From Terriglobia bacterium (GTDB lineage Bacteria > Acidobacteriota > Terriglobia > UBA7540): a stretch of 42,036 bases of DNA. The translations under genes and the position numbers were made by a program. The stretch is from positions 1 through 42,036 of the forward strand of contig JASHQD010000211.1 in assembly GCA_030037755.1 (NCBI GenBank). The letters are read 5' to 3'. This document shows, in pieces, positions 1 through 42,036 of the stretch. The notes under the pieces were generated by a model. That model was not told where the DNA came from. It did no database searches and worked only from the letters and a program-made list of their open reading frames with translations. Position 1 is the stretch's first letter. The number at the start of each line of letters is the position of its first letter.

Positions 1-2
1 GG

Positions 3-1244
3 GCGAACCAGTTGCCCGGCCGGCACTTTCTGCCGATCGACTACAACATTCACGGGGCCGAGAAAGACAAGCCGGAAGTCCGCAGCGTGATTCATCTGCA
101 CGGCGCCAAGGCTCCGCCCGATTCGGACGGTTACCCGGAAGATTGGTACGAGCCTGGCAAATCGAAGGTCTACTTCTACCCGAACAACCAGGACGCCGCG
201 ATGCTCTGGTATCACGATCATGCGATCGGGATCAACCGGCTCAACATCTACGCGGGCTTGCTCGGCGCGTTTGTCATTCGCGATCCCATGGAAGACGCTC
301 TCAACCTGCCAAGCGGCAAATGCGAGATTCCGCTGATCCTCTGCGACCGGCTTCTCTACCCGGACGGCCAGCTTAACTACCCGGTTTCGCCGAACCCCGA
401 TTCGCCGTGGGTTCCCGAGGTGTTCGGGAACGCGTTTCTGGTGAATGGCGCGTTGTTCCCATATCTCGACGTTGAGCAGCGCAAGTACCGGTTCCGCGTG
501 CTCAACGGATCGAACGGACGCTTCTATCACCTGTCGCTTTCGAACGGCCAGACCTTTCACCAAATCGGCACCGACCAGGGATTGTTGGCAGCACCCGTCG
601 AACTCAGGATCCTGCAACTTGCGCCGGGCGAGCGCGCGGACATCGTGGTCGACTTTGCCGGACGCGCGAACGAGAGGATCGTTTTGAAGAACGACATATT
701 GGGCCTGATGCAGTTCCGTATCGCGCCCCGCGCTGCAAGCGATCCCTCGTCGATTCCCGCCGCTCTGCGGCCGGTGGACAAGCTGCTCGAATCCGACGCG
801 GTTCAGAAGCGCGACTTGTCGCTCGACGAAACGCGGGACTTCTACGGCAACTCGTACATCATGCTGCTGAACGGAGTCCACTGGAGCATGCCGATTACGG
901 AGAAACCCGTCGCAAAGAGCGTGGAAGTGTGGAATCTCATCAACACCACCGACGACGCCCATCCGATTCACCTGCACCTGGTGCGTTTCCAGATTCTCGA
1001 TCGCAGACCCTTCGAGGTTTTCACGTACACAACGACCCGCACGCTGAAATATCGGGGCCCGGCCGTACCTCCCGAACCCGGCGAGATGGGATGGAAAGAC
1101 ACGGTGCGGGCCTACCCCGGAATGGTCACACGTATCATCGCGCGCTTTGAAGGCTACACCGGGCGATACGTCTGGCACTGCCACGTCCTCGAGCACGAGG
1201 ATAACGAGATGATGCGGCCCTACGAGGTTCTTGCCGCGCCTTAG
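3..1244 (+). CDS. multicopper oxidase (CotA/bilirubin oxidase-like), 5' truncated by window edge
   Basis: Cu-ligand motifs HLHG, WYHDHAIG, HPIHLHLVRF and WHCHVLEHEDNEMM; frame open to the window start. Confidence 0.9.
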   Translation, partial: ANQLPGRHFLPIDYNIHGAEKDKPEVRSVIHLHGAKAPPDSDGYPEDWYEPGKSKVYFYPNNQDAAMLWYHDHAIGINRLNIYAGLLGAFVIRDPMEDALNLPSGKCEIPLILCDRLLYPDGQLNYPVSPNPDSPWVPEVFGNAFLVNGALFPYLDVEQRKYRFRVLNGSNGRFYHLSLSNGQTFHQIGTDQGLLAAPVELRILQLAPGERADIVVDFAGRANERIVLKNDILGLMQFRIAPRAASDPSSIPAALRPVDKLLESDAVQKRDLSLDETRDFYGNSYIMLLNGVHWSMPITEKPVAKSVEVWNLINTTDDAHPIHLHLVRFQILDRRPFEVFTYTTTRTLKYRGPAVPPEPGEMGWKDTVRAYPGMVTRIIARFEGYTGRYVWHCHVLEHEDNEMMRPYEVLAAP

Positions 1245-1582
1245 TCGCAGGTTCGATTCGACCTGCCCCAAGACAGCTTCGACCGTTGCCGGTTTTGAGC
1301 TGCCGTGCGACGGCGGGCACGACATTTTGTGACACCAGCATGACCAGCAGCGAATTACAGGAGCGCTCATGTATCGTTTTGCTGGAACCAGCCCTGCCAA
1401 CGCCTTAGCAAGGTGCTAGGATGCAATCAACCTTGGTAAACGCTCCCCTGTCTTCCCGGACAGCTCCCGCGTCGCTATCCGAGTTCAAATTCAATACCTT
1501 GCGGCCTGAACAGGCGCTTCGGGACTTTGGAACGACCATTGCCCTTGTCAGAAGCGGGACATCGACAAAGGAGACCCGCGTT

Positions 1583-3298
1583 ATGAAACAGTCGATTGGA
1601 AACTTTCTGATTCGCCGGCTCGAAGAGGCAGGCATTCGGCACATCTTCGGTGTGCCGGGCGATTACAGCCTCGGGCTCATGCAACAGCTCGAGGACCGGG
1701 GTGAACCCGCCTGGATTGGAAACTGCAACGAACTCAACGCTTCGTACGCGACCGATGCGTACGCACGAATCAACGGTCTCGGCGCGATGGCTGTGACGTA
1801 CGGTGTTGGAGCTCTGAGCGCGATGAACGGCATCGCTGGCGCATACAGCGAGCGTGTTCCCGTGATCTTGATTTGTGGCTCAATTCCACTGCGAGCCGTT
1901 CAGCGTGGAGATCTGATGCACCACACGCTCATCGACCCGGAAAAAGGCAACCTCCTTCGTATGTTCGCCGAGGTGACCGCGGCCCAGTCGCGACTCACTC
2001 CGGAGAATGCCGTGGCTGAGATCGATCGGCTCATTCTTACGGCGTGGCGCCAAAAGCTCCCCGTCTACCTGGAAGTCCCTTCCGACATCCCTTATCTCGA
2101 GGTCGACGTACCCGAACTTCCGCTCAAACTCGAAATGCCACCGAGCGAGCCGGAAACGCTGAAAGCCTGCGCCGGGATGATTCTGGAGAGACTGAATGCC
2201 GCCAAGTCGCCCGCGTTTCTACTCGATCTCGACGCCATGCGCTTCGGCGTCTCCGGGCAGATCATGGGACTCGCCGAACGATTCCACATGCAGGTTGCGA
2301 CGCTGAACTGTGCCAAAGGCGCCGTCCCTGAGAGTTCCCCTCAACTGGTTGGGACCTACGTTGGTGGTGTTGCAAGCGCGCCCGCAACCCGCGAGGCCAT
2401 TGAAGGAAGCGATTGTCTGCTCACGGTTGGTTATCGGCGCGTCGAAACGACGACAGGTTTCTTCACCGACAAACTGCCCGCTTCTACGATTCACTTGAGG
2501 TCCAGCTCCGTCGATACGGCAGTCAAGAATTATCAGGGGGTGTATCTCGCGGAGCTCCTGCAGTCTGTCATTGACGCGTCTTCCAATGTCGCGACGATGA
2601 AACAGCCGGCGCGTGCGTCGAAACGACCGACCTTTGTTCCCTCCAGCGATCCCCTCACGGAAGACGCATATTGGAAGGCGATTCAGGGTTTTCTGCGTCC
2701 TGGAGACGTGATCGTCGTGGAAGATGGAGCTTCGAGCAATGGCATGGGACGGCTCACGCTGCCCGACGACTCCACTTATATCACCGGGGCTTATGTCTGG
2801 TGTTCGATCGGCTATGCGACGGGTGCGCTGCTCGGAGCCAGTCTCGCAACGCCGGGACGGCGTCATATCCTGCTGACCGGAGAAGGATCGCTCCAGATGA
2901 CGGTGCAAGAGCTCTCCACCGTCATGCGATGTGATCTTAAGCCTCTGATTTTCGTGATCAACAACGCGGGATACACGGTGGAAAGAGCCGTTCTGGGTAA
3001 GGACGCCAGGTACAACGACGTCGCGAACTGGCGGTACTCGGAATTGCCGAATGTGTTCAGTCGTGACAAGAAGGCGGAAACCTACGTCGTAAACACCGGC
3101 AACGAACTGCAGCAGGTCCTGGATTCTCCGCATGCGGGCATGGTCTTCGTGGAAGCTGTCATGGACAAGTACGATGCACCCATCGACTTGATCGTCGGTG
3201 GTCATGCACTCGCCGATTCCGATTACGGAGTGCCCGGACCACAATCAGTACCGAATTCGCAAATCCCAGTGCCAAAGCGCGCGGCCTCGTCGCACTAG
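1583..3298 (+). CDS. thiamine-pyrophosphate-dependent 2-oxoacid decarboxylase (pyruvate/indolepyruvate decarboxylase-like)
   Basis: N-term MKQSIGNFLIRRLEEAGIRHIFGVPGDYSLGLM and C-terminal TPP-binding GEGSLQMTVQELSTV...NNAGYTVE; GGAG upstream of ATG 1583 (ORF track start 1421 is probably too long). Confidence 0.88.
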   Translation: MKQSIGNFLIRRLEEAGIRHIFGVPGDYSLGLMQQLEDRGEPAWIGNCNELNASYATDAYARINGLGAMAVTYGVGALSAMNGIAGAYSERVPVILICGSIPLRAVQRGDLMHHTLIDPEKGNLLRMFAEVTAAQSRLTPENAVAEIDRLILTAWRQKLPVYLEVPSDIPYLEVDVPELPLKLEMPPSEPETLKACAGMILERLNAAKSPAFLLDLDAMRFGVSGQIMGLAERFHMQVATLNCAKGAVPESSPQLVGTYVGGVASAPATREAIEGSDCLLTVGYRRVETTTGFFTDKLPASTIHLRSSSVDTAVKNYQGVYLAELLQSVIDASSNVATMKQPARASKRPTFVPSSDPLTEDAYWKAIQGFLRPGDVIVVEDGASSNGMGRLTLPDDSTYITGAYVWCSIGYATGALLGASLATPGRRHILLTGEGSLQMTVQELSTVMRCDLKPLIFVINNAGYTVERAVLGKDARYNDVANWRYSELPNVFSRDKKAETYVVNTGNELQQVLDSPHAGMVFVEAVMDKYDAPIDLIVGGHALADSDYGVPGPQSVPNSQIPVPKRAASSH

Positions 3299-3400
3299 CA
3301 CGAGATCGTGAGTGCCAACGCCATTGACGATCGCCAATCTGCGGGCAGGCGTGATGTATAATCGTGGATTCAGGCCCGTTCCTGAATCCCTGGCACTGAA

Positions 3401-5284
3401 ATGAAGCTCTCTCGCAGACTCTTCCTCGGATCCTCCACCGTCGCGCTCAGTTCCCGCCTGGCCGAAGCGCTGGCAACGCCTCTTTGGAAGTGGCCGAGCA
3501 GCCTCGCGCTCGACGCATCCGAGAAGCCCGCTGCGCAAGCCGGGGCGGGTTCGTCTGCGCCGGTCACCTTTGTCGATGTGGCCAAGGAAGCCGGCATCAT
3601 GGTCACCAACGTCTGGGGCGGCGTGGAGCACAAGGACTACATCGTCGAGGCCAAGGGCAGCGGGCTTGCCTTCTTCGATTACGACATGGACGGTTGGCTC
3701 GACATCTACCTGACCAACGGTTCGAGGTTCAACACCCAATGGCCGGCCGATCAGCAACCCACCTCGCATTTGTTCAAGAACAATCGCGACGGCACGTTCA
3801 CCGACGTCACCGAAAAATCCGGTCTGGGCGTATTCGGCTGGCAGACCGGCGTCTGCGTGGGCGACTACGATAACGACGGTTGGGACGATCTGTTCTGCGG
3901 CTTCTGGGGCCACAACATTTTATTCCACAACAACGGCGACGGGACGTTTACGGACGTCACCAGGAAGGCCGGCCTTTGGGAGGATTTTGACGCCGGGCAC
4001 CCGGTCCGCTGGGCCTCCGGCTGCACCTGGCTCGATTACGATCGCGACGGCCACCTGGATCTTTTTGTCTCGAACTATATCATCTTCAACAAGGACACAA
4101 CCCCGGCACCCGGCAAGTCCGCGTTTTGCCAGTGGAAGGGAATCTCGGTCATGTGCGGCCCGCGCGGTCTGCCGGGCGGCTCGAATCTTCTTTACCACAA
4201 CAACGGCGACGGCACCTTCACCGACGTGTCCGAGAAAGCCGGCATCCTGAAGCCCGGACCGCGCTATGCCATCACGGCGGTCTCCTACGATTTCGATAAC
4301 GATGGCTGGCCCGACATTTACGTGGCGGTTGACTCCGAGGCCAGCATTCTGTACAAGAACAATCACAACGGCACGTTCACCGACGTCGCGGTGATGGCCG
4401 GCTGCGCGTATAACGAAGACGGCCAGGAGCAGGCCGGCATGGGCGTGGGCGTGGCCGATTACGACTGCGACGGCTGGTTCGACATCTTCAAGACGAATTT
4501 CTCCGACGACACCTCCGACCTCTATCACAACAACGGCGACGGCACTTTCAGCGACGTCACCTTCGCCGCCGGTGTCGGCCAGAATACGCAGTTCGTCGGC
4601 TGGGGCTGCGGATTTCTCGACTACGACAACGACGGCTGGGCCGACATCATGCAGATCAACGGCCATGTGTATCCCGAGGTGGACAAGACCCCGGATCTGG
4701 GCACGCATTTCAAAGAGGCGCGGATCCTTTACCACAACCTCGGCAATGGAAAATTCAAGGACGTTTCCGCCGAGTCGGGGCCCGGCATCGTAGAGCGATT
4801 TTCCAGCCGCGGCGCCGCCTTTGGTGACTATGACAACGATGGCGACATCGACGTTCTGGTCCTGAACATGAACGATCCGCCTTCGCTGCTCCGCAATGAC
4901 GGCGGTAATCGCAAAAACTGGATCAAGATCAAGCTGGTGGGGACAGTTTGCAATCGCACAGCGATCGGCGCGCGCGTGCGGGTGCTCACCGGCAAGCACG
5001 TCCAGATGGATGAAGTCCACTGCGGCACCAGCGTGATGTCGCAGAGCGATCTGCGGCTCCACTTCGGCCTGGGCGCCGCCACGGTGGTCGATGCGATTGA
5101 GGTGAAGTGGCCAACCACGCAGAAGGTGGAAAGCTTCACGCGCGTGGAGCCCAATCAGATTCTGACCATCAAGGAAGGCTCGGGAATTGTGGCGCCGGAG
5201 AGCGCCGTGCAGAAGCCGATCCTGAAACCTGAAACCCCGGTCAAAACTCGCGCACAAGCCCGGTCAGCTCGGCGAGAGTCCTGA
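3401..5284 (+). CDS. FG-GAP/VCBS repeat protein with ASPIC/UnbV C-terminal domain (CRTAC1-like), exported
   Basis: repeated DYDNDGWxD and YHNNGDGTFTDVT motifs; C-term SDLRLHFGLGAATVVDAIEVKWP; twin-Arg-like N-term MKLSRRLFLGSS. Confidence 0.9.
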   Translation: MKLSRRLFLGSSTVALSSRLAEALATPLWKWPSSLALDASEKPAAQAGAGSSAPVTFVDVAKEAGIMVTNVWGGVEHKDYIVEAKGSGLAFFDYDMDGWLDIYLTNGSRFNTQWPADQQPTSHLFKNNRDGTFTDVTEKSGLGVFGWQTGVCVGDYDNDGWDDLFCGFWGHNILFHNNGDGTFTDVTRKAGLWEDFDAGHPVRWASGCTWLDYDRDGHLDLFVSNYIIFNKDTTPAPGKSAFCQWKGISVMCGPRGLPGGSNLLYHNNGDGTFTDVSEKAGILKPGPRYAITAVSYDFDNDGWPDIYVAVDSEASILYKNNHNGTFTDVAVMAGCAYNEDGQEQAGMGVGVADYDCDGWFDIFKTNFSDDTSDLYHNNGDGTFSDVTFAAGVGQNTQFVGWGCGFLDYDNDGWADIMQINGHVYPEVDKTPDLGTHFKEARILYHNLGNGKFKDVSAESGPGIVERFSSRGAAFGDYDNDGDIDVLVLNMNDPPSLLRNDGGNRKNWIKIKLVGTVCNRTAIGARVRVLTGKHVQMDEVHCGTSVMSQSDLRLHFGLGAATVVDAIEVKWPTTQKVESFTRVEPNQILTIKEGSGIVAPESAVQKPILKPETPVKTRAQARSARRES

Positions 5285-5945
5285 TGCGGCGGCAATCGAC
5301 GGAATCGTCGTAGCAGCCGAAGCGATCGATCAGCACTCCGCGAATTCCCGCCTGCTTTGCTCCTCCGACATCCGTGGCATAGGTATCGCCGATGAATATC
5401 GCCTCATCCGCTGCGACACCCGCCTGGTCGAGGGCCATCTTGAAGATCGCCGGGTCGGGCTTTTCGACGCCGACCACGGCGGAATCAAGAATGAATCGGA
5501 AGTAGCGCGCAAGCCCGGCGCGTGTCAGTTGCTCGGCGATGGTTCCGATCGAGTTCGAGATCACGCCCAGGATGTAACCCGCCGTGCTGAGCGATTCGAG
5601 CGCCGGCTCGGTCTCGGGAAACACCCGCGACCAGAAGCGGATATCGCGAAATCGCTCCACGATCTGCTCGGTCATCGTCCCGTGCTGATCGAGCGGCACC
5701 TTGAGCCGGTCAAGCAGCGCGTGCAGGTATTCCATCCAGTACATCCGATCCACCTGGGGCGGCAGCTCGGTGCCGAGCTTCGGCCAGAGCCACGTGTCCA
5801 GCTTTTTCTTGCCTTCGCGCTCCGACGCCGCGAAATCCTCGACCGTCGCGGGATATCCGCTCGCAGTCAGCTCCGCTGCGAGTTCATCCACGCGCGGGTA
5901 GAGCAGGGTATTTCCGGCGTCAAAGAACACAGCGCGAAGAGGCAT
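5241..5945 (-). CDS. HAD-superfamily hydrolase (YjjG-like)
   Basis: MPLRAVFFDAGNTLLYP motif I, GVISNS motif II, KPDPAIF motif III, IFIGDTYATDVGGAKQAGI motif IV. Confidence 0.88.
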   Translation of the reverse strand: MPLRAVFFDAGNTLLYPRVDELAAELTASGYPATVEDFAASEREGKKKLDTWLWPKLGTELPPQVDRMYWMEYLHALLDRLKVPLDQHGTMTEQIVERFRDIRFWSRVFPETEPALESLSTAGYILGVISNSIGTIAEQLTRAGLARYFRFILDSAVVGVEKPDPAIFKMALDQAGVAADEAIFIGDTYATDVGGAKQAGIRGVLIDRFGCYDDSVDCRRIRTLAELTGLVREF

Positions 5946-5970
5946 GTTGCGGTTGATCCTCAGCAGGTAG

Positions 5971-6046
5971 TGGCACAGACACTCTTGCCTGTGCTGTGAG
6001 TAAGAGATTGCTATCCGTTGGGCACAGGCGAGAGTGCCTGTGCCCC
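5971..6046. repeat. REP-like family B inverted pair
   Basis: TGGCACAGACACTCTTGCCTGTGCTG ... GGGCACAGGCGAGAGTGCCTGTGCCCC. Confidence 0.85.
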
Positions 6047-7042
6047 TTGGGCCGCCCGCTGATTTTCGGGCAGAAACGCCGCTTGGATCGCATTCGCGGC
6101 GAGCGCGGCGATTTCATCCCGTGTGAGCGCGAAATGTTCAGCCGCAATGAGCATTTCGCGCTCGATGCTGGTCGCGAACATACCGGGATCATCGGAACCG
6201 AGCACGACGGGCACGCCCGCTTCGAGAAACCGGCGCAGCGGATGATCCTCGATGCGCTGGATCGTTCCGGTCGCAAGATTGCTTGTAAGACAGACTTCGA
6301 CCGGCACGCGCCGCGCGGCGAGTAAATGCAGCGTATCAGTATCGCGGCCGGCGCTGGTCCCATGCCCGATGCGTTCAGCGCCCAGCAACTCGATAGCGTC
6401 GCGGACACTCTCCGGACCGCAAGCCTCGCCCGCGTGCGCGGTCACGTGCAGGCCGAGATCGCGCGCCTCGCGATAGACGTCGACAAAGAGCCGCGCCGGA
6501 CCGCGCTCCTCATCGCCGCCGATTCCGAACGCGACCACGCCGTGGTCGCGATAGCGTGATGCGTGCAGCATCACGGCGCGGGCGTGATCCACGCCGAATT
6601 GGCGGATGGCGTCGAAAATCCACACGACGCGCACGCCCAGCCGCCCCGAAGCTTCATCGGCCGCGCCCTTCACCGCCTCGAAGATCGCGTCGAGCGGCTG
6701 CTTTTTCCACAAGACCACGCCCGCGGACAGTGTCAGTTCGGCGTAGCGCACATTCTCAGCGTACAGCGATTCGATCAACCGCGTGGTGGCGAGCGCGTAA
6801 TCGTCCGGAGTCTCGAGCAGAAGCGAGAGCAGCTTGAAGGCGTTGAGAAAATCCGTGAACTTGGGATAGCAAAAGCTCTCACGCTCACGATCCCGGATCC
6901 ACTGCTCCGTATCTTCAAGCAGACGGCCTCTGCGGCGCGCCATTTCGCGCAGCGTATCCGGCTGAATGCTGCCCTCGAGATGCAGGTGCAGCTCAACTTT
7001 GGGCAATCGATGAATGAAGGCGGAATCGGACGTCGCGGACAT
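6011..7042 (-). CDS. add: adenosine deaminase family protein
   Basis: LPKVELHLHLEGSI, VTAHAGEACGPESVRDAIELLGAERIGHGT, PVVLGSDDPGMF. Confidence 0.9.
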   Translation of the reverse strand: MSATSDSAFIHRLPKVELHLHLEGSIQPDTLREMARRRGRLLEDTEQWIRDRERESFCYPKFTDFLNAFKLLSLLLETPDDYALATTRLIESLYAENVRYAELTLSAGVVLWKKQPLDAIFEAVKGAADEASGRLGVRVVWIFDAIRQFGVDHARAVMLHASRYRDHGVVAFGIGGDEERGPARLFVDVYREARDLGLHVTAHAGEACGPESVRDAIELLGAERIGHGTSAGRDTDTLHLLAARRVPVEVCLTSNLATGTIQRIEDHPLRRFLEAGVPVVLGSDDPGMFATSIEREMLIAAEHFALTRDEIAALAANAIQAAFLPENQRAAQGAQALSPVPNG

Positions 7043-7045
7043 GCG

Positions 7046-7954
7046 TCAGTGCGAGGGAAGCGCGGGCTCGCCGGCGTTCAGCCAGGCGGTGTACCAGTAG
7101 GAACCCGCGTCGTGCGCGGCGGCGTTCACTTCCTGCATCGCCGTTGGACCGATTTGCGTGTAAAAGCGGTCGAAATACTCGTCGGTGTAATCGCTGAGGC
7201 CCGCGCGCGACATCCAGTCGGCCCACAGGATCCGGTCAACCCAGGTGTTCGCTTCGAGCACCATGCTGAAGCCGTACGCGGTGGGATCGTCGACCTTGCC
7301 CGCGATGGCGGCGCGAAACATGAAGAAGTTCGTGTAGCGGTCGATCAGGCTGGTTCCCCAGCGCACGGAGAGCCCTTGCTGCTCGGTCAACTGGCCGTCG
7401 TAATTCTGCGTGGTGCTGAGCGGGTCATGCGCGTCCGCGACGTAGTTCGCAAGCACCGCGGCGTCGAGCTTGGCATCGTCCCACTTCTGTTCTTTGAAAT
7501 CATTCGTCAGGCGCAGACTGTACTCGCCGATTCTCCAGGGCAGGATGCCGTTGCGGCTCAGTCGCCGTCCGCCGAATTTCTCCACGGCCTCCTTGTAGGA
7601 ATAGGGCAGGTCGATGTAGGGAAAAAGCCCGTACTTGTCGAGGTAGATGAAGTGACGGTAGCGCTCGTAAGGATCTTTTTTGATCCAGTCCTCGGGATCG
7701 TTGGCGTGATCGACGATGAAGCTGCGGTTCGCCTCAAAGAACGGCCGCATCGCGGGAGGTGTGGTCGAGACCGCCCAGTTGTTCACCAAGCGATGCGCGC
7801 CCGGTCCCCACGCGTAGACCCGTGTCGCGGCCGCCAGGACGGACAGCAGACCGAGCGTCGCGGCGAAGCTAAGGAACCCTGGCAGCCAGCGCGAAAAGCT
7901 GCATCCGAATCCGGGATTCGATCCGTCACGAGAGTGGTCCGGCCGCTTGCTCAT
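7046..7954 (-). CDS. S1/P1 nuclease / zinc-dependent phospholipase C-like protein
   Basis: WGPGAHRLVNNWAV N-terminal metal-binding motif after a hydrophobic leader; VADAHDPLSTTQNYDG. Confidence 0.65.
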   Translation of the reverse strand: MSKRPDHSRDGSNPGFGCSFSRWLPGFLSFAATLGLLSVLAAATRVYAWGPGAHRLVNNWAVSTTPPAMRPFFEANRSFIVDHANDPEDWIKKDPYERYRHFIYLDKYGLFPYIDLPYSYKEAVEKFGGRRLSRNGILPWRIGEYSLRLTNDFKEQKWDDAKLDAAVLANYVADAHDPLSTTQNYDGQLTEQQGLSVRWGTSLIDRYTNFFMFRAAIAGKVDDPTAYGFSMVLEANTWVDRILWADWMSRAGLSDYTDEYFDRFYTQIGPTAMQEVNAAAHDAGSYWYTAWLNAGEPALPSH

Positions 7955-9486
7955 AGGGCTCGCTCGCTTGTCACAGCGGCGGGCTCATGTGCCTTGGAGA
8001 ACTCGCTGTGAAAGCGGCTATATCCAAGATAAATCACCAAGCCCACAATGAGCCAGATGAGAAAGCGCAGCCAGGTTTCGATCGGCAGGCTGGCCATCAG
8101 GATCAGGCAGCACACGATGGCTGCGATCGGCAGCGCCGGAACCCACGGCACGCGAAATCCGCGGCGGCGATCCGGCTGCTTGTAGCGCAGCACCAGAACT
8201 CCGAGCGCCACCAGAATAAAGGCGAACAAGGTACCGATGTTGGAAAGTTCCGCCAACGTTCCGATATCGAAAAAGCCCGACGGGATGGCGACCACCAGTC
8301 CCGCGATCCACGTGCTCACATGCGGCGTACGAAAGCGCGGATGGACTTTCGAGAAGACACGCGGCAGCAAGCCGTCGCGCGACATTGAAAACCAGACGCG
8401 CGCCTGCCCGAGCTGGTAAACCAGCAGCGAGCTGATCATCCCGGTCAGAGCTCCGATGGTGACCCAGCGCTCGACGTTGGTCAGGCCGATCGCCTGGAGC
8501 GCATTCGCCACCGGCGCGGCATTGTCCAACGTCCGCCAGTTTTGGACCCCGGTCAGCACGATCGCCACCGCGCAGTACAGGATCGCGCAGACGATCAGCG
8601 ACGCGATGATGCCGAAGGGAACGTCCTTTTGTGGGTTCTTGGTCTCCTCAGCGCATGTCGAGACCGAGTCGAATCCGATGTAGGTGAAGAATACAATCGC
8701 GCCGCCCGTCAGTACGCCCTGCCAGCCGTTGGGCATGAATGGCCGCCAGTTCGCCGGATGAACGTACCTGGAGGCAAAGACAATGAAGATCAGAATGGCC
8801 AAGATCTTCACGCCGACCATGACATTATTGGTCCGCGCGCTCTCACGGATTCCACGCACCAAAATCACGGTGAGCACCATCACGATGAGGAATCCGGGCA
8901 CATTGAAGTAGGAGCCGGTGCGCTGCAACGAGTCGTTGAAGACAGGATTGGCGATGCTGTCGGGAATCTTGAGGCCAATACCGGCAAGCAGGCTGTCGAT
9001 GTAAGCGGAGAAACCGACGGCCACGGCCATGTTGCTGACCGCGTACTCGAGAATGAGATCCCAGCCGATGATCCAGGCTACGATCTCGCCCAGCGTGGCG
9101 TAGGAATAAGTGTAGGCGCTCCCGGCGATGGGGATCATCGACGCGAGTTCCGCATAGCACAAGCCCGCCAGGGCACATGCTACGGCCACGAGAAAGAAGG
9201 ACAGCGAAATGGCCGGACCGGCGCCGATGCGGCCGGCGGTGCCCACGGTATGTCCGCCGTGAATCAACCAGAGGAACAGCGGCGCCTTCAGGACAGACGG
9301 GAACTGCATTGTGGTTCCCGCCGCCGCCGTGCCGGTCAGCACGAAGATGCCGGTGCCGATGATGGCGCCGATGCCGAGCGCCGTCAGCGACCACGGTCCG
9401 AGCGTCTTGCGCAGGCAGTGCGCGGGATTTTCCGCCTCCGCCAGCAGGCGGTCGATGCTCTTGGTCGCGAGAAGTTGACTGCCCAA
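7951..9486 (-). CDS. APC-family amino acid permease (cationic amino acid transporter-like)
   Basis: LTALGIGAIIGTGIFVLTGTAA, multi-TM, FFTYIGFDSVSTCAEETKNPQKDVPFGI. Confidence 0.92.
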   Translation of the reverse strand: MGSQLLATKSIDRLLAEAENPAHCLRKTLGPWSLTALGIGAIIGTGIFVLTGTAAAGTTMQFPSVLKAPLFLWLIHGGHTVGTAGRIGAGPAISLSFFLVAVACALAGLCYAELASMIPIAGSAYTYSYATLGEIVAWIIGWDLILEYAVSNMAVAVGFSAYIDSLLAGIGLKIPDSIANPVFNDSLQRTGSYFNVPGFLIVMVLTVILVRGIRESARTNNVMVGVKILAILIFIVFASRYVHPANWRPFMPNGWQGVLTGGAIVFFTYIGFDSVSTCAEETKNPQKDVPFGIIASLIVCAILYCAVAIVLTGVQNWRTLDNAAPVANALQAIGLTNVERWVTIGALTGMISSLLVYQLGQARVWFSMSRDGLLPRVFSKVHPRFRTPHVSTWIAGLVVAIPSGFFDIGTLAELSNIGTLFAFILVALGVLVLRYKQPDRRRGFRVPWVPALPIAAIVCCLILMASLPIETWLRFLIWLIVGLVIYLGYSRFHSEFSKAHEPAAVTSERAL

Positions 9487-9499
9487 TCGGCTCCTTCGG

Positions 9500-9655
9500 C
9501 TACCGCTTCGCCGGTCCGCCCGGACCGCGCTTCTTGACCTTCGGCTTGTGCGAGCCGCGCGGATCGGTGCGCTTCGGCTTGGGCGCCCGCTTCTTGCGCG
9601 CGGCCCGCTTCAGTTCCTTGCGTTCAGCTTTGTTCGTGACTTTTCGAGTGTCCAT
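9500..9655 (-). CDS. very basic 51-aa small protein
   Basis: Translation MDTRKVTNKAERKELKRAARKKRAPKPKRTDPRGSHKPKVKKRGPGGPAKR*; AAGGACG Shine-Dalgarno ~6 nt before ATG; below the ORF track cutoff. Confidence 0.6.
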   Translation of the reverse strand: MDTRKVTNKAERKELKRAARKKRAPKPKRTDPRGSHKPKVKKRGPGGPAKR

Positions 9656-9742
9656 GCATCGTCCTTAGATAGCATTTTTGCTGTGGCGCGAAACAGAGCG
9701 TAGATCATACAGCCAATTACCATTCGCCGTCCTCTTTACAAG

Positions 9743-12019
9743 TCAGGCCTTTTCCAGGGTGGCGAAATGGGGCAACATCTTCTTGGCGCCGTAACCGGGG
9801 AAGCTGATGGTCAGCTTTTCCGTCTCGCCTTCGCCCTCGCAGGCGATCACCGTCCCGATGCCGTACTTGGGATGCCGCACGCGATTGCCGCGCCGCCATT
9901 TCGATCCTGCCGGAATCGGCGCCGAGATCCGGCTCGGTTTCAGCCTGGACTCGAAACCGGTGGTCCGCAGAAACTGTTCGACGGACTCGCGCGAGTTGAA
10001 GGCCCCTTGCCAATTGGTTTCGACGCGTCCCGAGCTCGACAGCCGCTCGGTGAATTTATCCGGAATTTCGTCGAGGAAGCGGGAACGATGCGTATTGCGC
10101 CGCCCTTCCTCACCCCAGAACCGGCGCGTGGCGCTGGCCGTAAGCACCAAGCGATCCTTCGCGCGTGTCATGCCGACATAGCAGAGACGGCGCTCTTCTT
10201 CGAGCCCGGCGTCATCGTCCATGGACATCTTGTGCGGCAGCAATCCTTCTTCGAGCCCGGCCAGAAAGACCGAGTCGAATTCCAGCCCTTTGGCGCTGTG
10301 CAGCGTCATCAACGTGACGCGCGCGCGTTCGTCATAGTCATCGGTGTCGGAAACCAGCGCGGCGCGATCGAGAAATGCCGTCAGATTCTCACCGGCTTCC
10401 TCGGCGGCCGCCACCGCATTGACGAGTTCGAGCAGGTTTTCGATTCGTCCCTCAGCCTCAGGCGTGTTCTGATCCTTTAACATCGCGAGATAGCCGGTGC
10501 GATCGAGCAGGCTCCGGAAGAACTCCGCCATGCGCAGGCGTTTACCTTCTTCGGCGAGCGTCTGGATCAACGCATGGAAACTGGCGAGCGCCCGCGCCGT
10601 GCGCATAGGGCCTTCCTTGCCGCGCACCAGCATCTCTTCGAGCGCTTCCCACAAAGTCAGCCGATTCTCGCGCGACAGCGCCTGGATTTGAGCCACCGTC
10701 GTCTCGCCGATGCCGCGCGGCGGCGTGTTGATGATTCTCAGAAACGCGGCCGTATCGCGCTGATTGAAAGCGAGGCGCGCGTAAGCAAGCGCGTCGCGGA
10801 TTTCCGCACGCGCGTAGAAGCTGAACCCGCCGACCAGGCGGTACTGGATCCGGCGAGCGCGCATGGCTTCTTCGAAAAGCCGTGATTGCGCGTTCGTCCG
10901 GTATAGCACGCCCACGCTCGCGTTGGGGTTCGCTCCCAGTGCCGCCGCCACTTCTCCGGCGACGAATTCGGCTTCGCCTTCCGCTGTTCCCGCCTGATAC
11001 ACGCCGATCGAGCGGCCCGTGCGGCGCTCGGTCCACAAGTTCTTCCCTTTGCGCGCGCGATTGTTGCTGACCACCGCGGAGGCGCCGTCCAGAATCACCT
11101 GGGTGGAGCGGTAATTGCGCTCGAGGCGCAGCACCTTGGCCTCGCGAAAGTCCTCTTCGAAGCGCAGGATATTCTCGATGCTGGCGCCGCGCCACCGATA
11201 AATCGACTGGTCCTCGTCACCGACCGCGCAGATGTTGTGATGAGTCCGTGTGAGCTGACGGATCAACCGGTATTGCACCCGATTGGTGTCCTGGTACTCG
11301 TCGATATGAATGTAACGGAAGCGACGGCTGTACGAATCCGCCAGCTCCACCGATTTCTCGAACAGCTCCACGGTCTTCAGCAGCAGATCGTCGAAATCGA
11401 GAGCATTCGCCGCGCGCAGCCGGTCGCGATATCGTCCGAAAATCGAAGCGAGCGTCTCCGTGTCGGAATCGCGCGCCGTCTGGTACATCTCCTCGGGACT
11501 GATGCCCTGGTTTTTGGCGTAGCTGATTCGCGAGAGCGCCTGTCGTGGCGTGAAAAGCTTGTCGCTGAGGCCAAGATCGTTAAGGCAAGCCTTGAGCAGC
11601 CGCGTTTGATCGTCCTCGTCGTAGATCGCGAAGTCCCGGCTGTAGCCCAGCGCTTCGATTTCGCGGCGCAGGATGCGAACGCAAAGCGCGTGGAACGTGG
11701 AGATCAGCGGCTTGGCGCGGCCATCCGCGCCAGCGGCTGGAGTCGCCCCTTCGCCACTCATGGACTCCGGACTCTGCTCGCGGCGGCTGGCCAACAGCCG
11801 CGCGACGCGTTCGCGCATCTGGTCTGCGGCCTTATTCGTAAACGTGACGGCAAGGATACTCCACGGCGCAACCCGGTGGGTTTCGATCAGATGAGCGATC
11901 CGGTAGGTGATGGCGCGCGTCTTGCCGCTGCCCGCCCCGGCCAGCACCAAAAGCGGTCCTTCGGTTTGTTCGGCGACGGCTCGCTGCTCGCTATTCAATT
12001 CGTCGAGAAGATCAGACAT
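9743..12019 (-). CDS. pcrA: UvrD/PcrA-type superfamily 1 DNA helicase
   Basis: LNSEQRAVAEQTEGPLLVLAGAGSGKTRAITYRIAHL, DEYQDTN, VGDEDQSIYRWRGA, TLMTLHSAKGLEF; C-terminal RGNRVRHPKYGIGTV tail. Confidence 0.95.
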   Translation of the reverse strand: MSDLLDELNSEQRAVAEQTEGPLLVLAGAGSGKTRAITYRIAHLIETHRVAPWSILAVTFTNKAADQMRERVARLLASRREQSPESMSGEGATPAAGADGRAKPLISTFHALCVRILRREIEALGYSRDFAIYDEDDQTRLLKACLNDLGLSDKLFTPRQALSRISYAKNQGISPEEMYQTARDSDTETLASIFGRYRDRLRAANALDFDDLLLKTVELFEKSVELADSYSRRFRYIHIDEYQDTNRVQYRLIRQLTRTHHNICAVGDEDQSIYRWRGASIENILRFEEDFREAKVLRLERNYRSTQVILDGASAVVSNNRARKGKNLWTERRTGRSIGVYQAGTAEGEAEFVAGEVAAALGANPNASVGVLYRTNAQSRLFEEAMRARRIQYRLVGGFSFYARAEIRDALAYARLAFNQRDTAAFLRIINTPPRGIGETTVAQIQALSRENRLTLWEALEEMLVRGKEGPMRTARALASFHALIQTLAEEGKRLRMAEFFRSLLDRTGYLAMLKDQNTPEAEGRIENLLELVNAVAAAEEAGENLTAFLDRAALVSDTDDYDERARVTLMTLHSAKGLEFDSVFLAGLEEGLLPHKMSMDDDAGLEEERRLCYVGMTRAKDRLVLTASATRRFWGEEGRRNTHRSRFLDEIPDKFTERLSSSGRVETNWQGAFNSRESVEQFLRTTGFESRLKPSRISAPIPAGSKWRRGNRVRHPKYGIGTVIACEGEGETEKLTISFPGYGAKKMLPHFATLEKA

Positions 12020-12368
12020 TCGGTCCTTTAGGGAATTCCGTTGTTCCAGAGCAGTGAGATGATCGCCCGGTTGGGTCCCTTGTTATTTTACACGATCGCG
12101 TTCGTGATTCTGTGCGGCCACCTTTCCGGAAATCAGGCGTCTCTGCGTCCTCCCTGTCTTCAACCCAGCGTGGCTCGCCGCAATCAAATCGGGCAAAGGC
12201 CGGTGGCGAGTGACTGGTGGTGAGCAGAAGATCTTCACGCGCTGCGAAGAAGTTCAGGTTCTGTCGTACAGAGGCCACCGAGGCTCCGTGAACTCGGTGT
12301 TGGAGGCTTTTCAGGCACAGAGTTCCACAGGGAAGTTCGCGTTGTGGTTGCGCAGACGCTGGTTTCCG

Positions 12369-12447
12369 CCCGATCTGCACAGTACGGACGGTTTCTTCGC
12401 CGTTGTGATCGAGCGCAGTGGGTAGCACAGTCACTCCTGGCTGTGCT
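12369..12447 (+). pseudogene. fragment copy of rsmB 3' end plus adjoining REP-like family B unit
   Basis: 79 nt matching the reverse complement of 14404-14482 with ~4 mismatches; encodes PDLHSTDGFFAVVIERSG*. Confidence 0.9.
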
Positions 12448-13194
12448 CTAGTGGACAAGAATAACGGCAAGAGTGCCGGTGCCACTTTGGCGAGGTGCCC
12501 TCACAAAGGTTAGAAGGCCGAAAAAAGCGAGCAGAGGGAGGCGGCCTGGGTATGTGGCCCTAGGTTCCGCCGACCCCAAAATCCCAACACAGGCCACCGT
12601 GACGCCGGTCACGAAAATTCTCCAGGAGATGTTCTATTTCTAGAGCAGAAAGCTGGAACAGTTTCATAAGATCAGTGGTTTGAGTCAGTTATGTTTGTCT
12701 AGGGAGCAACAAGGCGAGGCAGCAACAACCGGGGCGAGCCCGCCTGGATCGACCCGGCTACTCGGGCTTTTGCAGCCCGAAAGCGGCTGTGCCGAGCCCA
12801 GAGAGGTAGCCGATCTTCTGGGAGTTCGAAGAGCGCGGACCCGATAAAGCCCTTGCCCCCCCCGAAATGAGAAAGCAAACACACAAGTCATTTAAAATCA
12901 AACACTTTCACAAAACGAGTGCGGAAACAAAGCCAAATCAACCCATAAGTGGTTTAGAATATGTAACATGGACACCTGAAAGTCGATGCACAGAAGAAGA
13001 TACGGAGCGATGGAACGCGCGCAAAATTCCACGAATTCGGCGAAAATTCGGCGCAGGGACATCGACCGAACTGCCGATTCGGCCGCTGTGCCTCAATCTC
13101 TACTTTCAGGCGTCGAATTCTGAACCCGTCACCTGAGCACGTGACCGACAGGGCGCCTATAATATCGGTAGAATTCAAATTCAGGGTTCTCCAG

Positions 13195-14316
13195 ATGGGC
13201 GCAACACTCAAAGACGTGCTTCAGGCCAACACTCGCGAGGGTGAACTCTACGAAAAGCTCGATAAGGATTGGGTCCGATGCTTCGCCTGCGGCCATGCCT
13301 GCCGGATTCCGCCCGGACAGCTTGGGGTCTGCAAGGTCCGGTTCAATCAAGGCGGCAAGCTTCTGGTGCCTTGGGGCTACGTTGGCGGAGTGCAATGCGA
13401 TCCCATCGAGAAGAAGCCCTTCTTCCACGCTTATCCCGGCGCCCTCGCGTACAGCTTCGGCATGCTGGGTTGCGACCTGCACTGTTCCTACTGCCAGAAC
13501 TGGGTGACGTCGCAAGCGCTGCGCGATCCTGCTGCGACCAGCGCGCCCATGCACGCGCGGCCGAACGACATGGTGGACGACGCCGTCGGGTGCGGCGCGC
13601 GCGTCCTCGTGAGCACGTACAACGAGCCGCTGATCACCAGTGAATGGGCCGTGGAAATCTTCAAGCGCGCCAGGGCCGCGGGACTCAGCACCGGATTTGT
13701 GTCCAACGGCAACGGCACGCAGCAAGTGATCGAGTATCTGCGGCCGTGGGTGGATCTCTACAAAGTCGATCTCAAGAGCTTCGACGACCGGCACTATCGT
13801 CAACTGGGCGGCCGCATCCAGCCGATCCTCGATACCATCCGGCGTCTGCACGCGCTCGGTTTCTGGATGGAAATCGTCACGCTGATCATTCCCGGTTTCA
13901 ACGATTCAGACGACGAACTGGCGCGGCTTTCCGGATTTCTCGCCGAGGTCTCGCCCGACATTCCCTGGCACGTCACGGCGTTTCACCAGGACTACAAGAT
14001 GACCGATCCCGAGAGCACGTCGCCCGAGACGCTGATGCGCGCCGCGGAGATCGGCAAGCGCTCGGGGATGCGCTTCATCTATGCCGGCAATCTGCCGGGT
14101 CAGGTCGGCGATCTCGAGAATACGCGCTGTCCGAAGTGCTCCGAGTTGCTGATCGAGCGTTATGGCTACCGGATCCGCAGCTATCGCCTTACGGCCGATG
14201 GGAGCTGTCCGGGCTGCGGAGCCAGCGTGCCCGGCCGATGGGGATCCCGCTTTGAGGGTCAGATTACGGCATTTCCCTTCCTCTCACGGCGCCACGGCCA
14301 CGCCGTTCGCGTGTGA
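13195..14316 (+). CDS. amrS: AmmeMemoRadiSam-system-type radical SAM enzyme
   Basis: radical SAM CxxxCxxC in CDLHCSYCQNW; RCFACGHACRI and CPKCSELLIERYGYRI motifs; in-frame ATG 13195. Confidence 0.85.
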   Translation: MGATLKDVLQANTREGELYEKLDKDWVRCFACGHACRIPPGQLGVCKVRFNQGGKLLVPWGYVGGVQCDPIEKKPFFHAYPGALAYSFGMLGCDLHCSYCQNWVTSQALRDPAATSAPMHARPNDMVDDAVGCGARVLVSTYNEPLITSEWAVEIFKRARAAGLSTGFVSNGNGTQQVIEYLRPWVDLYKVDLKSFDDRHYRQLGGRIQPILDTIRRLHALGFWMEIVTLIIPGFNDSDDELARLSGFLAEVSPDIPWHVTAFHQDYKMTDPESTSPETLMRAAEIGKRSGMRFIYAGNLPGQVGDLENTRCPKCSELLIERYGYRIRSYRLTADGSCPGCGASVPGRWGSRFEGQITAFPFLSRRHGHAVRV

Positions 14317-14346
14317 TAGGCATTCCCAAGTGCGCGCCGGCCAAAA

Positions 14347-14400
14347 GGCGCGGAAATAGCTGCCCTCATCAGAGAATCAGCTCAGATGCGGCCATTCCTC
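14347..14400 (-). pseudogene. second fragment copy of rsmB C-terminal region
   Basis: 54 nt matching 14486-14539 with ~7 mismatches, no gaps. Confidence 0.85.
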
Positions 14401-14425
14401 TGGAGCACAGCCAGGAGTGGCTGTG

Positions 14426-15742
14426 CTACCCACTGCGCTCGATCACAGCGGCGAAGAAACCGTCGGTACCGTGCAGATCGGGCCGGGCGCGGAAGTAGCC
14501 GCGCTCGTCAAAGAATTGGCTCAGATGCGGCCATTCCTCCACCGACCGTGCTCGCGGCAGCATTTCGAACTCATGGCGGCGAGCCAGGACGCTTTCGATG
14601 ACCTGTTCGCTTTCTTCCGGTTCAAGGGAACACGTCGCGTACACCAGCCGGCCTTTCGGTACAAGGGTCTCAAGCCCGTTGCGCAACATTTGAGCCTGCG
14701 CGGCCGCGAGCCGCGCGATGTCTTCCGGTTTGAGGCGCCACTTGATTTCGGGATTGCGCCCGAGGGTGCCCGTGCCGGAACAAGGCGCGTCCAGAAGAAC
14801 GCGGTCGAATCCAACGCCGAACGGCAGCGGGCTCGCGGCGTCGAGTTGCACGGCGCTCCACCGCACCGCGCCAGGCAACAGGCGAGCGAGATTCATGCTT
14901 TTGAGACGACGCTCGCTGCGGTCGCAGAGAATCATCACGCCTTCCTGCAGATCGGCGGCAATTTCGGCAGACTTCATCCCCGGCGCCGCGCACAGGTCGA
15001 GCACGCGTTGGCCGCGATGCGGCCGGACCAGCAATCCAACAAGTTGAGACGCCTCTTCCTGAATCACCACGCGTCCCGCGCGCCAGGCATCCGATTTCGT
15101 GACATTACCGCTGCTAACGATGAGTGCGCCGGGTGCGTAACTCGCGGGGTGCGTCGCAATTCCGGCCGCCGCGAGTTCGTCTGGCAAGCGGGCCGAATCG
15201 CCATCGACCACTCGCAATACGGGCGCTGGCGTCGACAAGCTCCAGCGGGCTAACTGAAACGCCGCGTCCGGGCCGTAGTTCCGTTCCCAACGTCCACGCA
15301 GCCATTCGGGAATCGCGAGAGCGGCCGCGCGCTCGCTGTTGCTCTCCCGATCAATCGCCGCCGGGTCGCACTTGCGCAGCACCGCGTTCACCAGGCCTGC
15401 CGCTGAACGCTTCCGCGCCGCCTTCGTCATTTCGACGGCTTCGTTGACGACGGCGGATTTCGGAATGCGTTCGAGAAAGCAAATCTGATGGACGGCCAGG
15501 CGCAGAATGGTGATGACTTCAGGGTCGAAGTAGCCGGTCGCGCGGCCGGAAAGGCGCGCGACAACGTCATCGAGTTGAGCGCGGCGGCGGAGCACGCCGA
15601 AAACCAGCTCCGTCGCGAGATGGCGATCCGATTCCGAGAGATTTTCAGGAGCATTACGCAGCAGATCAGCGGCAAACTCAGCGCTGCTTTCAACCCTGCG
15701 GAGAACGTGGTAGGCGAGCCGGCGAGCGGGTGAAACGGGCAT
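14426..15742 (-). CDS. rsmB: 16S rRNA (cytosine-967-C5)-methyltransferase RsmB
   Basis: NusB-like N-term; VLDLCAAPGMKS, LLDAPCSGTGTLGRNPEIKWR, YATCSLEPEE. Confidence 0.93.
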   Translation of the reverse strand: MPVSPARRLAYHVLRRVESSAEFAADLLRNAPENLSESDRHLATELVFGVLRRRAQLDDVVARLSGRATGYFDPEVITILRLAVHQICFLERIPKSAVVNEAVEMTKAARKRSAAGLVNAVLRKCDPAAIDRESNSERAAALAIPEWLRGRWERNYGPDAAFQLARWSLSTPAPVLRVVDGDSARLPDELAAAGIATHPASYAPGALIVSSGNVTKSDAWRAGRVVIQEEASQLVGLLVRPHRGQRVLDLCAAPGMKSAEIAADLQEGVMILCDRSERRLKSMNLARLLPGAVRWSAVQLDAASPLPFGVGFDRVLLDAPCSGTGTLGRNPEIKWRLKPEDIARLAAAQAQMLRNGLETLVPKGRLVYATCSLEPEESEQVIESVLARRHEFEMLPRARSVEEWPHLSQFFDERGYFRARPDLHGTDGFFAAVIERSG

Positions 15743-15755
15743 GGGAAGGGCACGG

Positions 15756-16697
15756 TCAGGCGGTGGTGGTATCGAGTTTCTCGCCGGGTCGGAGCCGAAC
15801 GCCGTTCAGAAAATCCGATCCGGAGACCCGGCGCTTGCCTTCGATCTGTACCTCCGCGAGTTCAAGGGCAGAGTCGTGACCGCAAGCAGCAATTGGCTTT
15901 CCGGCGCGCGCGATGAGAGTCCCAGGTTCGGCTTCGAGGGGTTCCGAAGCGACGGATGCTCTCCAAATGTGCAGCCATTTGCCGCGAAAGCTCGTGTAGG
16001 CTCCCGGCCAGGGGCGCAATCCCCGGACGCGGTGCTCGACCTCCGCGGCGGAAAGCGACCAGTCGATCCGGCCGTCTTCCTTTTTGAGCATCGGCGCCAG
16101 CGTGGCGTGGCTGTCGTCCTGCTTGCGCGGCCTGATTTGGCCCTGGCTCAGCTCGAGCAGCGTTTCGGCCATTAAACCGGCGCCGGCCACGCCCAGACGT
16201 TCGAGCAGCGTCTCGGTGGTGTCCGCGGGGCCGATCTCCGTCTCATGCTGCATCAGGATGTCGCCCGTGTCGAGTCCGGGGTCGATCCTCATGGTGGTGA
16301 CGCCCGTCACGCGCTCGCCGCGAACGATCGCCCACGGAACCGGCGCCGCCCCGCGGTATTTGGGCAGCAGCGACGCGTGCAGGTTGATGCAGCCGAAACG
16401 CGGCAGTTCGATCATCCAGCCGGGAATGATGTGGCCGTAGGCTACAACCACGATAGCGTCAGGACGATAGTGGCTCAGCAGCGCACGGGTGAACGGCTCT
16501 TTGAATCGACGTGGCTGAAACACCACGAGCCCGGCATCGAGAGCGGCCCGCTTCACCGGCGGCGCCTTGACGGCGTGCCCGCGGCCGCTGGGCTCATCGG
16601 GATTCGTCAGTACCAGCTCGATTTGAAACGGCGCGCGCGTCAGCCGCAGCAGGGTGGGAACCGCGAATTGTGGCGTGCCGCAAAAGATGAGTCTCAT
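15756..16697 (-). CDS. fmt: methionyl-tRNA formyltransferase
   Basis: MRLIFCGTPQFAVPTLL, GCINLHASLLPKYRGAAPVPWAI, GVTTMRIDPGLDTGDIL. Confidence 0.95.
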   Translation of the reverse strand: MRLIFCGTPQFAVPTLLRLTRAPFQIELVLTNPDEPSGRGHAVKAPPVKRAALDAGLVVFQPRRFKEPFTRALLSHYRPDAIVVVAYGHIIPGWMIELPRFGCINLHASLLPKYRGAAPVPWAIVRGERVTGVTTMRIDPGLDTGDILMQHETEIGPADTTETLLERLGVAGAGLMAETLLELSQGQIRPRKQDDSHATLAPMLKKEDGRIDWSLSAAEVEHRVRGLRPWPGAYTSFRGKWLHIWRASVASEPLEAEPGTLIARAGKPIAACGHDSALELAEVQIEGKRRVSGSDFLNGVRLRPGEKLDTTTA

Positions 16698-16720
16698 AGG
16701 ACAGCCTGCGGCGCGGCTTG

Positions 16721-16789
16721 CTGTAGCGGCGCTCGATGAGCGCCGACCCTGAGCTTCTGACTTTCGGCGCTCATCGAGCGCCGCTACAG
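16721..16789. repeat. REP-like family A inverted pair
   Basis: perfect 26-bp arms CTGTAGCGGCGCTCGATGAGCGCCGA / TCGGCGCTCATCGAGCGCCGCTACAG. Confidence 0.92.
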
Positions 16790-16796
16790 CAACCGC

Positions 16797-17309
16797 TCAC
16801 CAATCTCCGGCCTTCGTCAGCTTCCGGATCTTGCGCTTGATCGACTCGCGCTTGAGCGGGCTCAGGTGATGGATAAACAGCTTGCCGTTGAGGTGATCGG
16901 TCTCATGGCAGAAGGCGCGCGCCAGCAAACCCTCGCCCGTGACGGTGAATTCCTTCCCGTGCACGTCCTGGGCCCGGACCGTTGCTTTCAAGGGGCGCGG
17001 CGTTTCGGCACGGAAATCGGGCAGGCTCAGGCAGCCTTCTTCATGCACCTGCCGGCCCTCGACGGCCACGATCACCGGATTGGCCAGCACGAGCTTGGCT
17101 CCCTTCTCTTGCTCGCTCACGGTAGTATCGATCACGCAGAAGTGCCGGGACAGACCGATCTGCGGCGCGGCCAATCCCACGCCGTGCGCAGCGTACATGG
17201 TCTCGAACATGTCCGCGACGAGCTTCTCGAGTTCCTCGTCGAAGACGGTGACCGGCGCAGCCACCTTGTTGAGGACCTCCTGGCCGTATTTGACGATGGG
17301 GTAAATCAT
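16797..17309 (-). CDS. def: peptide deformylase
   Basis: GVGLAAPQIG, EEGCLSLP, ARAFCHETDHLNGKLF. Confidence 0.95.
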   Translation of the reverse strand: MIYPIVKYGQEVLNKVAAPVTVFDEELEKLVADMFETMYAAHGVGLAAPQIGLSRHFCVIDTTVSEQEKGAKLVLANPVIVAVEGRQVHEEGCLSLPDFRAETPRPLKATVRAQDVHGKEFTVTGEGLLARAFCHETDHLNGKLFIHHLSPLKRESIKRKIRKLTKAGDW

Positions 17310-17399
17310 TCGAAAAACAGTGGCTAATGACGAGTGGCTAGTGGCGTGGCTAGAACCCGGGAGGAGAATACCTCCGCTTTCTCGCCTTAGGCCTTCTGA

Positions 17400-18572
17400 T
17401 CAAAACCGCCGGACCTGCTCTTGGTAGCCTTCGAAGTTGCGGCGAGTCTCTTCCATCGAGTCGCCGCCGAATTTCTCGAGAAACGATCGCCCCAGCACGA
17501 GACCCATCATCGCTTCACCGATCACGCCGGCCGCGGGCACCACGCAGACATCCGAGCGCTCGTAAGCCGCCTTCACAGGTTCGCGGCTGCCGAAATCCAC
17601 CGATTCCAGTGGGCGCCGAAGCGTGGAAATCGGCTTCAAATAGCCGCGCACCACGATGTCCTCGCCATTCGACATGCCGCCTTCAAGCCCGCCCGCCCGG
17701 TTCGACTTTCGAGTGAAGCGCGAGTGTTCGCGATCGTAGCCGATCTCGTCGTGAACTTCGGACCCGAATTGTCCGGCGCCTTCCACGCCCGTCCCGATTT
17801 CGACCGCTTTCACCGCCTGGATCGACGCCATCGCCTGCGCAAGGATGCCGTCCAGACGCTCGTCCCATTGTGCCATCGAACCGAGGCCGGGCGGCACGCC
17901 ATGAGCCACAACCTCGAATACTCCGCCGACGGAATCGCGGTTCTGCGTGGCCTGGTCCACTTCGCCCTTCATGCGCTCTTCGCTTTCAGGGTCGAGGCAA
18001 TTCAGCAAAATCTCTTCGCGATCGCGCAAGGCCTGAATCGCCTCAAACGTCGCGGCCGCCGTCGATCGCACCCGGCCCACCTGGATCACGTGGCTGGCGA
18101 TCTCGATTCCGAATTCGCGCAGAAACAGCCTGGCGACCGCGCCCAGAGCGGTTCGGGCTGTCGTCTCGCGCGCGCTGGCACGCTCGAGCACGTAACGCGC
18201 GTCGGTCAGATTGTACTTCAGGCACCCGGCCAGGTCCGCATGACCCGGCCGCGGCTGAGAAACAGGCCGGTATTGCGCGCTGGCCTCCGCGCCCGCTTCC
18301 ACCGCCATCGCCTGCGTCCAGTTTTTCCAGTCCTGGTTCTCGATCAGTACCGTGACGGGCGATCCGATCGTACGGCCGTGACGGACTCCGGAGAGAAACT
18401 GCGCGCGGTCGCGCTCAATCTTCATGCGGCCGCCGCGCCCGTAGCCTCCCATCCGCCGCTTCAGCTCGCGATCGACGTAAGCGAAATCGATTTCGAGGCC
18501 GGCTGGCAGTCCCAGCAGGACCGCGACCAGCGCCTGACCGTGGGACTCGCCGGCGGTATAGAATCGGAGCAT
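17400..18572 (-). CDS. aroC: chorismate synthase
   Basis: MLRFYTAGESHGQALVAVLLGLPAG; GRGGRMKIERD; start taken at internal Met. Confidence 0.95.
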   Translation of the reverse strand: MLRFYTAGESHGQALVAVLLGLPAGLEIDFAYVDRELKRRMGGYGRGGRMKIERDRAQFLSGVRHGRTIGSPVTVLIENQDWKNWTQAMAVEAGAEASAQYRPVSQPRPGHADLAGCLKYNLTDARYVLERASARETTARTALGAVARLFLREFGIEIASHVIQVGRVRSTAAATFEAIQALRDREEILLNCLDPESEERMKGEVDQATQNRDSVGGVFEVVAHGVPPGLGSMAQWDERLDGILAQAMASIQAVKAVEIGTGVEGAGQFGSEVHDEIGYDREHSRFTRKSNRAGGLEGGMSNGEDIVVRGYLKPISTLRRPLESVDFGSREPVKAAYERSDVCVVPAAGVIGEAMMGLVLGRSFLEKFGGDSMEETRRNFEGYQEQVRRF

Positions 18573-18773
18573 TGCGATGGAGCGCGCCCGATCCCGATTC
18601 GCGCTCTGCGGATCGAAACGGGCCTGGAACAACTCTGATCTTAACCAAAAGCTACCGAACGGTCAAAAGACCTGCGCCCGGAACGTCGCGGTCCCAGGCA
18701 GCATGGCCCCTCGTAGCCGTCCGTAGCGCGTATAATGGGATATAATTCCACCCGCTTTGGAAGGGCTTTTTGC

Positions 18774-19520
18774 GTGCGCTATCTGATCCTGAGTGATATC
18801 CATTCCAACCTGGAAGCCTATGAGAGCTGTCTCGGGCTGGCGAGCGGGCTGTACGAAGCCGTGCTCTGTCTCGGCGACCTTGTGGGCTATGGGCCGGACC
18901 CCAACGCCATCGTCGAGGCCGTGCATCCGGCGGCAGAGGTCATCATCCGCGGAAATCATGATAAGGCCTGCTCCGGTATCACCGATGCCGCGGACTTCAA
19001 CCCGCTGGCGCGCGCTGCCACGCAGTGGACCCGGGATCAACTCACGCCCGAGAATCTCGCCCGCCTGCGAAATCTCACCGAGGGCCCTGTGAAGGTGGAC
19101 GGATTCGAACTGGTGCATGGCTCGCCGCGCGATGAGGACGAATACATCATCGAAAGACTGGACGCGCTGCCGGCGATCGAAGACGCATCCTCGCCGGTCG
19201 TCTTTTTTGGACACACGCACGTGCAGGGCGGCTTTGTGATGGAACCCGGCCATAAACTCGAGCCCATCTATGCCGAACACTCCGGCGACGGCTGCGTCCT
19301 CGTACTCAGCCTTAAGGCCAGCTCGCGCTATCTCATCAATCCGGGCTCCGTCGGACAGCCTCGCGACCGCGACTGGCGCGCGGCCTTTGCGATACTTGAT
19401 TCCCAAAAGCGCAGGGTGGAATACTACCGTACCGGTTACGATGTGCGCGCCACCCAGGCGAAGATGGAGAAGGCGCGTCTTCCGGAGCCGTTGATTGCGA
19501 GACTGCAGTTTGGGCGATGA
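18774..19520 (+). CDS. metallophosphoesterase (YfcE/MJ0936-like)
   Basis: GTG start; VRYLILSDIHSN, CLGDLVGYGPDP, IIRGNHDKA, FFGHTH, INPGSVGQPRD. Confidence 0.88.
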   Translation: MRYLILSDIHSNLEAYESCLGLASGLYEAVLCLGDLVGYGPDPNAIVEAVHPAAEVIIRGNHDKACSGITDAADFNPLARAATQWTRDQLTPENLARLRNLTEGPVKVDGFELVHGSPRDEDEYIIERLDALPAIEDASSPVVFFGHTHVQGGFVMEPGHKLEPIYAEHSGDGCVLVLSLKASSRYLINPGSVGQPRDRDWRAAFAILDSQKRRVEYYRTGYDVRATQAKMEKARLPEPLIARLQFGR

Positions 19521-19569
19521 GTTGTCCAGGGACAACGGACAACTGACCACTGACAACTGACGATCTTCG

Positions 19570-20556
19570 ATGAAACCTCGCGTCTACATAACCCGCCCCG
19601 TCGGCTCCGAAGCGATCAACATTCTCGCTGCTCGTTGCGACGTGACCTGCCGCGAACAGGATCTGCCGCTGCCGCCCGCCGAGTTGGCGGAAGCGCTGCG
19701 CGAAATGGACGGCCTGATGATCGCCGGAGCCCGACTGCCGGCTGAAGTTGTGGCGCAGGCGTCGCGCCTGCGAGCCGTCTCCAGCGTGGGCGTCGGATAC
19801 GATAATCTCGATCTCGCGGCGCTTACCGCGCGACGCATTCCCGTCACTAACCTCGTCGGTGTGGTCGAGGAGACCACGGCCGATCTCGCCTTCGCGCTGC
19901 TGCTCGCCGCCGCGCGACGCTTGCCCGAATGCGATCGCTACGTGCGCGAAGGCCAATGGCGCTTCTGGCAATGGACCCTGCTCTGGGGCGCGGACGTATT
20001 CGGCAAAACTCTTGGACTTTACGGCTTCGGAAACATCGGGCAGGCGGTGGCCCGCCGCGCTCGCGGATTCAATATGCGCATCCTCTATTGCTCCCGCCGC
20101 CCCGCCGCGGAGGCCATCGAGCAGGCGCTGGGGGCGCAGCGAGTCGATCGCGACACCCTGTTCGGGGAGTCCGATTTCGTCAGCATTCACGTGGCGTTGA
20201 ACCCTGAAACTCGTCACTCCGTCGGCGCTGCCGAACTCGCGCGGATGAAGCCCTCCGCCTATCTGATCAACACGGCGCGCGGCCCGGTCGTGGACGAAGA
20301 AGCGCTGGCCGAGGCGCTGCAGCGGCACGCGATCGCCGGCGCGGGTCTCGACGTTTTCGAGCAGGAGCCGCACGTGCATCCCACGCTGCTCGGCCTGCCG
20401 AACGTGGTCCTGGCGCCGCACGTCGGCAGCGGTACCGCGGAGACTCGCGCGCGCATGGCCCGCGTGGCCGCGCAGAATCTGCTGGATCTGCTGGATGGGA
20501 AGCGTCCCAGAACGCTGCTGAATCCGGAGGTATTTGAGACGGCCAGTGGCGGATGA
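19570..20556 (+). CDS. D-2-hydroxyacid dehydrogenase (glyoxylate/hydroxypyruvate reductase-like)
   Basis: GLYGFGNIGQAVARRARGF nucleotide-binding motif; INTARGPVVDEEALAEAL; LAPHVGSGTAETR. Confidence 0.92.
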   Translation: MKPRVYITRPVGSEAINILAARCDVTCREQDLPLPPAELAEALREMDGLMIAGARLPAEVVAQASRLRAVSSVGVGYDNLDLAALTARRIPVTNLVGVVEETTADLAFALLLAAARRLPECDRYVREGQWRFWQWTLLWGADVFGKTLGLYGFGNIGQAVARRARGFNMRILYCSRRPAAEAIEQALGAQRVDRDTLFGESDFVSIHVALNPETRHSVGAAELARMKPSAYLINTARGPVVDEEALAEALQRHAIAGAGLDVFEQEPHVHPTLLGLPNVVLAPHVGSGTAETRARMARVAAQNLLDLLDGKRPRTLLNPEVFETASGG

Positions 20557-20652
20557 GATTCGCCTGGAGAACAGCGAGTCCCTGGTCAAAACCTCTGAAG
20601 TAAGGTTGCCTCGACGATCTCGATTTCGGCATCTAAGGAATCGGGTTAGACA

Positions 20653-21735
20653 ATGCAAGCGATCCGTCATGCTTCTTCAAAGCCGGCAGTAGCAATTTGG
20701 CTGGCGATCGCGTTCGCAGCCATTTCGCTCACGGCCCTGCCCGCCCGGGCGCAGCAAGTCAAGCTCTTCCTCAAAGACGGTTCGCAGCTTCTGGTAAAAA
20801 GCTACCAGATCGAAGGCGACAAGGTCCGGTTCTACAATCTCGACACACATGAATACGAGGAGATGCCGGTGGCGCTGGTGGATTTCGACGCCACCAAGCG
20901 CGCGGCTGGCGAGGAAGCGACGGAACACGCCAAGATCGTGGACGAAGCCAAGCGACTGGAGAAGGAGCACTTCGGACCGGACGCCCCGGGTCCCGGCCCG
21001 GATGCGAAGCCGGCAGGATTCCAGGTTGCCAATGGGCTTTACCTGCCTCTGACCGAGGGCGTTTATGCCTTCGACGGCCAGCGTGTGATCCCGATGGTCC
21101 AGTCGGAGGGTGAGGTCATGACGGACAAGGAACGTGCCGCTTTGATGATCGCCATGCCCGGGCCGCTGCTCAAGCGGCGCTCGCTCGTGTCGCTGCCCGG
21201 CCCCCAGGCGGCCGTGCGGATTGCGAATCCGCAACCGGCCTTCTATATCCAGTCGAACGAGGCCTGGGGCGCCAACGCGGTGCTGATCCCGGTGAAGTCG
21301 GCGCATGACCGGCGCGTCCTCGAGAAGGTGCAGTCCGGAATGGGCCTGGGCGCATCCGGGGAGATTCGCGACGCGGTGCCGATTGAGAAACAGGCCGTCG
21401 CCAAAGGCATCTACAAGATGACGCCATCGCAGGCGCTGCCGCCCGGAGAATACGCCATCGGCGAACTGGTGGACGGAAAGCTCAACATGGACGTCTGGGA
21501 CTTCGGGGTCGACAAGCCCGGCAAGAAAACAGGTTTCGGCGAGTCTGCGTCCGACCAACAGCAGTCGCCGATGGGCGAACAACAGAGTCCGGGCCAGGTT
21601 TCCGTTCAGCCCTCCGACGTCATCCTCGGAAAACATCCGCAGAATTCGCCCAGCGGCCCGCCACTGCCAGGTCCAGGATCGCAGGGCGGCGCGCCCACGC
21701 CACCTCCGAATTCGGGCGGTTCCGGCCCGCCATAA
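20653..21735 (+). CDS. exported hypothetical protein
   Basis: signal peptide ending ARAQQ, then VKLFLKDGSQLLVKSYQIEGDKVRFYNLDTHEYEEMPVALVDFDAT; Pro/Gly-rich C-term. Confidence 0.75.
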   Translation: MQAIRHASSKPAVAIWLAIAFAAISLTALPARAQQVKLFLKDGSQLLVKSYQIEGDKVRFYNLDTHEYEEMPVALVDFDATKRAAGEEATEHAKIVDEAKRLEKEHFGPDAPGPGPDAKPAGFQVANGLYLPLTEGVYAFDGQRVIPMVQSEGEVMTDKERAALMIAMPGPLLKRRSLVSLPGPQAAVRIANPQPAFYIQSNEAWGANAVLIPVKSAHDRRVLEKVQSGMGLGASGEIRDAVPIEKQAVAKGIYKMTPSQALPPGEYAIGELVDGKLNMDVWDFGVDKPGKKTGFGESASDQQQSPMGEQQSPGQVSVQPSDVILGKHPQNSPSGPPLPGPGSQGGAPTPPPNSGGSGPP

Positions 21736-21740
21736 GCGAC

Positions 21741-21876
21741 GCGCTGTAGCGGCGGTGTCCTCACCGCCGAAGAGCCATGATCCAAAGTGCGGCGGGGGGA
21801 ATTGTCCCCTCACCCCCGCCGGGGAAAAAAGGGCCATGATCCAAGTGCGGCGGTGAGGACACCGCCGCTACAGCGC
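21741..21876. repeat. REP-like family A inverted pair
   Basis: perfect 29-bp arms GCGCTGTAGCGGCGGTGTCCTCACCGCCG / reverse complement. Confidence 0.92.
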
Positions 21877-21928
21877 GGTTTGTCGACGCGGCTGATATAA
21901 TGTGAAATCCTCAGCGATGGAGGGAACG

Positions 21929-22402
21929 ATGGAGAAAGCCACTTTTGCGGCAGGCTGCTTCTGGGGTGTGGAAGCGACTTTTCGCGCGCTGCCCGGCGTC
22001 ACGGCGACGCGTGTCGGATACATCGGTGGAGGCACCGAAAAGCCGACCTACCAGGACGTCTGCACGGATCGTACCGGACACGCCGAGGCGGTCGAGGTGA
22101 CTTACGATCCCGCCAAAATATCCTATGAGGATCTGTTGAAGGTTTTCTGGGAGAATCACGATCCCACCACGTTGAACCGCCAGGGTCCGGACGTGGGCAC
22201 GCAGTACCGCAGCGCGATCTTCTATCACAATCCCGAACAGGAAGCTGCCGCGCGCGCCTCGAAGGATCGCCTGGCACAATCGGGCAAGTTCCGGCGCCCC
22301 ATCGTCACCCAGATCGTTCCGGCCGTGGAGTTCTGGCAGGCTGAGGACTACCACCAGCAGTACCTGGAAAAGCGCGGCCTGGCGCACTGCCACATTGGGT
22401 AA
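21929..22402 (+). CDS. msrA: peptide-methionine (S)-S-oxide reductase
   Basis: [51 protein letters not shown] before ATG 21929. Confidence 0.95.
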
Positions 22403-22631
22403 AGCGCCCATCACGAACCATATCGATGCGGGCCTGTGCGCGATCTGCCGCCACGTGCGAATCGTACGCTCCGATCGCGGGTCAATCTTCTATCAGTGCC
22501 GGCTGTCCCTTACGGATCCCCGATTCGTTCCGTATCCACGATTGCCCGTGCTGCGCTGTGCCGGATTCGAGGCTGATCCCGAACCGCGCACTCCAGCCAC
22601 GACCAACCCAACGAGCAAAGAGAAAATCTAG
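22395..22631 (+). CDS. small Cys-containing conserved-looking hypothetical protein
   Basis: [47 protein letters not shown]; overlaps end of msrA. Confidence 0.6.
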
Positions 22632-22648
22632 AAAGTGCTACGATGATG

Positions 22649-22760
22649 CTGTAGCGGCGCTGTCCTCAGCGCCGCAGGATTGCGCGGCCATCCTCACAGC
22701 AAACCTGCCTTCTGGCCGAGAATACAGAATTATGGCAGTGAGGATACCGCCGCTATAGCG
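22649..22760. repeat. REP-like family A inverted pair, diverged
   Basis: CTGTAGCGGCGCTGTCCTCAGCGCCGCAGG ... GGCAGTGAGGATACCGCCGCTATAGCG. Confidence 0.8.
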
Positions 22761-22799
22761 ATGCGGCTTACCCCGGAGAGCTGATTCTGGAAGGCCAAC

Positions 22800-25529
22800 G
22801 TGTCTTCGGTCTCCGAGCAGGCTGAAAGCGACAGCGCCCGTCCGTTCATCTGTCCGGTGCTCATTCTTGCCCTGGCGATGGCTCTCGGAATTGCGCTGAG
22901 CACCTGGCTGGCTCCGGGGAACCTGGGCGCGTGGCGCGCGCTTCCCCTGCTGATTGGCGCCGCAGCCGCGTGCCTGGCGGTCTCCGCAATCCTGCTTCGC
23001 GCCGGACACAATAGCGCGTCGGTCATCGTCGTGCTGGCCGGATTCGTTTTCGCGGGCGCCGCTCTGCCGACTCTTTTCGCGTATCGCTTTCCGCCGGATC
23101 ACGTCAGCCACCTGGACGAGTGGAGCTTTGATCTGAATCGCCCGGTTCAGGTCGAGGGCAGCATCGTGACTGAGCCGGTGATCACGCCATCCGGTCTCGA
23201 ATTCGACATCGAGGCCAATCGCCTGGCCCAGCTTCAAGTCCCGCCAGGAAGAGGTTCGCAGGCCGCGGCACGGAAAACATCCGGTAAGATCCGCCTGCGT
23301 TTGGAATCGCTCGCCGGAGCCGGGGGCGAGGACGTGTTCGATCTGCATCCCGGCGACGCGATCGGGGCTCCCATGCTGTTGCGCCGCCCGCACACGTATC
23401 AAAATCGCGGCAGTTTCGACTTCCGAAAGCGCGCCGAGGAAATTGACGACTTGTTCTGGGAGGGAACGGTAAGCGGCGCGGGCGAAGTGCACACGCTGCC
23501 CGTGCGTTCCGGGCTGCATCCGAGCCGCGTCGTATGGCGCCTGCGATTTCGGATCCGGCGCGGCATCGATCGCCTCTATCCGCCGTGGTCAGCCGAGGGC
23601 CGCGACGGCGCCGTCCTTAAGGCGATTCTGCTCGGCGAGCGGTCGTCTCTCGACTCCGCGACCGTCGACCATTTTCGCGCGAGCGGCCTCTACCATCTGC
23701 TGGTGATCGCAGGCCTGCACGTCGGCCTGATCGCAGGTTTGGTTGCAGCACTCCTGCGCCTCCTGGGATTGAATCGCACCTCGCGCAATTTACTGCTGCT
23801 GGCAGTCCTCATCGCCTATGCGCTCGTGGTCGAGCAGCGCGCGCCCACGCTGCGCGCCACGCTCATGATCGTAGCCTTCATCGTGGCGGACCTGCTGGGC
23901 CGCGATCACACGGCGCTGAACTCCGTCGGACTCGCGGCGCTGGTCCTGCTGCTGGCGCGTCCGGCGTGGCTTTTCGAATCGGGCTTTCAGCTTTCCTTCG
24001 CGGCCGCGCTGCTGATCGTCGGACTGGCGGGGCCGCTGCTCCGGCTGAGTATCGAGCCTTATCATCACGCGCTTTATCACCTCGACAATATCGATCTCGA
24101 TACTGCGCTCGATCCACGCCAGGCGCAATTCCGGCTGGATCTGCGCTCATTGGTTGGCGTTGTGCGCGGGTGTTCCGCTTATCTCGACCGGCACCCGGTC
24201 GCGGCCGCGCGCCTGATCGTCTGGCCGCTCGGCGCGGGCCTGCGCCTGATCGAGATCGCCGCGCTCTCGGCCGTCCTGCAAATCGGGCTGCTGCTGCCCA
24301 TGGTCGAGACGTTTCATCGCGTGACGCTGGCGGGCATCGGCCTGAATTCCCTGGCGCTGCCGCTCATGGCCGTACTGCTTGCCATTGCCATACCGACCGT
24401 GGCGCTCGCGACCGTGGCGCCGTCGTGGGCGGTTCTGCCCGGCAAAGTTCTGGCCGTCGTGTTCAACCCGCTTTTCCGATTGGCCGAGTTGCCGCACCTT
24501 CCGGCATGGCTCTCGTACCGCGTTCCCTCGCCCCCGATCGTCATCGCACTTGGATTTGCGGCCGCACTGATCGCCCTGACCCTTTGCCTCGGACGCTCGC
24601 GCGCGGGCGCCATCGCATCTGTCGCTGTGTTGGGCCTGTTCGCAGTTCTGCTGGCGACGGAACCCTTCGCCGCCGATCTTCCCTCGGGCGGGATAGAGAT
24701 CACCGCGCTCGACTGCGGTCGCGGGCAAGCCAGTTTCATGGTCCTTCCGGGCGGATCGACGATGCTGATCGGCGCCGGCGGCGTCCCGGGCACACCCACC
24801 AGCGCCTTGACGGTCCCGTGGGATCCCGGCGAGAACATCGTGGCGCCCTATTTGTGGTCGCGCCGCGTGAAGAGTCTCGATGTGCTGCTCGCGCCAGGCT
24901 TGAATCTGGACGGCGTGGCGTCAATTCTCGGCGACTTTCATGTGCGTGAGTTGTGGCTGGTAGGGCAACCAGGCGGATGGAACGCGGCGGCCATCGCCGC
25001 TGTCACGCGCGGCGTGCGTCGCGGCACGGTCATCCGTCCGATCCAGCCCGGCGAGGCGTTGCGGCTCGGTGGCACCACGGTTCAGATTCTCGATTCGACC
25101 GCTGACGCAAGCAGTCCGGCGGGTAGCCGCAGCGTGACAGTTCGCATTGCTGGCGCGGAGGGCTCCGCATGGTTTGCCGGCGCCGGTCCTTCAAAAGACG
25201 CAATACAGCTGGTGGGCGCAACCGCCAGCGCGCGTGGCGGTACTGGCAACAACGCGCGCGACGATATCCTGGTCATCGATCGCCCGGACCTGGTGGCCGC
25301 GGCGCACTCGAATCTGCTGGCGAACACCGGCGCGGAGGTTGCGATCGTGTCTCCGGGACGCACCACGCGCGCAGATTCGATTGCGCGAATCGCGCTGGCA
25401 CAATTGGATCTCGGGATTCAAACCTTCCAAACCGATGTCGACGGCGCCGTGACGGCGTGGCTGAACGGCAGGTCGATTGCGATTCGGACGTTTCGCGGCG
25501 GCAGGATCGGCGGGATTCAAAGGCAGTAA
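22800..25529 (+). CDS. comEC: ComEC/Rec2-family DNA internalization protein
   Basis: HLLVIAGLHVGLIAGLVAALLR, multi-TM competence domain, C-terminal metallo-beta-lactamase-like region; GTG start. Confidence 0.9.
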   Translation: MSSVSEQAESDSARPFICPVLILALAMALGIALSTWLAPGNLGAWRALPLLIGAAAACLAVSAILLRAGHNSASVIVVLAGFVFAGAALPTLFAYRFPPDHVSHLDEWSFDLNRPVQVEGSIVTEPVITPSGLEFDIEANRLAQLQVPPGRGSQAAARKTSGKIRLRLESLAGAGGEDVFDLHPGDAIGAPMLLRRPHTYQNRGSFDFRKRAEEIDDLFWEGTVSGAGEVHTLPVRSGLHPSRVVWRLRFRIRRGIDRLYPPWSAEGRDGAVLKAILLGERSSLDSATVDHFRASGLYHLLVIAGLHVGLIAGLVAALLRLLGLNRTSRNLLLLAVLIAYALVVEQRAPTLRATLMIVAFIVADLLGRDHTALNSVGLAALVLLLARPAWLFESGFQLSFAAALLIVGLAGPLLRLSIEPYHHALYHLDNIDLDTALDPRQAQFRLDLRSLVGVVRGCSAYLDRHPVAAARLIVWPLGAGLRLIEIAALSAVLQIGLLLPMVETFHRVTLAGIGLNSLALPLMAVLLAIAIPTVALATVAPSWAVLPGKVLAVVFNPLFRLAELPHLPAWLSYRVPSPPIVIALGFAAALIALTLCLGRSRAGAIASVAVLGLFAVLLATEPFAADLPSGGIEITALDCGRGQASFMVLPGGSTMLIGAGGVPGTPTSALTVPWDPGENIVAPYLWSRRVKSLDVLLAPGLNLDGVASILGDFHVRELWLVGQPGGWNAAAIAAVTRGVRRGTVIRPIQPGEALRLGGTTVQILDSTADASSPAGSRSVTVRIAGAEGSAWFAGAGPSKDAIQLVGATASARGGTGNNARDDILVIDRPDLVAAAHSNLLANTGAEVAIVSPGRTTRADSIARIALAQLDLGIQTFQTDVDGAVTAWLNGRSIAIRTFRGGRIGGIQRQ

Positions 25530-25557
25530 AGTAGCTGGCATAGCGCTAACGAGGAAA

Positions 25558-25628
25558 GTCGACAGTCGACAGTCGCTGAATCGCTCAATGTAGGGCCAAC
25601 CGACTGTCAACTGTTGACTGTCGACTCT
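25558..25628. repeat. short-word imperfect inverted repeat (GACAGTC/GACTGTC family)
   Basis: GTCGACAGTCGACAGTCGC ... CGACTGTCAACTGTTGACTGTCGACTC. Confidence 0.7.
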
Positions 25629-25688
25629 CAACCAGCCCCAAACGTGAGACTCGCCGCCTTCGGTGCTATGCTGGAGCCAAGGAGTCCC

Positions 25689-26366
25689 ATGCCAAATACG
25701 TCGACAGCGCGCGAAGCGGAGCGCCTGGCCATGGTCGAGGATCAGCTCCGTGCTCGCGGCATCCGCGATCGCCGCGTGCTCGAGGCCATGACGACAGTAC
25801 CGCGGCATGAATTCATGCCGGTCGAGCAGGCTCCGGCGGCATACGAGGATCGCGCGCTGCCCATTGGTGAGTGGGAGACGATCTCGCAGCCTTACATCGT
25901 CGCCCTGATGACCGAAGGCGCCGCAGTTCGCCCCGGGGATCGCGTGCTGGAGATTGGCACGGGCCTTGGCTATCAGGCGGCCGTGCTGGCTGCGCTGGAC
26001 GCCAGGGTTTACACCATCGAGAGGAACGCACAGCTCGCGGAGCAGGCGCGCCAGAAGCTATCGGCTCTGGGCTACGCGGTAGAGGTGATCACCGGTGACG
26101 GTACGGACGGCTATCGACCGGCCGCGCCCTATGACGCGATTCTGGTCACGGCGGGCGCCCCGCGCGTCCCCCAGGCGCTCGTCGATCAGCTCGCGGACGG
26201 CGGACGGCTCGTGATTCCGATCGGCAGCCGCGCCCTGCAGCAACTTCATCTCCTGATCAAGCACGGCGGCGAGATACTCGACCGGACGTTGGAGGCCTGC
26301 CAGTTCGTGCCACTTGTCGGAAAGCAGGGCTGGCCGCAAGAGTATTGGCCACGATTCTTCGGCTAG
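25689..26366 (+). CDS. pcm: protein-L-isoaspartate O-methyltransferase
   Basis: RVLEAMTTVPRHEFMP, ISQPYIVALMTE, RVLEIGTGLGYQAAVLA, GGRLVIPIG; internal ATG 25689 preceded by GGAG. Confidence 0.93.
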   Translation: MPNTSTAREAERLAMVEDQLRARGIRDRRVLEAMTTVPRHEFMPVEQAPAAYEDRALPIGEWETISQPYIVALMTEGAAVRPGDRVLEIGTGLGYQAAVLAALDARVYTIERNAQLAEQARQKLSALGYAVEVITGDGTDGYRPAAPYDAILVTAGAPRVPQALVDQLADGGRLVIPIGSRALQQLHLLIKHGGEILDRTLEACQFVPLVGKQGWPQEYWPRFFG

Positions 26367-26375
26367 GAGGAGAGC

Positions 26376-26954
26376 ATGGTGATCGCGTCCCATCTGCGCC
26401 CGGGCGCCATCCTCGTTGTCGGGGGCGACCTGCTCAAGGTGATCGAATCGACCTTCCACGTGGGTCAAGGCAAGATGCCCGGCAGCGTCCATGCGAAGCT
26501 GCGAGACGTCCGCAAGGGAACGTTCAAGGAACTGCGCTGGCGTCCCGAGGAGAAGCTGGACGAGGCCGATCTCGCCAAAGTGGACATGGACTATCTGTAC
26601 AGCGATACCGATTCCGCAACCTTCATGAACCCGGTCACGTTTGACCAGGTCTCGATTCCACTCGAGGCCGTCGGGAGCGCGGCTGATTTTCTGAAGCCCG
26701 ACACGCGAGTGCCCGTCGAGTTCTACGAGGGGCGGCCCGTCAGCATCGAATTCCCGGCGATCGTCGAAGTCGCGGTCGAGACGACCTCGGCGCCCGTCCA
26801 CACCGGCCAGGACAACACTTACAAGTCGGCGACGATCGAGAACGGTCTGGAAGTGGCGGTGCCGCAGTTCATCAAGCAGGGCGAGATCGTGCGGATCGAC
26901 GTGGCGACGCGGAAGTACGTGGATCGAGTCCGGGCGGCCGGGAAGCGTGTTTGA
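26376..26954 (+). CDS. elongation factor P family protein
   Basis: three-domain EF-P architecture; VEIVET-like VEVAVETTSAPVHTGQDNTYKSATIENGLEVAVPQFIKQGEIVRIDVATRKYVDR. Confidence 0.88.
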   Translation: MVIASHLRPGAILVVGGDLLKVIESTFHVGQGKMPGSVHAKLRDVRKGTFKELRWRPEEKLDEADLAKVDMDYLYSDTDSATFMNPVTFDQVSIPLEAVGSAADFLKPDTRVPVEFYEGRPVSIEFPAIVEVAVETTSAPVHTGQDNTYKSATIENGLEVAVPQFIKQGEIVRIDVATRKYVDRVRAAGKRV

Positions 26955-27250
26955 GCGAGTAACCGTCGATGTAGTGACGTATCCGGCCGGCCGCAAGAAA
27001 TGGAACCCGAGTTGCTATCGATACCTGTTCCGTTGCGCAGTTCCTTCGTGGCAAAGCCCGCTTGGACGTAGCGGTACGAATCCTGGGCAGGGTTTATCTC
27101 TTGTAGAATCAATGCTGTGCTTGCCCAGTGTTGCCGCTGCGAGTCCGCGTGGCGTGTGTCTCATTGGAAACAGCACCGGCTCGACATGTGACTGCTTAGG
27201 GAAACGGCCCAGCCCTCGACTTTTCGGAGCCGGGCTCAAAAGAAGAAGCG

Positions 27251-28078
27251 ATGATGCAGCGCGATGACTTACGATCGACCGGCGCGGAGGCAACGCCCTT
27301 TTTAAGTGTCGTGGTCCCGGCCTACAACGAATCCCAGCGAGTAGGACGCTCGCTCAGCGCCATCCACTGGTATCTGGCATCGAAGACCTTCGCGTCGGAG
27401 GTGATCGTGGTGGACGACGGGTCAACCGATGGCACGGCCGGCGTGGTTTCAGACGTGATCGCCGCCTGGCCGTCGTTCCGGTTGATCCGCAACGATCGCA
27501 ATCGAGGCAAAGGGTATAGCGTGCGTCGCGGTGTGCTGGAAGCTCGCGGCGAATACGTGTTGTTTACGGACGCCGATCTCTCCGCGCCGATCGATCAGAC
27601 GGGGATGCTGATCGCAGCTCTGGAATCGACCGGAGCCGACGCCGCCATCGGCTCGCGGGCGCTGCAGCGGGAGTTGATCGGTGTACATCAGCCCTTGTTC
27701 CGCGAGTTGGGCGGCATCTGCTTCAACGTCGCGGTGCGGTTGTTTACCGGCCTCAAGCTGCGCGATACGCAGTGCGGTCTGAAGCTGTTCCGCCGCGAAC
27801 CCACGCGGCTGGCTTTCGAGCACATGAAGGCGGAGCGATTCGGATTCGATCCGGAGTTGCTCTTCCTGATCGAGCGCTGCGGCGGCCGGATTCTGGAGAT
27901 TCCGGTGCGCTGGGATAACGACCCGGCGACCAAGTTCAACGTGCTTCGGGATGCTGTCCGCAGCTTTCGCGAAGTGGCGGAAGTCCGGTGGCGCGCCATA
28001 ACGGGCCAGTATCCGGCGCGGCAACGGCAACGGGTAGCAGCCGCTGAAGCGGCGCACGTCCGGCATGGGTCAAGATAG
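27251..28078 (+). CDS. family 2 glycosyltransferase (dolichyl-phosphate glucosyltransferase-like)
   Basis: LSVVVPAYNESQRVGRSL, EVIVVDDGSTDGTA, FTDADLSAPID, DTQCGLKLFRRE. Confidence 0.92.
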   Translation: MMQRDDLRSTGAEATPFLSVVVPAYNESQRVGRSLSAIHWYLASKTFASEVIVVDDGSTDGTAGVVSDVIAAWPSFRLIRNDRNRGKGYSVRRGVLEARGEYVLFTDADLSAPIDQTGMLIAALESTGADAAIGSRALQRELIGVHQPLFRELGGICFNVAVRLFTGLKLRDTQCGLKLFRREPTRLAFEHMKAERFGFDPELLFLIERCGGRILEIPVRWDNDPATKFNVLRDAVRSFREVAEVRWRAITGQYPARQRQRVAAAEAAHVRHGSR

Positions 28079-28480
28079 TCTGCTCTCTGTGTAAAATGCT
28101 GTAGGTAAAGAGCTAAAACGCTCGATCTGTCCGAGGCTAACTCGTCCGCAAATAAACTACATTTTCCGCTTGCTTGCCCCAACCATGCAGCGATAGTCCG
28201 TTCGGAAACTTTTTGCTTGACAACTCGTCATAATAGGTGCAGTGTAGCTTAGTGCTGGGTAGAGGAGATCGATTTATTCCTTCTTCGATAACACCAGCGA
28301 ATAGGTGAGAAGTTCGAGAGATGCTTAGATTCCCCAAATTCGAGTCACCAAGCGAACGGCAAGGTAGGCCGTGCCGCATATTTGTGTGCCATTGGCCACT
28401 ATCGTCCAATAGCACCGTCATGACGGCCAATTCGCGCAGAGGAGGCGGGTAGAGTCCAGGCACAACCAGGATTCTAAGAA

Positions 28481-28510
28481 GGCCCGCCGTAAAAAGCGGG
28501 CCTTTTTTAT
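28481..28510 (+). terminator. rho-independent terminator-like hairpin just upstream of the tRNA array
   Basis: GGCCCGC cgtaaaaa GCGGGCC followed by TTTTTTAT. Confidence 0.75.
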
Positions 28511-28542
28511 TGCTCTTTGACAATTGATCGACAGGAACGAAC

Positions 28543-28617
28543 GGGGGTGTAGGACAACGGCAAGTCTGGCGGACTCCAAACCCGTCGATCCCGGTTCAAA
28601 TCCGGGCACCCCTGCCA
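28543..28617 (+). tRNA. tRNA-Trp (anticodon CCA)
   Basis: GGGGGTG/CACCCCT, G73, CCA encoded; loop CTCCAAA; T-loop TTCAAAT. Confidence 0.88.
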
Positions 28618-28619
28618 AT

Positions 28620-28694
28620 GGCGCGGTAGCCAAGTGGGAAGGCGCCTGTCTGCAAAACAGGCAATCGCCGGTTCGATTCCGGCCCGCGTCTCCA
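28620..28694 (+). tRNA. tRNA-Cys (GCA)
   Basis: GGCGCGG/CCGCGTC, T73, CCA; CCTGT CTGCAAA ACAGG; T-loop TTCGATT. Confidence 0.9.
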
Positions 28695-28696
28695 AG

Positions 28697-28790
28697 GGTG
28701 GTCAGCACTGGTGTGCGGGCGGGCCTTATAAGCCTGTAATCGCTCCGGACGGGAGTGCACGGCAGGGTCCGATTCCCTGGACCACTACCA
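28697..28790 (+). tRNA. tRNA-like, long variable arm (class II architecture), anticodon TAT
   Basis: GGTGGTC/GACCACT, A73, CCA; CGGGC CTTATAA GCCTG; variable-arm stem GCTCC ggacg GGAGT; T-arm CAGGG TCCGATT CCCTG; short D arm GCAC TGGT GTGC. Confidence 0.75.
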
Positions 28791-28800
28791 GGTTGTCCTG

Positions 28801-29113
28801 CTGTAGCGGCGGTCTTTGACCGCCAGACGCGCTGTAGCGGCGGTGTCCCCACCGCCGTCTCCGATCGAGTAGACGCTTCGGCGGTGAGGACAGCGCCGCT
28901 CGCGAGGGAGTAGATCCTTCGGCGGTGAGGACACCGTCGCTCGCGAGGGAGTAGATCCTTCGGCGGTGAAGTACACGATCGCTCGCGAGGGAGTAGATCC
29001 TTCGGCGGTGAGGACACCGCCGCTCGCGAGGGAGTAGATCCTTCGGCGGTGAAGTACACGATCGCTCGCGACGGAGTAGATCCTTCGGCGGTGAGGACAC
29101 CGCCGCTACAGCG
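28801..29113 (+). repeat. tandem/REP-like repeat block inside tRNA array
   Basis: GCTGTAGCGGCGG units at both ends flanking ~41/42-bp tandem units TCGCGAGGGAGTAGATCCTTCGGCGGTGA(GGACACCGC|AGTACACGAT)CGC with starts near 28900, 28941, 28983, 29024, 29066. Confidence 0.92.
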
Positions 29114-29136
29114 CCCGATTCAGATACCAGGCTTTA

Positions 29137-29214
29137 GCCCGGTTGCCAGAGAGGACTATATGGCCTTCGCTACGAACGAAGTGTACGGGGGTTCGAATCC
29201 CTCACCGGGTTCCA
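29137..29214 (+). tRNA. tRNA-Arg (ACG)
   Basis: GCCCGGT/ACCGGGT, CCA; CTTCG CTACGAA CGAAG; T-loop TTCGAAT. Confidence 0.88.
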
Positions 29215-29220
29215 GATTTC

Positions 29221-29299
29221 GGGCGCGTGCGGGCAACCGGAGAGCCCAACAGCCTCCTAAGCTGGAGCTATGTGAGTTCGAGTCTCACCGCGCCTTCCA
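29221..29299 (+). tRNA. tRNA-Arg (CCT)
   Basis: GGGCGCG/CGCGCCT, CCA; loop CTCCTAA; GTGAG TTCGAGT CTCAC. Confidence 0.85.
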
Positions 29300-29300
29300 T

Positions 29301-29374
29301 GCCGGGCTCATCCAACGGCAGGATGTCCGCCCGATTAGCGGAAAATCGGGGTTCAAATCCCTGGCCCGGTACCA
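29301..29374 (+). tRNA. tRNA-like, anticodon position GAT (Ile?) with C33
   Basis: GCCGGGC/GCCCGGT, A73, CCA; ATCC/GGAT D stem; TCCGC CCGATTA GCGGA; CGGGG TTCAAAT CCCTG. Confidence 0.7.
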
Positions 29375-29381
29375 GAGTTGT

Positions 29382-29456
29382 TCAGGTCTAGCTTAAAGGT
29401 AAAGCACCTGGCTGTTAACCAGGGTGATCTCCGTTCAAGTCGGAGGGCCTGAGCCA
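29382..29456 (+). tRNA. tRNA-Asn (GTT)
   Basis: TCAGGTC/GGCCTGA, G73, CCA; CCTGG CTGTTAA CCAGG; CTCCG TTCAAGT CGGAG. Confidence 0.9.
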
Positions 29457-29461
29457 GTTTC

Positions 29462-29537
29462 GGGAGCGTAGTTCAACGGGAAGAATGCTCGACTTTTAAT
29501 CGAGGTGATGTGCGTTCAAATCGCACCGCTCCTACTA
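29462..29537 (+). tRNA. tRNA-Lys (TTT), 3' CTA instead of CCA
   Basis: GGGAGCG/CGCTCCT; CTCGA CTTTTAA TCGAG; GTGCG TTCAAAT CGCAC. Confidence 0.87.
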
Positions 29538-29539
29538 TT

Positions 29540-29614
29540 GCTGGCGTAGCTCAATCGGTAGAGCAGCGGTTTCGTAAACCGCCGGTTTCGGTTCGATTCC
29601 GAACGCTAGCTCCA
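29540..29614 (+). tRNA. tRNA-Thr (CGT)
   Basis: GCTGGCG/CGCTAGC, CCA; GCGGT TTCGTAA ACCGC; TTCGG TTCGATT CCGAA. Confidence 0.9.
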
Positions 29615-29621
29615 GCTTTAT

Positions 29622-29699
29622 GGTGGCCGTAGCTCAAGAGGAAGAGCGCTGGACTGTGAATCCAGTAAGGTGCGACTTCGAGCGTCGCCGGTCACCCCA
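29622..29699 (+). tRNA. tRNA-His (GTG)
   Basis: GTGGCCG/CGGTCAC with G-1:C73 His signature, CCA; CTGGA CTGTGAA TCCAG; GCGAC TTCGAGC GTCGC. Confidence 0.9.
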
Positions 29700-29711
29700 G
29701 GATTTCACCGT

Positions 29712-29768
29712 TGTAGCGGCTCTCTCCGAAGGAGCAGGTCATCGGTTCGAATCCGATCAGGGCTTCCA
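29712..29768 (+). pseudogene. 5'-truncated tRNA-Arg (CCG)-like fragment
   Basis: anticodon arm GCTCT CTCCGAA GGAGC, T arm ATCGG TTCGAAT CCGAT, CAGGGCT-T-CCA present; no matching 5' acceptor or D arm upstream. Confidence 0.7.
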
Positions 29769-29786
29769 GTTGGTGTAGTTCAGCAT

Positions 29787-29862
29787 CGGGGCGGAATTCG
29801 AGCGGCAGAATACCAGCCTCTTAAGCTGTGCGGTAAGGGTTCAAGTCCCTTCGCCCCGACCA
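29787..29862 (+). tRNA. tRNA-Lys (CTT)
   Basis: CGGGGCG/CGCCCCG, A73, CCA; loop CTCTTAA; AAGGG TTCAAGT CCCTT. Confidence 0.87.
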
Positions 29863-29874
29863 GGTTTATAGAAT

Positions 29875-29953
29875 GCCCTGTTAGCTCAGATGCGTTATGA
29901 GCAAGTCTCTTACAAAGACGAGGCCGCAAGCTCGCAACTTGCACGGGGCACCA
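29875..29953 (+). tRNA. tRNA-Val (TAC), divergent
   Basis: GCCCTGT/ACGGGGC, A73, CCA; GTCT CTTACAA AGAC; T arm GCAAG CTCGCAA CTTGC (non-TTC loop). Confidence 0.75.
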
Positions 29954-29957
29954 GATT

Positions 29958-30036
29958 GGGTCATGGGACTGCACGGGGTGGTCGCCGCACTTGCAATGCG
30001 GATAACAGGTGGGTTCAATTCCCACATGATCCACCA
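29958..30036 (+). tRNA. tRNA-Ala (TGC)
   Basis: GGGTCAT/ATGATCC with G3:U70 Ala identity pair, A73, CCA; CCGCA CTTGCAA TGCGG; GTGGG TTCAATT CCCAC. Confidence 0.88.
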
Positions 30037-30045
30037 GTTTCTCGA

Positions 30046-30119
30046 GCGGGCGTAGTTCAGTGGCAGAATCCGACCTTGCCATGGTCGAGGCACGGTTTCG
30101 ATTACCGTCGCCCGCTCCA
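30046..30119 (+). tRNA. tRNA-Gly (GCC)
   Basis: GCGGGCG/CGCCCGC, U73, CCA; CGACC TTGCCAT GGTCG; ACGGT TTCGATT ACCGT. Confidence 0.92.
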
Positions 30120-30120
30120 T

Positions 30121-30194
30121 GCGGATGTAGCTCAACGGCAGAGTGCTGGTCTTCCAAACCAGCGATGCGGGTCCGATTCCCGTCATCCGCTCCA
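30121..30194 (+). tRNA. tRNA-Gly (TCC)
   Basis: GCGGATG/CATCCGC, U73, CCA; CTGGT CTTCCAA ACCAG; T-loop TCCGATT. Confidence 0.92.
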
Positions 30195-30198
30195 GATT

Positions 30199-30274
30199 CG
30201 GGATGTAGGGTAACTGGCAGCCCACCTGTCTTGGGGTCAGGGCGGTGGAGGTTCGAATCCTCCCATCCCGACCA
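30199..30274 (+). tRNA. tRNA-Pro (TGG)
   Basis: CGGGATG/CATCCCG, A73, CCA; loop CTTGGGG; GGAGG TTCGAAT CCTCC. Confidence 0.9.
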
Positions 30275-30280
30275 AATTGT

Positions 30281-30357
30281 TGCGGAGTGGACTGGAGTGG
30301 CACCAGCTTGGTCTCATAAGCCAAACCACGCGGGTTCGATTCCCGCCTCCGCTACCA
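30281..30357 (+). tRNA. tRNA with CAT anticodon (Met, or Ile2 if lysidylated)
   Basis: TGCGGAG/CTCCGCT (U1:U72), A73, CCA; TTGGT CTCATAA GCCAA; GCGGG TTCGATT CCCGC. Confidence 0.82.
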
Positions 30358-30374
30358 CGTTATTTCTCAAGCAG

Positions 30375-30425
30375 GCGGCCGGAATGCGTAGTTTCTCGCC
30401 CCAGGTAGTCACGCGTTCCGGCCGC
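30375..30425 (+). other. 14-bp inverted repeat / hairpin in gap between tRNAs
   Basis: GCGGCCGGAATGCG (30375-30388) vs CGCGTTCCGGCCGC (30412-30425), 23-nt loop, 13/14 Watson-Crick plus one wobble. Confidence 0.8.
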
Positions 30426-30435
30426 GACGGGGAAC

Positions 30436-30514
30436 GGGCAGTTAGAGGAGCCAGGACGTCCTCGGAACCTTGTCACGGTTCAGATCGCGGGTTCGAATCC
30501 CGTACTGCCCGCCA
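30436..30514 (+). tRNA. tRNA-Asp (GTC)
   Basis: GGGCAGT/ACTGCCC, G73, CCA; GAACC TTGTCAC GGTTC; GCGGG TTCGAAT CCCGT. Confidence 0.92.
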
Positions 30515-30515
30515 C

Positions 30516-30590
30516 GGCCTTGTCGTCTACAGGTTAGGATGGCTGACTTTCAATCAGTCGAACCGGGTTCGAGTCCCGGCGAGGCTACCA
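30516..30590 (+). tRNA. tRNA-Glu (TTC)
   Basis: GGCCTTG/CGAGGCT, A73, CCA; GCTGA CTTTCAA TCAGT; CCGGG TTCGAGT CCCGG. Confidence 0.9.
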
Positions 30591-30592
30591 AT

Positions 30593-30665
30593 GGGCGCGT
30601 CGTCCAACGGAGCAGGGCCACGGTCTTCTAAACCGTAGATGGCGGTTCGACTCCGCCCGCGCTAC
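30593..30665 (+). tRNA. tRNA-Arg (TCT), no encoded CCA
   Basis: ACGGT CTTCTAA ACCGT; GGCGG TTCGACT CCGCC; acceptor GGGCGCG/CGCGCTA with weak terminal pairs. Confidence 0.8.
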
Positions 30666-30677
30666 AGCGAAGAGTAT

Positions 30678-31220
30678 ATGAGCGACACCCTCATTCTCGA
30701 TACTTCAGGCTTTCCGTTGGCATTCGTGTCGTGGCAGCGCGCGGTGAGCCTGCAATGGCAGGACCGCGCCGTGGTGATCGCCGAGGACGCCGAGCGCATT
30801 CTTCGGGCGCCCTCGTTCGAGATGGGACTGCCGCGGGTGATCAAGCTGCGGAACCACATCAGCCGGAAGCTGCGGCTCAAGGTGCCGATGACGCGGCGCA
30901 ACATCGCGATTCGCGACCACAGTTCGTGCCAGTACTGCGGCATGGTCCTGCAGACGGCGGACTACACGATCGACCACGTCCTGCCCAGGGCTCGCGGCGG
31001 AAAATCGGTCTGGACGAATCTGGTGCTGGCGTGTGTTCGATGCAACAAGCACAAGTCCGATCGGACGCCGCAGGAAGCGGGCCTGTTGCTGACGCAGAAG
31101 CCGGTAGAGCCCAGCCAGTTCGATCCAAGGTTCAACTTCAGGCTGCACATCAAGGTGTTGCGGCCGGAGTGGTCCGACTACAAGGCATACATCTATTGGA
31201 ATGTAGAGTTGGAGAAGTAA
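30678..31220 (+). CDS. HNH endonuclease family protein embedded in tRNA array
   Basis: NIAIRDHSSCQYCGMVLQTADYTIDHVLPRARGGKSVWTNLVLACVRCNKHKSDRTP: HNH core with CxxC zinc motifs; ATG 30678. Confidence 0.9.
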   Translation: MSDTLILDTSGFPLAFVSWQRAVSLQWQDRAVVIAEDAERILRAPSFEMGLPRVIKLRNHISRKLRLKVPMTRRNIAIRDHSSCQYCGMVLQTADYTIDHVLPRARGGKSVWTNLVLACVRCNKHKSDRTPQEAGLLLTQKPVEPSQFDPRFNFRLHIKVLRPEWSDYKAYIYWNVELEK

Positions 31221-31222
31221 GG

Positions 31223-31298
31223 CCCAGGTGAGCTAGTGCGGTCATAGCGCCCGCCTGAAGAGCGGGAGAACGGCGTTCGACTCGCCGGCCTGGGACCA
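31223..31298 (+). tRNA. tRNA-Phe (GAA)
   Basis: CCCAGGT/GCCTGGG, A73, CCA; CCCGC CTGAAGA GCGGG; CGGCG TTCGACT CGCCG; starts 3 nt after the HNH stop codon. Confidence 0.88.
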
Positions 31299-31462
31299 AG
31301 TTCGTTGCAACCTCGAGGATAAGCAAGATGCAAGTGGGCAAGTGGCGCGCCAAGCGGCAGGGCTGTGGGGTTTGGGGCACCTCCTCTGTGATCTTGCTCG
31401 GCGGCTCTCCGGCTTTCTCTGCGCTCCGTTTTATGCTCCAATCAAAGGGCGAGGTGTCTTCG

Positions 31463-31786
31463 ATGAATTCAGGCGAGGTGATGGGCGAGGCAGGACAGGT
31501 CGAGGTCCGCTGTCCGTGCTGCGGCGCGACCTTGAAGATCGACGCCCAACTCGGGCGGGTGATCTGGCATGAAGCGGCGGTGAAGCAGAAGAAGTCTCGC
31601 GATCACCTGGATCGTGCCGGCGACGTTCTGGAAAAGCAGGCGGCGCAGCGCGAAGCCCATTTTCGCGAGAGCGAGGAACAGGAAAAGACCAAGGCGGACC
31701 TGCTGGCGCGCAAGTTCGAGGAGGCGCTCAAGAGGACGCGCGATGTGCCGGTCCGGCCGGACCTGCGCGATATCGATCTGGATTGA
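31463..31786 (+). CDS. hypothetical protein with CxxC zinc-ribbon-like N-term and charged helical C-term
   Basis: VRCPCCGATLKID; internal ATG 31463. Confidence 0.6.
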   Translation: MNSGEVMGEAGQVEVRCPCCGATLKIDAQLGRVIWHEAAVKQKKSRDHLDRAGDVLEKQAAQREAHFRESEEQEKTKADLLARKFEEALKRTRDVPVRPDLRDIDLD

Positions 31787-32033
31787 GCAAGGGTTGCGAT
31801 TGCGGCCAGCATGCCCCGCGATCGGAAGCTGGACGCAAAGATACAGTCGGCCCAGAGCGCGTCAGGCCGATTTACGGTATTGACGCGTGCTTCAGCGGAG
31901 GTAGGCTACTGAAGTTTTCAACGATCGGCGCGCGCCCGCGAAGTCTGCCCGGTGGCGAGCCTGCCCGAAGAAGGCGAAGCGTAGAGCGAGAAATGCGTGC
32001 CGGGAACCTGCGGGAAGATCTGGAGGAATGGTC

Positions 32034-32291
32034 ATGAGAAGGACGTTGACAATTTGGACGAGTTCGATCGCCCTGCTGGCTGGGCTTGCGGTTCCGGTAA
32101 TGCACCGGGCGCTCGCCAAGCCGGCGCCGGCCGCACATCCGAACTATCACGATGCCATTGACGAGCTCCGCGACGCGCGCAAAAAGCTCGAAACGGCGGA
32201 AGCAGACGGCTATGGCCATCGCGAGCGCGCGATGCACCACATCGATGCGGCGCTCGACGAGTGCAATCAGGCTCTAGCGGCCTTGCACTAG
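32034..32291 (+). CDS. small exported helical hypothetical protein
   Basis: signal peptide MRRTLTIWTSSIALLAGLAVPVMHRALA then NYHDAIDELRDARKKLETAEADGYGHRERAMHHIDAALDECNQALAAL. Confidence 0.7.
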   Translation: MRRTLTIWTSSIALLAGLAVPVMHRALAKPAPAAHPNYHDAIDELRDARKKLETAEADGYGHRERAMHHIDAALDECNQALAALH

Positions 32292-32355
32292 CGCGTCACG
32301 TGCGGGAGCGGCGCTTGCCCGCAGCCTGGCGCCGGCCGTCGGCTGCGGACTTCCA

Positions 32356-32823
32356 TCATCCGCGCCGCTCCCGTAGGAACCGGGCAAGGACAACAGCTTG
32401 TCCCGGGTTCTTCGCAATCAGAATTCGACGCAGGCGCGCGAATTCGTCCGCGTCGACCGGTTGAACTGTGCCCCGCCCGCGTGAAGGCGTGAAAGCCAGG
32501 ATGTGGTTGAGATCCGGATGGCGCACCAGCGGATTCTTCAGGTATACGGCTTCGCGGGGCGGGCAAAAATCGAGAAGCGAGCCGAGCCCGGTGTCGCGTC
32601 CGTCGGAGGCGGTGCGCGCTATACCCACTACCCGCTTGCGATCGGCCTCGTAGCAGAGAAAAATGTCGCCTCGCTTCACTTCTTCCCGCAAGAAACGCAG
32701 GCTGGAGGCGCTGCGAATCCAACCCTCGTCGCCGAGCGGATAAGACCGGCGCGCCCGGGAGCGGAAGTACTGCGCGAATTCCCAGCCGCGGCGCGTGTTG
32801 ATCTTGAAGACCCAGCACCTCAT
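32356..32823 (-). CDS. hypothetical protein, possible EVE/PUA-like domain
   Basis: MRCWVFKINTRRGWEFAQYF...GDIFLCYEADRKRVVGIARTASDG resembles EVE-type layout; weak by eye. Confidence 0.5.
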   Translation of the reverse strand: MRCWVFKINTRRGWEFAQYFRSRARRSYPLGDEGWIRSASSLRFLREEVKRGDIFLCYEADRKRVVGIARTASDGRDTGLGSLLDFCPPREAVYLKNPLVRHPDLNHILAFTPSRGRGTVQPVDADEFARLRRILIAKNPGQAVVLARFLRERRG

Positions 32824-32941
32824 CGTCTCAACGCTCAGCTTTCCAGCCGGCGCGGTCCTGAGGCAACCCGCAAGGGTCTTCGTGTCGTTGACGGGGCGGG
32901 CTGTGCCCGCGCGGGTTCGCGTATTGGCCTACGTAACAAGG

Positions 32942-34342
32942 CTACACTCCGTCGCGTGGCCGGTTGATGCGCACGTAGTCGCTGTCGATCACGGGCTCGG
33001 ACTCGCACTGGGCCTCGATCACGGTAACCGGCTGGTCGGGCGCCGCCACGGGAAGGCCGGCAAATCGCGCGGCGATATCGTCCTGAAGGAACTGCACCGG
33101 CTTGCCCGAGGCTAGCAATTTCGCAGAGGTCACCTTCGTCCGCATTCCACCGATGGCGACGGCCACCGGAGGATGCTCGAACGGCAGAGTCTCGGTTCCG
33201 ATCGTTTGCGCCGGCCAGAAGTGGACGTGGATATAGAGCGTGTTGCCTTTACGGCTGAAGTTGGCGTACGGATGCCATCCGGCGCGGCAGCGCTCGGCCG
33301 CATAGATGCTTTCGCCGTTGCGCCTCATCCATTGCCCGGTTTCCGTGAGGATGCGGATGGACTCCTCGGGCACCGATCCGTCGGGCTTGGGCCCGATATT
33401 CAGCAGATAATTGCCGCCGCCGCGCGCGCATTCCGCGAGATTGCGGACGATGGTCTTGGTGCTCTTCCAGGCGTCGTCGTTCTGGTTGTATCCCCAACTG
33501 TCGTTCATGGTCATACAGGTTTCCCAGCCGCGACCCGCCTTCGCCGCCACAATCTCCTGCTCGGGCGTGGAAAAATCGCCGGGCAGGCCGTTGCGATCGT
33601 TCACGATGATGTCCGGCTGCAGCTTGAACACCATTTCGTTCATTTCCTTCGAGCGCCACTCTTCGGCATTGAGCGGCCAGTCCACGTCGTACCACAGCAC
33701 GTCGATCTTGCCGTAGTTCGTCATCAGCTCGCGGACGAGGCCGTGCGTGTACTCCACGAATCGCTGCCGGGCCGCATCGTCGGTAGCGCAACGCGCGCCG
33801 TCGGGATGATGCCAGTCCATCAGCGAGTAGTAGAATCCGACGCGCAAGCCTTCGCCGCGCACCGCCTCCACAAATTCCGCCACCAGGTCCCGGCCGGGAC
33901 CCTGCTTCGGCGAGCAATAATCGGTGAGCTTGGTCTCCCAATGGCAGAACCCTTCGTGATGCTTGGTCGTCATCACCATGTACTTCTGACCGGCCTGCTT
34001 CGCCAGCTTCGCCCAGGCTCGCGCCGCGTGAGGCTGCGGTTTGAAGACCTTATCCAGGCGCATGTAGTCGGGGACCGGAATGCCCTCTTTCTCCATGGCC
34101 CATTCGTGATGGCCGATGACGCTGTAAAGGCCCCAGTGAATGAACATACCGAAGGTCGCCTCGTGCCACCACTGCATGCGCCGCGCCCGATCGGCGACCA
34201 CGTCGGGCGGTTCCGCAGGCTGCTCATCTTGCGGACTCGCCCACAGCGTGCCTGGGGAAACGGCAGCGGCGTTCGCGGCCAGAGCCGTGCCTCCGAGCAG
34301 GCGCAACGTGTCTCGGCGCGAAATCGGATCGGTCTTCATCAA
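32942..34342 (-). CDS. alpha-L-fucosidase (GH29), Tat-exported
   Basis: SRRDTLRLLGGTALAANAAA; WWHEATFGMFIHWGLYSVIGHHEWAM; YMVMTTKHHEGFCHWETKLTDY; IDVLWYDVDWP. Confidence 0.92.
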   Translation of the reverse strand: MMKTDPISRRDTLRLLGGTALAANAAAVSPGTLWASPQDEQPAEPPDVVADRARRMQWWHEATFGMFIHWGLYSVIGHHEWAMEKEGIPVPDYMRLDKVFKPQPHAARAWAKLAKQAGQKYMVMTTKHHEGFCHWETKLTDYCSPKQGPGRDLVAEFVEAVRGEGLRVGFYYSLMDWHHPDGARCATDDAARQRFVEYTHGLVRELMTNYGKIDVLWYDVDWPLNAEEWRSKEMNEMVFKLQPDIIVNDRNGLPGDFSTPEQEIVAAKAGRGWETCMTMNDSWGYNQNDDAWKSTKTIVRNLAECARGGGNYLLNIGPKPDGSVPEESIRILTETGQWMRRNGESIYAAERCRAGWHPYANFSRKGNTLYIHVHFWPAQTIGTETLPFEHPPVAVAIGGMRTKVTSAKLLASGKPVQFLQDDIAARFAGLPVAAPDQPVTVIEAQCESEPVIDSDYVRINRPRDGV

Positions 34343-34933
34343 GAGTCTCCTCGCTTAACCGGCGCCCGCCAGCCGGCCCAGGATTGCGGTGAGACGAGCG
34401 GGGCTCGACGTTGAGAATTTCACGGCGCACATTATACATCCTCGCGCGCAGCCCGCTCGAATCTCGTTGGAGCCGGCCCGAAACGAACTCGGCACGCCCC
34501 AAAAAATCAGCAATGCACCGATGTCTGGAGGTGCACAGTTTTCGCCCTTCAAGAATAAATGTTTCTCGAACCGAAGCCGCGCAGCTTATTGATTCCAGGG
34601 TACCTGAAGAATAATGCCGACATGGGCTAAGAATCACCGAAAAGCACGATTTGTGCATTTTTGACAAGCGCTCTCGTCCGAACGCGGTATCACGGCGCTG
34701 GTTTTGAACCATCGAGGCTTTGCCGATTTACGCAGCGAAATCAACCATCGCTTCGACGACCTCAACCGATACCTCGAATTGCGGTTCTCAGTCCTTGAGG
34801 ATCGTGCGCGCAAGCTGGAAGAACGCCTGGAGCATCCCGTTATCCGGTAGGTTTTTCCCGGCCTGGGCGTGGACCCTTTGCCTGCAGAGCACTAAATTTT
34901 GTGAAATGATCGAACGCCAGGCGTGCCGCATCA

Positions 34934-35905
34934 ATGGTCAAGCGTCTCCGTCGGGCGATCGCCGCATTCCGCGCCGGATTCCGGAGCAGCATGGCTGAAT
35001 CGCGCACCACCGAGCGTTCTCTTCGGGAGAGAGACCGGCGGCGCACGTTTCAGACCGGCCCCGTTCCCTTCCTGCTGCAGACGGTTGGCTTACTATGCTT
35101 CGGCGCATCGGTGTGGCTGTGGATCGAGTTCGGTGCAGTTTGGGGCATCGCGGCCCTGGCTCTGTACCTCGGTTTTCTGTGGGTCGCGATGCGGGTGGCA
35201 AACCGCATTCAGCGCAAGAAGCAGGCTGCGCGCAACGCGACGGCATCGGCAATTGTCGGTCGACTCCGGAACGGCGAGAAAGTCCCCTTCTCGTTGTTCC
35301 TGCGCTCGTTCTCTTCGTCAGGAAAACTCGGCAGGCTGATCTCGGAACCAGGCAAGGAAGATCTTTTCAGCTCCGATCTCGAAACCACCCTCGCGAGAGC
35401 CCTCGAACCTGATCACCCTCTCATCGGAATCGGAATTCGCGGCGAAGTCAGCGGCTCCGGCAAAATCACCCCAACGGATGAGGAATGGAAAAAGGACTTT
35501 GAGCTTCTGGCCCGCAACGCTCACCTGGTGTTCGCGGTGCCCGGTCTCGGTATCAGTTTACGATGGGAATTCCAGTGGCTGACCACAGAAGGGATGATTC
35601 CGAAATGTGTGTTCATTATGCCCGCCACTCAAAGAAAGAGCCGCGAGCCGGAATGGCGCGCAGTTCAGGACGCGTGGCGAGACCAGGGATGGCAGCTCCC
35701 CGCGTTTGACCCAAGCGGCTGTCTTTTTCGCATCCTCTCCAACGGCGCCTGCAAACGCCTCTGCTCTTTCAAAAAATTACAGGAAGCCGACGTCGATCTC
35801 CTTCTTTGGACCGTATCGGTCGACCAGACTCTGAAAGACACGGATCGCATGCAGGAGGAGATGCGGGAGAGATTCCGCCAGGTCTTCGGCCGTGAACCCA
35901 AGTAG
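34934..35905 (+). CDS. membrane-anchored protein with cytosolic Rossmann-like (possibly TIR/SLOG-like) domain
   Basis: two predicted TM segments; FSLFLRSFSSSGKL...ETTLARALEPDHPLIGIGIRGE...DEEWKKDFELLARNAHLVFAVPGLGISLRWEFQWL. Confidence 0.6.
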   Translation: MVKRLRRAIAAFRAGFRSSMAESRTTERSLRERDRRRTFQTGPVPFLLQTVGLLCFGASVWLWIEFGAVWGIAALALYLGFLWVAMRVANRIQRKKQAARNATASAIVGRLRNGEKVPFSLFLRSFSSSGKLGRLISEPGKEDLFSSDLETTLARALEPDHPLIGIGIRGEVSGSGKITPTDEEWKKDFELLARNAHLVFAVPGLGISLRWEFQWLTTEGMIPKCVFIMPATQRKSREPEWRAVQDAWRDQGWQLPAFDPSGCLFRILSNGACKRLCSFKKLQEADVDLLLWTVSVDQTLKDTDRMQEEMRERFRQVFGREPK

Positions 35906-36191
35906 TGGGCTGGTCCCAGCTCTTTGGTTGCAACTACCCCCGGCCCATCCCTTTCAAGGAGGGGAGTTCTTGGTTCCTCTATCGTAAGATTCTGCCCTTT
36001 TCTGGCAGGATATTTTGGCCACTTCGGTTTGGACCTTTGTTCATACGGTTCGGAAGTCTCCACCTGCTGACTGTTGACTGTCGACGTGGCCTCTTTGGTT
36101 CCGGCTCTGCCGGGCTAGGTGGGAATGCGATCAAGCCGCACTACGGCTGTCGAGTCTGCGATTCGCTCGTGCGGGGGGAATAAGGCTCCAA

Positions 36192-36221
36192 CCGGACCAC
36201 CTTGCCCAAACGGTGGTCCGG
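36192..36221. terminator. strong hairpin between convergent genes
   Basis: CCGGACCACC ttgcccaaac GGTGGTCCGG; no T-tract. Confidence 0.5.
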
Positions 36222-36264
36222 CTGGCGGGATCATGAGCCGGGAGCGAGCTCCCGGCCATGGGGT

Positions 36265-37056
36265 TTACTGCTGAGGCTGGGCGGCCGGTTGGGATTCCGT
36301 GCCCCAGACCGGCTTGGCGTTACGGTTCTGCTGCCAGCACTGCTCGTTGTGGTCGGTGCAGACCGGACGGTCCTTGCCGTAAGAGATGGTGCTGATGTTA
36401 TCGCCGGAAATTCCCGAATCGGTCAGGAACTTCTTGGCGGCATCGGCACGGCGCTGACCCAGACCGAGGTTGTATTCCTCGCTGCCACGCTCGTCGCAAT
36501 TGCCCTCGAACGTGAACTTGATATCCGGGTGCTGCTTCAAGAAGTCGGCATCGGACTGCAGCGCGGTCTGCGCGTCAGGCCGGATGTCGGACTTATCGAA
36601 GTCAAAGTACGCCGTCTTCATATTCTGGTTGAACAGGTCCTGCTCGGACGGTCCCGGCGGCGGCGGTGGCGGTGGCGGCGGCGGCGGCGGCGCAGTTACC
36701 GTGACGCGAGCCGTGCAGCTCTGGTTGCCTCCAGGTCCGGTGGCTGTCAAGGTGTAAGTCGTGGAATCATCCGGTGTAACCGATTGCGTGCCGGAAGCCT
36801 GAACCTTTCCGCCACCTGGCTCAAGATCCAGATCCGTGGCGTTTTGCGACGACCAATTGAGGGTCGCGGATTGCCCCTTCTCGATTGTCGTGGGCTCGGC
36901 CGTCAACGTGCACACCGGCGCTGCTGGGGGCGGCGGCGGCGGCGGCGGTGGCGGCGGCGCGACCACCTTCTTTTGCTGATGACAGGCGCCTAAGAGAAGA
37001 AGCAATCCCAGGACGCTAACGAGAAGCTCAACACTGCGTTTCCTCTCTCCCATCAT
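36265..37056 (-). CDS. pal: peptidoglycan-associated lipoprotein (Pal/OmpA domain) with Ig-like insert and polyproline linkers
   Basis: lipobox LLLLLGACH; TAYFDFDKSDIRPDAQTAL; FEGNCDERGSEEYNLGLGQRRADAAKKFL; AAGGAGG upstream of start 37056. Confidence 0.93.
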   Translation of the reverse strand: MMGERKRSVELLVSVLGLLLLLGACHQQKKVVAPPPPPPPPPPPAAPVCTLTAEPTTIEKGQSATLNWSSQNATDLDLEPGGGKVQASGTQSVTPDDSTTYTLTATGPGGNQSCTARVTVTAPPPPPPPPPPPPGPSEQDLFNQNMKTAYFDFDKSDIRPDAQTALQSDADFLKQHPDIKFTFEGNCDERGSEEYNLGLGQRRADAAKKFLTDSGISGDNISTISYGKDRPVCTDHNEQCWQQNRNAKPVWGTESQPAAQPQQ

Positions 37057-37271
37057 GATCCTCCTTAGCGGTAAACCACTTTGTCGCGATCCCGTGGGTC
37101 TTTCAAGCCTTTCCAGTCTTTTGGGGCGGCCTATCGCCTGACCGCCAGCCTCATTGCCCAACCATCAAGGATAAATATCTTATCACCAAGCTCGCAGTGG
37201 TGACAACCATATGATTCTCAAGGAGGCGTGTAGGAATTCAACGTAATATTCGATCCTCGCACGTCACGGCG

Positions 37272-38648
37272 CTAATTCGACCAATTCGGGTTCCAATTCT
37301 CCCCGTCGGTGGTCAGTTGTTTAGGATTGGTTCCGTTGGCCAGCATCATCCAGATCTGGCGGGAGCCCGCGCGCGTGGATTCGAATACCAGGTGGCGTCC
37401 GTCGGGCGACCATGTGGGATGCTCGTTGCGGCCAGCGTCATGGGTGAGTTGGGTGATCTGGCCCGATGCGATGTCAATCAGGTACGCGTCGAAGGTCCCG
37501 GTCTCCGATACCCGCCACTCGAATGCCATGAACTGGCCGTCGGGCGACCAGGCAGGCTCGCTGGCTTCACCACCGCCGCTGATCAGCCGGCGAAGATTCG
37601 ATCCATCCGCGTTCATGATGTAGATCTGAGGCGAGCCGCTCCGGTCCGAGACGAAGGCGATCTCGTTGCCCGTCTTGGGGTTCCAGACCGGCGAAATGTC
37701 CACGCTGGGACTGAAAGTCAGCCTCTGGAGCCCGGAACCGTCCGCATTGGACACGTAGATCTCCGGGTCACCGCTCAGGCTGGAACAGAAAGCGATCTTT
37801 TTTCCGTCCGGAGACCAGGCGGGCGTCACATTGAGGCCGGGGTACTTGGGGAACGGAAGTAAATGATGGCTCAACATGGAGTAAATCAGGATTTCGGGAT
37901 TGCCGCTGACATAACTCGTGAAGGCCAGTTTGTTGTTATCGGGCGACCAGCGCGGGGTCAGGCTCAGCGAACCGTAGCTGGTGATGGGATGCTGATTGAA
38001 ACCGTCGTAGTCCATGACGTAGATCTCCATGTGGCCGGTGCGTTTGCTCACGAAGGCGATCTTGGTAAGGGCGATGCCCGGAAGTCCGCCGCCCAGAGCC
38101 TTTACGATTTCGTTGGCGAACGTGTGAGCGACCTGGCGCGTCGAGATCTCGTCGAGCGAGGCGACGTAGCGCTTGGCGAGAACACTGGGACTGCCCGGGT
38201 TCTTTACGTCAAACAGATAGGCCGTAACGACCAGATTCGAATTCAAGATCTCAGTCTTGCCGAAAGCCAGCATCTGGGTGGAAACAGGCGGGTTGCCCCA
38301 CTGATCGAAGGCGACGTCGGCGGGCGCTATGGGAGACTTCAATGGATAAAAGCTGCGGCTGACGAGATCGAAAATGCCCGCATTGTCGAGATCGTTCCAG
38401 AGAACGGAGTTGAACTCCTGGGTCAGACTGGTCAATCTCGCATCTGTGGATTGCCCCGGGAATTCCGTAACGGCCATCCTGATGCGGGGAGCGCCGTTCG
38501 ATGTGCCCACCGTGATCTGTTGGGCGCTCGTGCGCGACGAGGTCAGGACGGGGCCGGCAAAGATCGCCGAGGCCGCCCCGAGCAGGACGGCCAATGCCGT
38601 CCTGGTGAGCCGCGCAGAGCGGAAGGTTGCAGAAGTAGAACTTTTCAT
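37272..38648 (-). CDS. tolB: Tol-Pal system protein TolB
   Basis: repeated beta-propeller motifs WSPDGKKIAF, IYVMDYDGFNQHPIT; upstream AAGGAG. Confidence 0.94.
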   Translation of the reverse strand: MKSSTSATFRSARLTRTALAVLLGAASAIFAGPVLTSSRTSAQQITVGTSNGAPRIRMAVTEFPGQSTDARLTSLTQEFNSVLWNDLDNAGIFDLVSRSFYPLKSPIAPADVAFDQWGNPPVSTQMLAFGKTEILNSNLVVTAYLFDVKNPGSPSVLAKRYVASLDEISTRQVAHTFANEIVKALGGGLPGIALTKIAFVSKRTGHMEIYVMDYDGFNQHPITSYGSLSLTPRWSPDNNKLAFTSYVSGNPEILIYSMLSHHLLPFPKYPGLNVTPAWSPDGKKIAFCSSLSGDPEIYVSNADGSGLQRLTFSPSVDISPVWNPKTGNEIAFVSDRSGSPQIYIMNADGSNLRRLISGGGEASEPAWSPDGQFMAFEWRVSETGTFDAYLIDIASGQITQLTHDAGRNEHPTWSPDGRHLVFESTRAGSRQIWMMLANGTNPKQLTTDGENWNPNWSN

Positions 38649-38695
38649 AGCTGCCACATGTCTCCTTACCTTGATTGCGAGTTCCACATGCGCTG

Positions 38696-39493
38696 TTAGC
38701 GATGAAAATCGAAATAGAAGCTGACTGAGACGCTGCTGCCCGAGTAGTCTGATGGCAGTTGGCCTAGAGGGTTCGAGGCTTCCACGGCGCGCATGGCCGA
38801 ATTATCGACCTCCGGGATGCCGCTCGACTGCGCCAGGCGGATGTTCGTAACGGTTCCGTCGCGTTGGATGCTGAAATTCACATAGACGCGCGGGGCCGAC
38901 ATCAGGGTGGGACTGATGGTCGAAAGCAGCCAGTTGCTGCTTACCCGGCTGCGCACCGCTGCCACGTACCAGCCGTATCGGCTGCCGAAATCGCCTTCGC
39001 CAAAGGAGATGCCCGCGTCGCCGGCGGCGGTCTGCGCCTGGTTATAAGACATCGCGGGCTGCCCGTTCTCACCGTACGGAACGGCATTCGGCGGCGGAGT
39101 GAGCTGCTGCTTCTGGATCCGGGTATTGATCCGCTTCGACTCCTCCGGCTTGACCTCATCCTTGAACTTCGGAATCTCCACGGTCTGCTCGGGCGGCAGA
39201 GGGACGATGGGCTGGCTCTGGTAAAGACCCGGGTTCTCGTTGGCAACCGTGTTGGGAGTAACCTGCAGCGGAGCGGGAAGCGGAACGCCGGGCAGCGCGC
39301 TGACGGCGTGGACGCGAGCGGTGGAGCCTTTTTCCCAGGCGTTGCCCCACGAGCCCTGTCCGAACCGGAGAAGGCCCCAGGTAAGCATCAGTACCGACAT
39401 GACAGCGTGCAGGCCAATGGAGATCAGCAAAGGCCCGCGCAGGCTCTCACGGCCTTCGGTCGGCAGGGCGTATGGAAAACTTTGGGTACTCAT
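38696..39493 (-). CDS. TonB/TolA C-terminal energy transducer
   Basis: single TM N-term, Pro-rich middle, C-term VYVNFSIQRDGTVTNIRLAQSSGIPEVDNSAMRAVEASNPLGQLP; position between tolB and tolR. Confidence 0.85.
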   Translation of the reverse strand: MSTQSFPYALPTEGRESLRGPLLISIGLHAVMSVLMLTWGLLRFGQGSWGNAWEKGSTARVHAVSALPGVPLPAPLQVTPNTVANENPGLYQSQPIVPLPPEQTVEIPKFKDEVKPEESKRINTRIQKQQLTPPPNAVPYGENGQPAMSYNQAQTAAGDAGISFGEGDFGSRYGWYVAAVRSRVSSNWLLSTISPTLMSAPRVYVNFSIQRDGTVTNIRLAQSSGIPEVDNSAMRAVEASNPLGQLPSDYSGSSVSVSFYFDFHR

Positions 39494-39530
39494 GAGAGGC
39501 TTCGGCCCCGGATCGCCGCTCCTGAGGCCA

Positions 39531-39953
39531 TCAACTGCCCTTGGTCGAAATCGGCTGCGTCACCACGTTGATGTCGGTAATGTTGGCCTGTTCCAGGACG
39601 TCAAACACGCGCGCGATGGTCCCGAAGGGGACGGCTTCATCGGCCCGGATGAAAACCGGAGCGCCACGAGTTCCCTGGAGCCGCTGGGCGACGGTCTCGG
39701 CCAGCAGGTTGATGTTCACGGGATCGTTGCCGACGTAGAGCGTCTGCTTCTTATCAATCGTGATCACGACCTTCTGGATAGCGACGGTCTTGACCGTGTG
39801 GGTCTTCGGCAGATCCACCTCGATGCCGGATTCGAGAATGGGCGCGGTCACCATGAAGATGATCAGGAGCACCAGCATGACGTCAACGAAGGGCGTCACG
39901 TTGATGTCCGACAGCGAGGTGCGAGTGCGGCCGCTGGGTGTGGTGAATGCCAT
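39531..39953 (-). CDS. tolR: ExbD/TolR family protein
   Basis: LSDINVTPFVDVMLVLLIIFMVTAPIL. Confidence 0.94.
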   Translation of the reverse strand: MAFTTPSGRTRTSLSDINVTPFVDVMLVLLIIFMVTAPILESGIEVDLPKTHTVKTVAIQKVVITIDKKQTLYVGNDPVNINLLAETVAQRLQGTRGAPVFIRADEAVPFGTIARVFDVLEQANITDINVVTQPISTKGS

Positions 39954-39959
39954 GTCGCA

Positions 39960-40035
39960 AAACTCGAAAAGCGAAGCTCGAAATTCGAAACTCGAAGGCT
40001 CCTTACGAGTTTCGATCTTCGATTTTCGACTTTCG
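39960..40035. repeat. short-word imperfect repeat (CGAAA/TTTCG family), inverted halves
   Basis: AAACTCGAAAAGCGAAGCTCGAAATTCGAAACTCGAA ... ACGAGTTTCGATCTTCGATTTTCGACTTTCG. Confidence 0.75.
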
Positions 40036-40046
40036 TCCTCCCCACA

Positions 40047-40736
40047 TTACTTAAAATTCCTCTCGGTCATATTCAAAAACTCCAGCGAAAAGTCGTCCAT
40101 CAAGGTCCCGAACTCCTTGATCCGCTGCAGGAAATAGTTGTAAGCGATTACCGCAGGAATGGCGGCAAAAAGGCCCGCAGCCGTGGTAATCAGCGCCTCG
40201 GAAATACCCGGCGCCACGCTGTGCAGCGATGCCGTGGTGGCGTTGGCCAAGCCGTGGAATGCGTCGATGATTCCCCACACGGTGCCGAACAATCCGATAA
40301 AGGGAGTGATGCCGCCCGTCGTCGCCAAAAAGCTGAGCCATTGCTCGCGTCGCGTCAGTTCGGCGGAGGCCGCGATTTGCAAGGCGCGCTCGACCGACTC
40401 GATGCTGCGGATCCGCGGCTTGCCCGGATTCTCGCTGTAATAGACCTGGCCTTCAATCTCGCGGTAGCCGCTCAGGAAAACGTCCGTCAGCGGGCTGTCT
40501 TTGTATGCATCGGCGGATGACTTGATCTCGGAGAGTTTCTTGCTTTCCCGGAAAACGCGCAAGAATTCTCCCGAAGCGCGGCGGGCGCGCTTGAAACTGC
40601 TGTATTTTTTCAGGATGACGGCCCAGGAAATAACCGAGAAAATGAGAAGAATCAGCAGGACGATCTGCGCGACCAACCCGGTATTGGCCAGCAACTGCCC
40701 AACTTCATTTTGAAACAATAGCAGTGCGGCGTTCAA
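40047..40736 (-). CDS. tolQ: ExbB/TolQ family protein
   Basis: FLATTGGITPFIGLFGTVWGIIDAF; APGISEALITTAAGLFAAIPAVIAYN. Confidence 0.94.
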   Translation of the reverse strand: MNAALLLFQNEVGQLLANTGLVAQIVLLILLIFSVISWAVILKKYSSFKRARRASGEFLRVFRESKKLSEIKSSADAYKDSPLTDVFLSGYREIEGQVYYSENPGKPRIRSIESVERALQIAASAELTRREQWLSFLATTGGITPFIGLFGTVWGIIDAFHGLANATTASLHSVAPGISEALITTAAGLFAAIPAVIAYNYFLQRIKEFGTLMDDFSLEFLNMTERNFK

Positions 40737-40811
40737 CCAAATGCCTCCTTCGAACGAGTTCCTGCACGGTGCGGCGAGTCATAAACTCAACCTATCATAC
40801 ATTGATGCACC

Positions 40812-40827
40812 AACGGAACGTTCCGTT
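40812..40827. promoter_or_regulatory. perfect 16-bp palindrome upstream of tolQ, candidate operator
   Basis: AACGGAACGTTCCGTT, ~75 bp upstream of tolQ ATG. Confidence 0.4.
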
Positions 40828-40907
40828 TAGGTGAGATGTGCGGGATCGCCGGAGTGGCTGCGCTTGGTTGGGCTCTCTTTTCAAAAGGCTGATCTCCGGC
40901 ACGCGCG

Positions 40908-41741
40908 CTAGAGCGCCAATCCGGACAAGCGCAAGAAGTTCTCTGCCAATTGCCGGCCCATATCTTCTTCATTCCTGCCGTGCAAGGCCGCGAGTTGGCG
41001 CGTGGTCTCGCGCACAAACGCGGGTTCGTTGCGGCGCCCGCGGTAGGGCAGTGGCGCCAGATACGGGCAGTCGGTTTCGGCGAGCAACCGGTCCGCAGGC
41101 AGGGCGCGTGCCACCGCGCGCAACTCCTCGGATTTCTTGTAAGTCAGGTTACCCGCAAATGATACGTAGAACCCAAGTCCGATCAGGTCCAGAGCGTCGT
41201 CGACAGTCCCAGTGAAGCAGTGCAGGATGCCGCTGGGGCCCGCAGGCGCGAATTGGTCACGGAACGGTTGGACCGGTGTTTGCTCCGCGCCTCTCGGGAC
41301 CGCGCCAGACTGCTCGTGAAGAATGCGCCGCAGATCGCTCCACGCATCGCGGCAATGGATGATGATCGGGCGTCGAAGCTCGCGAGCGATCTCAATCTGC
41401 TTTGTGAAAACGTGCGCCTGTACGTCGCGAGGATAGTCGTAGAAGTAATCGAGCCCGATCTCTCCGACGGCCAGGAACTTCGGATCCGCGGCCAGCAGGG
41501 GAAGAGTTTCAAAGTGCTCGTGCAGCGCATGCGACGACTGGTGTGGATCGATTCCCGCGGCCCAGTAAATGCCGTCATGGCGCTTTGCCAGATCGCGCGA
41601 ACGCTCCACGCTTTCCGGCTTCGCCAGGTCCGCAATCAGCAGGATGTAACGAAGGCCGGCGTCATGAGCGCGCGCGATCACGGCGTCGCGGTCGGCATCG
41701 AAATCGACGGCGTCGAGATGGGCGTGCGAGTCGATATACAT
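40908..41741 (-). CDS. tatD: TatD family hydrolase
   Basis: MYIDSHAHLDAVDFDADRD; GEIGLDYFYDY; RPIIIHCRDAW; LLAETDCPYLAPLPYRGRRNEPAFV. Confidence 0.95.
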   Translation of the reverse strand: MYIDSHAHLDAVDFDADRDAVIARAHDAGLRYILLIADLAKPESVERSRDLAKRHDGIYWAAGIDPHQSSHALHEHFETLPLLAADPKFLAVGEIGLDYFYDYPRDVQAHVFTKQIEIARELRRPIIIHCRDAWSDLRRILHEQSGAVPRGAEQTPVQPFRDQFAPAGPSGILHCFTGTVDDALDLIGLGFYVSFAGNLTYKKSEELRAVARALPADRLLAETDCPYLAPLPYRGRRNEPAFVRETTRQLAALHGRNEEDMGRQLAENFLRLSGLAL

Positions 41742-41849
41742 GCTCAGGTTCGTTCTTTTACTTGAGATATAACTGGGCGCAGCAAGGCTTGCACTCGAAA
41801 AAGCACTCGCGGGAAAGATACTGAACTCTGACCTCGGCGGCTTTGTCTT

Positions 41850-42036
41850 TCAGCTCGTGCGTTCGCACAGCATCACGCGCTCTTCCTGATCGATCTCGTT
41901 CAAGCGGACTTCGATCACTTCGATGTTGGACGTCTGGACGTGCCGTCCGACGTAGTCAGCCTGGATGGGCAGCTCGCGATGCCCGCGGTCAATCAGGACG
42001 CAGAGCTCCACGCGGCCGGGGCGGCCTTCGTCGACA
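41850..42036 (-). CDS. pyrR: bifunctional PyrR (pyr operon regulator / UPRT), C-terminal part, cut by window edge
   Basis: translation [61 protein letters not shown]. Confidence 0.9.

What the first reader, a model, noticed from the sequence alone, without database searches (positions are those of the whole stretch)
28543..31298. Chromosomal array of 21 folded tRNAs plus one truncated tRNA with an embedded HNH gene
All on the + strand, spaced by 1-30 nt except at the repeat block and HNH gene. By my folding the order is Trp, Cys, (UAU class II), Arg-ACG, Arg-CCT, Ile?-GAU, Asn, Lys-UUU, Thr, His, [Arg-CCG fragment], Lys-CUU, Val, Ala, Gly-GCC, Gly-UCC, Pro, Met/CAU, Asp, Glu, Arg-UCU, HNH, Phe. 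No Leu, Ser, Tyr or Gln is seen. Several carry strong identity signals (Ala G3:U70, His G-1:C73, Gly U73, Asp/Asn/Trp G73), so they look chargeable rather than dead. tRNA arrays are known from phages and from ICEs such as the Acidithiobacillus ICEAfe1 array. Here no integrase or phage genes are visible and the flanks are housekeeping. An auxiliary or stress translation set, or a decoy set resisting anticodon nucleases, is a hypothesis only.
Basis: partly seen in the sequence, partly recalled or inferred. Interest (0 to 1): 0.88.

Follow-up and report, generated by a model that had tools for sequence, protein, structure and literature searches.

The report
Leader-peptide switch controlling tRNA array
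A cluster of about 21 spare tRNA genes in an acidobacterium sits behind a tiny coding sequence and an RNA stop signal that together look like a switch which turns the spare tRNAs on when ribosomes run out of the very tRNAs the cluster makes, and similar leaders lie in front of such clusters in at least three bacterial phyla.

Summary
The array is real: 20 tRNAs by ARAGORN, a 21st (Val) by Rfam, one decayed Arg-CCG, and an HNH gene. It is a supernumerary "L-array" in an Acidobacteriota MAG; housekeeping tRNAs lie elsewhere. The four missing isotypes (Leu, Ser, Tyr, Gln) form a second array on contig C177; a same-genus genome carries both arrays side by side. That much is a known kind.

New here: each array is preceded by a short ORF and an intrinsic terminator. 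The window's ORF (28321-28452) samples 15 of its array's 16 amino acids; the C177 leader is rich in Leu/Ser/Gln/Tyr. In other genomes with split arrays each leader matches its own array. Whole-set arrays have leaders using nearly all 20 amino acids (40 acidobacterial loci, 12 cyanobacterial plasmids including the Anabaena trn operon, three mycobacterial plasmids). In the window type the ORF end pairs with the terminator's 5' arm.

Best reading: ribosome-mediated transcription attenuation. Stalling on any depleted codon permits antitermination, so lost tRNAs are remade. Some arrays carry RNA-repair genes (RtcB; Hen1 and RlaP in one). Nothing was tested experimentally, and in a second architecture (GCGGGAGCGG hairpin) the switch direction is unresolved. 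I found no published description in the open-access library.

The parts
28217..28245 (+). Possible promoter of the leader transcript: -35 TTGACA at 28217-28222, 17-nt spacer, weak -10 CAGTGT at 28240-28245
   Evidence: Read from sequence; weak -10, no transcription start mapped
28321..28452 (+). Leader ORF, 43 codons, MLRFPKFESPSERQGRPCRIFVCHWPLSSNSTVMTANSRRGGG*; contains 15 of the 16 amino acids of the array (all but Asp), including the rare codon ATA
   Evidence: orthologous ORFs in G001 and, twice in tandem, in G188
28444..28488 (+). Antiterminator: GGCGGG (28444-28449) + TAGAGTCC (28450-28457, includes the stop codon) pairing with GGATTCTA (28469-28476) + CCCGCC (28483-28488)
   Evidence: Prefix fold -24.9 kcal/mol; z -4.5 against dinucleotide shuffles
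28479..28508 (+). Intrinsic terminator before the first tRNA: AAGGCCCGC / GCGGGCC (28496-28502) and six T (28503-28508)
   Evidence: Fold -20.4 kcal/mol when the ribosome sits on the leader stop codon
28511..28522 (+). boxA-like antitermination motif TGCTCTTTGACA
   Evidence: Core TTTGA[ACG]AA found in 33 of 52 leader regions against 1.6% in shuffles; identity as boxA rests on knowledge of the rrn consensus, function untested
28543..28617 (+). tRNA-Trp (CCA)
28620..28694 (+). tRNA-Cys (GCA)
28697..28790 (+). tRNA with UAU anticodon and long variable arm (class II), called Ile by ARAGORN
   Evidence: same kind in other arrays
28791..29125 (+). GC-rich inverted/direct repeat block inserted between tRNAs
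   Evidence: similar repeats elsewhere in the genome
29137..29699 (+). tRNAs Arg-ACG, Arg-CCU, Ile-GAU, Asn-GUU, Lys-UUU, Thr-CGU, His-GUG
29707..29765 (+). Truncated tRNA-Arg (CCG)
   Evidence: 28.8 bits, below the gathering score; intact in G001
29787..29862 (+). tRNA-Lys (CUU)
29875..29950 (+). tRNA-Val (UAC)
   Evidence: 44.3 bits in Rfam, missed by ARAGORN
29958..30665 (+). tRNAs Ala-UGC, Gly-GCC, Gly-UCC, Pro-UGG, Met/CAU, Asp-GUC, Glu-UUC, Arg-UCU
30678..31220 (+). HNH-family gene embedded in the array (180 codons)
   Evidence: Pfam HNH_5 and HNH; 84-85% identical in three array genomes
31223..31298 (+). tRNA-Phe (GAA), last tRNA of the array

Best explanation
The array is an inducible set of spare tRNAs under ribosome-mediated transcription attenuation. 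Transcription starts upstream and a ribosome translates a 43-codon leader ORF whose codons cover nearly every tRNA in the array. If all those tRNAs are available, the ribosome reaches the stop codon and covers GGCGGGUAGAGUCC; the terminator just before the first tRNA forms and the array stays silent. If any tRNA is depleted (cleaved by an anticodon nuclease, uncharged, or translation blocked), the ribosome stalls upstream, the free end of the ORF pairs with the terminator's 5' arm, and RNA polymerase reads through into the array. A boxA-like site after the switch would help it cross the long untranslated array. Shown by sequence: the ORF, the terminator, the competing pairings, the codon/array match and their recurrence. 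Inferred: that the ORF is translated, the direction of the switch, and the purpose (replacing lost tRNAs).
For: Leader ORF and terminator before both arrays of this genome and of G001, two in tandem in G188. Cognate leader-array pairs have higher residue precision than swapped pairs in G000, G001, G244 and G552; codon-level joint p from <0.0001 to 0.036. G188's array has no tRNA-Trp and both its leaders lack Trp. All 40 dereplicated acidobacterial hairpin loci with tRNAs have an open frame ending 3-5 nt before the hairpin, using 18.9 amino-acid types in 50 codons against 16.3 in other frames and 16.7 in random sequence. 12 of 12 cyanobacterial leaders use all 20 amino acids counting the start, 11 followed by the terminator. 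ORF end pairs with the terminator's 5' arm in 9 of 9 window-type leaders, abolished with a ribosome on the stop codon. Anabaena trn operon, with such a leader, is induced by antibiotics that target translation (PMC10272220). RtcB, Hen1 and RlaP RNA-repair genes in some arrays.
Against: No expression data for this organism. For the window's leader alone the amino-acid match is modest (p 0.03-0.06). Asp, the Ile-GAU, Lys-CUU and Ala-UGC codons are not sampled by strict wobble rules. On full-length RNA the terminator is often the energy minimum, so the switch must be kinetic. Prefix-fold stability does not exceed shuffles in G001_A1 and G244_D. In the GCGGGAGCGG class folding predicts the opposite direction. 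Leaders show no codon-position bias. Two leaders (G244_E, G552_2) have no clear terminator. In Anabaena the repressor TrcR already explains part of the induction.
Confidence: 0.68

Rival explanations
1. Same parts, opposite direction: the leader is an AND gate. The array is transcribed only when a ribosome can read every codon and reach the stop codon, so tRNA synthesis is shut off under amino-acid starvation.
For: In the GCGGGAGCGG class a ribosome on the stop codon would mask segment 1 and free segment 2 to pair with segment 3; folds of L122 and L128 show this. The stop codon sits 3-5 nt before segment 1 in all 40 loci.
Against: In the window type and in the cyanobacteria the ORF end itself pairs with the terminator's 5' arm, which gives the other direction. 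The Anabaena array is induced, not shut off, by translation inhibitors. Only 2 of 8 hairpin-class folds show the antiterminator.
Confidence: 0.15
2. The array is controlled only by a promoter repressor (as by TrcR in Anabaena); the ORF and hairpin are incidental, the hairpin being the terminator of the upstream gene.
For: TrcR represses the Anabaena trn promoter and its loss derepresses the operon (PMC10272220).
Against: At the C177 array the upstream gene is divergent, so the terminator is not its own. Frame-specific amino-acid coverage and fixed stop-to-hairpin spacing, leader-array matching and tandem leader-terminator units in G188 are not expected. Repression and attenuation can coexist.
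Confidence: 0.07
3. The RNA leader senses uncharged or cleaved tRNA directly (T-box-like), and the ORF is a by-product.
For: The array would be a sensible target for tRNA sensing; the mycobacterial leaders contain a conserved hairpin inside the ORF.
Against: No T-box match at E<=1 in window 26000-34000, nor among the listed matches in eight array loci. It would not explain why amino-acid coverage is specific to one frame.
Confidence: 0.05
4. The array is a decaying mobile relic without present function.
For: One tRNA has decayed, a repeat block is inserted, and the array is patchy among relatives.
Against: 21 genes keep tRNA scores and cloverleaf calls. Leader, antiterminator, terminator and boxA-like motif are kept in G000, G001 and G188.
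Confidence: 0.05

Closest known systems
Long tRNA arrays / tRNA array units (Acidithiobacillus ICEAfe1, Mycobacterium plasmids and phages, Anabaena PCC 7120 trn operon)
   Same: Dense cluster of more than 20 supernumerary tRNAs, patchy distribution, embedded or adjacent HNH gene
   Different: Here on a chromosome-like contig without an integrase among the ORFs scanned, split in two; the published accounts I could read do not mention a leader peptide or attenuator
Leader-peptide transcription attenuators of amino-acid operons (trp, his, ilv; from general knowledge)
   Same: Short ORF rich in the regulated codons, then mutually exclusive antiterminator and terminator
   Different: Controls tRNA genes, not biosynthesis; samples the array's whole isotype set, or all 20 amino acids, instead of one to three
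RtcR-controlled RNA repair operon (rtcBA) of Salmonella
   Same: A response to tRNA damage that includes RtcB (PMC7790460)
   Different: RtcR is a protein that responds to damaged tRNAs; here the proposed sensor is a translating ribosome, and the output is mainly new tRNAs
T-box riboswitches (from general knowledge)
   Same: Transcription read-through in response to tRNA status
   Different: No T-box RNA found; sensing would go through a translated ORF

Membership tests
Long tRNA array (L-array / tRNA array unit) | More than about 20 tRNA genes at high density on one strand | tested here: met
   21 plus a fragment in 2.8 kb
Long tRNA array (L-array / tRNA array unit) | Supernumerary to the housekeeping tRNA set | tested here: met
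   35 distinct tRNAs elsewhere; Trp, Asn, His and Tyr had no copy among them in this 86% complete MAG
Long tRNA array (L-array / tRNA array unit) | Horizontal or mobile distribution | tested here: met
   Patchy in the class; different genomic place in the congener
Leader-peptide transcription attenuator | Short ORF whose codons match the product | tested here: met
   modest for the window leader alone
Leader-peptide transcription attenuator | Intrinsic terminator between ORF and first gene | tested here: met
Leader-peptide transcription attenuator | Competing antiterminator dependent on ribosome position | tested here: met
   Predicted by folding in 9 of 9 window-type leaders; significant against shuffles in six of them
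Leader-peptide transcription attenuator | Leader translated, and stalling raises read-through | not testable with these tools
   Needs a reporter or ribosome profiling
T-box riboswitch | Match to the T-box covariance model in the leader | tested here: not met
   No match at E<=1 in window 26000-34000; none in the listed matches

The most novel reading that the evidence does not exclude
A general tRNA-loss sensor: leader ORFs that sample all 20 amino acids, or exactly the set encoded downstream, switch on replacement tRNAs (in some arrays with RtcB/Hen1/RlaP repair genes) whenever any tRNA is destroyed. It would form a tRNA-damage response shared by Acidobacteriota, Cyanobacteriota and Actinomycetota, and so explain what long tRNA arrays are for.
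Probability: 0.6. Interest if true: 0.95.

Novelty: new variant of a known kind. Interest (0 to 1): 0.9.

Why it matters
The purpose and control of long tRNA arrays are an open question. A leader that reads the array's own codons gives them a purpose (replacing lost tRNAs), a trigger (ribosome stalling on any depleted codon) and a direct test. It extends attenuation from one or a few amino acids to the whole set, and it offers a mechanism for the known induction of the Anabaena array by translation inhibitors. If true, these leaders are natural reporters of tRNA depletion and a marker for finding such arrays in genomes, where they are unannotated or listed as hypothetical proteins.

Tried and rejected
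T-box control: no match. 'Normal tRNA complement': rejected, 35 tRNAs lie elsewhere. Prophage origin in this window: none of the 17 ORFs scanned is phage-like or an integrase. One shared logic for all leaders: tried by folding; the GCGGGAGCGG class predicts terminator with an upstream stall, and antiterminator (in 2 of 8 cases) with a ribosome on the stop codon, opposite to the window type, so left open. HNH similarity as a marker of arrays: weak; of the ten plasmid hits fetched, four (Acaryochloris, Bosea, Tsukamurella, Miltoncostaea) gave no sign of an array (only Acaryochloris was scanned for tRNAs). Hairpin pattern in viral contigs: 7 hits, none with tRNAs downstream. ICEAfe1 and phage arrays were not examined for leaders. 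The G244 array on another contig (L097) has no obvious leader, and none was worked out for G530 (L129).
Full report
WHAT IS THERE. The window is all of contig C7 of a 6.68 Mb, 86% complete metagenome-assembled genome. ARAGORN finds 20 tRNAs at 28543-31298. Rfam adds Val at 29875-29950 and a sub-threshold Arg-CCG remnant at 29707-29765, intact in the congener. The embedded gene at 30678-31220 is an HNH-family protein.

A SPLIT SECOND SET. Contig C177 carries ten more tRNAs: Leu x4, Tyr, Ser x3, Gln x2, exactly the isotypes absent from the window. In the same-genus genome G001 both arrays lie next to each other on one contig. The window's flanking genes are on different contigs there, so the array is not at a conserved place. 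In all, 35 distinct tRNAs lie elsewhere in this genome; the array copies are 54-82% identical to those of the same isotype. Trp, Asn, His and Tyr had no copy among the 35, probably from missing contigs or unscored candidates. This is a supernumerary 'L-array', a known kind: mycobacterial arrays also carry an HNH gene, and the Anabaena trn operon is silent until translation is stressed.

THE LEADERS. Each array is preceded by a short ORF and then an intrinsic terminator. Window array: MLRFPKFESPSERQGRPCRIFVCHWPLSSNSTVMTANSRRGGG* at 28321-28452. C177 array: MKRLSQSRLQSLSSYLSLSVPGCG*. The G001 equivalents are conserved, and G188 has two tandem leader-terminator units. In genomes of other families the arrays are partitioned differently and so are the leaders. 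G244 has MTIQTKSIMRRRVNRARPSGLV* before Asn/Met/Ile/Val/Lys/Arg, MMRKPHTDCFPTPATFTWQGAGEGTFM* before Glu/Gln/Asp/Trp/Gly/Cys/Thr/His/Ala/Phe/Pro, and MKRLLQFRSSLRLSPSRLSY* before Leu/Ser/Tyr. G552 has MKPGTTFVAKNMWRDSIEAIGQTPGCRH* and, before Ser/Leu/Tyr, MFRYRSSSLRLLSRSLRSR*. Cognate pairs have higher residue precision than swapped pairs for every leader. Codon-level tests give joint p from below 0.0001 to 0.036. For the window leader alone the match is modest (p 0.03-0.06); the case rests on the comparison.

WHOLE-SET ARRAYS. Acidobacteriota with unsplit arrays have a different downstream structure: a GCGGGAGCGG-loop-CCGCTCCC hairpin followed by a terminator reusing the same segments. A scan of 85,462 species genomes for that hairpin gave 108 stretches. 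Together with loci already held, 45 have tRNAs within 700 nt. All 40 that remain after dereplication have an open frame of at least 48 codons ending 3-5 nt before the hairpin. In frame, the last 50 codons use 18.9 amino acids on average, against 16.3 in either other frame and 16.7 in composition-matched random sequence. Leaders read from a chosen start (about 59 codons; 41 loci) contain Trp in 93% of cases against 38% of protein windows, and 54% contain all 20 even without counting the start, against 2%. Their sequences are hardly alike (median identity 21%) and close pairs show no codon-position bias. This is what selection for an alphabet, not for a protein, would leave.

OTHER PHYLA. Upstream of the Anabaena PCC 7120 trn operon lies MISKLSSSINNAVHCQPYRDLGRAIALFAFEGMYLFIGEKSISVGIFGALASWLNRDQLILSGRCKCLIAPT*, then CCCCCGC...GCGGGGG-TTATTTTTT, then an HNH gene and the tRNAs. 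Relatives occur on 17 plasmids. All 12 examined use 20 of 20 amino acids counting the start, and 11 have the terminator; 10 have tRNAs within 1.9 kb downstream. Some are annotated as hypothetical proteins, others not at all. Three mycobacterial plasmid arrays have ORFs of about 86-98 codons upstream with 19-20 amino-acid types; no terminator was worked out for these.

MECHANISM. In nine of nine window-type leaders the transcript up to the terminator's 5' arm folds so that upstream sequence at the end of the ORF pairs with that arm (-16.7 to -29.6 kcal/mol). With the ribosome on the stop codon no stable alternative remains (0 to -3.4) and the terminator can form. Against shuffles this is clear in six, marginal in one (G188_A1b, P 0.07) and absent in two (G001_A1, G244_D). 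On full-length RNA the terminator often wins, so control would be kinetic. In the window the antiterminator is GGCGGG-TAGAGTCC / GGATTCTA-CCCGCC (28444-28488), containing the stop codon. A stalled ribosome would therefore mean ON. In the hairpin class the geometry predicts the reverse, with support from 2 of 8 folds. This conflict is unresolved and is the main weakness. A boxA-like TTTGACAA motif lies between leader and tRNAs in 33 of 52 regions against 1.6% expected.

FUNCTION. RtcB RNA ligase is encoded in the arrays of G034 and G244, and part of one in G036. The G244 array is followed by Hen1 and RlaP RNA-repair genes. Together with the leaders this suggests a response to tRNA destruction, in which new tRNAs are made and cut ones repaired. 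That purpose is inferred, not shown.

NOVELTY. Searches of the open-access library for tRNA array or tRNA gene cluster with leader peptide found nothing, and those with attenuation found nothing relevant. Subscription papers, and the original study of the Anabaena operon, were not in the library, so prior description cannot be excluded.

Noticed in passing
28697-28790; also L066, L089, L091, L125, L126, L127, L128: A tRNA with UAU anticodon and a long variable arm (class II) recurs in arrays of distant genomes; a class II tRNA for AUA codons is unusual. The codon ATA is present in the leaders of G000, G001, G188, G244 and G277.
   Followed up: no
28791-29125: GC-rich direct and inverted repeat block (units of about 83 nt, 29-nt arms 97% complementary) inserted between tRNAs, with similar copies elsewhere in the genome.
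   Followed up: no
L067 537-1739; L090 13033-18532; L092 1092-2009: RtcB in arrays of G034 and G244, part of one in G036; Hen1_L and two RlaP genes downstream in G244.
   Followed up: partly
L089 2180-2640 (minus strand): Two leader-terminator units in tandem before one array in G188, as if for a sharper switch.
   Followed up: partly
L097 3656-5014 (minus strand): A further tRNA array in G244 without an obvious leader or terminator; probably another kind.
   Followed up: no
L252, L253, L259 upstream of the arrays: Mycobacterial leaders share a conserved 3' end (SHK...) and a CTTCCGGTC...GGCCGGAAG-type hairpin inside the ORF.
   Followed up: partly
L122 5229-5360: A YrlA (Y RNA-like) match just downstream of a tRNA array.
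   Followed up: no
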